Assembly (NCBI GenBank): GCA_003671275.1
Contig: QWPB01000007.1
Coordinates: 1 to 64,000 of the forward strand
From: Planctomycetota bacterium
GTDB lineage: Bacteria > Planctomycetota > Planctomycetia > Planctomycetales > Planctomycetaceae
DNA: 64,000 nucleotides
Reading direction: 5' to 3'
Shown here: piece by piece, positions 1 to 64,000 of the stretch
How positions within the stretch are numbered: the stretch's first letter is position 1
How the letters are laid out: each line of letters starts with the position of its first letter
Made by a program: the position numbers and the translations under genes
Notes under the pieces: generated by a model
The model's database searches: none
What the model was told of the DNA's origin: nothing
The model's input: only the letters and a program-made list of their open reading frames with translations

Positions 1-138
1 ACCGGATTATTCGGTACAACACTCGGTGGCAATTCGGGGTGTCGCGGCGAGCCGTTGTGTCGATCCGGAAGGCGATCGCGCAGGGGCGTTGCCGATCGAT
101 CTGGATTCATCGTGCGACTCCCAGTGGAGGTTACTTGA
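1..138 (+). CDS. possible 3' end of an upstream gene (partial)
   Basis: Frame 1 is open from the left edge to a TGA at 136-138. That stop shares its last base with the ATG of the following DUF309 gene (TGATG), which is the usual picture of translational coupling. The 45 visible residues end in GFIVRLPVEVT and match no family I recognise with confidence. It could equally be untranslated sequence. Confidence 0.22.
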   Translation, partial: TGLFGTTLGGNSGCRGEPLCRSGRRSRRGVADRSGFIVRLPVEVT

Positions 139-539
139 TGGCTGGTTCTCGTGTTCCCGGTTCCGAACAGGAGGATTTTGCACGTGTGGTGCAGCTTTTC
201 AATGGGCAGGAATATTTTGCCTGCCATGATGTTCTGGAGGGACTCTGGGAATTGGCCGAGGAGTCACAGCGAGACTTTTACCAAGGTCTGCTGCATGCGG
301 CCGTCAGTTTGTTTCATTACTCCGAGGGAAATCCCACCGGTGCCCGCAAGATGGCAGGCTCGACACTGGAATATCTGTCCGGGTACGGTGAACGGCATTG
401 CGGTGTCGACTTAAAGGGGTTGCGGGAGGGGCTGGCAGTCTGCCTGGCCCCTTTGTGGCAGGCTGGGGCAGTCCGGCCTGGTGACATCCCCGACCGGACA
501 AGCTTTCCCACGTTGAACTGGAGTTTGGAAGATGAATGA
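138..539 (+). CDS. DUF309 family protein
   Basis: A 133-residue protein of the DUF309 family, small helical proteins of unknown function. The family signature is visible as HDVLEGLW near the N-terminus, then FYQGLLHAAVSLFHY and GNPTGARKM. A longer reading frame begins upstream at 39. The ATG at 138 is chosen because GGAGG at 126-130 lies 7 nt before it and because the family motif then sits at the expected distance from the N-terminus. The stop overlaps the start of the LON-domain gene, so the two are probably co-translated. No function can be inferred beyond the family name. Confidence 0.85.
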   Translation: MAGSRVPGSEQEDFARVVQLFNGQEYFACHDVLEGLWELAEESQRDFYQGLLHAAVSLFHYSEGNPTGARKMAGSTLEYLSGYGERHCGVDLKGLREGLAVCLAPLWQAGAVRPGDIPDRTSFPTLNWSLEDE

Positions 540-1233
540 CCTGTCCGGACTGACGGGGGAGCTGGCCGGGTTCAGCGGGGTGGCCCCTCTGTTTCCACTG
601 CCGGATTTCGTGATGTTTCCACAGGTCACGCAACCGCTGCACATCTTTGAGTCCCGGTATCGGGAGATGGTGGCTGATGTTTTGCGAGGTGACAGGCTGA
701 TTGCACTGGGAACCCTGAAGCCCGGCTGGGAGTCGCTGTACGAAACGAAATCAGCTCCGGTGTGGACGGATATTTGCCTGGGTCGGGTCATGGTCGATAA
801 ACAGCAGGAAGATGGTCGTTACCTGATTTTGCTGCGGGGGTTGTGTCGCGCTCGCATCAAGGCTGAGCGTCTGGCAAAAACCAGTTACCGCCAGGTCGAG
901 CTGCAGCTGCAGTTTGACCATTACCCGGCAGAGGCGGCGATATTGCGAGACCGTCGTCGGTTGGAGCTGCTGGAGAATCTGGTTTCGGCAGCCCCTGGAT
1001 TTGATGCGAATCGGGAGGCGACGGATTCGGCGATCCGCGACTTGCCGCTGGGTGTGTTGTGCGACCTGATCGCCAGTACAGTGAAACTGTCGTCGGAGCA
1101 GTCGATGAGTCTGCTGCGTGAAGCGAATGTGGATCTGCGAACGGACTTACTGCTGGAGATATTGCGTGCCCGGCAGCGGGAAGGGGGGGAGCTGCCGCCC
1201 CGGAGGTATCCACCGGAGTTCAGTGAAAATTGA
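532..1233 (+). CDS. LON substrate-binding domain protein
   Basis: A 233-residue stand-alone LON N-terminal domain (PF02190 type), without the AAA or protease domains of Lon itself. The family pattern is visible: PLFPLPDFVMFPQVTQPLHI, then FESRYREMVADVL and IALGTLKPGW, followed by a small beta-rich region with GRVMV and GRYLILLRGLCRARI. Such proteins are widespread and probably bind unfolded substrates; their exact role is unsettled. The start codon overlaps the end of the DUF309 gene by 8 nt. The C-terminal third is helical and charged, as usual. Confidence 0.88.
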   Translation: MNDLSGLTGELAGFSGVAPLFPLPDFVMFPQVTQPLHIFESRYREMVADVLRGDRLIALGTLKPGWESLYETKSAPVWTDICLGRVMVDKQQEDGRYLILLRGLCRARIKAERLAKTSYRQVELQLQFDHYPAEAAILRDRRRLELLENLVSAAPGFDANREATDSAIRDLPLGVLCDLIASTVKLSSEQSMSLLREANVDLRTDLLLEILRARQREGGELPPRRYPPEFSEN

Positions 1234-1293
1234 AGTGGGGAGGGGTGTGGAGAATCTTTAGGGGCAACCTGTCGGAAACCTGAATTCGATAAC

Positions 1294-1322
1294 TTGACCC
1301 TCTGGGTCGGCACCAGTACACT
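1294..1322 (+). promoter_or_regulatory. putative sigma-70 promoter of the rpsL operon
   Basis: TTGACC (1294-1299) and TACACT (1317-1322) are separated by exactly 17 nt. They lie in the 148-bp gap between the LON-domain gene and rpsL, with a predicted transcript start about 50 nt before the rpsL ATG. This is the only good promoter-like pair seen in the gap. Confidence 0.55.
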
Positions 1323-1381
1323 GGCCGACTTCCCGAATTTTGGCCTCCGGGCCGAGTGTCTGGACTGAAAGCGTCAGACGA

Positions 1382-1759
1382 ATGCCAACCATCAATCAGC
1401 TTGTCCGCAAACCGCGGAAGAAGCAAACCACCAAGTCGAAAACTCCGTTGCTGGAAGGCTGCCCGCAGAAGCGCGGTGTATGCTTGCAGGTGCGGACGAT
1501 GACTCCGAAGAAGCCGAATTCGGCTCTGCGGAAGATCGCCCGTGTGCGTCTGTCTAGTGGCAAGGAGCTGACGGCATACATTCCGGGCGAAGGCCACAAC
1601 CTGCAAGAGCACAGCATTGTGCTGATTCGCGGTGGTCGTGTTCGCGACTTGCCCGGTGTGCGTTACAAGATTGTCCGCGGGGTGCTGGACACCCTCGGTG
1701 TGTCCAATCGTAAGCAGGCTCGCTCCCGCTACGGTGCGAAGCGTCCCAAGGCCAAGTAA
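1382..1759 (+). CDS. rpsL: 30S ribosomal protein S12
   Basis: S12, 125 residues, part of the decoding centre of the small subunit. It begins [14 protein letters not shown] like nearly all bacterial S12. The open frame extends 14 codons further upstream but that extension is not family-like. The [11 protein letters not shown] segment has lysine at the position where streptomycin-resistance changes usually occur, so a sensitive-type sequence is encoded. The loop VRDLPGVRY contains the aspartate that RimO methylthiolates in other bacteria. First gene of the str block, followed by rpsG. Confidence 0.98.
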
Positions 1760-1848
1760 TTTCGGCTGGTTGTTGCCCTTGCTGGTTGATGCCGGTGGGG
1801 TTTGTGGCAGCAGTGCCAATGACAGCGTGTCTGTGATCGGAAAGTCAG

Positions 1849-2322
1849 ATGTCGAAGAGCTTCACCGCCAGCGAAGACCAGTTGCAGCCCGATGCTCGTT
1901 TCGGTTCGCTGCTTGTCTCCAAGTTCGTCAACTGCATGATGCGTGATGGCAAGAAGAGTGCGGCGATTCGCGTCTTCTATGATGCCATGGACATTATTCA
2001 GAAGAAGCTGCCGGATGCCAGTCCTCTGGAAGTGTTCCAGATTGCCGTCGACAATGTGAAGCCCGCTATCGAAGTTCGCTCCAAGCGAGTCGGTGGTGCG
2101 ACTTACCAGGTTCCGACCCCGGTGGGTTCCCGTCGTCAGCGGGCGTTGGCGATTCGCTGGATTCTGGAAGCCTGCCGCAGTCGTAAGGGGCGCGGTATTG
2201 CCGTCTCTCTGTCGGATGAATTCATGGCGGCCTACAAGCGTGAAGGGGCAGCGATGACCAAACGGGAAAACGTTCACAAGATGGCCGATGCCAACAAGGC
2301 ATTTGCCCACTTCGCATGGTAA
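1849..2322 (+). CDS. rpsG: 30S ribosomal protein S7
   Basis: S7, 157 residues, the protein that nucleates 16S 3' major-domain assembly. Family features seen: [22 protein letters not shown], then ALEVFQ-like and VGGATYQVP, and the C-terminal helix with [18 protein letters not shown]. It lies 89 bp after rpsL. A strong terminator follows it, so fusA is at least partly a separate unit, unlike the classic str operon. Confidence 0.97.
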
Positions 2323-2386
2323 CGCGGCAGTCGCTCGCGACTGCCGGGTGACCCTGTGGGTTACAGCGAGATCACACTGAATTTCC

Positions 2387-2419
2387 AAAGAGGCTTCCGG
2401 CGACGGAAGCCTCTTTTTT
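2387..2419 (+). terminator. Rho-independent terminator after rpsG
   Basis: A perfect 13-bp stem (2387-2399 with 2404-2416) closes a GCGA tetraloop and runs into six T residues (2414-2419). It lies 65 nt after the rpsG stop and 73 nt before fusA. Confidence 0.9.
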
Positions 2420-2491
2420 CGTTGGGTGCTTACCCTTTCAATTGCTTCGCGCTGCAAGCAACTCCGCTAACGCTGCCTGGGTCTTGATTCC

Positions 2492-4579
2492 ATGTCCACC
2501 ATTGCCACTCCCATTGACAAGATTCGTAACATTGGAATCGTGGCGCACATTGATGCCGGCAAGACGACGACAACTGAGCGAATTCTGTTCTATACCGGCG
2601 AATCGCATCGCATGGGGAATGTGGATGACGGTAACACAATCACGGACTTTGACCCGGAAGAGGCGCAGCGTGGCATTACGATTTACTCGGCGGCGATCTC
2701 CTGTCGCTGGAAGGACTGCTCCATCAATCTGATTGACACGCCGGGGCATGTCGACTTCACCGCCGAGGTGGAACGCAGTCTGCGAGTGCTGGACGGGGCC
2801 GTGGTGGTCTTTAGTGCAGTTGAGGGAGTCGAGGCTCAAAGCGAGACTGTCTGGCGGCAGGCCAATAAGTATGGCGTTCCCCGGTTGTGCTTCATTAACA
2901 AGATGGACCGCATTGGGGCGAGTTTTGAGCGAACCCTGCAGCAGATGCAGAAGCGTCTGCATGCGGACCCCGTCCCGCTGTTCATTCCGATGGGGGCGAG
3001 TACGACCTTTATGGGGATCATTGATTTGATCGCTCAGAAGGCCCTGTACTTTGATGCCAAGACCTACGGCAAGGTGGTGGACGTTCGCGATATCCCTGAT
3101 GAGTTTCAGGAGTCCGCAGCCGAGTGGCGTGGCAAGCTACTGGAGGCTGTGGCGGTGCTCGATGATGCGGCCATGGAAGTTTACCTGGATGAGGGGGACT
3201 TGCCCGTGGAGACGATTCACACGCTGTTGCGGGTGGGGACATTGCAGCGGAAGTTGCAGCCGACCTTCTGTGGGACTTCGTTGCACTACTGCGGGGTGCA
3301 ACCTGTGCTGGATGGTGTCTTGGGTTACCTCCCCAGTCCACTGGATCGCCCGCCGGTCGAGGGCGAGAACCCGACCGCCCGCAAGGAGTCGGAGCGTCGG
3401 GTCAGTCGCAAGCCCGACCCGGAGGAGCCGTTTGCGGGCCTGGTGTTCAAGATTCAGGCGGATAAACACGCCGATCTGTGCTGGGTGCGAGTTTACTCGG
3501 GCGTACTGAAAAGTGGGTCGCGGCTTCTCAATCCTCGCACGGGAAAGAAGGAGCTAATCAGCCAGTTGTGGCACATTCAGGCGGATGCCCGGGAAAAAAT
3601 CGAGACGGACTTGGTGGGGCCCGGCGGGATTGCCGGGGTGATTGGCCCCAAGGATGTGGTGACCGGCGACACCTTGTGCGATCAGAAGCATGGCATTTGC
3701 CTGGAGTCGATTGTCTTCCCGGAGACGGTAATCTCGGTGGCTGTGGAGCCGGAAACGGGGGATGACCGCAAAAAGCTGGAGGATGCCCTGGCCCGGCTTT
3801 CTAAGCAGGATCCGACCTTTCGAGCCAAGGTCAGCGAGGAGACGGGGCAGACGATCATCAGTGGAATGGGCGAGTTGCACCTTGAGGTTTTGCAGAAGCG
3901 GCTGGTGCGGGACTTTAATCTGAACGTCAAGGTTCACAGGCCCCGGGTTTCTTATCGGGAAACGGTCCGCTCGAAAGCGGAGGCTACGGGGGAGTTTCAC
4001 CGGGCTGTTCAGGGGGCGGTGCAGCGATTCGGGATCAAAGTTCGAGTTGAGCCGTTCGAAGGAAAAGATCCTGTGACGGTAGGGAGCAGCCTGAAGCCTG
4101 ACGAGGTGCCAGTGGAGGTGGCTCGGCTGATTGCCCAGGCGGTGCTGGAATCTGGCCAATCGGGGGGCATTGTGGGATATCCTCTGATGCACGTGAAGTT
4201 TACGGTGATTTCAGTGGATTTTGTGATCGGGGAGTCAACTGAGGAGGCGATTCGCACGGCGGTTGCTCAGGCTGTGCATGGAACGCTGACAAAGGCTGAT
4301 GTTGGATTGTTGGAACCAATTATGAAGATTGAGGTTGTGACTCCTTCGGAGTTCATGGGGAATATTCAGGCCGACCTGAATCAGAGACACGCAAGAATTA
4401 TGGGGGCCGAGCCGAGGGATCATCTGACGGCGATTGAAGCGGAGGCGGCTTTGTCGCGGATGTTTGGGTACTCGACCCAGATTCGTAGTCTCTCGCAGGG
4501 GCGTGCGACATACTCAATGGAGCCATTGAAGTACGATTTTGCGCCGCAGTCGGTGCTGGATGAGATGCTGGGGAGATAG
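2492..4579 (+). CDS. fusA: elongation factor G, spd/mtEFG2-like type
   Basis: Translational GTPase of 695 residues. P-loop AHIDAGKT at 18-25, G3 DTPGH at 82-86, G4 NKMD at 136-139, followed by EF-G domains II to V (for example ISGMGELHLEVLQKRLVRDF and the C-terminal PIMKIEVVTP). Switch I reads VDDGNTITDFDPEEAQRGIT (residues 44-63). This is not the classical EF-G form (EVHDGAATMDWM). It resembles EF-Gs of planctomycetes and spirochaetes and mitochondrial EF-G2, which acts in ribosome recycling. Position after rpsL-rpsG is the normal fusA place, but tuf does not follow. Whether this copy translocates, recycles, or both cannot be told from sequence. An alternative label is fusA2. Confidence 0.93.
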   Translation: MSTIATPIDKIRNIGIVAHIDAGKTTTTERILFYTGESHRMGNVDDGNTITDFDPEEAQRGITIYSAAISCRWKDCSINLIDTPGHVDFTAEVERSLRVLDGAVVVFSAVEGVEAQSETVWRQANKYGVPRLCFINKMDRIGASFERTLQQMQKRLHADPVPLFIPMGASTTFMGIIDLIAQKALYFDAKTYGKVVDVRDIPDEFQESAAEWRGKLLEAVAVLDDAAMEVYLDEGDLPVETIHTLLRVGTLQRKLQPTFCGTSLHYCGVQPVLDGVLGYLPSPLDRPPVEGENPTARKESERRVSRKPDPEEPFAGLVFKIQADKHADLCWVRVYSGVLKSGSRLLNPRTGKKELISQLWHIQADAREKIETDLVGPGGIAGVIGPKDVVTGDTLCDQKHGICLESIVFPETVISVAVEPETGDDRKKLEDALARLSKQDPTFRAKVSEETGQTIISGMGELHLEVLQKRLVRDFNLNVKVHRPRVSYRETVRSKAEATGEFHRAVQGAVQRFGIKVRVEPFEGKDPVTVGSSLKPDEVPVEVARLIAQAVLESGQSGGIVGYPLMHVKFTVISVDFVIGESTEEAIRTAVAQAVHGTLTKADVGLLEPIMKIEVVTPSEFMGNIQADLNQRHARIMGAEPRDHLTAIEAEAALSRMFGYSTQIRSLSQGRATYSMEPLKYDFAPQSVLDEMLGR

Positions 4580-4691
4580 ATCACAGCGGGAGGGTGCGCC
4601 CTGTATCCTGTTGCCTGGATGTAGGATGTGGTGGTTTCGAGGGACCCGAAAAGGGGCTTTGGGTGGGCCCAAAGAAAGTCGCTGCGGTCAA

Positions 4692-4720
4692 TTGACAATC
4701 GCAACTCGCAAAATTATGAT
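4692..4720 (+). promoter_or_regulatory. strong sigma-70 promoter of the S10 operon
   Basis: TTGACA (4692-4697), a 17-nt spacer and TATGAT (4715-4720): a perfect -35 and a five-of-six -10. It lies in the 218-bp gap between fusA and rpsJ, leaving a leader of about 70 nt before the rpsJ start. It probably drives the long rpsJ-to-rplQ block. Confidence 0.8.
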
Positions 4721-4797
4721 TTTTCGCTTCCCGCATCGGACGACTCCCTGCGGGCCCGCAAAGTGACGACGCAAGTCGTTGGATCAAGGGGATTTAA

Positions 4798-5112
4798 GTG
4801 GCCGGTAGCCGCATCAGAATCCGCATGGAAGCTTACGACCACGCAGTCTTGGATCTTTCGGCGAGTGACATCGTTGATACAGCCAAGCGAACGGGTGCCG
4901 TCGTGCATGGGCCAATCCCGCTTCCGACGAAAATCGAGCGTTACACTGTGCTTCGGTCGCCTCACATCGACAAGAAGAGCCGTGAAACTTTCGAAATTCG
5001 GACTCACAAGAGGGTCATCGATATTGTCCAGCCAACAGGCAAGACAATCGATGCCTTGAATAAGCTGTCCCTCCCGGCTGGGGTGGATATCAAGATCAAG
5101 GCAACGACGTAA
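4798..5112 (+). CDS. rpsJ: 30S ribosomal protein S10
   Basis: S10, 104 residues, of the 30S head; it also acts as NusE in antitermination. Typical sequence: [36 protein letters not shown] and [20 protein letters not shown] start at 4798 is supported by AAGGGG a few nt upstream. First gene after the strong promoter. Confidence 0.97.
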
Positions 5113-5188
5113 GTCGTTGTGTGCCTGTGGTTCACGTGCCGGTAATTCGGCGTTTAGATTCAAGTGTCAGGGTGATTAGAGGTTGGCC

Positions 5189-5911
5189 ATGTCGGTGGGA
5201 CTTCTCGGCCGCAAAATCGGAATGACTCAAGTGTTCGGTGCTGAGGGGCAAGCTGTCCCTGTCACCGTCCTTGAGGTCGGCCCATGTCATGTTCTCCAGC
5301 TCCGCACGAAGGAGAAGGATGGATATGAGGCGGTGCAGCTTGGTTTTGCGGACAAGCTGAGCCAGGCGGATACTGCCCGTGATGCGTCGGCTCGCTCTCG
5401 GGGTCGGGCTAGCCGTGCCGAGCGTGGGCAGGTCACGAATCTCTCGGGTAAGAATGCCAAGAAGCGTGAAGCTTCAGGGATTGCTTCCGGCAAGAAGGCG
5501 GAGTGCGAGCCCCAGCGATTCATTCGTGAGTTCCGGACCGATGGTCAAGAGCATGGATGCGAAGTGGGCCAGGTTCTTTCGGCTGGAGCACTGGAAGGCG
5601 TGAAGTACGTTGATGTCGCAGCGACCAGCAAGGGTCGTGGTTTTTCGGGAGTTATGCGTCGGCATAATTTCTCGGGCCAGCGAGCAACGCATGGTGTGAA
5701 GAAGTGTCACCGTAAGCCCGGTGGTATTGGTCAGGCTACTGACCCCTCCCGCGTCTGGAAGGGGAAGCGGATGGCTGGACAGTTCGGCAACGTGCATCGC
5801 ACGACCCGCAATCTTAAGGTGATTCGAATTGATGCCGAGAATCACATGCTGCTGGTCAATGGCCCTGTGCCGGGGCCTGTGGGTGGCTATGTGGTGATTC
5901 GCAAGGCCTAG
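5189..5911 (+). CDS. rplC: 50S ribosomal protein L3, with insertion
   Basis: L3, 240 residues, about 30 longer than the E. coli protein. The N-terminus LLGRKIGMTQVF and the C-terminal KKCHRKPGGIGQATDPSRVWKGKRMAGQ-type loop (read in two parts) are canonical. An extra basic segment at about residues 65-110, rich in Ser, Arg, Ala and Lys, sits where other L3 proteins are short. The ATG at 5189 is preferred over a TTG at 5183 because AGAGG ends at 5182, leaving 6 nt to the ATG. Confidence 0.96.
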   Translation: MSVGLLGRKIGMTQVFGAEGQAVPVTVLEVGPCHVLQLRTKEKDGYEAVQLGFADKLSQADTARDASARSRGRASRAERGQVTNLSGKNAKKREASGIASGKKAECEPQRFIREFRTDGQEHGCEVGQVLSAGALEGVKYVDVAATSKGRGFSGVMRRHNFSGQRATHGVKKCHRKPGGIGQATDPSRVWKGKRMAGQFGNVHRTTRNLKVIRIDAENHMLLVNGPVPGPVGGYVVIRKA

Positions 5912-5961
5912 GCCGGCGTAACGTACAGCCTCGCCTTGTATTCGGGGATCAGGTGGAAGTC

Positions 5962-6621
5962 ATGATCAGCGTGCCAGTTGTCAATACGTCCGGCGCATCC
6001 GTGGGAACTTACGAGTTCGACCCGGCTGAGCTGGCGGCTGCTATCAACAAGCAGCTTCTTCACGACGTTGTTGTGATGTACGAGATGAACGCCCGCATGG
6101 GGACAGTTCGTACAAAGACGCGTGGTGAAGTGGCGGGTAGCACCAAGAAGCTGTTCAAGCAGAAGGGGACAGGTAACGCACGTGCGGGTACCAAGCGTTC
6201 TCCAACACGTCGTCACGGTGGTCACGCCTTTGCGATTCGTCCAAAGTCGTGGGCGTATCGGATGCCCAAGAAGATGGTTCGTGCGGCGACTCGCATGGCA
6301 CTGTTGTCGAAGTTTCAGGATGGTGAAGCGATCATCATTGATGATCTCAAGCTGACCGAAGAGAAGACAAAGGCTGTGGCCAGTGTGTTGAAGGCGTTGA
6401 AGGTGAATGAGCAGAGTGTTCTGCTGGCCATTCACTCTTATGACGCAACGCTGTGGCGATGTGCTCGTAACATTGCTGACCTTTGGGTTTCGCCGAGTGT
6501 TGATCTGAACGCCTACGATCTGCTTCATCAGAAGCGTCTGCTGATTACACGTGAAGCTCTGGATGGCATTCGTGCTCGTCTGAAGTCATCAGCTCAGGAT
6601 CAAACGGGAGTTCAGGCATGA
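5962..6621 (+). CDS. rplD: 50S ribosomal protein L4
   Basis: L4, about 219 residues, lining the exit tunnel. The conserved loop is present: KTRGEVAGSTKKLFKQKGTG and ARAGTKRSPTRRHGGHAF, with RPKSWAYRMPKKM after it. A GTG at 5953 in the same frame is an alternative start; the ATG at 5962 follows a purine-rich GGTGGAAG. Its stop overlaps the rplW start (ATGA). In gammaproteobacteria L4 represses the S10 operon; nothing here shows whether that occurs. Confidence 0.95.
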   Translation: MISVPVVNTSGASVGTYEFDPAELAAAINKQLLHDVVVMYEMNARMGTVRTKTRGEVAGSTKKLFKQKGTGNARAGTKRSPTRRHGGHAFAIRPKSWAYRMPKKMVRAATRMALLSKFQDGEAIIIDDLKLTEEKTKAVASVLKALKVNEQSVLLAIHSYDATLWRCARNIADLWVSPSVDLNAYDLLHQKRLLITREALDGIRARLKSSAQDQTGVQA

Positions 6622-6908
6622 GCATCGTTCTTGAACCGTACCAGGTTATCATCCGTCCATTGGTGACCGAGAAGGGGACGTATCTCTCTGAGAGCCGTCA
6701 CCAATACCAGTTCGAAGTGAATCCAGCAGCAACCAAGGCCGACATCAAGAAGGCTATACAAGTTCTCTGGAATGTCCGTGTCCTCGACGTCCGAACTCAA
6801 GTGTACAAAGGCAAGCCGCGTCGCTGGAAGATGCGGTTGGGTCGTACTCAGGATTGGAAGAAGGCGATCGTCAAGCTTCATGCAGAAGACAATATCGCGT
6901 TTTTCTAG
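6618..6908 (+). CDS. rplW: 50S ribosomal protein L23
   Basis: L23, 96 residues, at the tunnel exit where signal recognition particle and trigger factor dock. Recognised by YQVIIRPLVTEKGT, YQFEVNPAATKADIKKAI and VRTQVYKGKPRRWK. The 4-nt ATGA overlap with rplD indicates coupled translation. Confidence 0.96.
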   Translation: MSIVLEPYQVIIRPLVTEKGTYLSESRHQYQFEVNPAATKADIKKAIQVLWNVRVLDVRTQVYKGKPRRWKMRLGRTQDWKKAIVKLHAEDNIAFF

Positions 6909-6946
6909 TCTGATTCGAGACACCCTCACAAATTACAGGTGACCCC

Positions 6947-7804
6947 ATGGGTATCCGCGTTTACAAGCCGACCTCCGCTGGACGACGAAATTCGTCGGTG
7001 AGCGACTTTGCGGACATTACGGATCGCAAGAAGCAGCCTGAGAAGGAATTGCTGGTTCGTTTGCGTAAGCCGTCGGGCCGCAACTTCCAGGGCAAGATCA
7101 CGGCTCGCCATCGCGGCGGTGGCCATAAGCGTCAGTACCGAATCATCGACTTCGCTCGGAAGAAAGATGGCGTGATCGGTGATGTGGCTTTCGTGGAATA
7201 TGATCCGAACCGCACATGCCGTATCGCGTTGATCCATTATCCTGATGGCGACAAGCGGTACATCCTGGCACCGCTGGGAATGAAAGCGGGCGACAAGGTT
7301 CAAAGTGGTGAAGGATCGGAGCCTAAGGTTGGCAATTGCTTGCCTCTGACGCTGATTCCTCTGGGTACGCAGATTCACAATGTGGAGCTTCAGCCTGGCC
7401 GGGGCGGACAGATGTGTCGAGCTGCCGGAACCTATGCGACGCTGAATGCTCGCGATGGGCAGTGGGCTCAGATTACGTTACCGTCAGGTGAAGTGCGTCG
7501 TGTTCCGGCCAGTTGCCGGGCGACGATCGGCCAGATTGGTAACCTGGATCACATGAACATCCGAATCGGCAAGGCCGGTCGGGCACGTTGGATGGGGCGT
7601 CGTCCTTATGTTCGTGGTTCTGCCATGAACCCGGTCGACCATGCGATGGGTGGGGGTGAAGGTCGCCGTTCTGGTGGTCGTCATCCTTGTAGTGCCAATG
7701 GACGTCCGGCGAAGGGTGGCAATACCCGTAAGCGTCGGAAGCCCTCGAGTCGAGCCATCGTTCGCCGTCGCTGGAGCCGTCGTAACGGCCAGAAGAAGAT
7801 CTGA
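6947..7804 (+). CDS. rplB: 50S ribosomal protein L2
   Basis: L2, 285 residues, a core 23S binder near the peptidyl-transferase centre. Seen: [20 protein letters not shown] at the N-terminus, [19 protein letters not shown], and the C-terminal [19 protein letters not shown], whose histidine is the one conserved near the catalytic centre. AGGTGACCCC precedes the ATG. Confidence 0.98.
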
Positions 7805-7831
7805 TTCACGATTCACGGGTGGGGTTGAGTC

Positions 7832-8101
7832 ATGGGGCGTTCCCTGAAAAAGGGTCCGTTTATCGATCCAAAGGTCATGAAGAAGATTCAGACCTTGGAC
7901 GCAGCGGGCCGCAAAGATCCGATCAAGACATGGGCACGTCGCTCTACGATCTCTCCTGATTTCGTGGGCCACACCTTCTTGGTTCACAATGGTCGACAGC
8001 ACACTCAAGTGTATGTCACCGAGGAAATGGTCGGTCACAAGCTCGGCGAGTTCGCTCCGACGCGAACGTTCCGTGGTCACGGCGCCCGGGGCAAGAAGTA
8101 G
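7832..8101 (+). CDS. rpsS: 30S ribosomal protein S19
   Basis: S19, 89 residues, in the 30S head. It begins [20 protein letters not shown] and contains [17 protein letters not shown] and the C-terminal [13 protein letters not shown], all canonical. Short 27-bp spacer after rplB. Confidence 0.97.
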
Positions 8102-8125
8102 GCCCCTGGTTAGGAGTGCATTCCG

Positions 8126-8485
8126 ATGGTTTTGGTTCGCGCATTGTGCAAGCATGCTCGCATCTCGGCCCGAAAGATTCGGCCTTTCGCTGACATTGTC
8201 CGCGGGAAGTCGGTCGGTGAGGGGTTGGAAGCGCTGCGTTATCTTCCGAACCGTGGTGCCCGGCTGCTCGAAGATGTGATCAAGTCGGCCGCCGCCAACG
8301 CGGAGGACCGTGGTGCCCGGAATGTCGAGAATCTCGCCATTGCGGAATGTACCGTGGACAGTGGTCCGATGTTCAAGCGGTTTCGTCCGCGGGGACGCGG
8401 GATGGTCTTTACCCTCCGAAAGCGGTTTGCACACATCCAGGTTTCGGTCGACGCACCGGAAGTTCAGGCAAAGGACGAGGATTAA
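8126..8485 (+). CDS. rplV: 50S ribosomal protein L22
   Basis: L22, 119 residues, whose long hairpin lines the exit tunnel. ARISARKIRPFADIVRGKSV and DVIKSAAANAEDRGARN are the family core; GPMFKRFRPRGRGM is the hairpin tip region. TTAGGAGTG is placed well before the ATG. It ends 2 nt before rpsC. Confidence 0.96.
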   Translation: MVLVRALCKHARISARKIRPFADIVRGKSVGEGLEALRYLPNRGARLLEDVIKSAAANAEDRGARNVENLAIAECTVDSGPMFKRFRPRGRGMVFTLRKRFAHIQVSVDAPEVQAKDED

Positions 8486-8487
8486 CC

Positions 8488-9189
8488 ATGGGACAGAAGA
8501 CTCGCCCCACCGGATTTCGCGTCGGCATCACCGAGGACTGGCGAAGCAAGTGGTATGCCTCCAAGCGTGAGTTTGGAACACTCCTGATCGAAGACTTCAA
8601 GATCCGGAAGTTCGTCTCCGACGAATACAAGTCTGCATCGATCGCCAAGGTGATCATCGAACGGACGCGTGATCAGGTCATCGTCAATCTGCATTCGGCC
8701 CGTCCCGGCATGATCATTGGCCGCAAGGGTGCGGAAATCGATCGGATGAAAGCCCGATTGGAAGATCTGACGGGTCGCCGGACCGAAGTCAAGATCGTTG
8801 AGATCAACAATCCGTTCCGTTGTGCTTTCTTGGTGGCAGAAGACATCGCACAGCAGTTGTCCAAGCGTGGCAGCTTTCGTCGAGCCATCAAGAAGACATT
8901 GGATCAGGTGATGGACTCCGGCGTGTACGGAGTGAAGGTACAGTTGTCGGGACGTCTTGGCGGTGCCGAGATGTCGCGATGTGAGAAGGCCAGTCGCGGG
9001 TCGATCCCGCTGTCAACTCTCCAGCGTCATGTCGATTATGGTTTTACCATTTCGAAGACGACCATGGGGGTGATTGGCGTCAAGGTGTGGATCGATCTCG
9101 GGGACTACAACAGCGAGGAGGCCGACAATGGCTCTAATGCCCAAGCGGGTCAAGCACAGAAAGGTCCAAAGAGGTCGCATAAAAGGTAA
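8488..9189 (+). CDS. rpsC: 30S ribosomal protein S3, tail overlaps rplP
   Basis: S3, 233 residues, at the mRNA entry site. It begins MGQKTRPTGFRVGITEDW; the KH domain shows PGMIIGRKGAEIDRMK, and the C-terminal domain has VYGVKVQLSGRLGGAEMSR and GVIGVKVWIDLGDY. The open frame extends upstream to 8347 but the family start is at 8488. The last 20 codons, encoding a basic, low-complexity tail rich in Gly, Gln and Lys, lie on top of the first codons of rplP in another frame (62-nt overlap). Confidence 0.96.
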   Translation: MGQKTRPTGFRVGITEDWRSKWYASKREFGTLLIEDFKIRKFVSDEYKSASIAKVIIERTRDQVIVNLHSARPGMIIGRKGAEIDRMKARLEDLTGRRTEVKIVEINNPFRCAFLVAEDIAQQLSKRGSFRRAIKKTLDQVMDSGVYGVKVQLSGRLGGAEMSRCEKASRGSIPLSTLQRHVDYGFTISKTTMGVIGVKVWIDLGDYNSEEADNGSNAQAGQAQKGPKRSHKR

Positions 9190-9547
9190 TGCGACCCGTG
9201 GAAATACTGTGTCGTTCGGCGAATTCGGGTTGCAGGCCATTCATGGCGGCTACGTGAATGCGACGACGATCGAGGCATGCCGAGTGGCTGCCAACCAATA
9301 CATTCGTGGCGAAGGCCGTTTGTTCATTCGAATTTTCCCATCCAAGCCGATGACGGCTCGGCCACTGGAAACTCGAATGGGTACTGGTAAGGGTGAACCC
9401 GATCACTGGGTTGCCGTTGTCAAGCCCGGCACAGTCATGTTCGAGATTGCAGGAGCATCTAAGGAGTCTGCTCGCGATTGTTTCAATCGCGTGGCTCATA
9501 AACTCCCCCTGGGTGTTCGAATGGTGGAACGTCGTCCCGGTGCTTAG
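9128..9547 (+). CDS. rplP: 50S ribosomal protein L16
   Basis: L16, 139 residues, near the A-site tRNA elbow. [12 protein letters not shown] start, then [31 protein letters not shown] and [14 protein letters not shown]. The ATG at 9128 is preferred because GAGGAGG at 9115-9121 leaves 6 nt. A second ATG at 9137 is possible and would shorten the overlap with rpsC to 53 nt but not remove it. Confidence 0.95.
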
Positions 9548-9605
9548 TTCCGGGGCAGGATGGTGACTCAGTGCGGGTCACCAGCGAGTGAGTTCGGAGT
9601 TCATG

Positions 9606-9812
9606 ATGTCCAAGGCCACAAACCTTCGCGAAATGAGTGGCGAACAGCTCTCAATCGAGTTGGAAGCTACCAAGCGACAGCTGTTCGATCTGCGGATCAA
9701 GGCTTCTACCGAGAAGCTGGATTCACCGAGTCAGATTCGTCGCATGCGTCGTCAGATCGCACGTATCAAGACGATCATCCATCAGCGTGAACAGGTCGCG
9801 AAGACTGCTTAG
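9606..9812 (+). CDS. rpmC: 50S ribosomal protein L29
   Basis: L29, 68 residues, two helices packing beside L23. MSKATNLREMSGEQLSIELE and DLRIKASTEKLDSPSQIRRM are typical. Two ATG codons are adjacent (9603, 9606); the second has the better spacing from GGAG at 9596-9599. Confidence 0.93.
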   Translation: MSKATNLREMSGEQLSIELEATKRQLFDLRIKASTEKLDSPSQIRRMRRQIARIKTIIHQREQVAKTA

Positions 9813-9826
9813 GTCAGGGGAAGAAG

Positions 9827-10114
9827 ATGCGTCGGCAACTTGTCGGTGTGGTGACACGAGATCAGAACAGTAAGACCCGTCGAGTCGAGGTCCCCCGGCT
9901 GTACCGTCATCCGAAGTACGGCAAGATTGTCCGTGCCCGGACCGTCTGTCACGTGCATGACGAGAAGGATGAGTCGCGGAACGGTGACACCGTTGAAATC
10001 GTCGAGTGCCGTCCGCGGTCTCGTACGAAGCGTTGGGAGCTGGTTCGAGTGATTCAGATTGGCAATCGTGCTCCACAGGTCTCGGAGACCGCAGGCGCGG
10101 CGCCTCAGAGCTAG
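9827..10114 (+). CDS. rpsQ: 30S ribosomal protein S17
   Basis: S17, 95 residues, an early 16S 5'-domain binder. RRQLVGVVTRDQNSKTRRVE, HPKYGKIVRARTVCHVHDE and GDTVEIVECRPRSRTKRWEL match the family. GGGGAAGAAG abuts the ATG. The C-terminal 10 residues, Ala-rich, are a small extension. Confidence 0.95.
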   Translation: MRRQLVGVVTRDQNSKTRRVEVPRLYRHPKYGKIVRARTVCHVHDEKDESRNGDTVEIVECRPRSRTKRWELVRVIQIGNRAPQVSETAGAAPQS

Positions 10115-10176
10115 GTGGTAGGTACCACTGCTGATACGCACCACTACAGTATCCGTCGCGGACGGGGAGTGTTCTC

Positions 10177-10551
10177 ATGATTCAGATGCAAACACTGCTG
10201 GACATCGCAGATAACACGGGAGCCAAACTGGCTCGCTGTATCCGCGTGATGGGTGGCACCCACCAGCGATCGGGTGGCCTCGGCGATATTGTCGTGGTCA
10301 GCATTCAGAAGGCTATTGCGGGCGCACCCGATTCTGTCAAGGCCGGCAAGGTCGTGAAGGGTGTCGTGGTTCGTTGCCGTAAAGCCTACCGTCGAGCCGA
10401 CGGAAGCTACGTGCGATTTGATCGCAATGCCATTGTTCTGATTGATGCGGACAATAACCCTCGCGGGACCCGTATTTTCGGTGCCGTGGCTCGCGAGTTG
10501 CGTGAGCGCAAGTTTACCAAGATCCTGAGTTTGGCGAGCGAGGTCGTCTGA
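10177..10551 (+). CDS. rplN: 50S ribosomal protein L14
   Basis: L14, 124 residues, at the subunit interface (bridge B8). It begins [20 protein letters not shown] and shows [32 protein letters not shown] and the C-terminal [16 protein letters not shown]. The GGGGAG upstream supports the start. Confidence 0.97.
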
Positions 10552-10552
10552 G

Positions 10553-10906
10553 ATGAAGATCAAGAAGGGCGACATGGTGGTTGTGATTTCGGGCGATGAT
10601 GCCGCCAAGGCTCCTCGCAAGGTCACTCAAGTGCTCGACGGCGGCCAGAAGGTTGTCGTTGAAGGCGTCAACGTGGTTCAGAAGCACGTCAAGCGGAATC
10701 ATCCGAAGAGCCCTCAGGGCGGTCGGCTGCGTTTCGAAAAGCCGATTCAGGCTTCGAATGTGCTTTATTTTTGTGGGGCCTGTAATCAGCCAGCGCGAGT
10801 CGGCTTTCGGGTCACAGCAGAAGGCGCCAAGGAGCGCTACTGCAAGGCCTGTCAGGCTTCCGCCGGACAAGTGAGCCCTGCTCGCAAGGCCAAGTCGGTT
10901 TCCTAG
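10553..10906 (+). CDS. rplX: 50S ribosomal protein L24, zinc-ribbon form
   Basis: L24, 117 residues, an assembly initiator. KGDMVVVISGDDAAKAPRKV is the KOW motif; VEGVNVVQKHVKRNHPKSPQ follows. The C-terminal half keeps two CxxC pairs (FCGAC and YCKAC), the zinc-binding version that many bacteria have lost. It starts 1 nt after the rplN stop. Confidence 0.95.
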   Translation: MKIKKGDMVVVISGDDAAKAPRKVTQVLDGGQKVVVEGVNVVQKHVKRNHPKSPQGGRLRFEKPIQASNVLYFCGACNQPARVGFRVTAEGAKERYCKACQASAGQVSPARKAKSVS

Positions 10907-10979
10907 CGGTTGATTCTCGTCAACAAACACCTTCTTCCAGTAAATCCTGGTTGGCAATCAGGATTTTCGAAGGAATACC

Positions 10980-11534
10980 ATGCGTCCTCGTCTGCTTGAT
11001 CGTTATCGCACTGAAATCCTCCCGAAGCTGGCAGCTCAGCTTGGGACGACTAATCCTCACGCTCTGCCTCAGATCAAGAAGATCGTGGTCAGCATGGGGG
11101 TGGGTCGGTCGATCGGCGATGCCAAGATTCTCCAGGAAGTCAGCCAGCATCTGGGACAGATTACCGGTCAGAAGCCGGCGATCACCAAAGCGAAGAAGTC
11201 GATCTCGAACTTCAAGCTGCGGGAAGGGATGCAGGTTGGATGTATGGTCACCCTGCGTGGTCACCGGATGTATGAGTTTCTGGATCGTCTGATCAACATC
11301 GTTCTGCCGCGAGTCCGCGACTTTCGGGGCGTGAGTTTCAAGGCGTTCGATGGTGCTGGAAACTACAGCCTGGGCCTTCCAGAGCAGACCGTGTTTCCTG
11401 AAATTCAGGCCGACAAGATTCAGAACGCGCAGGGGATGAACATCGCCATCGTCACCACCGCTGGAAATGACGACAGCGCTCGTACACTGCTTCGCGAGTT
11501 TGGCATGCCGTTCCGCAAGGAAAATAAGGCCTAG
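10980..11534 (+). CDS. rplE: 50S ribosomal protein L5
   Basis: L5, 184 residues, of the 5S rRNA complex and the central protuberance. ALPQIKKIVVSMGVGRSIGD, GQKPAITKAKKSISNFKLRE and RDFRGVSFKAFDGAGNYSLG are diagnostic. AAGGA precedes the ATG. First gene of the classic spc order L5-S14-S8-L6-L18-S5. Confidence 0.97.
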   Translation: MRPRLLDRYRTEILPKLAAQLGTTNPHALPQIKKIVVSMGVGRSIGDAKILQEVSQHLGQITGQKPAITKAKKSISNFKLREGMQVGCMVTLRGHRMYEFLDRLINIVLPRVRDFRGVSFKAFDGAGNYSLGLPEQTVFPEIQADKIQNAQGMNIAIVTTAGNDDSARTLLREFGMPFRKENKA

Positions 11535-11654
11535 TTCGCTTCCTGCGGTTCACACACTTGACGTTGAGTGTCAAACCGACGAAGCTATTCCCCCCTCACA
11601 TCGCACTCATAAGATCCGTCGCCGAATGTCGAGCGACGTCACCGAGGACCAGAG

Positions 11655-11840
11655 ATGGCCACGTCCGCGAAAATCGCGAAAGCCGCCCGCAAGCCGAAGT
11701 TCAGTAGCCGTGCTGAACGTCGATGCCAACTTTGCGGTCGTCCCCGCGCAGTCTATCGGAAGTTTCAGATCTGTCGTATCTGCTTCCGTAATCTGGCATT
11801 GGACGGTTTGATTCCTGGCGTGAAGAAGGCGAGCTGGTAG
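11655..11840 (+). CDS. rpsN: 30S ribosomal protein S14, zinc type Z
   Basis: Short S14 of 61 residues carrying two CxxC pairs (RRCQLCGR and [11 protein letters not shown]), the zinc-binding type Z. The ending [11 protein letters not shown] is canonical. The 120-bp spacer after rplE shows no other gene. Confidence 0.96.
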
Positions 11841-11849
11841 TCACACATC

Positions 11850-12251
11850 ATGATGACCGACCCCATTGCAGACATGTTGTGCCGTATCCGCAACGCCGTG
11901 ATGATCGAGCGTTTGTCTGTGGATATGCCTCACTCCAAGCTTAAAGAAGCTTTGGCCGCTGCTTTGCAGCGCGAAGGTTTTATCTGGGATTTCGAAGTGG
12001 TCGAAAGCCCGGAAACCGTTGGGAAAGTGCTTCGGGTCAACCTGAAGTATGGCCCGAACGGCGAACGCGTGATTCAGAAGATCACTCGGATCAGCAAGCC
12101 TGGTCTGCGGAAGTTCAACGGTGTCGATCAAATCAAGCCAGTCCTGAGCGGGCTGGGTGTGACTATTCTGACCACGAGTAAGGGTGTGCTGAGCAGTCGT
12201 GAAGCACAGACCCAAAACGTCGGTGGCGAAGTTCTGTGTGAAGTGTGGTAG
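11850..12251 (+). CDS. rpsH: 30S ribosomal protein S8
   Basis: S8, 133 residues, binder of 16S helix 21. [15 protein letters not shown] at the start; [17 protein letters not shown] and [17 protein letters not shown] near the end. Two consecutive ATG codons (11850 and 11853) are possible starts with no clear Shine-Dalgarno to choose between them. Confidence 0.96.
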
Positions 12252-12312
12252 TCCCGTGTGCGGGATGTGATTCTGAGAGTGTGACTCGCACGTCGACGGG
12301 AAGAGGTGAAGC

Positions 12313-12858
12313 ATGTCAAGAATCGGGAAGAAGCCTGTCACTGTTCCAGAAAACGTCACTGTTTCTGTGGACAATGGCACACTCAAGGTCAAGGGGCCCA
12401 AGGGAGAGTTGACTCTCAATTGGAATCCGGCCATGACGGTTGAGTTCAATGCTGATTCACGGCAAATTGTCGTGGGACGTCCGAACGATCTCCGTCAGAA
12501 TCGGGCACTTCATGGCCTGACTCGTGCACTGATCAACAATATGGTGACTGGGGTACAAACGCCCTTCGAGAAGAAACTCGAAATCATCGGCGTTGGTTAC
12601 CAGGCCACGATGGCTGGGAAAACGCTTTCATTGCAGGTTGGTTTTGCCAACATCATCAAGCTTCCCATTCCGGCTGGTTTGACGGTCACTCTGACGACTC
12701 CGACTTTGATCGTTGTTCAGGGGATTGATCGGGCTGTGGTGGGTCAGTTCGCAGCCAATGTTCGTCGGGTTCGTCCTCCTGAGCCTTACAAGGGCAAGGG
12801 AATTCGTTATTCGGGTGAACAGGTTCGTCGTAAGGCCGGCAAGGCATTCGGCAGCTAG
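12313..12858 (+). CDS. rplF: 50S ribosomal protein L6
   Basis: L6, 181 residues, near the factor-binding site. SRIGKKPVTVPENVTVSVDN start; the repeat core shows HGLTRALINNMVTGV, EIIGVGYQATMAGKTLSL and the C-terminal YKGKGIRYSGEQVRRKAGK. AAGAGGTGAAGC stands before the ATG. Confidence 0.97.
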   Translation: MSRIGKKPVTVPENVTVSVDNGTLKVKGPKGELTLNWNPAMTVEFNADSRQIVVGRPNDLRQNRALHGLTRALINNMVTGVQTPFEKKLEIIGVGYQATMAGKTLSLQVGFANIIKLPIPAGLTVTLTTPTLIVVQGIDRAVVGQFAANVRRVRPPEPYKGKGIRYSGEQVRRKAGKAFGS

Positions 12859-12908
12859 TCGTTTTTAGGATCGTCTGGGTTCAGCTCGTTCGTTAGAGCA
12901 GGTGTGTG

Positions 12909-13274
12909 ATGCGTCTGGAAAAGCGACTTTCGGTTCAACGTCAACGGCGGAAATTCCGCGTTCGCAATGCATTGCGAAACTCGGGTCGTCCTCGTCTGTC
13001 GATCTACGGCAGCGGAAAGCATATCTACGCTCAGATCATCGACGATGTGGCAGGCAACACCATGGTGTCCGCTTCCACATTAGAGAAGTCTCTGGGTGGA
13101 GCTGGCACTTGCCATGGAAACTGCGAGGGCGCTGTGACCGTTGGTAAAGCAATTGCCGAACGTGCCTTGGCAAAGGGTGTTGTTCAGGTCTGTTTTGACC
13201 GTGGTGGTCGTCGTTACCATGGCCGCGTGGCAGCACTTGCCGAGGCGGCCCGTCAGGCTGGTCTGGACTTCTAA
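12909..13274 (+). CDS. rplR: 50S ribosomal protein L18
   Basis: L18, 121 residues, a 5S rRNA binder. [40 protein letters not shown] and the C-terminal [21 protein letters not shown] are typical. The ATG at 12909 lies 6 nt after AGCAGG; a GTG one codon upstream is in frame. Confidence 0.96.
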
Positions 13275-13304
13275 GAACGCTGAGTTCAGCGCAGGAGCAT
13301 CATT

Positions 13305-13784
13305 GTGTCACAAGGCGAATCCCCTAATTCACCGGAACGAGTCGTCCAGATCCGTCGCTGTGCATGCGTCGTGAAGGGTGGTCGTCGGTTCAGCTTTACT
13401 GCTCTCGTTGTCGTGGGTGACTCCAACGGCAAGTGCGGCGTCGGTTACTCCAAGGGAAGTGAAGTTCCCGTGGCAGTGGACAAGGCCACCAAGCAGGCTC
13501 AGAAACGGTTTGAATACTTTCCCGTCATTGGGACCAGTATTCCACACGCGGTGGAAGCCCGATACGGCTCATCGCATGTCAAGCTGATGCCAGCTCCCGC
13601 CGGTACTGGTATCATTGCCAGTGCGACTGTTCGGGCTGTCATGGAATCAGTGGGCATCAAAGACATTCTCACCAAGAAGCGTGGCTCAAGTAATCCAGCG
13701 AACGTCGTGAAAGCCACGATGATGGCGCTCGCTAAGCTGCGGACTCGCGATGATGTCGCCCGTCTGCGGGGAGTTGAGATCTAA
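13305..13784 (+). CDS. rpsE: 30S ribosomal protein S5
   Basis: S5, 159 residues, with helicase and fidelity roles at the mRNA entry. RRCACVVKGGRRFSFTALVV, NGKCGVGYSKGSEVPVAVDK and LMPAPAGTGIIASATVRAVM are family core. A GTG start at 13305 has AGGAG 7 nt upstream. The stop shares one base with the rplO ATG (TAATG). rpmD (L30), usually between S5 and L15, is absent. Confidence 0.96.
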   Translation: MSQGESPNSPERVVQIRRCACVVKGGRRFSFTALVVVGDSNGKCGVGYSKGSEVPVAVDKATKQAQKRFEYFPVIGTSIPHAVEARYGSSHVKLMPAPAGTGIIASATVRAVMESVGIKDILTKKRGSSNPANVVKATMMALAKLRTRDDVARLRGVEI

Positions 13785-14233
13785 TGATCCTCAGTGATGT
13801 ACATCAAGGTGTCAACAAGAACAAAGGCCCCAAGCGTGTGGGCCGTGGCTGCGGTTCTGGTCATGGTAAGACCAGTAGTCGTGGACATAAGGGCCAGGGT
13901 AGCCGTCGCGGCGCTTCTCGTCGTCCTGGATTTCAGGGTGGACAGAAACAGCTGTTTCGCCTGGTGGCGAAGCGTGGTTTTAACAACAACTTCCACGCAA
14001 CGGTTGTTATTGCTCTGAATGTTGACCAGCTGCAGGCCGCTTATGCCGCCGGCGAAACGGTTTGTCCCGAATCCCTTCAGGCAAAGGGTTTGGTCAAGCG
14101 GAATTACGACGCGATCAAGATTCTGGGTGACGGGGAGCTGACCGTAAAGCTCAACGTGAAGGCTCATCGGTTCTCAACCGGAGCCGAAGAGAAGATTCGT
14201 GCAGCCGGTGGGACGGTGGAAGTCATCGCCTAA
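13784..14233 (+). CDS. rplO: 50S ribosomal protein L15
   Basis: L15, 149 residues. RVGRGCGSGHGKTSSRGHKG, SRRGASRRPGFQGGQ and the C-terminal HRFSTGAEEKIRAAGGTVEV identify it. Direct TAATG coupling with rpsE. It is followed by a 128-bp gap before secY. Confidence 0.96.
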   Translation: MILSDVHQGVNKNKGPKRVGRGCGSGHGKTSSRGHKGQGSRRGASRRPGFQGGQKQLFRLVAKRGFNNNFHATVVIALNVDQLQAAYAAGETVCPESLQAKGLVKRNYDAIKILGDGELTVKLNVKAHRFSTGAEEKIRAAGGTVEVIA

Positions 14234-14262
14234 GCTGTGTGGTCAGTTCTGGTAGCCACTGG

Positions 14263-14323
14263 TTGCTGAGAACTGGACAATCCAATACAACGCAGGCGAA
14301 TGGCAGGACTTCTTGCCGTTCGC
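14263..14323 (+). promoter_or_regulatory. possible secY promoter and leader hairpin
   Basis: In the rplO-secY gap TTGCTG (14263-14268) and TACAAC (14286-14291) are 17 nt apart, a weak sigma-70 match. It is followed by a hairpin of 10 bp with one G-T pair (14296-14305 with 14314-14323, 8-nt loop). No run of T follows, so it is not a convincing terminator; it might set relative expression of the ribosomal and secretion parts of the operon. Confidence 0.3.
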
Positions 14324-14361
14324 TTGCTTCGTTTGTGGGGTCGGTGTAAGGACTCGTCGAC

Positions 14362-15765
14362 ATGCTCGCTCGCATTGTGCAGGTGTTTCGCATTCCTGAG
14401 CTTCGTCAGAAAATCGTTCTGACGTTGATCCTGCTGGCTGTCTTTCGGATGGGGTCGTTCATCGCCCTGTCATTCTTGGATCAGGATCATTACTTCGCCG
14501 AATTGAGGCGGGTGACCGAGTCGCAAAGTACGCTCGGCCAGGTGATGCAGGCGATGTCGATGTTTTCGGCATCCGCCATGGGCAGCGCAACCATCTTCGG
14601 TCTCGGGATCATGCCGTACATTTCGGCATCTATTATCTTCCAGCTGCTGGCGACGGTCTATCCGCCGCTGGAAGCCATGCAGAAGGAAGGCGAGTCCGGG
14701 CGTCGAAAGATTAATGAATACACGCGTTATGCGACGGTGTTTATTGCCCTGGGACAGAGCTTCTTCTGGGTAGTGTTCATGCTGCGGGGGGGATTTGGCG
14801 GAGACGGTTCTGGCCATATCTACAGCACGTTTGACGAGCCCTACACTTGGTTGGTCGCTACCGTCACCATGACGGCGGGGACCGTTTTCCTGATGTGGAT
14901 CGGTGAGCAGATCGACCACTACGGGATCGGCAACGGAATCAGCCTGTTGATCATGGCCGGGATTCTTTCTCGAATTCCTGAAGCCATCAAGGAGCTGCTC
15001 GGGCCGGCATTCACGCCTCAGGGGTTAAACATAAAGTTGGGTGGCCCAGCTGCCATCGATAAGCTGATGTTGCTGGCGGGGTTGTTTGCCGCAGTCGTGA
15101 TTGGGGTGATTGCCATGACCACGGCAACGCGACGAATTCCCATTCAGAGTGCCAAGCACGTCCGGGGCCGGCGGGTGATGGGCGGTGGTGGTCGTCAGTC
15201 ACTTCCGTTGCGGATCAACCAGTCGGGTGTGATGCCGATCATTTTCGCCTCCAGCCTGTTGCTGATCCCGATCACACTCTTCGGGTTTGTTGGACAGGCG
15301 ATCGCCGGAACGGAAATCGCCTGGCTCAAGGCGATTCAGCCGCTCTTCCAGATCCTGGACAACAATGAAAAGGGCTTTCTGTATAATGTGTTGTTCATTC
15401 TGCTGATTTACTTTTTCTGTTACTTCTGGACGGGGATTACATTCAATCCCAAGGACATCTCTGAAAACCTGAAGGATCATGGCAGTTTTATCCCCGGGTA
15501 CCGACCAGGGGCTCGAACTGCGGACTACCTGGATCAGGTGATGCATCGTATCACCTACGTCGGGGCGGGTTTCCTGGCGTTGATTGCCATCGTGCCGACC
15601 ATTGTGTCATCGTCTCTTCAGATTTCGCCGCTGGTTGCCAGTTTCTACGGGGGGACCGGGTTGCTGATCTGTGTGTCGGTGGCCATTGACCTGGTGCAGA
15701 AGATTGACAGTCATCTGGTCATGATGAACAAGGGCGGGCTGTTGCAAGCCGATGATCCAGCGTAG
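14362..15765 (+). CDS. secY: protein translocase subunit SecY
   Basis: SecY, 467 residues, the channel of the SecYEG translocon, with ten predicted membrane helices. The N-terminal FRIPELRQKIVLTLILLAVF, the segment GIMPYISASIIFQLL, and INEYTRYATVFIALGQSFFW are typical, as is FNPKDISENLKDHGSFIPG in the cytoplasmic loop of the second half. It is somewhat longer than the E. coli protein because of periplasmic loops. GTAAGGACTC precedes the ATG. Confidence 0.97.
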   Translation: MLARIVQVFRIPELRQKIVLTLILLAVFRMGSFIALSFLDQDHYFAELRRVTESQSTLGQVMQAMSMFSASAMGSATIFGLGIMPYISASIIFQLLATVYPPLEAMQKEGESGRRKINEYTRYATVFIALGQSFFWVVFMLRGGFGGDGSGHIYSTFDEPYTWLVATVTMTAGTVFLMWIGEQIDHYGIGNGISLLIMAGILSRIPEAIKELLGPAFTPQGLNIKLGGPAAIDKLMLLAGLFAAVVIGVIAMTTATRRIPIQSAKHVRGRRVMGGGGRQSLPLRINQSGVMPIIFASSLLLIPITLFGFVGQAIAGTEIAWLKAIQPLFQILDNNEKGFLYNVLFILLIYFFCYFWTGITFNPKDISENLKDHGSFIPGYRPGARTADYLDQVMHRITYVGAGFLALIAIVPTIVSSSLQISPLVASFYGGTGLLICVSVAIDLVQKIDSHLVMMNKGGLLQADDPA

Positions 15766-15784
15766 TAAATAAGAGGGCTCGTCA

Positions 15785-16588
15785 GTGATTGCTCTGAAGA
15801 GCCGTCGCGAAATGAAATTGATGCGTGAGGCCGGCAAAGTCGTTGCCGAAGCTCACGCAGTTGCGGCCAGCCGGGTGGCGCCTGGCGTGACGACGCGGGA
15901 GATCGATGCGGCAGTTGCCACAGTGTTTTCTCGGCACCGTGCGGAGCCGTTGTTTCTGAACTTCCCAGGCAAGGTTCCATTTCCAGCGGTGACCTGCACC
16001 AGTGTGAACGAGCAGATCGTTCACGGGATTCCGGGCGACTATGTTCTGGTGGAAGGGGACATTCTCAGCCTCGACACAGGATGCCGCCTCAACGGATGGT
16101 GTGCCGATTCCGCCTGGACCTACGCCGTGGGGCCCATCTCCGCCGAGAAGCAGCGGCTGATGTCCGTCGGACGAGAATTGCTGCGAGTGGCGATTCAGGG
16201 GCTGGGGGGCCACCCGGAGTGGCATCACTGTGCCCGGGATATGGAGCGATTGGCGTCGGAGGCGGGGTATTCTCTGGTTCGGCAGTTCGTGGGTCACGCG
16301 ATCGGTCGGGAGATGCATGAGCCGCCGCAGGTGCCAAATTTTACGGATCATAGTGATCCGGAAAACAGCTTTCCGTTGCGTCCGGGGTTGGTTCTGGCCA
16401 TTGAGCCGATGCTCAATGCCGGGGGGCCAGGGGTTCGGATTCTGGCAGATCACTGGACTGCAGTGACGGAAGATGGGGCGGCCAGTGTTCATTTTGAGCA
16501 CACGATTGCCCTGACTGCGGAAGGTCCGCGACTAATCACCGCAGGTGTCGGTGGAGAAGAGGGGCTGCTGGATTGCCAGTCCCTTTGA
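15785..16588 (+). CDS. map: type I methionine aminopeptidase
   Basis: Cytosolic metalloprotease of 267 residues that removes initiator methionine. Metal ligands are visible: the two aspartates in LSLDTGCRLNGWCADSAW, the histidine in GHAIGREMHEPP, and glutamates in VLAIEPML and HFEHTIAL; the catalytic histidine is in VNEQIVHGIP. A GTG start at 15785 has AGAGGG 7 nt upstream. It lies directly after secY; the adk gene often found between them is missing. The C-terminal 15 residues are a short extension. Confidence 0.95.
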   Translation: MIALKSRREMKLMREAGKVVAEAHAVAASRVAPGVTTREIDAAVATVFSRHRAEPLFLNFPGKVPFPAVTCTSVNEQIVHGIPGDYVLVEGDILSLDTGCRLNGWCADSAWTYAVGPISAEKQRLMSVGRELLRVAIQGLGGHPEWHHCARDMERLASEAGYSLVRQFVGHAIGREMHEPPQVPNFTDHSDPENSFPLRPGLVLAIEPMLNAGGPGVRILADHWTAVTEDGAASVHFEHTIALTAEGPRLITAGVGGEEGLLDCQSL

Positions 16589-16710
16589 AAAATTGTCGAC
16601 ATGCTTGCGTTCGCCCGCCGAGGGCGATTAGACTACTCGGCTCGCTTTTTTGGCGGCAGGCTCAGCCTGCAGCCGGAGCAGTGGATTGGTGATCGAAAGG
16701 TGAGTGGTTC

Positions 16711-16827
16711 GTGAAAGTTCGAGCGAGCATCAAGCGGATTTGTGAAGGATGCAAGTTCGTTCGCCGTAAAGGGCGAGCGTACGTCATCTGTTCCAACAAT
16801 CCCCGCCACAAGCAGCGCCAGGGTTAG
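16711..16827 (+). CDS. rpmJ: 50S ribosomal protein L36
   Basis: A 38-residue protein starting at GTG 16711: [20 protein letters not shown], then [18 protein letters not shown]. The CxxC pair with the later Cys and His is the zinc-binding C+ form of L36. The 122-bp gap before it, where infA would be expected, holds no S1-fold reading frame. Confidence 0.95.
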
Positions 16828-16894
16828 TCCCTACTGGTTTTGAGATCAAGAGTTACGGCAATCGATCAGTCGATGCCGGTTCCGGAGAGACGAC

Positions 16895-17281
16895 ATGCCA
16901 CGTGTTCTCGGGGTAGACATCCCGAACGACAAGCCGACATACATCGCCCTTCAGTATCTGGAGGGGATTGGCCCGGTTATCGCTGTGCAGATTTGCCGGA
17001 ATCTTAAGCTGGATCCCCAGCGCCGCGCTCGCGAACTGTCTGAAGATGACATTCAGCGGATCAACACCGTACTCGACAACGATTACACGGTCGAAGGTCA
17101 GCTGCGTCGTCAGACCCAGGAAAACATTGGGCGTCTGAAGAGCATTGCCTGCTATCGTGGGCTGCGTCACCGCCGTAATTTGCCCTGTCGGGGTCAGCGT
17201 ACCAAGACGAATGCCCGAACTCGCAAGGGGTCGAAGAAGACCGTCGCTGGTAAGAAGGGTGTCAAGGATATGCGGCACTAG
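16895..17281 (+). CDS. rpsM: 30S ribosomal protein S13
   Basis: S13, 128 residues, of the 30S head, contacting P-site tRNA with its C-terminal tail. PRVLGVDIPNDKPTYIALQY, the glycine-rich loop and GLRHRRNLPCRGQRTKTNAR are diagnostic. GGAGAGACGAC precedes the ATG. Confidence 0.97.
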   Translation: MPRVLGVDIPNDKPTYIALQYLEGIGPVIAVQICRNLKLDPQRRARELSEDDIQRINTVLDNDYTVEGQLRRQTQENIGRLKSIACYRGLRHRRNLPCRGQRTKTNARTRKGSKKTVAGKKGVKDMRH

Positions 17282-17399
17282 GAGTCGTCTCAGGACGACG
17301 TGCAGCATGCGAGGATGGCCACTGGCTATCTTCTAAGAATGATCAGGGAAGCCTCAGCCAACAGGTTTCTCAGGCCGACAGACTGTCAGGATTTTCTCG

Positions 17400-17792
17400 A
17401 TGAATACGACTGCGAAGCCATCCAAGAAGCGCAAGGTTCGCAAGAACGTCACGAAGGCCATCGCCCACATTAAGGCCACCTTCAACAACACGATCGTAAC
17501 CATCACCGATACCAACGGTGATGTGCTGTGTTGGGGTAGTGCTGGTACGGTGGGGTTCAAGGGCTCTCGCAAGAGCACGCCGTTTGCCGCACAGCGGGCT
17601 TCGGAAACTTGTGCCGACAAGGCTCGCAAGTTTGGCGTGAAAGAAATGGAAATTCGCGTGAACGGTCCGGGTTCGGGACGTGAAAGCGCGATCACCGGTT
17701 TGCAGATCGCCGGGATTTCGATTCGCTCGATCGAAGATATCACGCCGCTGCCCCACAATGGATGCCGGCCTCGCAAGCGTCGCCGCGTCTGA
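17400..17792 (+). CDS. rpsK: 30S ribosomal protein S11
   Basis: S11, 130 residues, of the platform. [35 protein letters not shown] and [19 protein letters not shown] are canonical; the tail ends [13 protein letters not shown]. rpsD, which usually follows, is absent; rpoA comes next after 91 bp. Confidence 0.97.
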
Positions 17793-17883
17793 GAATCGAT
17801 CACAAGTTTGCGCCGCAGGAGGAGAAAGAGTCCCTGGTCTTTCTCACTCGAAGGCGGCCTCGCCAGGACTGAGGGGGATTGTT

Positions 17884-18897
17884 ATGCGGATTCGATGGAG
17901 AAATCTGGAGCTGCCCAGTCGCGTTGTGCCTGAACGCGAGACAATGACAGCGAACTACGGAAAGTTCTCGATTGAGCCTTTCGAGCGCGGCTTCGGTCAT
18001 ACGATTGCCAATAGCATTCGCCGAATTCTTCTGTCCAGCCTAGAAGGCAGTGCGGTCACCCGTGCCAAAATTCACGGCGTTCAGCATGAGTTCACCACCA
18101 TTCCCGGTGTCGTTGAAGATGTCACGGATATCTGCCTGAATCTCAAGTCGCTGGTTGTCAAGAATCACTCGTCAACCACCAAGACACTCCGCATCGAGCG
18201 CCATGAACCTGGTGTTGTCACGGCCAATGACATCATCTGTGACGATCAGGTGGAAGTGATTAACAAGGATCTGGTGATTGCGACGGTTACCGATTCAGTT
18301 CCGCTGCATATCGAACTGACCGTCGAGAATGGCCGAGGTTATATCACGGCTTCGGAAATCCATGAGAAGCTTCCCGAGTTGGGCGTGATTCCCCTCGACG
18401 CTGCATTTTCGCCGGTGACGCGCGTTCGCTACAAGGTGGATGATACCCGTGTGGGGCAGCGGACGAACTACGACAAGCTGACCTTGGAGATCTGGACCAA
18501 CGGAACGGTGAAGCCCGATATGGCTCTTGTGGAAGCTGCGAAGATCCTTCGCAAGCATCTCAACCCGTTCATCAACTACCGTGAGCATGGTCAGGAGCTG
18601 CCGCTGGAAGCGGGCCTCAAGGGTATGCCGGATCAGACGGGATACTCTCCCATCGACTTGGAGCTGGAAGATCGACTGTCGCAGTCGCTGGCTGAGCTGA
18701 ATCTTTCCGTGCGGGCCACCAATTGTTTGGAGTCCGAGGGGATCGCGTCGGTGCGTGATCTGGTTGGAAAGTCTGAAGACCAGCTCCTTCAGGTTCGTAA
18801 CTTTGGTGAAACGACCCTGCTGGAAGTCAAAGAGCGGCTGACTCAATTGAATCTGCGGCTCGGAATGAAGGTGCCCACATCATCTCTGCGTAAGTAG
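17884..18897 (+). CDS. rpoA: RNA polymerase alpha subunit
   Basis: Alpha subunit, 337 residues, that scaffolds polymerase assembly and contacts UP elements and activators. The N-terminal domain shows GRGFGHT-like [20 protein letters not shown] and [20 protein letters not shown]; the C-terminal domain shows [19 protein letters not shown] and the helix-hairpin-helix [19 protein letters not shown]. The open frame extends 68 codons upstream into the rpsK gap; the ATG at 17884 follows a run of G residues and matches the family length. Confidence 0.96.
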
Positions 18898-18950
18898 AGC
18901 TGAGTGCGGCGGAACTCGAACATCGTGGGTTAGTCGGAACGGGTGTTGCT

Positions 18951-19526
18951 ATGCGTCATCGTCTTCGCGGTCGGACATTGGGACGAACATCGTCTCACCG
19001 TCATGCCATGTTCTCCAACATGGCCGCCAGTTTGATCAAGACCATCACACGGGAACAAAATCCCGAGTCGAAGAAGAAGATTGTGCCTGGTCGCATTGAG
19101 ACCACGGTGCCCAAGGCCAAGGAGCTGCGACCGTACGTCGAAAAGCTCGTGACCATGGCGCGTCGTGCTCAGGCCCACCAGGAAGCAGCCGCTCAATTCG
19201 CCTCTACGGCGGAGCGGAACAGTGCCGAGTGGGTCAACTGGCGCAAGTCGGCTAACTACCAGCAGTGGAACAAGGCGATTGCTCCGGCTGTCGCTCTCCG
19301 CCGCCGGGCGTTTGCTCTGCTTCGTGACAAGGACGCCGTCAAGGTGCTGTTCGACAAGATCGGTCCTCTGATGAAGGACCGGGATGGCGGATATACCCGT
19401 ATTGTGCGATTGCCCCGCGTGCGGCAGAATGATGCCAGCCCACTCGCGATCATTGAGTTCGTTGGGAACGAACGTGATCGCAAGAAGCAGCGTCAGGCTC
19501 CCGCGGTCGAGATGGCCACGAACTAA
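18951..19526 (+). CDS. rplQ: 50S ribosomal protein L17, with insertion
   Basis: L17, 191 residues against about 120 in most bacteria. MRHRLRGRTLGRTSSHRHAM and the later DGGYTRIVRLPRVRQNDASP are canonical. Between the MARR region and LRRRAFALLRD there is an added helical, Ala/Gln/Trp-containing stretch of roughly 45 residues, and a charged C-terminal tail follows. Last gene of the ribosomal block; a terminator lies 20 nt downstream. Confidence 0.95.
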   Translation: MRHRLRGRTLGRTSSHRHAMFSNMAASLIKTITREQNPESKKKIVPGRIETTVPKAKELRPYVEKLVTMARRAQAHQEAAAQFASTAERNSAEWVNWRKSANYQQWNKAIAPAVALRRRAFALLRDKDAVKVLFDKIGPLMKDRDGGYTRIVRLPRVRQNDASPLAIIEFVGNERDRKKQRQAPAVEMATN

Positions 19527-19545
19527 CGCATGATGCTGAATTGAC

Positions 19546-19575
19546 AAGGGCAAGCCATGGGGCTTGCCCTTTTTT
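19546..19575 (+). terminator. Rho-independent terminator after rplQ
   Basis: A perfect 11-bp stem (19546-19556 with 19561-19571), a 4-nt loop and six T residues at 19570-19575. It closes the ribosomal transcription unit. Confidence 0.9.
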
Positions 19576-19636
19576 GTTGGTATCAGTTCAGTGTCCGATC
19601 CGTCAACAGGGGACAGGGAAGCCCCCGAGGTGATTT

Positions 19637-20254
19637 GTGCCTGCAGCGAATGGATTCGCTTCTGCTCAATCGGAATTCGATGTGACTGCGGCCCTGCGGT
19701 CGGTCTGTGAAGACATGACTGTTCGGGTCCCTGAGTTACGACATATCGATATGTCTCGGGTGGCTATTTCTTACTGCCAGACCCGTCGCGGCAGTCTGCA
19801 TGGAACGCTGGCTAAGCTCACCCCCCTGCGCTTTGAACAGGGGGCGTTGACAATGTTGCGTGACGGTCGCCCATGGACGATTCAACGACTGCATGTCGGT
19901 CGGCGGGAGATGCGCTATATCCTGTCGGTTTATCTGCCTCGTTTTTTTGATCTGCCGTTTGAGGAGAAGCTCAACACGCTGATCCACGAACTGTACCATA
20001 TCAGTCCGCAATTTGACGGCGATATTCGGCGGTTCGAAGGGCGTTGTTTCGCGCATTCTTCCAGCCACCGCGTTTACGATGAGATCGTGGAGGTGCTGTT
20101 GCGGGACTACTTGCGTCGCCGCTCGCCGCGATCCCGTTTGCTGGCTTTCCTGCATCATGATTTTTCCGCTTTGAAACGGGACTATGAACTGATCACCGGG
20201 ACGCGGATTCCCATCCCCAAGCTGTTGCCGCTGCCGGATCGTCGGGCTGCTTGA
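19637..20254 (+). CDS. predicted zinc metallopeptidase-like protein
   Basis: A 205-residue protein without signal peptide. The core LIHELYHISPQFDGD is an HExxH motif on a predicted helix, followed by RRFEGRCFAH, giving a candidate third ligand histidine. This arrangement occurs in small phage- and archaea-type putative metallopeptidases. The C-terminal third is basic. A GTG start at 19637 is supported by GAGG at 19627-19630. It stands alone between the rplQ terminator and an aldolase gene on the same strand; substrate unknown. Confidence 0.75.
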   Translation: MPAANGFASAQSEFDVTAALRSVCEDMTVRVPELRHIDMSRVAISYCQTRRGSLHGTLAKLTPLRFEQGALTMLRDGRPWTIQRLHVGRREMRYILSVYLPRFFDLPFEEKLNTLIHELYHISPQFDGDIRRFEGRCFAHSSSHRVYDEIVEVLLRDYLRRRSPRSRLLAFLHHDFSALKRDYELITGTRIPIPKLLPLPDRRAA

Positions 20255-20359
20255 GATTCGTGGAATGGTTGGGCTCTGTGGGACGGGGATGCTTGTCAGC
20301 TAACCCTGCCCACGGGAAGATATGCATTCTCGCCTTCGCCCTTTTATCGAGTGTCGATC

Positions 20360-21157
20360 ATGAAGCGTAACCCCGTCAAAGCGGCCCTGCGTCAAGGTCA
20401 GGCTCAGGTCGGTACCTGGCTGTCTCTGGGAGATCTGGTCGCTGGACGTTTGCTGGCTCGCGTGGGCTTTCCGTGGTTGACGGTCGATATGGAGCACTCT
20501 CCGATCGATTGGTCGCAAGCTTCGGCCTTGTTTGGAGCAATTGCCGATGCGGGCTGTGTGCCGTTGTGCCGCGTTCCTTGTGGTAGTCACGAGAACATCA
20601 AGCGAGCGCTGGATGGGGGGGCCTGGGGCATTGTGGTTCCGATGGTGGATACGGTGGAACAGGCCCGGGCAGCCATTGCCGCAGCCAAGTACCCGCCGAC
20701 CGGAACGCGTTCGGTGGGTGGTAATCTCCATGCCCTGAATTTTGACGCGGCGGCAGGCGATTACTACAAGCGTGCGAATGATGAGGTGCTGGTTATTCTA
20801 CAGACCGAGTCCCCGACGGGGGTGGCCAATGCGGATGCGATTTATCGCCTGCCGGGCGTCGATGCAATCTTTGTCGGGCCGAATGACCTGCAGGCTCAGA
20901 TGCGTGGACCGGATGGCATCGATCCCACCCCCGCCGAGCACGAAGCGATGCTTCAACGCATCCTGGCAGCTGGCAAGCGGGCCGGCACGCCGGTGGGGCT
21001 GCATGTTCAGACTCCCGATGACGTTCAGCAGCGGATCGCCGAGGGTTGGCAGTTTTTGGCCCTGGGCAGCGACATTCGCATGATGGTGGCCTCCGCCCAG
21101 TCCTGGGTGAAGCAACTCGACATCAAATCGCAGCGAGGCGATCTGGCCCGGTACTAG
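20360..21157 (+). CDS. HpcH/HpaI family aldolase
   Basis: A class II pyruvate aldolase of 265 residues, related to 2-keto-3-deoxyglucarate aldolase and 4-hydroxy-2-oxoheptanedioate aldolase. [27 protein letters not shown] and [11 protein letters not shown] are family motifs; metal ligands are the glutamate of QTESPTG and the aspartate of VGPNDLQ. The ATG at 20360 is preferred over a GTG at 20351 by family length. The substrate within the family cannot be set from sequence; the MFS carrier of the hexuronate type at 33,274 is too far away to be called linked. Confidence 0.88.
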
Positions 21158-21258
21158 AGCCGCGTCCGAATTGGTTTTCAGGCAAGCGAGACATTCCTGT
21201 CTGTGCGAGATGAAGTCAAACTCTGGTTCGCTCTAATTCTCGTGAGATGGCTTGGCAA

Positions 21259-21540
21259 TTACAGCGGCGGAGGTGGTGCCCGGCGGACGCCCCGTTGCCA
21301 GTACAGCCGATCATCTGTCGTGATTCCCCGCCGTTGGGCACAACTGAGGCACAGGCGTTCCTCGCCGTTTTCGAGGTAGATCTCACCGCACAGCAGCAGG
21401 TGGAAGAAGTCCTCGCCTGGGTTTTTACAGTAGCAGTAATCCTTGTCCCAGCTGGTTTTAATCAGGGCGGTCCACCCCTCATGGTGCGGGACATAGATGC
21501 GGCGATCGGGGACCGGCGAAGGCGGATCTTGGTCACTCAT
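21259..21540 (-). CDS. small Cys-containing hypothetical protein
   Basis: A 93-residue reading frame on the minus strand between two plus-strand genes. It contains five cysteines, with CYC and CLSC pairs, and many acidic and aromatic residues, plus a proline-rich end. No family recognised. Support is moderate: no known gene overlaps it and composition is protein-like, but the ribosome-binding site is weak. Confidence 0.5.
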   Translation of the reverse strand: MSDQDPPSPVPDRRIYVPHHEGWTALIKTSWDKDYCYCKNPGEDFFHLLLCGEIYLENGEERLCLSCAQRRGITTDDRLYWQRGVRRAPPPPL

Positions 21541-21637
21541 GCGATGGCCTTGGAACGACGACAGGAAGGGCGAGTCCGGCGACCAGTAACAACTCGTCCG
21601 GGGAATCGAATATATTGTTCGCAGGCGTTCCCGGCCA

Positions 21638-22246
21638 ATGATGACACGCGAGTCAATGTTCGAAGATGATGCACTGATGATCCGGCTTCAGGAGGGGGAC
21701 AGCTCAGCTCTCCAGGAGGTGGTGTCGCGCTACGAGGGGGCTCTCGTCGGTTTTTTCATTCGTAATACCCGTGATATTCAGTTGTCGGAGGATCTGGCCC
21801 AGGAAACGTTTTTGAAGGTCTATCAGCAGGCATGGGATTACCTGCCGTTGGGTAAGTTCCGGGGGTGGTTGTTTCGGATTGCCCGCAACCTTCTGATTGA
21901 TGACGTTCGACGGCGGACCAATGATGCGCTGGTTCGGGCCATTCGTCGTCCGCATGATGCTGAGGACGATATTCTGCAGCGGATCGCCTCGGAGTTAAAG
22001 ACCGCCACGGATCAGGCTTCCCAGCGGGAGATAACGAAGCTCGTTGAAGCGGGGCTTCAGACGCTCCCCGAAGAACAGCGGGAAGTGTTCACCCTGCACC
22101 ACTATGGCGGGCTGGGGCTGCCGGAAGTGGCTCAGATTATGGACACCCCGCTGGCGACCAGCAAAAGCCGATTGCGGCTGGCGAAGGAGAAGCTCGCCGA
22201 CTATCTCCGCAGTCAGGGCGTGGAGCCCGACGAGACCTCGGAGTAA
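21638..22246 (+). CDS. ECF-type sigma-70 family factor
   Basis: A 202-residue sigma factor with regions 2 and 4 only. Region 2 is seen as EDLAQETFLKVYQQAWDY and FRGWLFRIARNLLIDDVRRR; region 4 as LQTLPEEQREVFTLHHYGGL with the helix-turn-helix LPEVAQIMDTPLATSKSRLR. No anti-sigma gene is next to it. Two adjacent ATG codons (21638, 21641) are possible starts. The regulon cannot be inferred; the convergent GH57 gene is on the other strand. Confidence 0.9.
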   Translation: MMTRESMFEDDALMIRLQEGDSSALQEVVSRYEGALVGFFIRNTRDIQLSEDLAQETFLKVYQQAWDYLPLGKFRGWLFRIARNLLIDDVRRRTNDALVRAIRRPHDAEDDILQRIASELKTATDQASQREITKLVEAGLQTLPEEQREVFTLHHYGGLGLPEVAQIMDTPLATSKSRLRLAKEKLADYLRSQGVEPDETSE

Positions 22247-22309
22247 CCTCCTCCCGCTCAGTCCGGCTGCGAACCCTGCGGTCCGATCGCGACCCTGACT
22301 TCGGGCTCA

Positions 22310-24502
22310 TTACACCTGCCAGATCCGCTCGCTGAAGTCTGCTGGAGGAACGGTCAGTTGAATCAGTCCCTCGGACGGGATTCGATCGATGCTTTGCCGC
22401 TCTTCGAACACTTCGACGAAGAAGTGGCACGCCTGCCCGGAGGTCAGGTTCAGGTCGGCGAGTGGAATCGCAATCACCGCAAAGTCATAGACTCCCGCCT
22501 GCACCGCGGATGTTTCGATGTTGACCCCCCGCAGCAGCACCGCTCCCCAGCAGATCGTTCCGTCACACCGCACACGGACCTCGTGGCCATCGGGTTCCAC
22601 GAACCGGATTCGCAGTTCGTATGTCGAGAGCAAGTCCTCCGCCGTCCGTCCCAGGGTGTCGCAGCGGATAAGCAGAGTTGTCTCGTCAAAACCAAAGTGC
22701 AGCTTGCGGATCAGCCCTTCTGTCACGCGGGCCATCGTGCCGCGTTCAGAGCCCGCGATGAACACTCCCGCAGGCTTCCAGTCGAAGAACCGTCGTCGCC
22801 CATCGGGGATCACTCGCAACAGATCGACAGGCTGTGTGTGCAGGCTGGCGGACTGGATTTTGCAGATGGGGCGCAGCAGGGTGGTCGGCGGGGACTCCCC
22901 GAATAAGCGATAGACGTTTTGCAGGTGGCGTCGATAAAGCAGGTCGAACAGATCATCCTGTCCGCTATTCCGATCGTCGCCGTACCACCAGCACCAGTCG
23001 CTCCCTTCGGCGATGTCGATCTCGCGCCAGGCCCGCGCGATCAGTTCGGCCTGGTGCTGCCCGCTGGCTTCCTGCTTCTTCAGGTAGGCTCGCGTTTCAT
23101 GCAGGACGTCCCACGCCTCGCGGTCTTCCGAATGGCCGATCCAGATATAGAAGTTGGCATCGATCCAGCTGCCCGCATGCAGTTTCGGCAGCCGGGCCTG
23201 GGGGGGATGTTTCTTCAGATAGTCCCCGACTCGCGTCGGTTGGACTTCGGCATGCCGCACCGCTTCCCGGTAGAGCGTACGCAGGAACAGGACGCCCCCG
23301 TCGCGGAACGATTCCCAGCAGTTTTCACCGTCCAGAATCACGGGCACCAGCACGGGGGTGTCCGTGTGATCCCCCCGCACCGCTCGTCCGATTTGTACGC
23401 ACGAGTTGATGAGCGTATGCGCTGCGGAGACGGACTCGATCCGCTGCGCATCAAATCCGATGAAATCGCTGAGCCCATGGTCGCGGAAGATCATCTGCAA
23501 TGGCCGGGCTCCCTGATCCCAGACCCACGGCTGATACAGCAGATCGGGCCGCTGCAGGCCACGATCCCCATGCCGCCTGCGATGCATCTGGCCATCGAGT
23601 GAACGTGACAACACCTCTTCGTCCGTAGCGATCCATTCGATGCCGTGCTCAATCAGCGCGGGCAGGATCTCCTGCGAGACGGAACCTTCGGAAGGCCACA
23701 TCCCGCGTGGCTTGCGGCCAAAGCACTTCTCGTGCAATTCGATCGCCCCTTTCAGATGCCGTCGCACGTCCTCGGGATACGGGTCGATCGACTGGGGTAA
23801 CTGGCAATCAGGCATCCCCTGCCGGGCGGCTCGCTTGTCCCACAGCAGGGGCATGATCGGGTGATAGAACGGCGTTGTGGTGATCTCGATCTGGCCGGAA
23901 TCCTCCAGATGTTTATGCAGGGGGATGACACGGGCGATCACCTCTCGCTGTTTCTGCAACAGCCAGTGCTTGTCGGCCTCGGTGTAGTCCCGGGCTTTAT
24001 GGCGAAACTCCCGCAACTCGCGATCGGTCTCAAACAACAGTTCATGGAACCAGCTGAGGTTGTGCCACACCTGCAAGTCCCGCAGCTCGCTGAGCGAGAA
24101 TCGCGCCAGCGCCGAGCGGAAGTCGGCGGGTTGCGTGTGCCGTTTGCGATGCAATTCCAGATACCGCGCATGGGGGCGGATCATCGACTCCATGTTGGCT
24201 GCGAAGAAGTTTTCCACCAGGTATTGGGCATCGACTTCGGCGAGTCCATCCACCGGCAACCGGGAAACATCCAGATGTCGATCGCTGCCCCCATCGACGT
24301 AACGCTGCAACTGGACCAGCAGGCTGGGAACCAGATTGATCGTGCAGCGGAACTCGGGAACCTCCTGAATGTGGAGGGCCATCCCGATGTAATCCTTGGT
24401 CGCGTGGAACCGCACCCACGGCATCAACACATCCCCCGAGATGTCATCGGGGTAATAGGGCTGATGCTGATGCCAAACAATGGCCAGAGATACAGGTTGC
24501 AT
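22310..24502 (-). CDS. glycoside hydrolase family 57 protein
   Basis: A 730-residue GH57 enzyme, a family of alpha-amylases, branching enzymes and 4-alpha-glucanotransferases acting on glycogen-like glucans. The N-terminal IVWHQHQPYY is GH57 region 1. GMWPSEGSVSQEILPAL carries the expected nucleophile glutamate and VILDGENCWESF the expected acid aspartate. The long C-terminal part (about residue 530 on) looks beta-rich. GGAGG is 5 nt before the ATG at 24502; the frame extends upstream to 25033 but overlaps the divergent DUF1501 gene. No signal peptide, so it is probably cytoplasmic. Confidence 0.9.
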   Translation of the reverse strand: MQPVSLAIVWHQHQPYYPDDISGDVLMPWVRFHATKDYIGMALHIQEVPEFRCTINLVPSLLVQLQRYVDGGSDRHLDVSRLPVDGLAEVDAQYLVENFFAANMESMIRPHARYLELHRKRHTQPADFRSALARFSLSELRDLQVWHNLSWFHELLFETDRELREFRHKARDYTEADKHWLLQKQREVIARVIPLHKHLEDSGQIEITTTPFYHPIMPLLWDKRAARQGMPDCQLPQSIDPYPEDVRRHLKGAIELHEKCFGRKPRGMWPSEGSVSQEILPALIEHGIEWIATDEEVLSRSLDGQMHRRRHGDRGLQRPDLLYQPWVWDQGARPLQMIFRDHGLSDFIGFDAQRIESVSAAHTLINSCVQIGRAVRGDHTDTPVLVPVILDGENCWESFRDGGVLFLRTLYREAVRHAEVQPTRVGDYLKKHPPQARLPKLHAGSWIDANFYIWIGHSEDREAWDVLHETRAYLKKQEASGQHQAELIARAWREIDIAEGSDWCWWYGDDRNSGQDDLFDLLYRRHLQNVYRLFGESPPTTLLRPICKIQSASLHTQPVDLLRVIPDGRRRFFDWKPAGVFIAGSERGTMARVTEGLIRKLHFGFDETTLLIRCDTLGRTAEDLLSTYELRIRFVEPDGHEVRVRCDGTICWGAVLLRGVNIETSAVQAGVYDFAVIAIPLADLNLTSGQACHFFVEVFEERQSIDRIPSEGLIQLTVPPADFSERIWQV

Positions 24503-24638
24503 GTCGACCTCCAATACCCGGAGGGTAAACTGTTTGATCGGGAATGTAGAGGAGGAACCAACCGAGTTCTCTGTCGCAGTAACAGCTTGTGATATAAGAT
24601 TGCGTGGATGCGTGTTGAGGATTCCCTGGGAGGTGTCT

Positions 24639-26018
24639 GTGCTTACACTATTTGATGGATCGGGCTGTTCGCGGCGCGACTTCCTGAAAGTCAGCACGGC
24701 AGCCTTGGGAGGAGCCGTGTGGCCGTGGTCGGGGTTTCCGCCCTTGCAGGCTGCGGACGCTGTCTCGCTGGCAACAGGGCGTTCCGTGGTGTTCCTGTTC
24801 CTGCAGGGGGGGCCGAGCCAGATCGAGACTTTCGATCCGAAGATGACCGCACCCGGTGGAATCTGTAGTGTCAACGGGGAAATCGGAACACGACTGCCGG
24901 GCGTGACCTTCGGGAGTACCATGACTCGGCTGGCTTCGCTAGCGGACCGCTTTTCGATCGTTCGATCGTTCCAGACAGGGGATGGAAACCACGATATTAA
25001 GCCCATCGTGGGCAAAGCGACCGGTGGGGCCAATCTGGGGGCACACTATGCGCGGGTGGTCGGCCAGAATCGGGCGGCCACCGGAATGCCCACCAATGTC
25101 CTGCTTTATCCTCAGGCAGCTGTCCCGGAATCGGGGCCGGCAATTACATCGTTCGGCGATCTGCAGTCGTCTGGCAGCCTGGGTGGCGGGTACGCGCCGT
25201 TCACTCCCAGTTCGCAGGGGGCCATGCAGGAGAACCTTCAATTGCGGATGCCGCTGGATCGGCTGGATGATCGGCGCTCCCTGCTTGCGGGGCTGGACCA
25301 GACGCGGCGGCAGAATGACCAGACGGAAAGCCTGGATGCCCTGCGGCGGCAGGCATTCGACACGCTGCTGGGTGGGGTTTCGGAAGCATTTGACTGGCGG
25401 AAGGAAGATCCTCGGACGATCCAGCGATACGACACGGCCCCCCTGGTCCGGCCCGACCAGATCAGCCGCAAGTGGAACAACTACAACCACTACGTCGACA
25501 ACTCGCGTTCACTGGGCAAGCTCCTGCTGCTGGCCCGTCGCTTGTGCGAGCGGGGCTGTGGATTTGTGACGGTTACGACCTCGTTCGTGTGGGACATGCA
25601 CTCGGACGTTAATAACGCTGGAGTTGAGGAGGGGATGCGTTACATGGGGCATCCCCTCGATCATGCGGTATCAGCCTTTCTGGAAGATGTTCGTGATTGC
25701 GGACTGTCGGACAAGATCCTGCTCGTCGTCACAGGCGAGATGGGCCGCACGCCGCGCATCAACCAGAACGGAGGCCGCGATCATTGGGGGAATCTGACCC
25801 CGTTACTGCTCTCGGGCGGGGGCTTTCCCATGGGACAGGTAATCGGCCAGTCCGACCGCCAGGCCGCCGAACCGCAGACCTCCCCGATTCGCATTCCGAA
25901 TCTGGTCTCAACGATCATGCATACGCTGGTCGATGTTCCGCAGATGCGTCTCAAGCCCGGCTTGCCCCGCGAGGTGATGTCAGCCGCAGCGGATGCACCG
26001 CGGATTGAGGAGATCTAA
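24639..26018 (+). CDS. DUF1501 secreted protein (Tat signal)
   Basis: A 459-residue DUF1501 protein, a sulfatase-fold family very abundant in planctomycetes. The N-terminus SRRDFLKVSTAALGG is a Tat twin-arginine signal, then FLFLQGGPSQIETFDPK. Near the C-terminus GEMGRTPRINQNGGRDHWGN is the typical DUF1501 signature. A GTG start at 24639 lies 5 nt after GGGAGG (24628-24633). Enzymatic activity in this family is not established. It is divergent from the GH57 gene across a 136-bp gap. Confidence 0.9.
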   Translation: MLTLFDGSGCSRRDFLKVSTAALGGAVWPWSGFPPLQAADAVSLATGRSVVFLFLQGGPSQIETFDPKMTAPGGICSVNGEIGTRLPGVTFGSTMTRLASLADRFSIVRSFQTGDGNHDIKPIVGKATGGANLGAHYARVVGQNRAATGMPTNVLLYPQAAVPESGPAITSFGDLQSSGSLGGGYAPFTPSSQGAMQENLQLRMPLDRLDDRRSLLAGLDQTRRQNDQTESLDALRRQAFDTLLGGVSEAFDWRKEDPRTIQRYDTAPLVRPDQISRKWNNYNHYVDNSRSLGKLLLLARRLCERGCGFVTVTTSFVWDMHSDVNNAGVEEGMRYMGHPLDHAVSAFLEDVRDCGLSDKILLVVTGEMGRTPRINQNGGRDHWGNLTPLLLSGGGFPMGQVIGQSDRQAAEPQTSPIRIPNLVSTIMHTLVDVPQMRLKPGLPREVMSAAADAPRIEEI

Positions 26019-26057
26019 CCCACCAATTCCACGATCAAATATGCCCCTGATGGTCGC

Positions 26058-26163
26058 CTTTTTCTCCGAAAATGGACGCCCGCATCCCCATCCCATGAGA
26101 TCCCAGTCACCCTCTGTTGTCTTTCACTCCGCGAAAGCCCGCCGCCCTTTTTCGGAGAAAAAG
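26058..26163. repeat. 106-bp element with perfect 15-bp inverted ends
   Basis: CTTTTTCTCCGAAAA at 26058-26072 is the exact reverse complement of 26149-26163. The 76 bp between are non-coding. Lies 39 bp after the DUF1501 stop and 10 bp before a DUF1501 remnant. It could be a miniature inverted-repeat element or a pair of facing terminator arms; no target duplication was seen. Confidence 0.6.
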
Positions 26164-26173
26164 ACGACAGATA

Positions 26174-26320
26174 TCACCCCACCAGTTCTCAATCACGCCC
26201 CCATGCACATCGGTCAGCCTTCGATCAATCCCGTGGCTCTTCATGGTGAGCCGGGTGTGGTCGAGTCCCAGTTGGTGCAGGATGGTGGCGTGGATGTCGT
26301 CGACTGGGGTGGGTGAGGAC
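26174..26320 (-). pseudogene. decayed 3' end of a DUF1501 gene
   Basis: Read on the minus strand this gives [20 protein letters not shown], then [16 protein letters not shown]. That is the C-terminus of the DUF1501 protein encoded at 27046-28539. By eye about nine in ten bases match 27046-27186. One base is missing near the stop, so the original stop is out of frame, and nothing resembling the rest of the gene lies upstream. It is therefore a fragment, not a gene. The surrounding gap 26019-26475 holds, besides this and the inverted-end element, only the presumed promoter of the antitoxin gene. Confidence 0.85.
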
Positions 26321-26475
26321 AGCGGGGTTTGTCGCTCCAGGGGCGTTTATCGATGTTCAATCCCGAATTGTTTCGAGTCCCATCGGAGTCAGTGTACAAT
26401 CCGAATCGTTGCTCGGAATCGCAATCGCACTGAAGTAACGACCGCTGGCGACCACTGATTCGAGGAGTCTCTGCC

Positions 26476-26718
26476 ATGACAATCGACGAAATTCGCACTC
26501 AGGCTTTGCAGTTGCCAGTAGACGAACGGGAGTTGTTGGCTGTGGAACTGTTGGGGAGTTTGACCTCGCCGGAGACTCAGACCGAAATCGATGCCGAATG
26601 GGCCGAGGAAATCTTCGCACGTTCGACAGCATATCGAGCGGGTCAAGCCTCGGCGTGCGATGCCCAAGAGTCACTGGATTGTGTCCGAGCGAAGTTGGTC
26701 GCCAGGACTTCGCCGTGA
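26476..26718 (+). CDS. addiction-module antitoxin component
   Basis: An 80-residue protein of the short acidic putative addiction-module component family (TIGR02574 type). MTIDEIRTQALQLPVDEREL then LAVELLGSL is the family N-terminus. GAGGAG lies 10 nt upstream. Its TGA overlaps the GTG of the toxin gene (GTGA), the arrangement expected for a two-gene toxin-antitoxin operon. In this class the antitoxin usually represses its own promoter; a TACAAT at 26395-26400 may be the -10. Confidence 0.87.
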   Translation: MTIDEIRTQALQLPVDERELLAVELLGSLTSPETQTEIDAEWAEEIFARSTAYRAGQASACDAQESLDCVRAKLVARTSP

Positions 26719-27026
26719 TCGTTCGCATCCTGCACGAAGCTGAAAACGAACTGCTCGTGGCAGCCGCTTGGTACGAGGATCAAGAAGCGGGTGTCGGACA
26801 GCGGTTTCTCGGGACGTATGAAACCGCGCTGGGTTCGATTCGAGAACGAGCGGAGTCCGCGTCTCATCTGGAAGACGTGCAGTCTGGCCGAGACATCCGA
26901 CGAGTACGACTCCGTCGATTTCCTTACATCGTGGTTTATGAACTGTTCTCCGAAGAAGTCGTTATTCTCGCGGTCGCTCATATCCGCCAGCGACCGGCTT
27001 ATTGGATTGGACGACGAGGAGATTGA
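26715..27026 (+). CDS. RelE/ParE-type toxin
   Basis: A 103-residue protein of the RelE/ParE fold. ILHEAENELLVAAAWYEDQ is the typical N-terminal helix; RRVRLRRFPYIVVYELFSEE and VVILAVAHIRQRPAYW the C-terminal strands. The GTG start at 26715 overlaps the antitoxin stop. The ORF extends upstream but only as antitoxin shadow. Whether it cuts ribosome-bound mRNA (RelE) or poisons gyrase (ParE) cannot be told from sequence. Confidence 0.88.
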   Translation: MIVRILHEAENELLVAAAWYEDQEAGVGQRFLGTYETALGSIRERAESASHLEDVQSGRDIRRVRLRRFPYIVVYELFSEEVVILAVAHIRQRPAYWIGRRGD

Positions 27027-27045
27027 TTCAGCAAAGCGAATTCCC

Positions 27046-28539
27046 TCACCCCACCAGCTCCTCAATCACCGCCCCATGCACATCGGTCAACCGCCGATCA
27101 ATCCCGTGGCTCTTCATGGTCAGGCGGGTGTGGTCTAACCCCAGTTGGTGCAGGATGGTGGCGTGGATGTCGTAGACTTGGGTGGGGTGCAGGCGGTCGA
27201 GCGGTTTGTAGCCCCATTGGTCGCTTTCGCCGACGGTGGTGCCGCCCTTGATACCACCGCCACAGAGCCAGTTGGTGAAGCAGTAGGGGTTGTGGTCGCG
27301 GCCCTTGCCGCCTTGCGAGGACGGCATCCGTCCAAATTCCGTGGTCCAGAAGACGATCGTGTCATCGAGTAACCCGCGCTGCTTCAGGTCGCGGATCAGA
27401 GCGCTGGCTCCCCGCGCCATCCCGGTCGCCAGCGGGCCGTGGTCTCTGCGGATGTCCTCGTGCGAGTCCCAGTTCCGACGCGGGAACCCGTTGTCGTTCC
27501 CGGACCAGATCTGAACGAACCGGACCCCGCGCTCGATCAGTCGCCGAGCCACCAGACACTTCCGCCCGAAGTGGACCGTCTCTTCGTGGTCATTGATCTC
27601 TGTCGGAAACGCAGCTGGCACTGCATCGAGTCCGTACATCTTGAGGATATGTTCCGGCTCGCCCCCGATGTCGAGAGCCTCCGGTGCGGCCAGCTGCATG
27701 CGGGCGGCGAGTTCGTAGCTGCGGATGCGGGCTTCGAGGCGGGGGTCGCTGGGGGAGGCTTGGAGTGACTCGGCGTTGAGCTTCGCGAGGACGCGCCGCG
27801 CCGCCTCATCGCGATGGGCCGAGATCACTGGCACGCGCGAATCCGGGAACAGGTCATGTATCGGCGGGTTGCGACCGGGGAAGACCGTCACCCCCGCATG
27901 CTGCCCCGGCAGGAAGGCTGCGTCCCAGTTCTTGGTCCCGTTCGACGCGAACCCGCGATGGTCCGGCAGCACGACAAACGCGGGCAGGTTCTCGTTCTCG
28001 CTCCCCAGCCCATAGCTGACCCAGCAACCCATACCGGGGAATCCGGGGTTCTGAAACCCAGTCGCTTGCAGGTACGTCGCCTGACTATGCACCCCAGTCT
28101 TGCCGACCATGTTGTGAACGAAGGCCATGTCATCGACGTACGGACCGAGAGCCGACACGACCTCGCTCAGCGGCTTGCCGCATTCGCCATACGGCCGGAA
28201 CTCCCACTGCGGCCGCATCCACGGGCCAAGCCCGTTTTGAAAGGCTTCCACCGCCTCGCCGAAGTCAGACGGCTTTCCGTCGTACTTGATGAGCGCTGGC
28301 TTAAAGTCGAACAGGTCCACCGCACTGGCCGCACCGCCCATAAAGAGCTGGATGACCGCTTTCGCGCGGGGCTTGTGATGCGGTTGGCCGGGGCGGAGTG
28401 GGGAGGCCGCTCCGTCGTCGCATAATCCATCCCGATCCAGCAGGCTGGACAAGGCAATCCCGGCAAATCCTCCGCCTGCGGATTGCAGAAGGGCCCGTCG
28501 GGAGATCTCAGGAAGGGACCATCGAGTGTCGCTGTGCAT
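27046..28539 (-). CDS. DUF1501 secreted protein (Tat-like signal)
   Basis: A 497-residue DUF1501 protein. The N-terminal ISRRALLQSAGGGFAGIALS is a twin-arginine type signal. Internal features: AVIQLFMGGAASAVDLFDFK, HSQATYLQATGFQNPGFPGM, FWTTEFGRMPSSQGGKGRDH and a C-terminal [20 protein letters not shown]. The start at 28539 is chosen because the Tat signal then lies within 20 residues; the frame is open further. It is divergent from the PSD1 gene, with which such genes often form operons. Its 3' end is duplicated at 26174-26320. Confidence 0.9.
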   Translation of the reverse strand: MHSDTRWSLPEISRRALLQSAGGGFAGIALSSLLDRDGLCDDGAASPLRPGQPHHKPRAKAVIQLFMGGAASAVDLFDFKPALIKYDGKPSDFGEAVEAFQNGLGPWMRPQWEFRPYGECGKPLSEVVSALGPYVDDMAFVHNMVGKTGVHSQATYLQATGFQNPGFPGMGCWVSYGLGSENENLPAFVVLPDHRGFASNGTKNWDAAFLPGQHAGVTVFPGRNPPIHDLFPDSRVPVISAHRDEAARRVLAKLNAESLQASPSDPRLEARIRSYELAARMQLAAPEALDIGGEPEHILKMYGLDAVPAAFPTEINDHEETVHFGRKCLVARRLIERGVRFVQIWSGNDNGFPRRNWDSHEDIRRDHGPLATGMARGASALIRDLKQRGLLDDTIVFWTTEFGRMPSSQGGKGRDHNPYCFTNWLCGGGIKGGTTVGESDQWGYKPLDRLHPTQVYDIHATILHQLGLDHTRLTMKSHGIDRRLTDVHGAVIEELVG

Positions 28540-28648
28540 GGTGGCTCGGTCTCGTGTGAACGGTCTCTTTGGAGGATCATCTTCGCGTTGCTGGACATGA
28601 TCGCTTACACTGAACGCATCGACAATGCTGCATGAATGTGAGCCTCTG

Positions 28649-31600
28649 ATGAGCCAGCAATCTTCTCTCTTGTGGCGATGCGGCGTGGCCGTGTTTTTAC
28701 TGGGGGCCATTACGCACGCCGCTGATCCGCGGGAGGAGTTCTTTGAATCGCGGATTCGTCCCATTCTGATCGGCAGTTGTCTGAACTGCCACAACGAAAC
28801 CAAGCGTTCCGGCGAATTGCGGATTGATAGCCGCGAAAGTCTACTGACGGGCGGCGGTTCTGGCCCCGCCCTGATACCGCTCCAGCCAGGGGACAGTTTG
28901 ATCGTACGGGCGATTCGCCATGCCGACGATGTCTCCGCCATGCCCCCCGAGAAGGACAAGCAGCTGCGTCCGGAACAAGTGGCGGATATCGAGCGCTGGA
29001 TTCAGGAGGGGGCTGTCTGGCCAGCTTCGACCGGGCCGTTTGTCGCTCGCCGGCATTGGTCACTGGAACCGGTTCAAGACCCTGTGGCACCGGAGGTGCG
29101 AGATGTTGCCTGGGGGCGAACATCCATTGATCCGTTCATTCGAGCCCGACAGGAGCAGGCCGGTGTGCAGCCAGCTCCCGAGGCCGACCAGGTGACACTG
29201 ATTCGCCGGGCCACGTTTGATCTGACGGGATTACCGCCGACACCAGCCGAAATCGACGACTTTCTGAAGGACAGCAGTGACCAGGCGTTTGAGCGTGTTG
29301 TCGACCGATTGTTGCAGTCTCCCGCGTATGGCGAACGCTGGGGACGGCACTGGCTCGATGTAGTGCGGTATGCAGACACTGCCGGTGAGACGGCGGATTA
29401 CCCGGTGCCGCTGGCTTGGAAGTACCGGAACTATGTGATCGATGCGTTTCGAACGGACAAACCGTACGACGAGTTTCTTCGTGAGCAGATCGCGGGCGAT
29501 ATCCTGGCCCATCAGGGCCCGCCTGAGAAGTACACCGAGCGGGTGATCGCCACCGGTTATCTGGCGATATCAAGGCGGTTTGGATTCGACTCCGAGAACT
29601 ATCACCATCTAACCCTGCAGGACACGATTGATACCCTGGGGCAATCCGTTCTCGGACTGAGTCTGGGGTGTGCCCGATGTCACGATCACAAGTTCGATGC
29701 CGTCACGATGCAGGACTATTACTCACTCTATGGCATTTTCGAAAGCAGCCGATACGCCTTCCCGGGGTCTGAGCAGAAACAGAAGGTCCGTTCCATGGTC
29801 CCAGTGGTGCCGCCTAGCCAGTCCCAGCCCGCTTGGAGAGCGTACGAAAGTCGCGTGGCTGCGCTGACCAGTTTCCTGTCTCAGCAAAAGCGGCCCATCC
29901 CGGCGTCTGTGCTGCGGTCGCTGCATGACATGGATGGCGATTTTGAATTGCAGGCTCCTGCCGCCGGGGGCAGTAATGGAGTTCTGGTTCCGCCCTGGCA
30001 ATATGCGGGCTCGGTGGCGGTGACGAATGCCGCTCAAAGCCCCTATCAACACCTCTACCCGCAAGGCCGCGTCGGGGCTTCCATTGCGGCCAACGCCGGG
30101 GCCTACCACATCGAGCAGGCGGTTCATCCGCGGCGTTCCCGTGAATCGGGATCACCTCTGTTTGTGAACCTCGATTTCCGTATCGGGGATGCTCCCGCAG
30201 AGGCCGCTGCCCATCGGTTTCGAGTGGGAGCGTATGGTTCTGCTCCCGCTGTCGATATTGAGCTGACCTCATCCGAGGTTACGATCCAGATCCACTCACA
30301 GCCTCAGAAATGGGCGGCAGTGACTCCCGGACAGTGGATCAATCTTCAATTGGAACTGGATCTCGCGCAGCGAACCGTGCGAGGGCGAATCGGCGTTCCC
30401 GGCACGGTACTGGAACTTCCGGTCCAGCCATTAAGCCGTGATTGGTCAGGTGTTATTGACCGTGTCGAGTTATTGTCAGAAGCCGCCATTGGGACCGCCC
30501 AGGCGGTGATCGAATACGACAACCTCGGTTTGCAGGAGGCTCCCCTCGCGTCCGTTTCGACCGCAGCCCCCACCCTTCCGCTCTCCGCCAGCGGGCCAGA
30601 CCCGGTGGCCCTCTCGCAAGAGCTGCAACAGTTGTCTGGAATTGATGGCGATTTCGAGCTGCAATCGCCGGACACTCCCCCCGCCAGCCCTTGGGGCCCC
30701 GGACCGAATAGCGTTGTGAAGGTCTCTCCGAATTCCCAGAGCCCGTACCATAACCTGTTTCCCCAGGGGGAACTCGGTCTGCATATGCCCAACCGTGGCG
30801 AGTACGACGGGTTTGGGTTGACCCTGCCGAACGTCAAACCGGATGCGTCGGGAAAACTGTATACCGCGTTCGATTTTCGGTGTGCTCAGGTAGACGCCGG
30901 AGGCGGTGGGTCGTGGCGGTACTATGTCGGGCATGGCCCCGGCAACTCGGCAGCCGTGGAATTGTTCATGAACGGCAGTCAGTTCTTTCGCCGCAGTGGA
31001 GATGCCCGCGAGCCTGTGGCTCCCTTGGCAGTAGGAACCTGGTATCAGGTTCAGCTGACGCTGGATCTGAATGCCAAAACCTATGGGGGCCGGTTGCTTT
31101 CCGCGGAATCACAGACCGAGTTTGGGGGGCAGCTGGCCTCCGGATGGGATGGGGCCATTGATTACTCGTTTATTGATAGCTACGGCCACCTGGGTGGCGT
31201 GCGTCCCGGGTTGGATGCCGACAATTTCGTGTACACCGATCAGCCGCTCGCAGCGTTCGATCATTCACAAGAAAATCCCGTGGATCAACCCGAGCGTCGG
31301 GCTCGGATTCGAGCACTGCGAGAGCAACAGGCGGCCATTCAACGTGTCGCCGATGACGCTGTGTCTGAGCTGAATCGGCTGCTCGCTGACGGGCCGGTGG
31401 ATCTGTGCTATGGCGTGACCGAGGGAACGCCCCGCGATGCGAGAATCCAGTTGCGTGGTGAGCCGACCCAACCGGGCGAGGAAGTTGCCCGGGGTTTCAT
31501 CCGCTCGCTGGGAGGCGTCCCCTTACCGCGAACGGCCACGGGTAGCGGACGTTTGGAATTGGCTCAGTGGCTCACCGATCCGGTGAATCCGTTGACCGCG

Positions 31601-32416
31601 CGCGTGATGGTCAACCGGATCTGGCAGTACCACTTCGGTCGGGGACTGGTCGGAACGCCGAATGATTTTGGCGTACGCGGGCAACCGCCAACGCATCCGG
31701 AGCTGCTCGATCATCTGGCCACCACGTTTGTGCGTGGCGGCTGGTCCATTCGATCGATGCACCGTCAGATCATGCTCAGTGCTACGTATCGTCAGGCCCC
31801 GATTGTTTACGGATCGGAGGGCGGCGGCGCGGACCCGGCCCCGCTGTATGTAGGATATGCCCGGCGACGGCTTTCGGCGGAAGAGATTCGCGATGCGATT
31901 CTGCAGGTGAGTGGTGAACTGGACCGGACGCCCGCTCACGGGCATCCGTTTCCCACACCCATCAGCTGGGGCTTCACGCAGCACGGGCCATTCAGTGCGG
32001 TGTATGGGCATCGGCAACGGTCAGTCTACCTGATGACTCAGCGGCTGAAGCGGCATCCGTTTCTGGCGCTGTTTGATGGGGCCGATCCGAATGCTTCGAC
32101 GGCTGACCGGTTGGGGACCATCGTTCCGACACAGGCCCTGTTTTTCCTGAACGACCCCCTGATTCACGAGACTTCACTGAAGTGGGCCGAACGAATGGAG
32201 ACGCAGGAACCAGATCCTGTACGTCGGGTGGAGGCGGTCTGGCGGATGGCCTGGGGAATGCGTCCCAGCCCGTCGGAACTCAGCGAAGCCCAGGATTTCC
32301 TGGCCCGGTATCGCGACGAACTGATTGCCGCACAATCCGACTCGCCCGACCGTCGGGCGTGGGCCGCATACCTGCGGACGCTGCTGGGCAGCAATGCGTT
32401 TCTCTATGTGGATTGA
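28649..32416 (+). CDS. PSD1 cytochrome/DUF1549/DUF1553 protein with insert
   Basis: A secreted protein of about 1,255 residues after a hydrophobic signal (GVAVFLLGAITHA). It has the planctomycete cytochrome C domain with CLNCH, DUF1549 (YGERWGRHWLDVVRYADTAG) ending in a second CxxCH (GCARCHDHKFD), and DUF1553 from about residue 945 (LAQWLTDPVNPLTARVMVNR). Between them sit two related blocks of about 200-230 residues each beginning DGDFELQ (near residues 428 and 665), of LamG-like beta-rich appearance. Family members normally have a much shorter linker here. Function is unknown; a role in polysaccharide breakdown is often proposed. An ATG at 28625 is an alternative start. Confidence 0.9.
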   Translation: MSQQSSLLWRCGVAVFLLGAITHAADPREEFFESRIRPILIGSCLNCHNETKRSGELRIDSRESLLTGGGSGPALIPLQPGDSLIVRAIRHADDVSAMPPEKDKQLRPEQVADIERWIQEGAVWPASTGPFVARRHWSLEPVQDPVAPEVRDVAWGRTSIDPFIRARQEQAGVQPAPEADQVTLIRRATFDLTGLPPTPAEIDDFLKDSSDQAFERVVDRLLQSPAYGERWGRHWLDVVRYADTAGETADYPVPLAWKYRNYVIDAFRTDKPYDEFLREQIAGDILAHQGPPEKYTERVIATGYLAISRRFGFDSENYHHLTLQDTIDTLGQSVLGLSLGCARCHDHKFDAVTMQDYYSLYGIFESSRYAFPGSEQKQKVRSMVPVVPPSQSQPAWRAYESRVAALTSFLSQQKRPIPASVLRSLHDMDGDFELQAPAAGGSNGVLVPPWQYAGSVAVTNAAQSPYQHLYPQGRVGASIAANAGAYHIEQAVHPRRSRESGSPLFVNLDFRIGDAPAEAAAHRFRVGAYGSAPAVDIELTSSEVTIQIHSQPQKWAAVTPGQWINLQLELDLAQRTVRGRIGVPGTVLELPVQPLSRDWSGVIDRVELLSEAAIGTAQAVIEYDNLGLQEAPLASVSTAAPTLPLSASGPDPVALSQELQQLSGIDGDFELQSPDTPPASPWGPGPNSVVKVSPNSQSPYHNLFPQGELGLHMPNRGEYDGFGLTLPNVKPDASGKLYTAFDFRCAQVDAGGGGSWRYYVGHGPGNSAAVELFMNGSQFFRRSGDAREPVAPLAVGTWYQVQLTLDLNAKTYGGRLLSAESQTEFGGQLASGWDGAIDYSFIDSYGHLGGVRPGLDADNFVYTDQPLAAFDHSQENPVDQPERRARIRALREQQAAIQRVADDAVSELNRLLADGPVDLCYGVTEGTPRDARIQLRGEPTQPGEEVARGFIRSLGGVPLPRTATGSGRLELAQWLTDPVNPLTARVMVNRIWQYHFGRGLVGTPNDFGVRGQPPTHPELLDHLATTFVRGGWSIRSMHRQIMLSATYRQAPIVYGSEGGGADPAPLYVGYARRRLSAEEIRDAILQVSGELDRTPAHGHPFPTPISWGFTQHGPFSAVYGHRQRSVYLMTQRLKRHPFLALFDGADPNASTADRLGTIVPTQALFFLNDPLIHETSLKWAERMETQEPDPVRRVEAVWRMAWGMRPSPSELSEAQDFLARYRDELIAAQSDSPDRRAWAAYLRTLLGSNAFLYVD

Positions 32417-32445
32417 TTCCCCTCCTCCTTGCGAGAGTTCTCTGG

Positions 32446-33219
32446 ATGTCGCCTTCCATTCTGTATTGCGGAGACACTTCGCTGGCAACAGCGGCCAGCT
32501 ATCTGGGTGGCGTGATCACTGCGAGTGGCTGGTCTTTCGACTATGTGGCGAGTGACCAGGAACTCTTCGTCGATCGGATTGGCAATCGTCGGTTGATCAT
32601 CCTTAGCGACTACCCCAGTGCCCGGTTATTGTCCGGAACGGCAGATGCGATTGTGGCCTCTGTCCAGGCCGGATGTGGCTTGCTGATGATTGGAGGCTGG
32701 GAGTCGTACCATGGGCTCGGTGGCGACTGGGATCGGTCTCCGGTGGCTCGCTGTCTGCCGGTGGAGATTGCCGCTGCGGATGATCGACGTAACTGTGATC
32801 ATGTGATTCTGGCCCGACCGGGAAGCTTGGCATCCGATCATCCCATTCTTCAGGGGCTGCCGTGGGAGTCCAGTCCCCCGGTGATCGGGGGATATAACCA
32901 ATTCGAAGCCAGGGCCAACAGCCAGACGCTGCTTTGGGCGGATCATTATGCTCCCCGAGCCGAAATCCCCGGAGAGGCTGCGGCGTTTCCCCGGATGGAG
33001 CAGACCCCTCTGCTGGTTGTTTCCGAGTTTGGGTTGGGGCGTGTGGCGGCCCTGGCGACCGATCTGGCACCGCACTGGGTCGGTCCGCTGGTGGACTGGG
33101 GGGCATCCCAGAACCGCCCCCGCGTCACCGCTCGTGCTCCGGGAGCCGAAGCGGTCGAAGTCGGTTCGTACTACGCTCGATTTGTGCAACAACTTCTCGC
33201 CTGGACTAGTCGACTGTAG
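32446..33219 (+). CDS. glutamine amidotransferase-like protein
   Basis: A 257-residue protein resembling the putative glutamine amidotransferase domain (PF07090 type, class I GATase-like fold). ILYCGDTSLATAASYLGGVI starts it, then LIILSDYPSARL, GCGLLMIGGWESYHGLGGDW and RVAALATDLAPHWVGPLVDW. The usual catalytic cysteine-nucleophile elbow is not evident, so it is more likely a binding or structural relative than an active amidotransferase. It follows the PSD1 gene by 29 bp on the same strand. Confidence 0.75.
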   Translation: MSPSILYCGDTSLATAASYLGGVITASGWSFDYVASDQELFVDRIGNRRLIILSDYPSARLLSGTADAIVASVQAGCGLLMIGGWESYHGLGGDWDRSPVARCLPVEIAAADDRRNCDHVILARPGSLASDHPILQGLPWESSPPVIGGYNQFEARANSQTLLWADHYAPRAEIPGEAAAFPRMEQTPLLVVSEFGLGRVAALATDLAPHWVGPLVDWGASQNRPRVTARAPGAEAVEVGSYYARFVQQLLAWTSRL

Positions 33220-33273
33220 TCAGTCCAGCTTGGCATGCTTCCCGTTTTGTCGTCCTGCCGCAGGAGCGTCGTG

Positions 33274-34596
33274 ATGAGTGATTCTCTGGCTGAGCCGCGT
33301 TCCTGCTGGTCCGTGGCCACGTGGACCGTGTGCATTACCTTGCTTCTGGCCAGTACGCTGAACTACATGGATCGACAGACGTTGTCGAATCTCAAGACGG
33401 AAATCTCGACGGAATTCCATCTCGACAATACCCAATACGGTTATGTGGAACTGGGGTTTGGTCTGGCGTTCGCTTTGGGATGTACGGTCTTTGGTTTCGC
33501 CGTGGACCGGGTGAATGTCTATTGGCTGTATCCGGCGGCCATGCTGATGTGGTCCGGGGCGGGGGCGGGGACGGCCCTCGCCCGTGATTATCCGGAGCTT
33601 GTGATCTGGCGTATCCTGCTGGGCTTCTTTGAGGCTGCGCACTGGCCGTGTGCCTTGCGGACTACGGAACGGTTGCTGGTTCCGGCCGATCGAGGTTTTG
33701 GGAATAGTATCCTGCAAAGTGGAACTTCGATCGGGGCGATCCTGGTTCCGTTGATGATTCGAGAGATGGCCCATCGTCCGACACTGGCTGGCTGGCGGAC
33801 CCCCTTTCTGGTCACGGGGGCTCTGGGGGTATTGTGGCTGTTTCTGTGGCTGCTGCAGGCTCGGGGGATCAATCTTCGGTCGCAGCCCGCCCCTGCTGTG
33901 AAGAACTTCGATCATCCGGAGCCAGCGCGAGACCCCGATTTTTCCCGGCGGTATCTGGTGCTGATCGGTGTTGTCGTGACGATCAATATCGCCTGGCATC
34001 AGTTCCGTGTCTGGATGCCGGCCTTTTTGGAGGAAGGCCGTGGCTATACCGCAGATCAGAAGCTGACGTTCAGTGCTTTGTTCAATGCGGCGACAGATGT
34101 CGGGTGCATCATCGCCGGGTTGGCCACCTTGCTGATGCAGCGGTGGGGACGCTCAGCCAGTCATGCGAGGAGAATCGTCTTTACCGGATGTGCCCTGTGT
34201 TGTGCGGCATCGGTCACCATTCCCTGGCTTCCCCGCGGCGAGGCCCTGGAGTGGGTACTGCTGTTGATTGCCGCAGGACTGCTGGGGCTGTTTCCATGCT
34301 ATTACACATGGACGCAGGAGATCTCCGCATCGCATACCGGAAAGATTGCGGGAACGCTTGGCACGATTGCCTGGGTTTCAACGTCGCTGGTTCATCCTCT
34401 GTATGGGATGGTGATTGACGCCTTGAAAAAGCATAATCAGGCGATTATTGACGCCGGTCAAACCCCGATCATCGGAGCGTTTGATCTGGGGCTGACAATC
34501 GCGGGCTGTTTGCCGCTAGGGGGGGCTGCCATCGTCTGGTGGGGCTGGGAGTCCCGGATTCCGGCCATCGATCAGTCGCAGTCCATCCCGGAATGA
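33274..34596 (+). CDS. MFS transporter, anion:cation symporter type
   Basis: A 440-residue major facilitator with twelve predicted helices, of the hexuronate/phthalate-type ACS family. LNYMDRQTLSNLKTEIS is the family N-terminal signature and AHWPCALRTTERLLVPADRG corresponds to the conserved loop between helices. AGGAG at 33262-33266 gives 7 nt to the ATG at 33274. Likely a proton-coupled importer of a sugar acid; the substrate is inferred only from the family. Confidence 0.88.
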   Translation: MSDSLAEPRSCWSVATWTVCITLLLASTLNYMDRQTLSNLKTEISTEFHLDNTQYGYVELGFGLAFALGCTVFGFAVDRVNVYWLYPAAMLMWSGAGAGTALARDYPELVIWRILLGFFEAAHWPCALRTTERLLVPADRGFGNSILQSGTSIGAILVPLMIREMAHRPTLAGWRTPFLVTGALGVLWLFLWLLQARGINLRSQPAPAVKNFDHPEPARDPDFSRRYLVLIGVVVTINIAWHQFRVWMPAFLEEGRGYTADQKLTFSALFNAATDVGCIIAGLATLLMQRWGRSASHARRIVFTGCALCCAASVTIPWLPRGEALEWVLLLIAAGLLGLFPCYYTWTQEISASHTGKIAGTLGTIAWVSTSLVHPLYGMVIDALKKHNQAIIDAGQTPIIGAFDLGLTIAGCLPLGGAAIVWWGWESRIPAIDQSQSIPE

Positions 34597-34627
34597 TCGA
34601 CGACTCGGACGATTGAAGGTTGCCCCG

Positions 34628-35755
34628 TTACTTGTCCCGCACCAGTGGCTTGGGATCACAGTGCTTCAGAGCCATGAGAGCGTAGGCTGTGGCCAGATTC
34701 GGATCCCCTTCATACCACCGATCCGTGGTGTTCAGCCAGCTGCCGTTGGTGGATTGGACCTTCATCAGGTGATCCGCCAGTTCTTTGCGCCAGTCATGTT
34801 TGGTCCCGCTGGCGTCTTCGAACAAGTCGATCTTAAGCGTGCTGAGCGTCTTGGCAAACGTCTGGTGGTAGTAATAGACCCCCTGCTGGCCTAGTCCCGG
34901 GTTTTCGGCCACGGTGTAGTGCATCCGAATCCAACCGGTGGCGGCCTTCACACGAGGGTCATCCGGGGTCACACCCGCGTAGAGCATGCTTTTGAGGCCC
35001 GCATAAGTCATGCTGGCATACGAACGAAGTCCGCCATCAGGATTGCTTCCCGCCTGAGAATTCCCACCCGCGGCAGGGGTGTAGTAGAAGCCACCATCAT
35101 TGACACGTCCGGCGAATTCGGTGGTGTTGTGCTCCGATTCCAGGTTCTGGCAGCGGGAGACGAAGACCAGGGCCTTCTGAAACGCTTCATCTTCGGGACC
35201 GATGCCGGAGGCTTTCAATGCCTCCAGGAAGAATGCCGTATTGGACAGATCAGGCCGCTTGTGGCGTCCATACCCCTGGCCGCCATAGCCGGGGTCGGAA
35301 GGGTCGGCCCCTTCGGCCTCGTCCCACTGCACGCCACGCAGGAACGCCACCGCTTTCCCCAGTGTGGCGTCATGCTGGCCGTTGACGTTGGCCCCCCGAA
35401 ATGCGAGCAGCACAATGCTCGTCTCGTAATTCTTGTGGCTGGTCTCGGGATGATAGATCCCGCCGTCCGCCTGGATGTATTGCGACAGATGCTGAATCGC
35501 CTTCTGAATCGCCGGATGGTCGGACTTGGCCCCTGCCTCCAGCAAGGAGAACGTCACCAGCCCGGTGATTCCCGGTTGCTTGTCCGAGGTCCAACTGCCA
35601 TCGGACTGCTGGGCGGTCAGCAGGAACTCAATCGCCTTGGCGCGGCTGGCCGCGAGGCTGTCTCCGGAGGGACCGACCATTTCGTCCGCTGCGGAAACCA
35701 CGCCCACGACGCAGAGCCCCCACAGGGCGATCATCGACAAGACCGAACGAATCAC
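34628..35755 (-). CDS. secreted prenyltransferase/squalene-oxidase repeat protein
   Basis: A 375-residue protein with an N-terminal signal ([19 protein letters not shown]) and alpha/alpha-barrel repeats of the terpene cyclase type, for example [20 protein letters not shown] and [20 protein letters not shown] (QxxGSW). It lacks a DxDD motif of squalene-hopene cyclase, so cyclase activity is unlikely. The GTG at 35755 follows GAGGAA by 6 nt; a longer frame starts at 35803. Such proteins are common in planctomycetes with unknown function. Confidence 0.8.
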
Positions 35756-35979
35756 GATCGATTCCTCTTCGAGAGAAACGGACAGGAGCAAACCGCGCCG
35801 CATCCATCATCCGCCTTGGACCGCATGTCGTCCAGTCCCTGGATAAAAAAACAGAGCGGCATGCGGTTCCACGTACCGTGGGCTTGAAACCTTGCGCCCA
35901 GACCGCCTTCCGTTTCGTCCAGGGTAAAACAACACCGCTCGATCCTCAGGTGTCTCGTGAAGTCCCCGATGATTCAGGG

Positions 35980-36606
35980 TCAATGTTCGCCATGCCGCTG
36001 ACATTCCAACCAGCGAGGGGATCGATTGGAACGGTCGAGTTCGCTCGAAGAGACCACTCGCAGCTTGGGTATGTTGCGGAACTCATCGGGAGGTAGCCGT
36101 TGAAACCAGTCTTGGACAGCTTGCGTTTCCGCTTCGCCGCCGACATGGCCGGGGTAAGCCAGTACACTCAGTACGCCTCCAGGGGCCAGCAGTGGGAGTG
36201 AGGCGGCCAGAGCCTGCAAGGTCGCGTCGGTTCGCGTGATGAGGGTCTTGTCTCCGCCGGGTAGATAGCCCAGATTGAACAGAATGATGTCGATCGTACT
36301 ACCAAAATGTTCGAGCGGCAGCTTGTCCAGCATTTCGGCGTGGCTCGCCTGATGCAGCACGACACTGGACGGGGCCGCCTCCGAGGAACCTGGAAACGCG
36401 CCGGCTTGCCGGAGTCGATCTACGGTTCGCTCAATGGCAGTTGCCTGAATATCGAATCCCCAGATTTGGCCAGTCTTCCCGACCAGTTGGGCAAGAAATA
36501 GCGTGTCGTGGCCGTTTCCCACCGTCGCATCAATGGCCCTTAAATGGGACTGCCCCCGGAACCGGGCTTCCAGGGAATGGTGAACTTTTTGCGTGAGGGG
36601 GATCAT
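35980..36606 (-). CDS. mnmM: YtqB/MnmM-type tRNA methyltransferase
   Basis: A 208-residue class I SAM-dependent methyltransferase. The SAM-binding strand-loop is AIDATVGNGHDTLFLA with GFDIQATAI after it. LFNLGYLPGGDKTLITR and LSVLAYPGHVGGEAE are the hallmarks of the YtqB family, which methylates 5-aminomethyl-(2-thio)uridine at tRNA position 34 (MnmM). The start overlaps the stop of the upstream FAD oxidoreductase gene (ATGA at 36603-36606), pointing to a two-gene operon in the same pathway. The symbol is assigned by family resemblance. Confidence 0.82.
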   Translation of the reverse strand: MIPLTQKVHHSLEARFRGQSHLRAIDATVGNGHDTLFLAQLVGKTGQIWGFDIQATAIERTVDRLRQAGAFPGSSEAAPSSVVLHQASHAEMLDKLPLEHFGSTIDIILFNLGYLPGGDKTLITRTDATLQALAASLPLLAPGGVLSVLAYPGHVGGEAETQAVQDWFQRLPPDEFRNIPKLRVVSSSELDRSNRSPRWLECQRHGEH

Positions 36607-37682
36607 CCGCCTTGGCCTCGACGAATTGAAAAATCGACGGCGGGCTCCAGAGGTATCCCTTCGAGCAGGTGTCCCGTGAGTTGCTGGCTGAAGTAGGGAG
36701 CCAGCAGAGATCCCTTCGATCCCAGTCCATTCATGAACCCGATCGCGGGATGTTCGGGCAGGCAGCCGATCACCGGATTCAGATTCTTCAGGATGGGCCG
36801 AATGGCCGCATCGTGCCCCACCACGTGGAATGGAACAGTCAGGCTGCTCGCCAGTCGCTGTTCCAGTTCTTCCCGTCCGTGGGGAGTCGGAACTTGATCC
36901 AGTCGACTCCAGTCGTAGGTTGCCCCCACCCGATACAGGCGATCTCCGGAGGCATTCTTCATCCCCGTCGGAGCGATCCAGATCCCCCGGTGGACGATCC
37001 GCGGTTCCTCATGGCCCGGGATGGCCACGATCAGTATTTCACCTTTGGCGGGGTTCCAGGCGAAGCCTTGAAACCAGGGATTCGCATGTGCGGCGTAACC
37101 CTGGCAGAAGATCAAATGCCGTGCCCGCACTCCCCACGCTGGAAGCTCAACACCGTCGTGAATGAGCTGGACATCCTGCGGCAGTTGTAACTCTCCGGCT
37201 CGGTAACACTGCCGGGATCGCAGGTGTTCGCGTGTGACTTGCAGAAATTGTGCGACATCCAATCGGGCCGCTGGAACAAGCTCCACACCCCCGAAAGGCG
37301 CGGGCATCGACGCGGGCCAGCGATCGATCGGAGCGAACATCCCGGCGTAGCTCGGACTGGACTGCCGTTTTTCGTAACATGCCCGTTCGTTGTCATCGAC
37401 GAACAATCGGACTGCGGGCAACTCGTGAAAGAATGCCACTCCGGTCTCGATTTCAACCCACCGATAAAAGTCGCGGGCGCACGGGTAGAATTCGTCGAGC
37501 CGCCACGTTTTCACCAGCCGCTGGCCGGTGACAGGAGTGACCAGCCCCGCAGCGATTCGGGAAGCTGTCACAGACTCTTCCCGATCAATCACCAGCAGCT
37601 CGCTTCCGCGAGCCTGATGAGCCCACGCCAGACATCCACCCGCCAGTCCCAGCCCAACGAGGATTGTGTCGTAGCTGCGCAT
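36603..37682 (-). CDS. DAO-family FAD oxidoreductase
   Basis: A 359-residue flavoprotein with an N-terminal Rossmann motif (ILVGLGLAGGCLAW) and the motif ASRIAAGLVTPVTGQRLVKT, which marks a DAO subfamily related to the MnmC oxidase domain. The C-terminal part has PILKNLNPVIGCLPEHPAIG and FMNGLGSKGSLLAPYFSQQL, typical of the flavin-capping region. Coupled with the MnmM-like gene by a 4-nt overlap, it is the best candidate for oxidative removal of the carboxymethyl group from cmnm5(s2)U34. That function is inferred; other amine oxidations are possible. Confidence 0.82.
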   Translation of the reverse strand: MRSYDTILVGLGLAGGCLAWAHQARGSELLVIDREESVTASRIAAGLVTPVTGQRLVKTWRLDEFYPCARDFYRWVEIETGVAFFHELPAVRLFVDDNERACYEKRQSSPSYAGMFAPIDRWPASMPAPFGGVELVPAARLDVAQFLQVTREHLRSRQCYRAGELQLPQDVQLIHDGVELPAWGVRARHLIFCQGYAAHANPWFQGFAWNPAKGEILIVAIPGHEEPRIVHRGIWIAPTGMKNASGDRLYRVGATYDWSRLDQVPTPHGREELEQRLASSLTVPFHVVGHDAAIRPILKNLNPVIGCLPEHPAIGFMNGLGSKGSLLAPYFSQQLTGHLLEGIPLEPAVDFSIRRGQGG

Positions 37683-37725
37683 TGTGAGTGGATCTGTCCC
37701 GTGGGTCGCGATCCCTTCAGTATCG

Positions 37726-39798
37726 CTATTTCAGCAATGCTCCGCCATGCGAGTCGAGATGGTCTTTCCATCGCAACCAGGCGGGATTGCGCGTCGAGTC
37801 GGACAGGTTGGCGTGATAGTCACGATCACGTCCCGTCAGCCGCTTGATGTGGAAGATCGCCAGCTCGCGGATCGTGATATCCCGGTGCCCCAGATAATCG
37901 ACCAGTTTCCGGCTGATCTCTGGATCGTGGGCATCCCGTTCCGAATATCCCCATAGCAGGGCGACCACCGCGGCCACATCTTCGTCTGGGAAGAGGCGAC
38001 GGACTTCCTGTTCCAGCACCGCAGCATTCTCCGGGGCCACCGGCAGCCATGTTCGCAGCGTGTAGATCGCCGCCAGCCGGGTTTCTTCATTCTTCGACTG
38101 GAGTCCTCGCACGACGGAGGGGATGTCGTCCACCAGCCCAACCGTGTAGGTCGCCAGCTCGGAGATTCGAGCGATATCATGCGTCACGAGAGCAGGCATC
38201 GAAACACTGACCGGTTGATCGAGCGCAAACTCCTGCTCGAAACGGTCGCTCATCCGCCGGGCAGCCAGCGTGACAGCAATTCCGTCGAGAGACATCCAGA
38301 CAGGCAGACTGTGGGCGGGGCCCACCACGAAGGGTTCTCGATGGACTGGCCAGGCGGCCCAGCCGACATCGGCCCCGACTGCAATCGCAGGACCGCCCTG
38401 CCAGGACACGGCCACCGAACCGGTGGCCACGGAGAGCCCACCTTCGGGGTAGTTCAACTGCGGATCTGGCCCCGTGCCATGCGGCGAGCGTAACCCCACC
38501 TCCAAGCCACAGCGTGTCGCGGGATCCAGACTGAGCTCCACGGTTCGTCCGCGAACATCGACATGCACCACAACCGGTTGATTCTCCACCCCGGCTGGTC
38601 GCGTGAGGGCGATTCGTCCGCGATCCAGTTTCAAGGACAACAGCTGTGTCTCGGTTCCGCGACTGAATTGGAGGCGTGTTCCGCCAAAGAGAGTAATCGC
38701 CAGTTCCTGGCCATCAATCTGCAGTTGAGCTTCGAACGGCTCGGGGCAGGCAATCTCGTCACCGGCGTGCAGCAGAGTACGACGAGGCATGACGATCCAC
38801 TGTTGCTCTGCCGGGTTATGGATCAGCAGCACTCCCGTGGGCGTGCCATACAACACCTCCGGGAACGTGACCGGGGCGGGAGCCTCCGCAGCGGGGGCGG
38901 GTTGCGGGGCAAGGCCCACCACTTCGGGGACCGCGACATTCGGTAGCGTGGGCTCAGGGGCGGGTTCCACCGGGGCCGGTTCGGCGGGCATCTCGACCGG
39001 CACTGTGGGAGTGATGGTAGTCAGCGGGCCCCCTGTGCTGTCGGGGGGGCCGCTAGCGGCATTTGGTGCGGTCGCGGGCACCACGGGTGGTCGCGGTTTG
39101 GCCGATGTGGCGTCCGTGGTACCCGCTTCGGGCGACGCTATCTCGGGAGTGTCATTGGATGCCACTAGTCCGCCGGATGGCTCACCGAGGAAACCCTGCT
39201 CCTTCAAAACCCAGACCATCCAGCCCCCGCCCAGGACAATGACCAGCAGTCCTACCAGCAGTGATTTCCCGCCGGATGGCTTGAGATAGTCTGGCGTCAT
39301 GGGTGGCGGAGGAACTGGACTGACCATGGCCCGGATCGGCCCGGAAGGCGCCTCGGTTGTCGGGGACAGGACGGGGGCGGTGGTGGTCACGGGGGCCGGT
39401 TCCACCGGGGGGGGCGGCATGACCAGAGCGTACATTCGCTCACGGGTCGTTGTTGGAACTTCCACTGGCTCCCCAAGGACAGCTGTCAGGATCTGATGAG
39501 CCGACGCGACTTCCGCCAGATGCATGTCGGAGTCGAGATACATCTTCTCCAAGGCCGGAACGGTCTGCGGGTCGAGCGTATTGTCGAGATATTCCGCAAC
39601 CAGATTCGGGTCCGGAGCCGAGCCGGAACCGGTCAGTTCGGGGGCCGCGATCCGGCGACGGCGGACAATCTCACGAATGCGAGCCACGGTGGACGAAGCC
39701 TGGGGACTTTCGCTGATCCGGGCTCCCAGTTCGCGCAGGGCTTTGGGCTCCAGTACGTCATCCAGGTATGCCAGCAAGGCTCGCAGTGTCAGTCGCAT
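37726..39798 (-). CDS. membrane-anchored FecR-like / HEAT-type protein
   Basis: A protein of about 690 residues, not assigned to a named family. The N-terminal part (LRALLAYLDDVLEPKALREL and VAEYLDNTLDPQTVPALEKM) has two anti-sigma/zinc-finger-like helical repeats without the usual cysteines. One membrane helix follows (SLLVGLLVIVLGGGWMVWVL), then a Pro/Ala-rich linker, a FecR-like beta domain (LLHAGDEIACPEPFEAQLQI) and C-terminal HEAT-like helices (NEETRLAAIYTLRTWLPVAP). Starts at 39798; 39813 is possible. Topology suggests a cytoplasmic N-terminus and a periplasmic rest. Confidence 0.75.
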   Translation of the reverse strand: MRLTLRALLAYLDDVLEPKALRELGARISESPQASSTVARIREIVRRRRIAAPELTGSGSAPDPNLVAEYLDNTLDPQTVPALEKMYLDSDMHLAEVASAHQILTAVLGEPVEVPTTTRERMYALVMPPPPVEPAPVTTTAPVLSPTTEAPSGPIRAMVSPVPPPPMTPDYLKPSGGKSLLVGLLVIVLGGGWMVWVLKEQGFLGEPSGGLVASNDTPEIASPEAGTTDATSAKPRPPVVPATAPNAASGPPDSTGGPLTTITPTVPVEMPAEPAPVEPAPEPTLPNVAVPEVVGLAPQPAPAAEAPAPVTFPEVLYGTPTGVLLIHNPAEQQWIVMPRRTLLHAGDEIACPEPFEAQLQIDGQELAITLFGGTRLQFSRGTETQLLSLKLDRGRIALTRPAGVENQPVVVHVDVRGRTVELSLDPATRCGLEVGLRSPHGTGPDPQLNYPEGGLSVATGSVAVSWQGGPAIAVGADVGWAAWPVHREPFVVGPAHSLPVWMSLDGIAVTLAARRMSDRFEQEFALDQPVSVSMPALVTHDIARISELATYTVGLVDDIPSVVRGLQSKNEETRLAAIYTLRTWLPVAPENAAVLEQEVRRLFPDEDVAAVVALLWGYSERDAHDPEISRKLVDYLGHRDITIRELAIFHIKRLTGRDRDYHANLSDSTRNPAWLRWKDHLDSHGGALLK

Positions 39799-40042
39799 GG
39801 CTATCAATCCCATATGGGGTCACCTGGTTCATTGTCCTCGGTGAGAACACTTCACAGGCTGCTACATTCAGGAGTGCCCTGTGGCCGGGGATTTCGTACA
39901 ACGAATTTTGATTCCTCTCCCGAAAGACCGAATTTCCTGCCATACCGATCCGTTTTTCTTCGCATTTCGATCCGCCTGCGGCACTCCTTACCCCGTTCAA
40001 CCACTGGGAAGATTCTCGGTCGAATGCCAGAATACGGGGACG

Positions 40043-40555
40043 ATGTCCCTGCCTCCGACGATTATTGTGGTTCACCCCTCCGAAAAACGCAGCAAATGCT
40101 CGGTCGAGCCGTTGCGGACCCGCCCGGAGTTCATTTTCTGGAACTACCCCCGGCGCGGGACAGAATCGCTGCAAGGCTATGTCCGTCTGGGCATCGGAGG
40201 ACCCGAGCTGACCCCCGCCGATCAGGCGACAGGGCTGGTGCTGCTCGATGGCTCCTGGCGCTGGGCAGCCAAGATGGAGCAGTCCTACGAGGATCTGCCC
40301 GTGAGGAGCCTGGCCCCATGGGTCACAGCCTACCCCCGGGTTTCCAAAGTCTTTCAGGATCCCAGTGGCGGGCTGGCCACGATCGAGGCCCTGTTTGCGG
40401 CGCATGCCCAGATGGGGCGCCCCGTCGAAGGGCTTTTGGATGACTATCGATGGCGCGATCAGTTCCTAGATGCGAATCGAGAGCTTTTAACTCGGTTCGG
40501 GACGCGGTACTCTGTAGGTGATACGCTGCGCGGGAGGTTCGATCGATCTGAGTGA
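40043..40555 (+). CDS. Tsr3/DTW-superfamily (TDD) protein
   Basis: A 170-residue protein resembling the aminocarboxypropyltransferase superfamily that includes Tsr3 (18S rRNA) and DTW proteins such as TapT (tRNA acp3U47). [19 protein letters not shown] recalls the Tsr3 start, with [20 protein letters not shown] matching the SPAD...IDCSW region and [14 protein letters not shown] the conserved TxEA helix. Cysteines around position 15-20 partly match Tsr3. The frame is open from 39881, but the ATG at 40043 begins the conserved part. Product inferred, not certain; SAM-dependent acp transfer to RNA is the likely chemistry. Confidence 0.65.
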
Positions 40556-40574
40556 TTCGGAACAGGGGAGTTCC

Positions 40575-43490
40575 ATGTCCACACCAATCTCCTCCACGCC
40601 AATCTCCCGCTTGTGGGGAATCGTGGGGGTATTGTGTCTGCTGCAGTCCGGATGCGGTGGATCAGCCCCCCCCCCGCCTGCGGCAAACCCCTATTCGAAT
40701 GAAGTGTCCGCAGTCCCGGCGACGGTGACACCGCCTCCTGCTCCGGCGGTGGTCACACCGCCATCGATGCCGCCCCTTCCGTTGCCTCCCGTCAATCCGG
40801 TGGTCGTGAACTCGACGACATCTCCCCAGGTTCCGCCCCGTCGCGGTCCCCCTTCTCAGACTCAGCCCGCGCCGACCGTCCCTGCCCCGTCGCCAGTCAC
40901 TCCGGCTCCGTTGCCTGTGCCCGTTCCACAATCGCCGCCTGCCGAAGAAGCGATGCCTGCGACAGTTGCCATGAACTGGAAGGTCACTGCCGATCCGGCT
41001 GTTGCAGGGATCGATGTTGCTCGAACCCACAAGCTGAACCTTGTCAAACTGCCCCAGCTGGGAGCTGTGGGGCCCGAGTTCGTGGAAGCGGGGCGTTTTC
41101 GAGTTCTCTACTCGGTCACTCCGGGCACAGCGGTCGCCCTGGGATTGAATGATGAAATTCGGCACTATCGAGAAGTCTGGGACTTTGTTGCCAAACGCAA
41201 ACTGGGGGCGATCCGTAACTTGGAACTCGGAGGAGCCAAGGCTCAGACCCTGAGCCCCGACGGTCGCTTCTTTGCCTACAAGCCGCAGTGGGAAAGTGCC
41301 GTCCAGATCCTGGAGATTGCCACCGGGAAAAAGAGTGTGGCCCCGAAGCTCAGCGGCACTGCAGCCAAGCTGCTGGCCTTTGCGGGGCCCCTTCGGTTGA
41401 TCTACGAGGATAAAGGCGAACTGCACGTACTGGCCGTTCCTGGTTTTACGAATCAAGCCACGATTAAGCCCGCGAACTGGTCTCCGGAAGCCGCCTGGAC
41501 CTTTAGCCCCGGCGGCAAGTACATGGTTATCACGCGGTTGATCAAGGGCGGGTGCGAAGCCGAGTTTCTGGATCTGCAGCTCGGTGAATCCGCAGGGGTG
41601 CTGCCACTGGTTGCGGCGGGTACCTGTCGGGCGGTGGCGATCTCGCGTGATGGTCAGCAACTGGCCGCCTGGATCGAGGGAACCACTCCACAGCTGAAAA
41701 CATGGTCAATCGCGGACGGGGCTTCTTCGGGACAATATGGGTTGGCCGATTGCGCGGAACAGATATCCGCGCACGAGTCCTACCAGGGATTGCGACTGGA
41801 GTGGTTTCCGAATGGACGGCATCTGCTGTTCGGAGGACACGCAGTATTCGATACGGTGGAAAGCACCATCGTCACCGCGATCGGGGGCGATGAGAAACCC
41901 CTGACGGCTCAACGCGTCATTGGTCCGCAACAGATCCTGACGGTGGATGCGGGGCAGCTGGCGGTCCTCGATCTGTCCGCCTCCATGAAATCCAGCCCGG
42001 CGGGCATCGCTGGTGCCAAGCCCGGAACGCCTCCGACTTCCGCTCCCCCCCAGCCGACCGAAACGGTTGCCAATCGTTCGGGGATTACCTTGGCCTACCC
42101 GGAGGAAGTGGCCTGGTCCGCGCAGTTGGCAAAGCCTCCCGCTCCATCCAGGATCACGTCGCGGGGGATCAATCTTCCCGTCGGCAACATCTACATGGGG
42201 CGTCTGTCTCAGACGATGGGCATGGTGATGTATACCAGCAGTCCGCTGGTTCTCGGGGAAAATGGTCTGCCGACATTTGAGGCGAACTCGCGTTTCTGGC
42301 TGCAGCCTGTCGATTTGAAGACTGGAGCGATACTGAAGCCGGTTCCTCTTCCCGAGGCCCGTCTCATAATGTCTCTCTCTCCGAGTGGCGGGATGGTCTG
42401 TGTCCACAATGCGAACGGACTCGACCGTGTGGAAATCCTCTCCATGAAAGAGGGGAATCGTGAAGCGGGGTTTGCACCGTATCATGATGCCGCACCGGGG
42501 CCCGATCAGCGGGTCACCTTCGCTGAGTTTACCGATCCATCGCACTTGCTCACGACGGGCGCGGGTCGGCTGACGCACTGGGACTTCATGAATGCCCGGG
42601 CCGAATTTGAATACGAGATTGGCGAAATGCGTCCGGAGTTGTCGCCCGCTCGCGATTATGTGGCTGTGGCTGATCCCGGCAATCGCACCGTGTCGCTGAT
42701 CAGTCTGGCCTCGGGTAAGCCCGAGGGAACGGTTGTGGTCTGCGAGCTGGCAGGCGAGTCGGTGGCGTCCTGTGCATTTCATCCGCAGGGCCGCTGGTTC
42801 GCCACGATTTCACAGCGGGGGGATGGCGGTGAACTACGAGTGATCGATCTGGTCGATGGCACCGAGCAGAAGCGTCTGGCCTTGCCCATCTCGGCCCAGG
42901 TGATGCAATGGGTCGGCGATGATTACCTCCTGCTGAATGGATCGATCCTTGTCAGTGTGACGCGGGCCTGTGTCGTGTGGAATTATGGCTTGCCCCAGGG
43001 GATGCACATCATCGACAGTCCGGATCAGCGGCACTGGTACATCGCCGCCGATCCCGATCGCACCAATGCGGTTGTACTGCGCGGTGTGGACCTGCCGGAC
43101 GGGACCGTGCTGGAACGGGTTGGGGCTGCCGGTCTGAAGGGCCGCCTGCTCCTTGAACCCGGTCAGCCGGTCAGCCTCGATGTTCAGGTGGCGGATGTCT
43201 CAGGTGAGACCGGTTTCGCACAGAAAGTGACCAGCTTCCTGACGGATCGTTTTTCCGCAGCGCGGATCACCGTGCAGCCGAAATCCGTCGTAACGCTGAC
43301 CGTTCGGGATGCGGGCGGCGGCTGGCTGGTGGCCCTGGTCAGCGAGGGAAAGACGCTTTGGCAACAGTCAATCGACGGACGTGACGGTCCGGCGGCATTG
43401 CTGGACTACGAACCGCCCAAGCATGCCTTTCCATTGGGGACCGCTCAGGGGGCCGGGCAATCCAATCTGAATGTTCAGGGGACGGAGTGA
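40575..43490 (+). CDS. large exported beta-propeller-like protein
   Basis: About 971 residues. The N-terminus (VGVLCLLQSGCGGS) looks like a lipoprotein signal, although glutamine at the -3 position is not ideal. A proline-rich linker of about 100 residues follows, then repeats resembling WD40/TolB-type blades, for example LSPDGRFFAYKPQWESAVQI, SRDGQQLAAWIEG and FHPQGRWFATISQRGDG. GGGGAG precedes the ATG at 40575. No enzyme motif recognised. The next gene, on the same strand, is also exported. Confidence 0.78.
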   Translation: MSTPISSTPISRLWGIVGVLCLLQSGCGGSAPPPPAANPYSNEVSAVPATVTPPPAPAVVTPPSMPPLPLPPVNPVVVNSTTSPQVPPRRGPPSQTQPAPTVPAPSPVTPAPLPVPVPQSPPAEEAMPATVAMNWKVTADPAVAGIDVARTHKLNLVKLPQLGAVGPEFVEAGRFRVLYSVTPGTAVALGLNDEIRHYREVWDFVAKRKLGAIRNLELGGAKAQTLSPDGRFFAYKPQWESAVQILEIATGKKSVAPKLSGTAAKLLAFAGPLRLIYEDKGELHVLAVPGFTNQATIKPANWSPEAAWTFSPGGKYMVITRLIKGGCEAEFLDLQLGESAGVLPLVAAGTCRAVAISRDGQQLAAWIEGTTPQLKTWSIADGASSGQYGLADCAEQISAHESYQGLRLEWFPNGRHLLFGGHAVFDTVESTIVTAIGGDEKPLTAQRVIGPQQILTVDAGQLAVLDLSASMKSSPAGIAGAKPGTPPTSAPPQPTETVANRSGITLAYPEEVAWSAQLAKPPAPSRITSRGINLPVGNIYMGRLSQTMGMVMYTSSPLVLGENGLPTFEANSRFWLQPVDLKTGAILKPVPLPEARLIMSLSPSGGMVCVHNANGLDRVEILSMKEGNREAGFAPYHDAAPGPDQRVTFAEFTDPSHLLTTGAGRLTHWDFMNARAEFEYEIGEMRPELSPARDYVAVADPGNRTVSLISLASGKPEGTVVVCELAGESVASCAFHPQGRWFATISQRGDGGELRVIDLVDGTEQKRLALPISAQVMQWVGDDYLLLNGSILVSVTRACVVWNYGLPQGMHIIDSPDQRHWYIAADPDRTNAVVLRGVDLPDGTVLERVGAAGLKGRLLLEPGQPVSLDVQVADVSGETGFAQKVTSFLTDRFSAARITVQPKSVVTLTVRDAGGGWLVALVSEGKTLWQQSIDGRDGPAALLDYEPPKHAFPLGTAQGAGQSNLNVQGTE

Positions 43491-43557
43491 CGGCCCATCC
43501 CGGTCCGGGTGTCACTGGTTTCGACTGGGCGTGTGTTCTTGAGGAAGAGAGTCCCTG

Positions 43558-44379
43558 ATGATTCGCAACTGGCTCGGCTTCATTCTGATTCTGGCAGGTG
43601 GGGCACCGCTCTTCGCAGCGGATGGGCCTCTCAAACTGCACTGGGAGAAGAACTATCTGACAATCACGGGGCAGGAACTCGCGGGTGGCGAGATCAAAAT
43701 TCACTATCTGGAGGCCTACTGTCGGGCCGGGTCGACGGATGCGGATTGGGTCAAACACACGATGGTCGGGCACCAGTCCGAACAGGTCGAGGCGTCCTCG
43801 GATGGGACGCTGATTCGACTGCGGGATGTCGTTTCGGATGGAGTGCGGGTCGACCACGAGATCCGGTCCACGTCCGACGAAGTTCGTTTTGAAATCCAGG
43901 CCCACAACCCGACCCCCAAGCGTTCCGAAGCCCACTGGGCTCAGCCCTGCATTCGACTGGAGAAATTCACCGGGGCCAATCAGGAGACGTACCTGGCCCA
44001 GTCGTTCATCTTCCTGGATGGTCAGCTGACGAAAATGCCGACACGCGACTGGGCCACGCAAGCCCGCTACACCCCCGGCCAGGTCTGGTGTCCCAAGACC
44101 GTCGATCGTAACGATGTGAACCCGCGCCCGTTGAGTCCCCTTGTTCCCAGTAACGGATTGATCGGATGTTACTCAGCAGACCGGAAGCAGATCTTCGCCG
44201 TGGCGTTTGAACCGTATCAGGAACTGTTTCAGGGGGTTGCCGTTTGCCTGCACTCGGACTTCCGGCTGGGGGGGTTGCAGCCTGACGAAAAGAAGACAAT
44301 TCGAGGTCGAATCTACATTGTGTCCTCGGTCGATGAACTGCTCCGGCGTTACACCAGAGACTTTCCGGAGCATCTGTAA
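43558..44379 (+). CDS. secreted hypothetical protein
   Basis: A 273-residue protein with a signal peptide (GFILILAGGAPLFAADG). Beta-rich with GGEIKIHYLEAYCRAGSTDA and VRFEIQAHNPTPKRSEAHWA; four cysteines that could form disulfides. No family recognised. AGGAAGAG precedes the ATG. It lies between the beta-propeller-like gene and a PQQ-type propeller gene, all in one direction and possibly one operon. Confidence 0.75.
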   Translation: MIRNWLGFILILAGGAPLFAADGPLKLHWEKNYLTITGQELAGGEIKIHYLEAYCRAGSTDADWVKHTMVGHQSEQVEASSDGTLIRLRDVVSDGVRVDHEIRSTSDEVRFEIQAHNPTPKRSEAHWAQPCIRLEKFTGANQETYLAQSFIFLDGQLTKMPTRDWATQARYTPGQVWCPKTVDRNDVNPRPLSPLVPSNGLIGCYSADRKQIFAVAFEPYQELFQGVAVCLHSDFRLGGLQPDEKKTIRGRIYIVSSVDELLRRYTRDFPEHL

Positions 44380-44456
44380 TTTTCATGTCCGCTGTCTCCT
44401 CGGGCTCTCTGACTGGCATGCGTCTTGATGACTATCTCTGGATTCGGTCAGGGCTG

Positions 44457-46283
44457 ATGCGAAGCCTGCTGCTGACGGCCTGGGGGCTTGTCACGGTGTC
44501 GGCACTTACGGCCGCCGAAGTGCCTGCCGATCTCGTCGGCCTGAGTGTCTCTGTCCCCGCGGAGAAGCAACTGGCTGTCTTCGATCAGCTCGTGGCTGAC
44601 CGGGAATGGGAGGCTGCTCTCACCCTGATAGAGCGGCTGGTCTCAGCAGAGTCGCCAGACATCCTGGTTCGGATCGCACCCGGCCAGTTTCTCGATTTGC
44701 GAGCGGCCATCCAGCGGCGGTTGTCTGGCCTGCCGGATGCCGGACTGGCCTTCTATCGTCGCCGTGCCGACCCGCTGGCTCAGCGGCTATGGGATCGATA
44801 CCTGGCGGAACGTGATGAAACCGCCTTGCAGCAGATCGTGGAGCAATATGCCGCCACATCGATTGCCGGACGAGCTACACAATCACTGATTGAGCGGGCA
44901 TGGCGGTACGGCGATATCGAGTCCGTGGAACGACTCATCCCGCAGCTGCCCGACGGAGACTTGCGACTCGCCTGGCTGTCGCAAGTGAGCCAGCCGGAGA
45001 TGCGTCCGCGGTCCCATCGCAAGAGTTCCCCTGCGGGATATTTCAGTGTCGGGGCGTGGGGGTGGCACTCTCCATCCACGATCTCCACATGGCCCGATCC
45101 GGGGACGCTGGTCGCCGTCTCCACAGCCCATGCGGCGATCGGTCGACCTGGGACGCCGCGCGATCTGGTGATGGTCAATGACGGCTGGCAGATTCGTGCC
45201 CTCCGTGAAGATACGGGCACGGCTTATTGGCCATCGGAGATCGCCGGAGATCCCGGAACCGTGGTCCAGCTGGAACTGCCTGAAGAAAATCTTTCACTCC
45301 AACGAGTGGCGGAGGGAGTGTTCTCGGGGGACCGGTATTTTGGAATCCTGGGTGACCGTCCGATCTGGAATACGCGACCGCGACTGATCCCCGAGGAAAG
45401 TTCACTCAGCGCGCTGGACCTCGGAACCGGAGAGGGGCGGGTTCTCTGGCGCGTCGCGTCGCGTGATCTGCCGGAGTCTGGCTGGGGATTTCATGGACCG
45501 CCAGTTGTGCGAGGACAGCTGTTGCTGGCACCGATTTGTCAGGCGGGGGCTCAGACGCAACTGGCGATTGCCGCTTGGGACGGTGATTCAGGTCAACTCG
45601 TCTGGTGGCGGCGGATCGGCACCGCGCTGGGGCAGCCGGGCACGCCGGTGGAAGCCACTCAGCTGGTAGTTGTTGGCGACCGGATTGCGGTACGAACCAG
45701 TCGGGGTGTGGTGCTGGTTCTGGATGTGCAGTCTGGACGGATCTGCTGGGCGTCGACTCAACTGGTGGAGCCTTCCCAAGAGGTATCACCCGGCGAAACA
45801 GTCCGCTGTCTCGCGGCCTGTGCGGGCGGCGTTTATGCCACCGATCTCAGTGGGTTGGCGATCCAATCGTTTCGGGTGAATGATGGAACCATGCAATGGA
45901 CTCAATCCTGCACCACCCGTTGCCGGGGGATAACAATGGCCGCAGATCAGCTGTTGATCGCAGGATCGAGATTGTCTTGTCTTCGGGCCCGTTCCGGTCA
46001 GTTCCTCTGGGAACAGGGGCTGGATGACCCGGCGGCACAGGGAACCGGCAGCCCCATTTGGGAGGGGGATGTGATCTATTGGCCAACACGGCAAGCTCTT
46101 TTTGGCTTGGAGGTTCAAACCGGGCGCATCGTTGAACGACGGACACTGTCTACCGGTTCCCGTCCCGAACCGACGACGCTTGTCGCCGGTCGGTCGGTGC
46201 TGATTCTTTCCACTTCCACGGGGGCCACGGCCTTGCGATGGGAGCAGGAATCAACGCCCGCCGAATCAAACGGCGGGCGTTGA
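44457..46283 (+). CDS. secreted PQQ-like beta-propeller protein
   Basis: A 608-residue protein with signal peptide (LLLTAWGLVTVSALTAAEV) and an N-terminal helical region (WEAALTLIERLVSAESPDIL). The rest resembles outer-membrane assembly BamB/PQQ-repeat propellers: WDGDSGQLVWWRRIGTALGQ, VLDVQSGRICWASTQL, CLRARSGQFLWEQGLDDPA. The start at 44457 places the signal at the N-terminus; the frame begins at 44385. Planctomycetes have many such proteins; quinone binding is not shown by the sequence. Confidence 0.78.
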   Translation: MRSLLLTAWGLVTVSALTAAEVPADLVGLSVSVPAEKQLAVFDQLVADREWEAALTLIERLVSAESPDILVRIAPGQFLDLRAAIQRRLSGLPDAGLAFYRRRADPLAQRLWDRYLAERDETALQQIVEQYAATSIAGRATQSLIERAWRYGDIESVERLIPQLPDGDLRLAWLSQVSQPEMRPRSHRKSSPAGYFSVGAWGWHSPSTISTWPDPGTLVAVSTAHAAIGRPGTPRDLVMVNDGWQIRALREDTGTAYWPSEIAGDPGTVVQLELPEENLSLQRVAEGVFSGDRYFGILGDRPIWNTRPRLIPEESSLSALDLGTGEGRVLWRVASRDLPESGWGFHGPPVVRGQLLLAPICQAGAQTQLAIAAWDGDSGQLVWWRRIGTALGQPGTPVEATQLVVVGDRIAVRTSRGVVLVLDVQSGRICWASTQLVEPSQEVSPGETVRCLAACAGGVYATDLSGLAIQSFRVNDGTMQWTQSCTTRCRGITMAADQLLIAGSRLSCLRARSGQFLWEQGLDDPAAQGTGSPIWEGDVIYWPTRQALFGLEVQTGRIVERRTLSTGSRPEPTTLVAGRSVLILSTSTGATALRWEQESTPAESNGGR

Positions 46284-46296
46284 ACCATTTCAGAAA

Positions 46297-47793
46297 TTAC
46301 TCGCGACCGCGTGAGGAAACGTAACGCGGTTCTTTGCGAGGGCGGTCATCCGTCGGAGCCTGAGGATCCTGACGCCGACGATCTTGACGCTGTCCGACTT
46401 GTCCAAAGCTGGCTTGCCGGGGATTGCGTTCGTTGGGGCGTCGCTCAAAGCGATTGTTACCCGAGTTGTTCCGGTCGCCACGCTGGCCGCGTTGATCTCC
46501 ACGTGGTCCGCGATCGCGGGGAGGGCGCTGGCCGCGCGGCTGTTCTGACTCACCAGCGACTTGACCCTCGCGGGGTGTCCGCTGGTCGCCTTCTGCGGTG
46601 TCCGCAGACCCTGCTGGCGGGTCTGTCCGCGGCGGCGGGTCGATCAATTCACCGATGGTTTCCACGGGAATGGTCTGCTTAATGTGGCGTTCGATCTGCT
46701 TCAACAGACCGCGTTCGCCATCATCACAGAAACTGATGGCCAACCCTGTTGCCCCGGCCCGACCGGTTCGTCCGATTCGGTGGACGTACGTCTCAGTCTC
46801 GTTGGGCAGGTCGAAGTTGAAGACATGCGACACGGAATCGACATCGATCCCCCGAGCGGCAACATCGGTCGCCACCAGGACCGGCGGGCTGCTCGACTTG
46901 AATTGTGCCAGGGCCTTTTGGCGGGCTGTCTGGCTTTTGTCACCGTGCAGGGCTGCGGTCGTGATGCTGTACTTTTCCAACTGGTTCGCGAGCCGATCGG
47001 CTCCATGCTTGGTCCGGCAGAAGACGATGGCGCGGGCAATGGGCTGATTCTTCAGCAAGGTTGCCAGCAGTCGGGACTTCTGGGGGCGGGAGACATGGTA
47101 TACCGAGTGGGTGACCAGTTCGGTGGTCTGCTTGACCGGAGCGATCCGAATCCGCTCCGGATTGTGCAGAATGCCGTCAGCCAGCTCTGCGATTTCGCCG
47201 GGCATTGTGGCGGAGAAGAACAGCGTCTGCTTCTGATCGGGAAGCATCTTCACGATCTTGCGGATCGAAGGGAGGAACCCCATGTCCAGCATCCGGTCCG
47301 CTTCGTCGAGAACGAAAATCTCCACAGCTCGCAGGTCGATGTACCCCTGCTGTCGGAGGTCTTCCAGTCGACCCGGAGTGGCCACCAGGATGTCGATTCC
47401 CTTCTGCAGGGCATGCACTTGGGGGGATTGTCCCACTCCGCCCACAATTACAGTGTGCCGCACCCCTGTCTGGGCTCCGTACACACGCAGGCTCTCGCCG
47501 ATCTGAATAGCCAACTCGCGCGTTGGCGACAGAATCAAACAGCGGATCCGACGGAATCCTCGCGACTTCTTCCCGGATTCACCGGACGAAGCGCCTCCTC
47601 CATACAACCGATGCAGAATCGGTAGCGCAAAGGCTGCGGTCTTACCTGTTCCTGTTTGAGCACAGCCCAGCAGGTCACGCCCAGACATCGCAGCGGGAAT
47701 GGCCGCCGCCTGAATGGGTGTGGGATTGATATAACCTTCCGCAGTCACGGCACGCAGCACGGGCTCAGCGAGCCCCATTTCGACAAATGTCAT
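46297..47793 (-). CDS. DEAD-box RNA helicase, RhlE-like
   Basis: A 498-residue DEAD-box protein. Motifs: Q motif [12 protein letters not shown] (I), PTREL (Ia), TPGRL (Ib), [10 protein letters not shown] (II, DEAD), SAT (III), ARGID and HRIGRTGR (V and VI). A C-terminal tail of about 120 residues is rich in Arg, Gly, Gln and Asn, typical of helicases that bind RNA through unstructured tails. Start at 47793 follows GGGAC; the frame extends to 47853. The leader contains an 8-bp inverted repeat (47856-47863 with 47875-47882). Cold-response or ribosome assembly roles are usual for the family. Confidence 0.92.
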
Positions 47794-48012
47794 CACGGTC
47801 CCAAGCAAATGTTCCAGGACCGAATGAGAGAGAGACGCAGTGCCCCTACACAAAAGCCATTGGTTCTGGCATGTCCAATGGCCTAAACCAACGGATCAAG
47901 AGGCGGAATTGTACGGCAGCCCGCTTCGGAATGCCATGAATATTTCAGAATCCTGTCGCCGGGAATGACAATCTGCCTGGCGATTCATCACAACCGGTTC
48001 AGTGGTTGATGG

Positions 48013-48492
48013 TTACGTTCCGTCGCCCGCTTTTCCAACTTGGAGGACATCCAGCAACCCCAGTTCGAACACGAAGTTCTTCTGGTTTGCCCCGGCGGGG
48101 CCAGCTTGTGACTTATCGACATGCGCGAACATGATTTCACCTTCGGCCACCAGACGGTCACCGCAGGTCGCGCGGGCACTGACGGTGCCACCTTCTTCGC
48201 GGGCGTCGAGTAATTCGCAGGAATAAATCAGTTGATCGCCAGGCTGAGCCCAGCTGTGAAAGATCATCTTCGGCACTTTGGCCAGAATGACGACGTGCTT
48301 GAATCCGTGGGACTCACCCAGCAGGATGCCGCCCGTCTGGGCCATCCCTTCAATCATGAGGGACCCTGGCATGACCGGAAAACCGGGGTAATGGTCGTGC
48401 AGATGCTCTTCGGCCAGCGACACGTTCTTCACGGCCTTGGCGGATTTGCCGCTGTGGAATTCGATGAAACGGTCGATCCAGAACCATCGCAT
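48013..48492 (-). CDS. fabZ: FabZ-like 3-hydroxyacyl-ACP dehydratase (1)
   Basis: A 159-residue hot-dog-fold dehydratase. The catalytic pair is present: histidine 34 in DHYPGFPVMPGSLMIEGMAQ and glutamate 48. FNS-type signals KMIFHSWAQPGDQLIY follow. It removes water from 3-hydroxyacyl-ACP in fatty-acid synthesis. Last gene of a minus-strand set with ACP, FabG and another FabZ; separated from the ACP gene by a 161-bp spacer with heptamer repeats. Confidence 0.88.
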   Translation of the reverse strand: MRWFWIDRFIEFHSGKSAKAVKNVSLAEEHLHDHYPGFPVMPGSLMIEGMAQTGGILLGESHGFKHVVILAKVPKMIFHSWAQPGDQLIYSCELLDAREEGGTVSARATCGDRLVAEGEIMFAHVDKSQAGPAGANQKNFVFELGLLDVLQVGKAGDGT

Positions 48493-48533
48493 AGGAGGAG
48501 ATCGTTGAGAGTTGAGGAAGGGCGAAAGGGGAA

Positions 48534-48612
48534 GTCATTGGTCATTAGTTCTTAGTCATTCGGACCCGCAAATGAGAGTCTCACCAATGACGAAGGACTA
48601 ATGACCAATGAC
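48534..48612. repeat. inverted pair of 7-nt repeat arrays
   Basis: GTCATTGGTCATTAGT at 48534-48549 is the exact reverse complement of 48597-48612. Both arms are made of 7-nt units of the form YAATGAC (for example TAATGAC and CAATGAC), and a further half-copy lies inward on each side. Any RNA from this spacer would fold into a 16-bp stem with a 47-nt loop. It lies between the fabZ (1) and ACP genes. Confidence 0.75.
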
Positions 48613-48653
48613 CCTCTTTCGGACGTGACGAGCTGGATGGCCCGTCTCCCTGA

Positions 48654-49043
48654 TTACACACCCAGCTTGGCAGCCAGGAACTTGCACATCATGTCCACGG
48701 TGAACAGATCAGAGATCTTTTCCACCTTGGGGTCGGTCGCGAACTTGTCCAGGTTTGCGTGCGGCATCTTGGTTCGCAGTTCGGCGATCCCGGCGTCGGT
48801 CACTTTACCGCCCACCACGAAGCCCGAATCCGCCGATGCGATGTTCTCGGGGAACAGTTCACCCCGGGGAATCTTGATGTCGAAGTTCTTTTCGAGGCGG
48901 AAGACAATGTCGAGGAAGTCGATCGACTCTGCTCCCAGATCGCCGATGAGTGTCGCTTCGGGCGTTACCTCATCGTCATCGACTCCCAGTGCATCGACCA
49001 GTGTCTCGCGAACCTTTTCGAAAATCTCTTCACGACTCGGCAT
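48654..49043 (-). CDS. acyl carrier protein with insertion
   Basis: A 129-residue carrier protein against about 78 in ordinary AcpP. The N-terminal part is typical (IFEKVRETLVDALGVDDDEV) with GAESIDFLDIVFRLEKNFDI containing the phosphopantetheine serine at position 40. After helix II there is an added segment of about 45 residues (GELFPENIASADSGFVVGGK and beyond) before the C-terminal helix (LFTVDMMCKFLAAKLGV). Its neighbours are FabG and two FabZ, so it probably carries acyl chains for this set rather than serving general fatty-acid synthesis. Confidence 0.87.
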   Translation of the reverse strand: MPSREEIFEKVRETLVDALGVDDDEVTPEATLIGDLGAESIDFLDIVFRLEKNFDIKIPRGELFPENIASADSGFVVGGKVTDAGIAELRTKMPHANLDKFATDPKVEKISDLFTVDMMCKFLAAKLGV

Positions 49044-49162
49044 GGGTATCTCCCGTCATCAATGCAACGCGCTGAGGTGGCGACCATCGCCACACCCTTC
49101 GGACCCTCCGAGCTGGATTGTCTGACCCCGCTCTGAAACCGATTGCGATGCGAACTGTGTTA

Positions 49163-49207
49163 GCAGAACTTGTGAGAGTTCTGCCGTCAGAAGTCTGGCG
49201 ACTTCTG
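49163..49207. repeat. two tandem hairpins between fabG and acp
   Basis: First hairpin: GCAGAACT (49163-49170) with AGTTCTGC (49177-49184), 6-nt loop. Second: CAGAAGTC (49188-49195) with GACTTCTG (49200-49207), 4-nt loop. Both stems are perfect 8 bp. No T run follows on the coding strand, so they look like RNA-processing or stability elements rather than terminators. Confidence 0.6.
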
Positions 49208-49218
49208 CTACGTCTGCT

Positions 49219-49980
49219 TCAGATGCCGCCGAGGGTCAAGCCCCCGTCGACTGTCAACACGTGCCCGGTAATGTACGCCGCGTCATCGCTGGCCAGGAAG
49301 AGCACCGCGTTGGCGATGTCTTCCGGCTTGCCCAGCCGCTTCAGCGAAATCCCCGCCACGACTTCCTTGAACTTGTCGCCGCCCATGTTGCGAACGGCCT
49401 CGGTCATGTCGGTCTCGATGAAACCGGGAGCCACCGCGTTCACGGTGATGTTCCGGCGTCCGACTTCCGTGGCCAGGCAGCGGGTCAGTCCCTGAATCCC
49501 GCCCTTGCTGGCGGCGTAGTTGACCTGCCCCTGGTTGCCGTATTCGGCAGCCACGCTCGACATGTTGATGATTCGGCCCGACCGCTGCGAGATCATGGGC
49601 CGCATGACCGCATGGCAGAAGTTATACACGCTGGTCAGGTTCGTGTTGATGACCGCATGCCAGTCGGCAGGGTCCATCGCCATCAGCAGACCGTCTTTGA
49701 TGATCCCGGCATTATTGACCAAGATGTCAATCCGCGACCACTTCTCGATGACCTGCTGAACGATGCTGTCAGCGGATGCGTTGTCGCTGACATCGCCTTG
49801 GATGGCGAACACCTCGCGGCCCAGGGCAGCCTGCTCCGCGACGACTGCGTTGGCGGCCTCGGCCTTGGAGTGATAGACAAAGGCGACCTTGGCCCCTTCA
49901 CGGGCGAGGGTTTCGACCACGGACTTGCCGATACCCCGGCTTCCGCCGGTGACGAGTGCGATTTTGTTAGCGAGCTTCAT
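49219..49980 (-). CDS. fabG: 3-oxoacyl-ACP reductase FabG
   Basis: A short-chain dehydrogenase of 253 residues that reduces 3-oxoacyl-ACP with NADPH. TGGSRGIGKS (residues 11-20) binds cofactor, NNAG at 89-92, and the catalytic Ser142-Tyr155-Lys159 set is in NMSSVAAEYGNQGQVNYAAS followed by K. The C-terminal GHVLTVDGGLTLGG is typical. It lies between the two carrier/dehydratase genes of the block. Confidence 0.93.
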   Translation of the reverse strand: MKLANKIALVTGGSRGIGKSVVETLAREGAKVAFVYHSKAEAANAVVAEQAALGREVFAIQGDVSDNASADSIVQQVIEKWSRIDILVNNAGIIKDGLLMAMDPADWHAVINTNLTSVYNFCHAVMRPMISQRSGRIINMSSVAAEYGNQGQVNYAASKGGIQGLTRCLATEVGRRNITVNAVAPGFIETDMTEAVRNMGGDKFKEVVAGISLKRLGKPEDIANAVLFLASDDAAYITGHVLTVDGGLTLGGI

Positions 49981-49997
49981 GGTGAAGATCTTCGAAA

Positions 49998-50117
49998 GGG
50001 ACGAGAGACGAGAGAGAAGTGACGAGCGCCAGATTCGTAAACGGGTGAAAAACAGGTGACTTGAGTCCGAGCCTTCTGGCTCTCAACTCTCGTCTCGCGT
50101 CTCTCCTCTCCCGTCCC
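49998..50117. repeat. inverted GACGAGA-type heptamer arrays
   Basis: 49998-50028 reads as a run of 7-nt units close to GACGAGA. The complementary pyrimidine-rich array occupies 50080-50117 and forms the last codons of the fabZ (2) gene (encoding DGRGETRDES). The two can pair over most of their length with interruptions. It is a second, different heptamer family in the same operon. Confidence 0.6.
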
Positions 50118-50577
50118 ACAGGCAGGCAAACAGTTCCCGCAGCTTCTGAATCCGCAGGTCGTCCGACTTCTTCAAGTCGGGATTCTTCTCGGCCAGATTG
50201 AACTGTTCGAGGGTGATCTTCGCACTGACCGCACTGGTTCCGTCGACGGTCCCGGTGCCTTTCAGAGTGTAGAGATTCCCTTCGTGCTTGGTGATCTCAC
50301 ACTCCACGTGCAAGGCTCGTCCCGGTTTGACGAAGTTGTTGAACTTCACGGCCCGGGCTTCCTTCAGCAGAATCGTACTGAACTGGAACTCCTCGGTTTC
50401 CCGGATGAGCCAGCCGCCCGCTTGCACTAGCGACTCAATCATCAGGACACCGGGCATCACCGGGAATCCCGGGAAGTGATCCGCGAGGTACTCTTCCGCG
50501 ATGGACAGGTTCTTGATCGCTGTGATCGATTTCCCCGGTTCGAGGGTCAGAATGCGGTCCACCAGTGAGAAACGCAC
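50083..50577 (-). CDS. FabZ-like 3-hydroxyacyl-ACP dehydratase (2)
   Basis: A 164-residue second hot-dog dehydratase with GTG start at 50577. Histidine 34 in DHFPGFPVMPGVLMIESLVQ and glutamate 48 are conserved, so it should be active. RAVKFNNFVKPGRALHVECE resembles the substrate-tunnel strand. Compared with FabZ (1) it has a longer charged C-terminus whose last codons are formed by heptamer repeats. First gene after a possible promoter at 50677-50705. Confidence 0.87.
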   Translation of the reverse strand: MRFSLVDRILTLEPGKSITAIKNLSIAEEYLADHFPGFPVMPGVLMIESLVQAGGWLIRETEEFQFSTILLKEARAVKFNNFVKPGRALHVECEITKHEGNLYTLKGTGTVDGTSAVSAKITLEQFNLAEKNPDLKKSDDLRIQKLRELFACLWDGRGETRDES

Positions 50578-50676
50578 GCCAATCGCTCCGTGTCACACCG
50601 TTTCGTGTCGAAATTCCACCCGCGAGGCCACGGAGGCCCCGGCATCGTGGAACAACTCCGCGAATCGAAGCGGAGC

Positions 50677-50705
50677 AGGATACATGCGGGGGAGCAGAGT
50701 CTCAA
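50677..50705 (-). promoter_or_regulatory. possible promoter of the fabZ-fabG-acp-fabZ set
   Basis: On the minus strand TTGAGA (50705-50700) and TATCCT (50682-50677) are separated by 17 nt. This is in the 228-bp gap between lpxC and fabZ (2), which otherwise holds no gene. The -10 is a four-of-six match only. Confidence 0.4.
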
Positions 50706-50805
50706 CCCGAACTGGTTTCTTCCGGGAACGATTGTTCACCGTTGCCCCCTACAAGTGATAGAGCCGTTCAGGTTGATCCCCGGAAATTCCCCCTGGTTTT
50801 CCGCT

Positions 50806-51666
50806 TCAGGCACTTTGTAACTGCGGTTCCAGGGCTCCCAGCAGTCCCTGAATCACGCGATGGTTCAGGTGGTGGCCGGATTGTACGGCATGGAATCGCC
50901 CTCGGGGCAGCCCCCCCGCCAAGGCGAAATCTCCAATACAGTCCAGCAGCTTGTGACGGGCACACTCGTCGGGGGCACGCAGAACATTGTCCACAACACC
51001 CCCCGGCCCGAATACCAGAAGGTTTTGTGGCGTAGCCCGCTGGCCGAATCCTCGCGCTCTGAGCAGGGCGACCTCGCTCTCCAGGACAAATGTCCGGGCA
51101 AACGCGATCTCCCGAACGAACTCTTCCGGGGTAATCAGGGCCGTGAAGCTCTGCGCGGGGATTACCGTGGCCCCGTAGTCCAGGTCGTACTGAATCGTAC
51201 AGCCTTCGCCCGGGGACACATCGATTGCCCCGCGTTCTCCGGGCTGGTCAACGCGGAATGGTGTCGTGACGCGTGCCGGACGAACTTCGGATGCCTGCAG
51301 GGTGATCTCGCCGCAAAGTATGGCCTCGACAATTTCTAATGCCGAACCATCCCCGACGGGCGGTTCCAGGGCATCCAACTGGATTCGGCAGTTGTCGACC
51401 CAGAGTCCCGCCAAGGCGGCTAGAACGTGTTCCACCATTTCGACGCGGGCGGTTCCGCGGGCGAGGATGGTTCGTCGCGGTTGGGGGACCAGACAGTGGA
51501 TGCGAGCGGGGATCTGAGGGCGTCCCGGGAGGTCGACTCGCTCAAACAGAAGGCCGGTGTCGGCGGGAGCCGGTAACAGCGTCATGGTGACATCGGCCCC
51601 GCCAAACAGGCCGAATCCCTCGATAATTACTGGCCGCGCCAGAGTTCGCTGACGTCTCGCCGTCAT
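50806..51666 (-). CDS. lpxC: UDP-3-O-acyl-GlcNAc deacetylase LpxC
   Basis: LpxC, 286 residues, the committed step of lipid A synthesis. Zinc ligands His80 (MVEHVLAALAGL), His238 and Asp242 (RHKLLDCIGDFALAG) and the catalytic His265 (GHHLNH) are all present. The start at 51666 is chosen because the frame upstream, open to 51762, overlaps the ompH terminator. In some phyla lpxC is fused to fabZ; here they are separate neighbours. With the OmpH-like gene it argues for a true outer membrane. Confidence 0.93.
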   Translation of the reverse strand: MTARRQRTLARPVIIEGFGLFGGADVTMTLLPAPADTGLLFERVDLPGRPQIPARIHCLVPQPRRTILARGTARVEMVEHVLAALAGLWVDNCRIQLDALEPPVGDGSALEIVEAILCGEITLQASEVRPARVTTPFRVDQPGERGAIDVSPGEGCTIQYDLDYGATVIPAQSFTALITPEEFVREIAFARTFVLESEVALLRARGFGQRATPQNLLVFGPGGVVDNVLRAPDECARHKLLDCIGDFALAGGLPRGRFHAVQSGHHLNHRVIQGLLGALEPQLQSA

Positions 51667-51734
51667 GTTGATTGATCCAGAAGCCACTCGAAGGGCTGGC
51701 ACGGATGATTGCCCGTGATCATCCAGCCGGTGAA

Positions 51735-51774
51735 TATAAAGACGCGGGTGAACGTCCCACAACGTTCACCCGCG
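51735..51774 (-). terminator. Rho-independent terminator after the OmpH-like gene
   Basis: CGCGGGTGAACGT (51743-51755) and ACGTTCACCCGCG (51762-51774) form a perfect 13-bp stem with a 6-nt loop. On the minus strand it is followed by a T-rich TCTTTATATT. It lies directly after the OmpH-like gene and before lpxC. Confidence 0.8.
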
Positions 51775-51795
51775 CTGGAGAGCCACCGAGAGTGA

Positions 51796-52470
51796 TTACT
51801 TCGTGGCGGCTGGCCGGGTGGTTCCCCCGCGAGCTTCCCGAGCCGGGGCTGCAGCGCCGCCCTTGGACTTGGCATACTCGTCATTGAGGAACTTCAAAAT
51901 CGGATCTGTCAGGTCGTCCTGCTCCATGTAGTAGACCACTTGCCGGTTCATGCTGTTGATGATTTCCTGGGGGTTCTCCGCGTCATCCACACCCTGGCGA
52001 TTGAACCGCATGATCAGCGTGTACTTGTAGAACTTGGCGTACTTCTGGACGGCGTCCTGCACTTCGAGGTACACCACCTTGTAGATTTCCGCTTCTTTAC
52101 GGAGGAATTCCCGCTGCTGCATCTTGCGGAACGTTTCCAGTTCGGTCTGGCGGTCCAGCAGGTTCTTTTCGATCTTGGAGAACTCGGGAGTGCCTTCCTT
52201 CACTTCCTGCAGATTGGTTTGCAGGGTCTTCATTTCGCCGATCATGGTCTCGGCCTTGGCCTGGGCAGCCTTGGCATCGCCCTGCAAGGCTTCCGTCATC
52301 TCTTTGAACTTGTCGTAGTTCTTGAAAACGAACGCCATGTCAATCAGGCCTACCTGATGCGTGGCCCCGGCTGCCGGAGCCGCGGGAGCTGCGGCAGCCC
52401 GTTCCTGGGAGAACGCGGGATTGGCCAGCGCGAATCCGGCGAGAGCGAGACAGACGAAGAGTTTCTTCAC
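51796..52470 (-). CDS. OmpH/Skp-like periplasmic chaperone
   Basis: A 224-residue protein with signal peptide (KKLFVCLALAGFALANPAFS) from a GTG start at 52470. After an Ala/Pro linker comes VGLIDMAFVFKNYDKFKEM, the OmpH start, and a long coiled-coil (EVKEGTPEFSKIEKNLLDRQ, TELETFRKMQQREFLRKE) typical of the trimeric chaperone. The C-terminal tail is Ala/Gly/Arg-rich. It would hold outer-membrane proteins in transit. The frame is open up to 52524. Confidence 0.87.
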   Translation of the reverse strand: MKKLFVCLALAGFALANPAFSQERAAAAPAAPAAGATHQVGLIDMAFVFKNYDKFKEMTEALQGDAKAAQAKAETMIGEMKTLQTNLQEVKEGTPEFSKIEKNLLDRQTELETFRKMQQREFLRKEAEIYKVVYLEVQDAVQKYAKFYKYTLIMRFNRQGVDDAENPQEIINSMNRQVVYYMEQDDLTDPILKFLNDEYAKSKGGAAAPAREARGGTTRPAATK

Positions 52471-52710
52471 GGCGTATGCACTCCTTTGCTTGTGCCGATT
52501 CGGCCGGCGTTGGACGCCTGCCACGCGGGAACGGCCCGATCGACGTTGGAAGCCCGAACGGGCCGTTTGTTCTCATCCTTGAGGCGAAACTTCAACGAAT
52601 CTCGTCGAAGTTGGACGGAATCTTTCAGATGGTCCCGTTTCGGTCAAGATGAGGTTCCGCTGTTCCGGAAAGTTCGACCATGTTCGGCAGGAAATGCCAG
52701 CCACCGCCGG

Positions 52711-53604
52711 TTATCGTTCATCCTGCAGGATCATCGGCGGTTCCGCTGTAAGCACCAGCGGTCTCTGCGTTCGGGGGTGCGTGAATTCCAACCGTCCGGC
52801 ATGCAGCCAGTATCCGGCATCTCCGGGCAAACCCGGATCGTTTTCCTGTGGTAGTCCGCCCGGACCATAGAGCGGGTCACCGACCAGCGGATGCCCGAGC
52901 GAGGCCAGATGAATTCGGATCTGGTGGGGCCGCCCGGTCAGCAGATCAACCTCGAATAAAGTCGAATCCAACCGCCGCTCCCGTACGCGGGCCATGCTCC
53001 TCGCGGGTTTTCCGGTGGGGTGGGCGGCGTGAACGCTGCCCAATCGCGGATGGGGCTGAGGGCCAATCGGCACGACGATGTCATACTCCGCAGCTTCCGC
53101 GATGCCGCTCGCCAGGGCGCGATACTGCTTGCGAACGAGGGGCCAATGTCGCGTCAGGCGAGCCGCTGTTTCACCGTCGCGGGCCAACAGCACCAAGCCT
53201 GACGTCGCCCGCCCCAGCCGGTGCAGCGGGCTGGCCTGGGGGGCGATCTGTTGCACAAGATGCAGTAGCGTGTTCTCCAGAAACCCCGCTCCCGGCAACG
53301 TCGGTAAGCCGCTGGGTTTGTGGACTGCCAGCAGGTATTGGTCTTCGTAGATCACCTGGATTTGCGTCGGAACCGCTTCTTCCACCCATCCGGGACGATG
53401 CCAGGTCAGCACCCAGCCCGGACGAAGCGATTCCGATCCACGGGCAGGGTGGTCATTCAGCGTCAACTCTCCGGCGTGGATTCGCAGCTGCCAGTCGACT
53501 TCCGTGGAATGGGGGAAAAATCGCACCAGATATGACAGAACCGAATGCCCGTCGGCCTCGGGGCCCAGCACCCGCCGGTAGCTGTAACCCAGATTGGGTG
53601 TCAT
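52711..53604 (-). CDS. RluA-type pseudouridine synthase, altered motif
   Basis: A 297-residue protein with an N-terminal S4-like domain (SVLSYLVRFFPHSTEVDWQL) and the RluA catalytic fold. In the usual HRLDxxTSG motif the catalytic aspartate is replaced: PLHRLGRATSGLVLLARD has Gly131. The RNA-binding motif GRPHQIRIHLASLGHPLVGD is intact. The start at 53604 gives a family-like length; the frame is open to 53805. Some RluA relatives with HRLGR-type motifs exist, so activity through another residue or loss of activity are both open. Confidence 0.85.
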   Translation of the reverse strand: MTPNLGYSYRRVLGPEADGHSVLSYLVRFFPHSTEVDWQLRIHAGELTLNDHPARGSESLRPGWVLTWHRPGWVEEAVPTQIQVIYEDQYLLAVHKPSGLPTLPGAGFLENTLLHLVQQIAPQASPLHRLGRATSGLVLLARDGETAARLTRHWPLVRKQYRALASGIAEAAEYDIVVPIGPQPHPRLGSVHAAHPTGKPARSMARVRERRLDSTLFEVDLLTGRPHQIRIHLASLGHPLVGDPLYGPGGLPQENDPGLPGDAGYWLHAGRLEFTHPRTQRPLVLTAEPPMILQDER

Positions 53605-53977
53605 GGGATCACACGGGATGCAAAGTGGTTCGGAAACACGGCAATGAATCCTAGGGGACCGGGGTGTTTCTGGCGGGGGAAGGGCGAATGGCTGACGCAC
53701 TTTGAATGAGAGCGTCGCAGAGCACAGAGTCACGGCGTCGGGGATCGCGGGGACTCGGCTCGCATACGCTAACACTCGGTTCGAACCACGGAAACTGAAT
53801 CTCATCGGCTTTCGGTGGATTCACCGCGTGTTCTCCCCCAGGCGGGCTGGCAGGGTTCGTGAACGGGAGGCCGAATAGAAAGCCATTCCGCTTTGTGGTA
53901 TCGTCGACGGGCCTTGGAAACTCCGGGGTGTTCGCGGGATCAGACCGCCCCCGGGAATTTGTCTGTGAGGTGACACC
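53605..53977. other. 373-bp intergenic region
   Basis: The gap between the divergent RluA-type gene and frr. It holds no reading frame with protein-like features, no strong inverted repeat and no clear promoter pair, although transcription must start here in both directions. GTGAGGTGACACC precedes the frr start. Confidence 0.5.
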
Positions 53978-54538
53978 ATGACTCAGGAAGAGATTCTGTT
54001 TGATGCCGAAGAACGCATGGAAAAGGCCTCCAGCGTTTTCCGAGGGCAGTTACTGGGCCTGCGCACCGGACGGGCGACACCCGGTCTGGTGGATGGGGTC
54101 CGCGTCTTTTATTACGGGTCGCCCACTCCGCTCAAGCAGATGGCGAACATCAGCTGTCCCGAGCCGCAGCAGATTGTAATCCGTCCGTTCGATGCCTCGC
54201 AGCTGGGGGAAATCGTCAAGGCGATTCAGGCCAGCGACGCCGGGATGGCCCCGATCAATGACGGGAAGATCATTCGGATTAACGTGCCACCATTGTCCAC
54301 GGAACGCCGCAAAGAAATGGTCCAGCGGATTGGCAAAATGTCGGAAGAAGCCCGCGTGGCCATTCGCAACGTCCGCCGAGATGCCAACAAGCACGCCGAA
54401 CAGAGCGAAAAAGAAAAGCTGATGACTGAGGACGAGGCGAAAGCCTGCAAAGAAGAGATTCAGAACCTGACCAAGAAGTACGAAGGGGAAGTCAACTCTT
54501 CGGCGGAGGCCAAGGAACTGGACATCATGCAGAATTAG
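53978..54538 (+). CDS. frr: ribosome recycling factor
   Basis: RRF, 186 residues, which with EF-G splits post-termination ribosomes. LLGLRTGRATPGLVDGVRV, YYGSPTPLKQMANISCPEPQ and INVPPLSTERRKEMVQRIGK are family core; KKYEGEVNSSAEAKELDIMQ ends it. Its partner is presumably the spd/mtEFG2-like EF-G encoded at 2,492 or another EF-G elsewhere. Confidence 0.97.
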   Translation: MTQEEILFDAEERMEKASSVFRGQLLGLRTGRATPGLVDGVRVFYYGSPTPLKQMANISCPEPQQIVIRPFDASQLGEIVKAIQASDAGMAPINDGKIIRINVPPLSTERRKEMVQRIGKMSEEARVAIRNVRRDANKHAEQSEKEKLMTEDEAKACKEEIQNLTKKYEGEVNSSAEAKELDIMQN

Positions 54539-54610
54539 CGTGTTCCTCGCCGGACAGCGTTCCGCAATCCCGTGGCCTCTGGCAGCCGTTCTTGAACAAA
54601 GGAACCTGGG

Positions 54611-56482
54611 ATGTATCCACAGGCGAAACACACTCCAATGAGGATCTGGGGCCGGGTGGTCCAGTGCCTCGTGGTGTGGGCTTTGCTGGTTTGGGGAACA
54701 CCTGACCTTCGGGCGCAGGGGCCCGGTGCCCCTGCGGGAGGCCCCGGACAGCCTGCACCGATCGTCGTACCAGCTGCGGCTGCGGGGACCGCCGTTACTT
54801 CCATGGGGAATTGGGCTCCTGACCCCGGAGGGTTTGTCCGTGGCAACCGGGCTCCGCTTCAGGTGGGCTTCTATCTCAGCTGGCTGAAGTTCTTGCCGGT
54901 GATCCTCATGTTGCTGGGGTGGACACATTATTCGTACTGGGTGAATGAAGACAGTCGCTCGCTGAAAGTGCGGACGTCGTTCTGGAATTCGATGATGCTG
55001 GTTGGCGGAGTATCTGCCTTGTGGGCCGCCTGTATGGTGCCGATCGCGTATGGAGGGATCGTAGCGGGCTTGTTACTCATGGGCGTTCCGCTCGGGCTCT
55101 ATGTCAATGAACGGAATCAGGTCGTCCCCGAGAACGCTCGAGTCATGACTCGACGGCATCTCGCCGAATGGTCACGTCGCCAGCTATCGAAAGTGGGAAT
55201 TCGGATTGGCACGATCGAGCAGATGGAACGGGTGGCCGGGCCGCCGATTGTCTTTGTCGGTAAGTCGAAGACCGGAAAACGGGATGACAAAACTTCCCGT
55301 GGGGTGGAGACATCCAAGGGCTATCTGGCAGCTCGGGAACTGGTCTATGACAGTATTATGCGGCGGTGCACGGACATTCATCTGGAGCCGAAAGAGGATG
55401 AGCTGCAGGTCCGATTGCGGATCGACGGCATGATGTACCCGACCGAGCCGTTTGATCGCGGCATTGGTGAAGCCATCGTCAATATCTTCAAAGTCCTGAG
55501 CGCCATGGACATTACCGAACGCCGCCGCCCCCAGGACGGCTCGTTTGGAGCGATTGTGGAGAACCGCGAGATCGATTTCCGCGTTGCCACTCAGGGAACT
55601 CGTTTCGGCGAGAAGATGTCACTGCGAATCCTCGACCAGACCAACTCGGTTCGCACCCTCGAACACCTGGGGATGCGGAAACAGATGCAGGAGGCGATCG
55701 AGAAAGTGATTCGCGAGCCGCACGGTCTGTTTCTCAGTTGCGGTCCAACGGGAGCCGGTAAATCGACCACGCTCTATGCGGCCCTGAGTACGCTCGATGC
55801 CTCGGAAGTGAACATCATCACTATTGAAGATCCTGTTGAATATAAGATGGAGAGTGTGAATCAGATCGAGATCAATACGAAAGCGGGACAGACATTCGGC
55901 GGCTCTCTGCGAAGCGTGTTGCGCCAGGACCCGGACGTGGTCATGATTGGCGAAATTCGAGATGAGGAAACCGCCAAGGTCGCCTGTCAGGCGGCCAACA
56001 CGGGCCATATGGTCTTTTCGACGATCCATGCGAACGATTCGATCACAGCGCTGTTCCGGCTGATTGATCTGGGAGTGGAACCGTTCATGTTGTCGTCGTC
56101 GATTTCGGCGATTCTGGCCCAGCGGCTGGGCCGCAAGCTCTGCCCGCACTGCAAGGAAAGCTACAAGCCGAATCCGGAGTTCCTGAAGCAGGCGGGGATC
56201 TCCGCAGAGAAGGTCAAGGAACTGTTTCGAGCCAAGGAAAACAAGGGCGCTGCGGATCGGTGTACACACTGTAGCGGCCTGGGCTATCTGGGGCGGATCG
56301 GGGTGTTCGAACTGCTGATGATCAACGAGCGAATGCGAGATTTGATTCGCGAAACGGAGTCGGTCTCCACGATCCGGGCTGAGGCGCGGAAGACCGGCAT
56401 GTTGACGATGATGGAAGAAGGCGTCCGTCTGGTCGTGCGGGGCGTCACCTCGGTGGAAGAAGTGCTGCGGGTGGTGAAATGA
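54611..56482 (+). CDS. membrane-anchored PilB/GspE-type secretion ATPase
   Basis: A 623-residue ATPase of the type II secretion/type IV pilus family. The C-terminal ATPase has Walker A CGPTGAGKSTTLYA, Asp box IEDPVEY, Walker B VVMIGEIRDEETAKVA and HANDSITALFRL. The zinc-binding set is KLCPHCKES and CTHCSGLGYLGRIG. The N-terminus is unlike PilB: a signal-like helix (LVVWALLVWGTPDLRA), Gly/Pro linker and two or three membrane helices (residues about 83-165) replace the usual N1 domain. AAAGGAACC precedes the ATG. It overlaps the next gene by 4 nt. Confidence 0.9.
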   Translation: MYPQAKHTPMRIWGRVVQCLVVWALLVWGTPDLRAQGPGAPAGGPGQPAPIVVPAAAAGTAVTSMGNWAPDPGGFVRGNRAPLQVGFYLSWLKFLPVILMLLGWTHYSYWVNEDSRSLKVRTSFWNSMMLVGGVSALWAACMVPIAYGGIVAGLLLMGVPLGLYVNERNQVVPENARVMTRRHLAEWSRRQLSKVGIRIGTIEQMERVAGPPIVFVGKSKTGKRDDKTSRGVETSKGYLAARELVYDSIMRRCTDIHLEPKEDELQVRLRIDGMMYPTEPFDRGIGEAIVNIFKVLSAMDITERRRPQDGSFGAIVENREIDFRVATQGTRFGEKMSLRILDQTNSVRTLEHLGMRKQMQEAIEKVIREPHGLFLSCGPTGAGKSTTLYAALSTLDASEVNIITIEDPVEYKMESVNQIEINTKAGQTFGGSLRSVLRQDPDVVMIGEIRDEETAKVACQAANTGHMVFSTIHANDSITALFRLIDLGVEPFMLSSSISAILAQRLGRKLCPHCKESYKPNPEFLKQAGISAEKVKELFRAKENKGAADRCTHCSGLGYLGRIGVFELLMINERMRDLIRETESVSTIRAEARKTGMLTMMEEGVRLVVRGVTSVEEVLRVVK

Positions 56483-57225
56483 CTCCCATGGATATCATCC
56501 TGCTGCTGGTTTTCGCGGGGGTGACCTGGGCGGTCGCCGGCGAAGGGCCCTGGGGCAGCGCGCTGGTGCTGTTCAGCGTGGTCCTGTCCGGTTTGCTGGC
56601 GATGAACTTGTTCGAGCCGCTGGCCGAAAAAATGAGTGGGGGCTCCTACGACTGGAGTGTTCGATCGGACATCATGGCTTTTCTCGGACTCTTTTCTCTG
56701 TCCGTGTGGGGGCTGCGAGAAGCCACGGAACGCATCATGCCCACCACGCTGGAAGTGGTCGGCCTGCTGCACGAAACTCGCTGGCTGTTCGGCGCTGTGA
56801 CCGGTTATGCCATGGTGGCGATACTGCTGACGGCATTGCATACCGCGCCACTCCCTCGCGAGTTCCTTGGTTTTCGCCCCGAGCGGATGAACTTGCTGGA
56901 TACGATGGCCCCGGATCGACAATGGCTGGGATTTACGCAATATGTGAGCGAGCGCGTGATGCGGTCTGGGACATACGGTCCAATCTTTGATGGGGCGAAT
57001 TTCGCCATTCTCAGCCCGAATACGCCGGAGGCCGTGGCCTATCCGCTGGCCATCCAGAATCCGGACGGGCAGCGGCTGACCACGGCGCAGGTCTGGTCAT
57101 CTTTCCCGATGCGGTACGCCCAGCGGCGGGACCAATTCATGGGCGGGGGGACGGTCGTGCCGTCCGCCCCCCTCCCGGTAATCGCCCCAGTTCCCGGTTC
57201 CGGTGGCTCGCAGCCCGCGTTCTGA
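56479..57225 (+). CDS. CvpA-like integral membrane protein
   Basis: A 248-residue membrane protein with four predicted helices in the first 120 residues (IILLLVFAGVTWAVAGEGPW, LVLFSVVLSGLLAMNLF, DIMAFLGLFSLSVWGL, GAVTGYAMVAILLTALHTAP) and a hydrophilic C-terminus. The helix pattern resembles CvpA family proteins. The ATGA overlap with the ATPase gene implies a shared function; perhaps it is the membrane partner of that ATPase. Not assigned by any sharp motif. Confidence 0.75.
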   Translation: MTPMDIILLLVFAGVTWAVAGEGPWGSALVLFSVVLSGLLAMNLFEPLAEKMSGGSYDWSVRSDIMAFLGLFSLSVWGLREATERIMPTTLEVVGLLHETRWLFGAVTGYAMVAILLTALHTAPLPREFLGFRPERMNLLDTMAPDRQWLGFTQYVSERVMRSGTYGPIFDGANFAILSPNTPEAVAYPLAIQNPDGQRLTTAQVWSSFPMRYAQRRDQFMGGGTVVPSAPLPVIAPVPGSGGSQPAF

Positions 57226-57279
57226 TTCGCGATAATCCCGGATTACCCATTGGCACACCACCTTCTCACAGAGGCCTCG

Positions 57280-57585
57280 ATGCTCGTTCACAGTGTTTAC
57301 TTCACTCTCGAAGACTGCTCCGCTGCCCGGATCGATGGACTCGTGGCGGCCTGTCAGAAGTACCTGAAGAATCACCCCGGGGTTGTGTTCTTCGCCGCGG
57401 GCACAGTGGCTCACGAGCTGGCTCGTCCCGTGAATGACCGGATGTACCATGTTGCCCTGAACGTCGTCTTCCAGGACAAAGCGGCCCACGATGTCTACCA
57501 GACGGCTCCCGATCACCTGAAATTCATCGAAGAGAACAAGCCTAACTGGCGGCAGGTCCGGGTGTTCGACTCCTACGCGAACTAA
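57280..57585 (+). CDS. Dabb (stress-responsive A/B barrel) protein
   Basis: A 101-residue ferredoxin-like dimeric alpha/beta barrel protein. MLVHSVYFTLEDCSAARIDG is the family start and DRMYHVALNVVFQDKAAHDV and YQTAPDHLKFIEENKPNW its middle and end. GAGG lies 5 nt before the ATG at 57280. The domain occurs in small enzymes and stress proteins; role unknown. Confidence 0.85.
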   Translation: MLVHSVYFTLEDCSAARIDGLVAACQKYLKNHPGVVFFAAGTVAHELARPVNDRMYHVALNVVFQDKAAHDVYQTAPDHLKFIEENKPNWRQVRVFDSYAN

Positions 57586-57670
57586 TCTCTGCATTCCGGT
57601 TTTTCCGACGGACACCACCGATTTCGTGTCCGTTACCTCTTTGTTCAACGACTTGCAGACCGACACTTCC

Positions 57671-58778
57671 ATGCTTGACCACGAACTCCGCAATAGCTGC
57701 CAGAACCTCATCGAGCGGATCACCCAGCTCAAGGACTCTCTTTGACTACGCTGGCAAAATTGTCCGCGCGGAGATGCTGGAAGAGAGGATGTCGGCCCCC
57801 GGTTTTTGGGACAATGCCGAAGCCGCACAAAAGACAATCGATGAACGACGTCTGTTGACCCGGCAACTGGATCCGTTGCAGACCCTGTCTCAGGGGGCGG
57901 ATGATCTGGGCGTGCTGCTGGAGTTCGCGGCCGAGGATGACAGTGTTATCCCCGACGTGAAGGAACAGCACGAATCCCTGGGCCGGCAACTGTACGCAGC
58001 CGAGCTGCAGGCGAGCATGTCACGGTCCGAGGATGCGGGCAACGCCTACATGACGATTCAGGCGGGTGAAGGGGGCACGGATTCGGCGGACTTTGCCCAG
58101 ATGCTGATGCGGATGTATTCGCGATGGGCGGAGAAGCACGACGTGACGGTCGAATTGCTGGATGAATCACCCGGCGAAGAGGCCGGAATTCGCAATGCGA
58201 CCCTGCATTTCAAGGGAGACTATGCGTTCGGGTTTCTGAAGGGGGAGACGGGCAATCACCGCCTGATCCGGATCAGTCCCTTCGATTCCGCGGGACGCCG
58301 CCACACGGCGTTTGCGGCAGTCGATGTGACCCCCGATCTGGATGATGAGAATGTCGTGGACATCGACTGGGCCAAGGACATCCGGGAAGATGTCTTCCGG
58401 GCGGGAGGGGCCGGGGGCCAGCACGTGAACAAGACCAGTTCGGCCATTCGGCTGACCCATCTGCCCACCAATACAGTGGCCCAGTGTCAGAACGAACGGA
58501 GTCAGCATCAGAACCGGGCCGCAGCTCGCAAGATGCTGATCGCCAAGCTCTATCAGATGGGGGAAGAAAAGAAGGCGGCTTCCACTGCTGCGCGCCGCGG
58601 CGAGAAGTGCAAGATCGGTTTCGGAGGCCAGACCATCCGGAATTACGTTCTGCAGCCGGAACAGTTCGTCAAAGACACCCGGAGCGACCTCAAGACGAAC
58701 AACCCGCTGGAAGTGCTGGATGGCGATCTGGATGAGCATATCGAAGCCTACCTCCGCTGGAGCATCTCCAGCGTCTAG
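57671..58778 (+). CDS. prfB: peptide chain release factor 2 (programmed +1 frameshift)
   Basis: RF2, 368 residues after frameshifting, recognising UGA and UAA. The first 24 codons (57671-57742) end in CTT followed by in-frame TGA (57743-57745) and C, the classic RF2 shift site. AAGGA (57731-57735) upstream is the internal Shine-Dalgarno-like element. After slipping, translation continues at 57744 (DYAGKIVRAEMLEERM). SPF (RISPFDSAGRR) and GGQ (GAGGQHVNKTSSAIRLTH) motifs are intact. The frame-1 ORF alone would be without a start. Confidence 0.96.
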
Positions 58779-58837
58779 CCGTTCGTTGGTCATCGTTGAA
58801 ATCCCCCGGGTCAAAGTTCCCTGGCAGGAATCGCAGC

Positions 58838-59506
58838 ATGCCTCGATCACTTCGCCCGACAGTGATGAGCCCGGAACTGGTGGCAGAAGCGATCACCCAC
58901 CTGCGTCGGAGCGATCGAACGATCTGTCGGATCATTGATGCCCATGGACCAATGACGCTCCCGTTGGAGGCCGATCCGTTTCGTGTGCTGGTGCGGTCGA
59001 TCATCTCACAGCAAATATCCACCGCAGCCGCAGCCTCGATTCAGCGGCGGGTGGATGCGTTGCGGGGCCGTCGCAAGCTATCAGCGGCCTGGGTCTGTGA
59101 TATGGAAGATGAAGCACTGCGGCAGTGTGGCCTGTCGCCACAGAAGCTGCGTTACCTCCGCGATCTGGCCGAAAAGGTATCGATGCGTACGGTCGATTTG
59201 CGGACGATTCACGAACGTCCGGACGCCGAGGTGATCCGCGAGCTGACTCAAGTCCTCGGCATTGGAATTTGGACAGCTCAGATGTTTCTGATTTTTTCCC
59301 TGGGCCGATTGGATGTCCTTCCGACAGGCGATCTGGGAGTCCGGGCGGCGATTGAGCGGGAATATCAGTTGCCCGCCCACCCGACACCCCGCCAGTGCGA
59401 GGAAATCGCCCAGCCTTGGCGCCCGTTTGCCTCCATCGCCAGCTGGTACCTGTGGCGCAGCTCGGATGCCCGTCTGTCCGTGGAACAAGCGGCCCTCTGG
59501 CAGTAG
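58838..59506 (+). CDS. AlkA-like 3-methyladenine DNA glycosylase
   Basis: A 222-residue HhH-GPD base-excision enzyme. VLVRSIISQQISTAAAASI is the conserved N-terminal helix. The helix-hairpin-helix LTQVLGIGIWTAQMFLIFSL is followed by a Gly/Pro-rich loop and the catalytic aspartate in LPTGDLGVRAAI. AGGA at about 8 nt upstream supports the start at 58838; ATG at 58865 is also possible. It acts on alkylated purines by flipping the base; substrate range is not evident. Confidence 0.9.
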   Translation: MPRSLRPTVMSPELVAEAITHLRRSDRTICRIIDAHGPMTLPLEADPFRVLVRSIISQQISTAAAASIQRRVDALRGRRKLSAAWVCDMEDEALRQCGLSPQKLRYLRDLAEKVSMRTVDLRTIHERPDAEVIRELTQVLGIGIWTAQMFLIFSLGRLDVLPTGDLGVRAAIEREYQLPAHPTPRQCEEIAQPWRPFASIASWYLWRSSDARLSVEQAALWQ

Positions 59507-59619
59507 TGGGACTGGGGGGAATTCGTGAGTCGTGGGCGTCACCCTTGGCACTGGGGGCATGATCTCGGATACTTCTTTTTCCGACATCACCGCACTTCAT
59601 TGGTCGATCTGGTCACTCC

Positions 59620-60621
59620 ATGGACGCAATTGCTCAACTGGCCCTTTACGAAGCGGATGCCCTGCTGGCGATCGCCGCTGCCACCGATGCCGCCGGAATC
59701 GAAGCGGTACGCATTCAATTTCTCGGCAAGAAACAGGGTCGGCTGAAAGACTTGCAGGCCTTACTGGGGCAAGTGACCCCCGAAGAACGGCCCGTACTCG
59801 GCAAGAAGTTCAACGAGGTTAAAGACCGAGTGACCGCCGTGGTCGAAGAACGGCAGGCCACGCTCGCCCAGCCTGCGGCAATCGTCGATGGGGTGGACGT
59901 GACGCTGCCGGGGACGCCGTTCTCGATGGGGCATCGGCACCCGATCTCGCAGACGATCGAAGAGTTCAAGTCGATCATGGTGCGGCTGGGGTTTGACCCG
60001 GTCGACGGACCAGAGATCGAGGACGAGTTCCACAACTTCGAGGCTCTCAACATCCCGCTGGACCACCCAGCCCGCGACCCGCGCGACAACTTCTACCTGG
60101 CCACAGCGGAGCGGACCTTCGGCGGGCCGCTGTTGATGCGGAGCCAGACCTCGACGGTCCAGATTCGCGTGATGCAGAACACCCAGCCGCCCGTGCGGAT
60201 CGTCTCGATCGGTCGCGTCTATCGGCCCGATGAGATGGACGACACGCACTCCTGCATGTTCCATCAGATGGAGGGGCTGATGGTGGACAAGCACGTCACG
60301 ATGGCCGACCTCAAGACGGTGCTGCGGCTCTTCGCCCAGGCGTACCTCGGCAAGGATGTCGTGATCCGGTTCCGCCCGTCGTTTTTCCCGTTCACGGAGC
60401 CTTCCGTTGAGGTCGACATGAAGTGGGGCGACCGCTGGCTGGAGATCGGCGGGGCCGGGATGGTCGACCCGAACGTGCTGAAGGCCGTCGGTTACAACCC
60501 GGACGAAGTGAGCGGGTTTGCTTTTGGTCTGGGGGTTGAACGATTCTGCATGCGGCGGCACAATAACACTGACATCCGTCAGTTCTATGCCAGCGATGTG
60601 CGGTTCTTGAGTCAGTTCTAG
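59620..60621 (+). CDS. pheS: phenylalanyl-tRNA synthetase alpha subunit
   Basis: PheS, 333 residues, catalytic subunit of the (alpha-beta)2 synthetase. N-terminal coiled-coil ([20 protein letters not shown]), class II motif 2 [20 protein letters not shown], and motif 3 [20 protein letters not shown]. The region around 59,880-60,500 uses far more C/G-ending codons than both ends. pheT, usually next, does not follow. Confidence 0.95.
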
Positions 60622-60636
60622 CCTTGGAAAACAGCA

Positions 60637-61512
60637 ATGGCCCGTCCCCATGATGATGAGATGGATTTCCGCCCTCGAAAGAAGAAGGGCACCAGGAAGA
60701 AGGCCAAGCCTCAGCAGATCCCTTGGGGAACATATGGCGGTGTGCTGATCACGGTTTTGATTCTGCTGGGAGCCGTCGGGAAGTTCGTCAAGGCGTACAA
60801 CCGTACCAAAACCTCCATCTCTGGTACCGAGGCTCCCGTGGCAACGGAGCTTCCCGGAACGGGTGTGGCCTCTTCCGGCGCTGCGGAGCAGAGCGGGGGC
60901 TCCGAGGCGGAGCACCGCTCAAATTCGAAAAACAACCTCAAGCAAATTGGCTTGGCATTTCACAATTACCACGATGTGTTCAGGATGTTTCCCGCAGGTG
61001 GCATTGTACGTGAAAGTGACAAGTTGGAGTTTATGAGCTGGGGGATCAGCATCCTGCCATTCGTGGACCAGGCCCCGCGTTACATCGCTTATAATGTGAA
61101 TGCGGCTTGGAACAGCCCCCAGAATCAGCCCCAGACCGGTGTGCCGATTCCTGTGTATTTGAATCCGCGGTTTAAGAGTGATGGGCAACCCGTGTCGCAC
61201 TACGCGGGGAGTACGCAGTTGTTGAGTTCTAACCAATGGATGGGCCTCCGAAACATTACGGACGGGACTTCCAACACCTTCTTCGTCGGCGAGGTTTCCG
61301 CGGGATTCAAGTCTTGGGCTGATCCCACGAATCATCGCGATCTGTCGCTGGGACTGGGGTCCGCTCCGGATAAATTCGGGGGCACTTTCACGGGGGGCTC
61401 GAACATTTTGATGGTGGATGGGGCCGTTCGATTTCTCTCGGACAAGGTTGATCCAAGCGTGCTCAAGGCCTTGGCCACCCCCGGTGGCAACGAAATCGTC
61501 GGAGAGTTTTAA
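60637..61512 (+). CDS. DUF1559-type protein with TM anchor
   Basis: A 291-residue DUF1559 family protein. NSKNNLKQIGLAFHNYHDVF and ILPFVDQAPRYIAYN and the C-terminal GGSNILMVDGAVRFLSDKVD are typical, with a DGTSNTFFVGE box. Family members normally begin with a prepilin-type leader (FTLIELL) just before this block. This one instead has a basic N-terminus (RPRKKKGTRKKAKPQQIPW) and a plain membrane helix (VLITVLILLGAVGKFV). It starts 15 nt after pheS. Confidence 0.85.
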   Translation: MARPHDDEMDFRPRKKKGTRKKAKPQQIPWGTYGGVLITVLILLGAVGKFVKAYNRTKTSISGTEAPVATELPGTGVASSGAAEQSGGSEAEHRSNSKNNLKQIGLAFHNYHDVFRMFPAGGIVRESDKLEFMSWGISILPFVDQAPRYIAYNVNAAWNSPQNQPQTGVPIPVYLNPRFKSDGQPVSHYAGSTQLLSSNQWMGLRNITDGTSNTFFVGEVSAGFKSWADPTNHRDLSLGLGSAPDKFGGTFTGGSNILMVDGAVRFLSDKVDPSVLKALATPGGNEIVGEF

Positions 61513-61744
61513 CCCTCTGGTCCGTGAAGGCAGTCGCAGCCCCGAAACGGAATTCTTCCACTGACCGTTAATCTCCCCTTAGATTCACATTCCTCTGTAC
61601 TCTTTCCAGCGTGTGTGTCCTCTGTGAGGCGATCTTTCCACGGAGAATTCTCCACAAGCGGACGTGAGTCTGGGTTCGTTTGAATTTCGGAACCTGGTTC
61701 TCTCGATATCGAGGGTGAAACACTCGGCACTCGCGGGAACCATC

Positions 61745-62542
61745 ATGTCATCCGGGGAATTGGAACAACTGCGACGCGAAAACCAGGAACTGCGCAGCGT
61801 GCTGGTGGAGATGCGGACCCAGCTGATTCAGGCCCAGAAGATGACCTCGGTCGGGGCCATTGCGTCTTCGATCACTCACGAGTTCAACAACATCCTGACG
61901 ACGGTCATTAATTACGCCAAAATGGGGCTGCGGCATAAGGATGCGGCGACTCGTGATAAAGCATTCGACCGGATTCTGGCGGCTGGACAACGCGCGGGCC
62001 GGATCACGACGGGGATGCTGTCATACGCTCGCGGACGGCAGGCCCATCGCGAAGCCTTTCGGTTGTCGCAACTGGTCGAGGATGTGCTGGTCCTGGTTGA
62101 AAAGGACTTGCAGGTCCATCGTGTCCGGCTGGAGTCACAATTCGATCAGGATGCCTGGGCCAGTGTCAACGCGGGGCAGATTCAGCAGGTGCTGCTGAAT
62201 CTCGTTGTCAATGCGCGGCAGGCCATGCCCAATGGCGGCACGCTCCAACTGGCCGTGATTGTCAATCGAGAAGCGGGGACCAGTGAAATCATGGTCCGGG
62301 ACACGGGAGCCGGGATCCCCGCGGATAAGCTGCCAAAGATATTCGAGAGCTTCTACACGACCAAAACCCCGGACGAGCAGGGACAAGGCGGTACGGGGTT
62401 GGGGCTGGCCCTCTGCAAAGAGATTATCGATTCGCATCAAGGCCGGATCCGCGTGGAGAGTGTTGTCGGACGCGGAACGACGTTTACGTTGCGGTTCCCG
62501 AGTATCGCAGCCCCGCTGGCCCCGGTGCAGCGCGCTGGCTAA
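61745..62542 (+). CDS. soluble sensor histidine kinase
   Basis: A 265-residue histidine kinase with a short coiled-coil (ELEQLRRENQELRSVLVEMR) instead of a sensor domain. H-box ASSITHEFNNILTTVINYAK with His45; N-box QVLLNLVVNARQAMPNGG; F/G region RDTGAGIPADKLPKIFESFY; GQGGTGLGLALCKEII. No membrane helix, no receiver domain and no adjacent response regulator. The start at 61745 is preceded by GGGAA; a GTG at 61664 is possible. Confidence 0.88.
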   Translation: MSSGELEQLRRENQELRSVLVEMRTQLIQAQKMTSVGAIASSITHEFNNILTTVINYAKMGLRHKDAATRDKAFDRILAAGQRAGRITTGMLSYARGRQAHREAFRLSQLVEDVLVLVEKDLQVHRVRLESQFDQDAWASVNAGQIQQVLLNLVVNARQAMPNGGTLQLAVIVNREAGTSEIMVRDTGAGIPADKLPKIFESFYTTKTPDEQGQGGTGLGLALCKEIIDSHQGRIRVESVVGRGTTFTLRFPSIAAPLAPVQRAG

Positions 62543-62597
62543 CGACGGACTACGTGCTTCCGCAAACCCACACCCCCGAAAGCTCCGGGCTCGTGGT

Positions 62598-63059
62598 TCA
62601 GTGTTTCCTTTTTGACGCCCGCTTCCACGTGGTAACCACCAGCCAAAACGCGAACAGCTGAGTCAGTTCGTCGATCGATTCCGAGCAACGGATCGTGGCT
62701 CGTCGGGTGAATGGATGCACGGGCGTGAATGTGCCGACCGATACACCATCGTCAAGTAGCTCAAAGGATCTCGAAAAGATGGATTGGGCCTGCAGCCTCA
62801 TGGTCTGCGGTTCACTGACCAGTTCAAAGGTGCGAGTAAAAGGACTGGATTTACGGGCGTCGATCAGAACCTCTGCGTGATGTTCGAGAGTCCAGTGTCC
62901 GCTGAACGGACCGTGTTTGATGACCTCGTACTCCTGCCCGTCCCATTGGATCGTGCCTTGTTCTGTGAACCAGTTAAAGGTCAGCTGGGACTCGCCGCCC
63001 GTGGTTCCGCGAACGATGTAGTTCCAGGAGCAGATCGCACGCGGCAGACAGGTAAGCAT
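62598..63059 (-). CDS. hypothetical protein
   Basis: A 153-residue minus-strand protein from an ATG at 63059. It starts MLTCLPRAICSWNYIVRGTT and includes FNWFTEQGTIQWDGQEYEVI, KHGPFSGHWTLEHHAEVLID and a hydrophobic C-terminal segment (LTQLFAFWLVVTTW). Appears beta-rich in the middle. No family recognised. It is convergent with the histidine kinase gene. Confidence 0.65.
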   Translation of the reverse strand: MLTCLPRAICSWNYIVRGTTGGESQLTFNWFTEQGTIQWDGQEYEVIKHGPFSGHWTLEHHAEVLIDARKSSPFTRTFELVSEPQTMRLQAQSIFSRSFELLDDGVSVGTFTPVHPFTRRATIRCSESIDELTQLFAFWLVVTTWKRASKRKH

Positions 63060-63171
63060 TGTTGGTGATCCGGGAGTCCGGAGAGTCGCTTCCCTTCGAA
63101 CGGATTTTCCGGACCTGGGGATCACTGGAAATTCAGTCGTTCGGAGAATCACCGACCGCTGAAAACGCCGA

Positions 63172-64000
63172 TCATCGCACCGTCACAAAATCGTTGTGGT
63201 TCAGCAGGGCCAGCAGGAATTGCGCCCGGGCCGCCTCGCCAGATCCCAAACGAGCCAATCCGTCCAGTGAAATGGCCAGTTCTTCGGCAGTCGGTTCACA
63301 GCTCAGCACGGTGACAAAGGCCGCCCGAATCCAGTCGGTGTCGGCGGCCATCGGAGCGGCGGCGCTCAATCGGGCGGCGATCTTCTCGGCCATCTGAGCA
63401 GCCAGGATACTGTTCTCCAGGGCCAGAGCCTGTTGTGGCACGATGCTTTCCGTCCGACGATAACAATCGAGTACGCTGGCATCGTCGAACATTGACAGAA
63501 ACTTTTCATGTTCGTTATGCGAGTGAACGAAATACAGGCTTCTCCGACGGGAGTCTTCCTGACTTACCGGGATTGATGGCCCTCCCAATCGCATGTCCAA
63601 TTCGCCGGCCAGATGCAGCAGGCTATCGCGAACCGTTTGAGCCTCCATGCGGACCGGATGGGCACGCCAGTAAAACCTGTTCTCGGGGTCGTGTCTCAGG
63701 TTGTCCGCTGCCGCGCCCCGGTTCGAGGAACTCATCCGGTAGGTCCGAGAGGTCACGATGAGTCGGTGGAGATGTTTCATACTCCATCCACTCTCTCGGA
63801 ATTCGACGGCCAGCCAGTCCAGCAGTTCCGAATGAGTGGGCGGCGTGCCCTTTCGACCAAAGTCAAATACGGTGGGGACCAAGGGACGCCCCAAATGCCG
63901 GGACCAGATGTGATTCACCGCGACACGGGCCGGCAGCGGATGGCGGGCATCCGTGATCCACCGCGCCATCGCCGAGCGACGCCCCGTGCTGCTGGTGGGA
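63172..64000 (-). CDS. DUF1553 (PSD1) protein, 3' part
   Basis: The C-terminal 275 or so residues of a DUF1553 protein whose 5' end lies beyond the right edge. STGRRSAMARWITDARHPLP, ARVAVNHIWSRHLGRPLVPT and RKGTPPTHSELLDWLAVEFR are the DUF1553 core, then SILAAQMAEKIAARLSAAAP. It corresponds in layout to the C-terminus of the PSD1 protein at 28,649. The ATG at 63969 is internal to the frame. Confidence 0.9.
   Translation of the reverse strand, partial: PTSSTGRRSAMARWITDARHPLPARVAVNHIWSRHLGRPLVPTVFDFGRKGTPPTHSELLDWLAVEFRESGWSMKHLHRLIVTSRTYRMSSSNRGAAADNLRHDPENRFYWRAHPVRMEAQTVRDSLLHLAGELDMRLGGPSIPVSQEDSRRRSLYFVHSHNEHEKFLSMFDDASVLDCYRRTESIVPQQALALENSILAAQMAEKIAARLSAAAPMAADTDWIRAAFVTVLSCEPTAEELAISLDGLARLGSGEAARAQFLLALLNHNDFVTVR

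Follow-up and report, generated by a model that had tools for sequence, protein, structure and literature searches.

Two overlapping genes in a planctomycete genome, one encoding a DAO-type FAD oxidoreductase and the other the methyltransferase MnmM, very probably (we put it at roughly 85%) supply the last two steps of wobble-uridine modification, with the oxidoreductase predicted to convert cmnm5 to nm5 and MnmM then converting nm5 to mnm5. We infer both reactions, and their order, from gene content, co-inheritance, fusion, fold and conserved residues. The window, by which we mean the whole 64,000-nucleotide stretch that was analysed, contains the following features of the pair and its upstream neighbour:

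35980-36606, minus strand: MnmM (YtqB), predicted SAM-dependent nm5(s2)U34 methyltransferase, 208 aa; intact ORF, second gene of the pair
36145..36156, minus strand: MnmM motif YPGH (residues 151-154); Y151 and H154 are equivalent to B. subtilis Y141 and H144
36247..36276, minus strand: MnmM motif NLGYLPGGDK (residues 111-120); N111, Y114 and K120 are equivalent to B. subtilis N101, Y104 and K110
36505..36531, minus strand: MnmM motif DATVGNGHD (residues 26-34); SAM site and Asp34, the equivalent of B. subtilis D34
36603-36606, minus strand: 4-nt start/stop overlap of the pair, TCAT on the plus strand and ATGA on the minus strand
36603-37682, minus strand: DAO-type FAD oxidoreductase, 359 aa; intact ORF, first gene of the pair, proposed cmnm5(s2)U34 oxidase
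36711..36731, minus strand: oxidoreductase motif NGLGSKG (residues 318-324); aligns with MnmC 'ALGSRG', G324 with MnmC G619
36798..36800, minus strand: Arg295 of the oxidoreductase; invariant in 82 relatives, aligns with MnmC Arg567
37638..37655, minus strand: GLGLAG dinucleotide-binding motif of the oxidoreductase (residues 10-15); G10, G12 and G15 invariant in 82 relatives
37726-39813, minus strand: 695-aa protein, HEAT-like at one end, without an NCBIfam match; upstream neighbour of the pair across a 43-base gap

Both reading frames are intact and share 36603-36606, as the sequence-only reading of this DNA had described. The same 4-nt overlap occurs in two related loci (L024 and L037), and translation of the oxidoreductase and MnmM is likely to be coupled through its ATGA. 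The pair may be co-transcribed with the gene for the HEAT-repeat-like protein, which lies upstream across a gap of 43 bases; 176 bases downstream, the same strand encodes a 391-aa squalene-cyclase-like repeat protein. Neither of these two neighbours has an evident tie to tRNA. On the plus strand, 2.2 kb from the pair (39881-40555), lies a gene whose 224-aa product weakly matches DTW-domain and Tsr3/DUF367-like families (27 bits for each, under the Pfam cut-offs) and is possibly an aminocarboxypropyltransferase of RNA.

In the mechanism that we propose, MnmE and MnmG, whose genes are present and whose activity is presumed, would place cmnm5 on U34. The oxidoreductase, with FAD, would then oxidize cmnm5(s2)U34 at its glycine-like N-carboxymethyl arm, giving an imine, as its fold, conserved Arg and genomic context suggest, and hydrolysis of the imine would yield nm5(s2)U34 and glyoxylate. 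Finally, MnmM would use SAM to convert nm5(s2)U34 to mnm5(s2)U34, a prediction based on its equivalog match and conserved catalytic residues.

The identification of the 208-aa protein as MnmM, a predicted nm5(s2)U34 methyltransferase, is sound because it passes the curated equivalog cut-off (163.4 bits against NF053511, tRNA_U34_MnmM, with a cut-off of 135) and conserves most of the essential residues; PF06962 matches it as well. Mutating K11, D34, N101, Y104, K110, Y141 or H144 of B. subtilis MnmM nearly abolishes activity (PMC9976899). Comparison with structure 8h0s indicated that six of these seven residues are identical in the window's protein (D34, N111, Y114, K120, Y151 and H154, corresponding to B. 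subtilis D34, N101, Y104, K110, Y141 and H144), and that the residues contacting U33 and U34 are retained, K11 excepted. The residue equivalent to K11 is His9, and structure 3eey likewise has a His; this replacement counts against the proposed mechanism. The protein resembles the MnmM of B. subtilis, S. aureus and plants (PMC9976899) in its equivalog score and in these six residues, and differs from it at His9 and in having a flavoprotein as its partner gene. The authors who described MnmM sought an oxidoreductase-methyltransferase operon or fusion in Gram-positives and found none (PMC9976899).

The sequence-only reading had proposed a genome search for mnmE, mnmG and mnmC, holding that a complete mnmC elsewhere would speak against it. 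The genome is 5.03 Mb in size and 99.2% complete, and the search recovered MnmE and MnmG and no MnmC. MnmE is full length and is best named MnmE though it scores under the cut-offs, while MnmG is over its cut-off in two pieces (G000:C1:16-1287 and G000:C122:11-568), a split over two contig ends that is an assembly break and not a broken gene. No match to PF05430, the MnmC methyltransferase domain, and no MnmC(o)/MnmC_Cterm match over the cut-off was found in the genome, where the two best weak MnmC_Cterm matches are a true ThiO (273.1 bits, TIGR02352 cut-off 250.8) and LhgO; an MnmC within the genome was therefore rejected as an explanation. The radical-SAM proteins YtqA and MnmL, which we take to be one protein, belong to TIGR01212, and no member of that family scores over its cut-off in the genome (best 46.4 bits versus 180). 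YtqA is cited for mnm5s2U synthesis, and MnmL appears under the cmnm5-to-nm5 stage, alongside MnmM (Jaroch 2024 via PMC12548931, PMC12245174). The flavoprotein would act at the same stage and with the same partner as YtqA/MnmL but is unrelated to it.

The oxidoreductase matches Pfam DAO (PF01266, E 1.3e-15) and passes no curated equivalog cut-off, falling far below those of both the ThiO model TIGR02352 (44.2 bits, cut-off 250.8) and the MnmC_Cterm/MnmC(o) model TIGR03197 (31.1 bits, cut-off 174.2). All 82 collected relatives, a diverse family with identities of about 35-50%, match both models at E <=0.001 with about equal best scores (the best E for MnmC_Cterm is 7.7e-31). With hhalign, the window's protein scores better against the genome's own ThiO than against E. 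coli MnmC(o). Because its whole-sequence score is nearer to ThiO than to MnmC, we do not claim that it belongs to the MnmC(o) family, and its failure to be placed there by sequence alone counts against the proposed mechanism. An attempt to place the family among DAO enzymes by tree failed, as single ThiO, MnmC and LhgO rows formed very long branches.

A high-confidence AlphaFold2 model built from the 82-row alignment (mean pLDDT 96.6) has as its top structural matches CmiS2 and ThiO glycine oxidases (Z about 34-36), followed by MnmC (3ps9, 3awi, 3pvc and 3sgl; Z 32.6-33.4 over 340-342 residues, rmsd 3.2-3.5) and the iminodiacetate oxidase IdaA (Z 32.5). Sarcosine oxidases share the fold too (Z about 31), and the fold therefore speaks to the class of chemistry and not to the substrate. 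From an N-carboxymethyl amine, CmiS2 produces the amine and glyoxylate through an imine (PMC11284099), and the cmnm5-to-nm5 chemistry proposed for the MnmC oxidase also proceeds via an imine (PMC3648344). CmiS2 and IdaA are thus among the closest folds, and the chemistry of CmiS2 is that proposed here; both act on small-molecule substrates, with no methyltransferase partner noted. In the dinucleotide-binding motif, the residues of E. coli MnmC aligned with G10 and G12 are G271 and G273, and the genome's ThiO has 'GHFRTG' where the oxidoreductase has NGLGSKG. Arg295 aligns with what we take to be the Arg that binds the carboxylate in glycine oxidase ThiO, an enzyme that has the FAD motif in common with the oxidoreductase too. 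The MnmC positions that are >98% conserved are G271, G273, G287, G518, R567, G578, G619 and R653 (PMC3648344), and hhalign matched all of them in the oxidoreductase except R653, which falls outside the alignment; several are common to ThiO. Net charge was rejected as a means of singling out RNA binding, the charge of the oxidoreductase not being distinctive.

These comparisons bear on the possibility that the oxidoreductase is a ThiO-like enzyme that oxidizes glycine or another amino acid in small-molecule metabolism and has no tie to MnmM beyond a common operon, which would account for the shared ThiO fold (Z about 35), for the greater hhalign similarity to ThiO than to MnmC, and for the 25 class genomes (described below) that have the oxidoreductase and no MnmM. 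The genome, however, already encodes a true ThiO over the cut-off, the oxidoreductase reaches 44 of 250.8 bits, and neither repeated fusion to MnmM, strict co-inheritance within the family nor non-overlap with YtqA is expected of a ThiO duplicate; we consider this explanation very unlikely.

Our best reading is that the pair works like MnmC without being a member of MnmC, and represents a second, independent MnmC-like solution. As in bifunctional MnmC of E. coli and Y. pestis (PMC3648344), a glycine-oxidase-fold FAD oxidase and a SAM methyltransferase would together perform the last two steps to mnm5(s2)U34, R295 aligns with the conserved R567, and six conserved glycines match. In MnmC, the methyltransferase is a PF05430 domain fused N-terminal to the oxidase, whereas here it is MnmM (PF06962), encoded downstream by a separate gene, and in relatives the fused proteins run from oxidase to methyltransferase, the reverse order. 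The oxidase also differs in scoring under the MnmC_Cterm cut-off, as a separate DAO subfamily.

To determine how widely the oxidoreductase occurs, we scanned 84,980 species, each represented by one genome, disregarding neighbouring genes, and kept 80 loci, which come from Planctomycetota, Hyphomicrobiales, Verrucomicrobiota, two Bacteroidota and one Acidobacteria genome. MnmM is present within the locus in 52 of the 80, and in 13 loci, including that from Acidobacteria (L080), a single ORF of 531-653 aa encodes both proteins, the oxidoreductase preceding MnmM; the fusion in L057, for example, has 570 aa. On the tree, the distribution of fused and non-fused forms requires 5 changes, at least 3 of them forced by well-supported branches. 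The fusions are independent of MnmC, since their domain order is reversed and their methyltransferase belongs to another family. The separate, non-fused arrangement described by the sequence-only reading is therefore one form among others of a pair that is widespread and in relatives often fused. Our literature search found no report of the pair or fusion, and one may exist elsewhere.

The two genes are also inherited together. Among 119 genomes of the phylum, MnmM is found in 7 and the oxidoreductase in 4, all of which are within those 7 and in the window's family. Across the class (249 genomes), both genes are present in 67, the oxidoreductase only in 25, MnmM only in 16 and neither in 141 (Fisher p about 2e-24 for the presence correlation, ignoring kinship), and within the window's family 50 have both, 18 neither and none a single gene. 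Where both are present in the class, they are adjacent in 37 genomes, fused into one ORF in 22, far apart on the same contig in 4 and on different contigs in 4; the unlinked but co-inherited pairs (e.g. G022) indicate that linkage alone is not the cause of co-inheritance. Because 52 of the 80 loci hold MnmM and the presence correlation over the 249 genomes is strong, the pairing is not a matter of chance.

The 25 class genomes without MnmM count against the proposed mechanism, as do the 16 with MnmM only, all of which belong to one family (f63). No DAO gene was found near MnmM in the neighbourhoods of eight f63 genomes, and in the f63 loci read (L135-L142) MnmM has no consistent neighbour. A 585-aa ORF in L135 has no recognised N-terminal domain and is probably an over-long reading frame. 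Genomes of this kind would be expected if MnmEG made nm5U directly from ammonium, such that MnmM needed no oxidase and the oxidoreductase were an accessory or cleared a minority cmnm5 product, and E. coli MnmEG can use ammonium or glycine (PMC9976899; PMC3936742). That neither gene is ever found without the other in the window's family (50 both, 0 oxidoreductase only, 0 MnmM only, 18 neither) suggests interdependence instead, and two of the three planctomycetes checked that have MnmM without the oxidoreductase (G015 and G052) carry a YtqA-type alternative, TIGR01212, the third (G046) being 86% complete; this explanation seems to us quite improbable. TIGR01212 was found in none of 20 sampled genomes that carry the oxidoreductase. 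Its absence says more than its presence, which alone is no proof of an MnmL role because E. coli and other genomes without MnmM match too.

Together, co-occurrence, the operon, repeated fusion, non-overlap with the radical-SAM protein and the fold of an N-carboxymethyl-amine oxidase argue for the oxidoreductase as the cmnm5-to-nm5 step. The sequence-only reading had called it the missing first step, a role that this evidence supports; the step is not wholly missing, as YtqA is cited for it in Gram-positives.

In 28 genomes from the scan the oxidoreductase is unlinked to MnmM in its locus. Eight of these (Verrucomicrobia) encode MnmM elsewhere, one has two MnmM pieces, and both Bacteroidota genomes carry PF05430, the other nm5U methyltransferase family, instead of MnmM. 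The main caveat to the proposed mechanism is that 17 of the 28 have neither MnmM nor a PF05430 methyltransferase, and PF05430 was not seen among the neighbours read for the 28 oxidoreductases. Genomes of Gemmata/Isosphaera type (L040, L041, L042, L044, L050, L053 and others) have the oxidoreductase without MnmM or PF05430; in them, either nm5(s2)U is the end product or a further methyltransferase has gone unrecognised. The excess of oxidoreductase-only genomes fits an upstream step with nm5(s2)U perhaps final in some lineages, but leaves room for another role. A further possibility, in which the lineage's MnmM has drifted and the oxidoreductase prepares a different N-alkyl substrate on RNA, would suit a fold and Arg that say only 'amine with a carboxylate', a diverse family and the replacement of K11, but MnmM passes its equivalog cut-off and keeps its other U33/U34-contacting residues and the oxidoreductase also co-occurs with PF05430 nm5U methyltransferases, making this highly improbable.

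In Rhabdobacter and Telluribacter (L100 and L113), the oxidoreductase gene is directly downstream of that for cytidylate kinase and the PF05430 methyltransferase is encoded elsewhere. According to the 2023 MnmM paper, the enzyme doing the work of MnmC(o) in organisms with MnmM was unknown, and no oxidase was known for Bacteroidetes and alpha-proteobacteria whose MnmC methyltransferase is an orphan (PMC9976899); in Bacteroidota, the oxidoreductase of these two genera is a candidate for that oxidase. The radical-SAM answer that came later applies to Gram-positives; for planctomycetes, Verrucomicrobiota, some Hyphomicrobiales and perhaps Bacteroidota, the oxidoreductase family offers a flavoprotein candidate. 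We lean towards the broader view that it is a distinct FAD oxidase family providing a third cmnm5U34-to-nm5U34 route besides MnmC(o) and radical-SAM YtqA/MnmL, one that is paired with MnmM or an orphan Bacteroidota PF05430 protein, has been fused to MnmM more than once as an MnmC in reversed order, and in many Gemmata/Isosphaera-type genomes has no known methyltransferase, nm5(s2)U perhaps being final there. The double enzyme MnmC thus seems to have arisen twice in bacteria, the second time with another methyltransferase, and the natural bifunctional fusion makes a single-protein test possible. One oxidoreductase, from a record titled Akkermansia muciniphila (L079), groups with Hyphomicrobiales in the tree, and the record is probably a mislabelled metagenome assembly.
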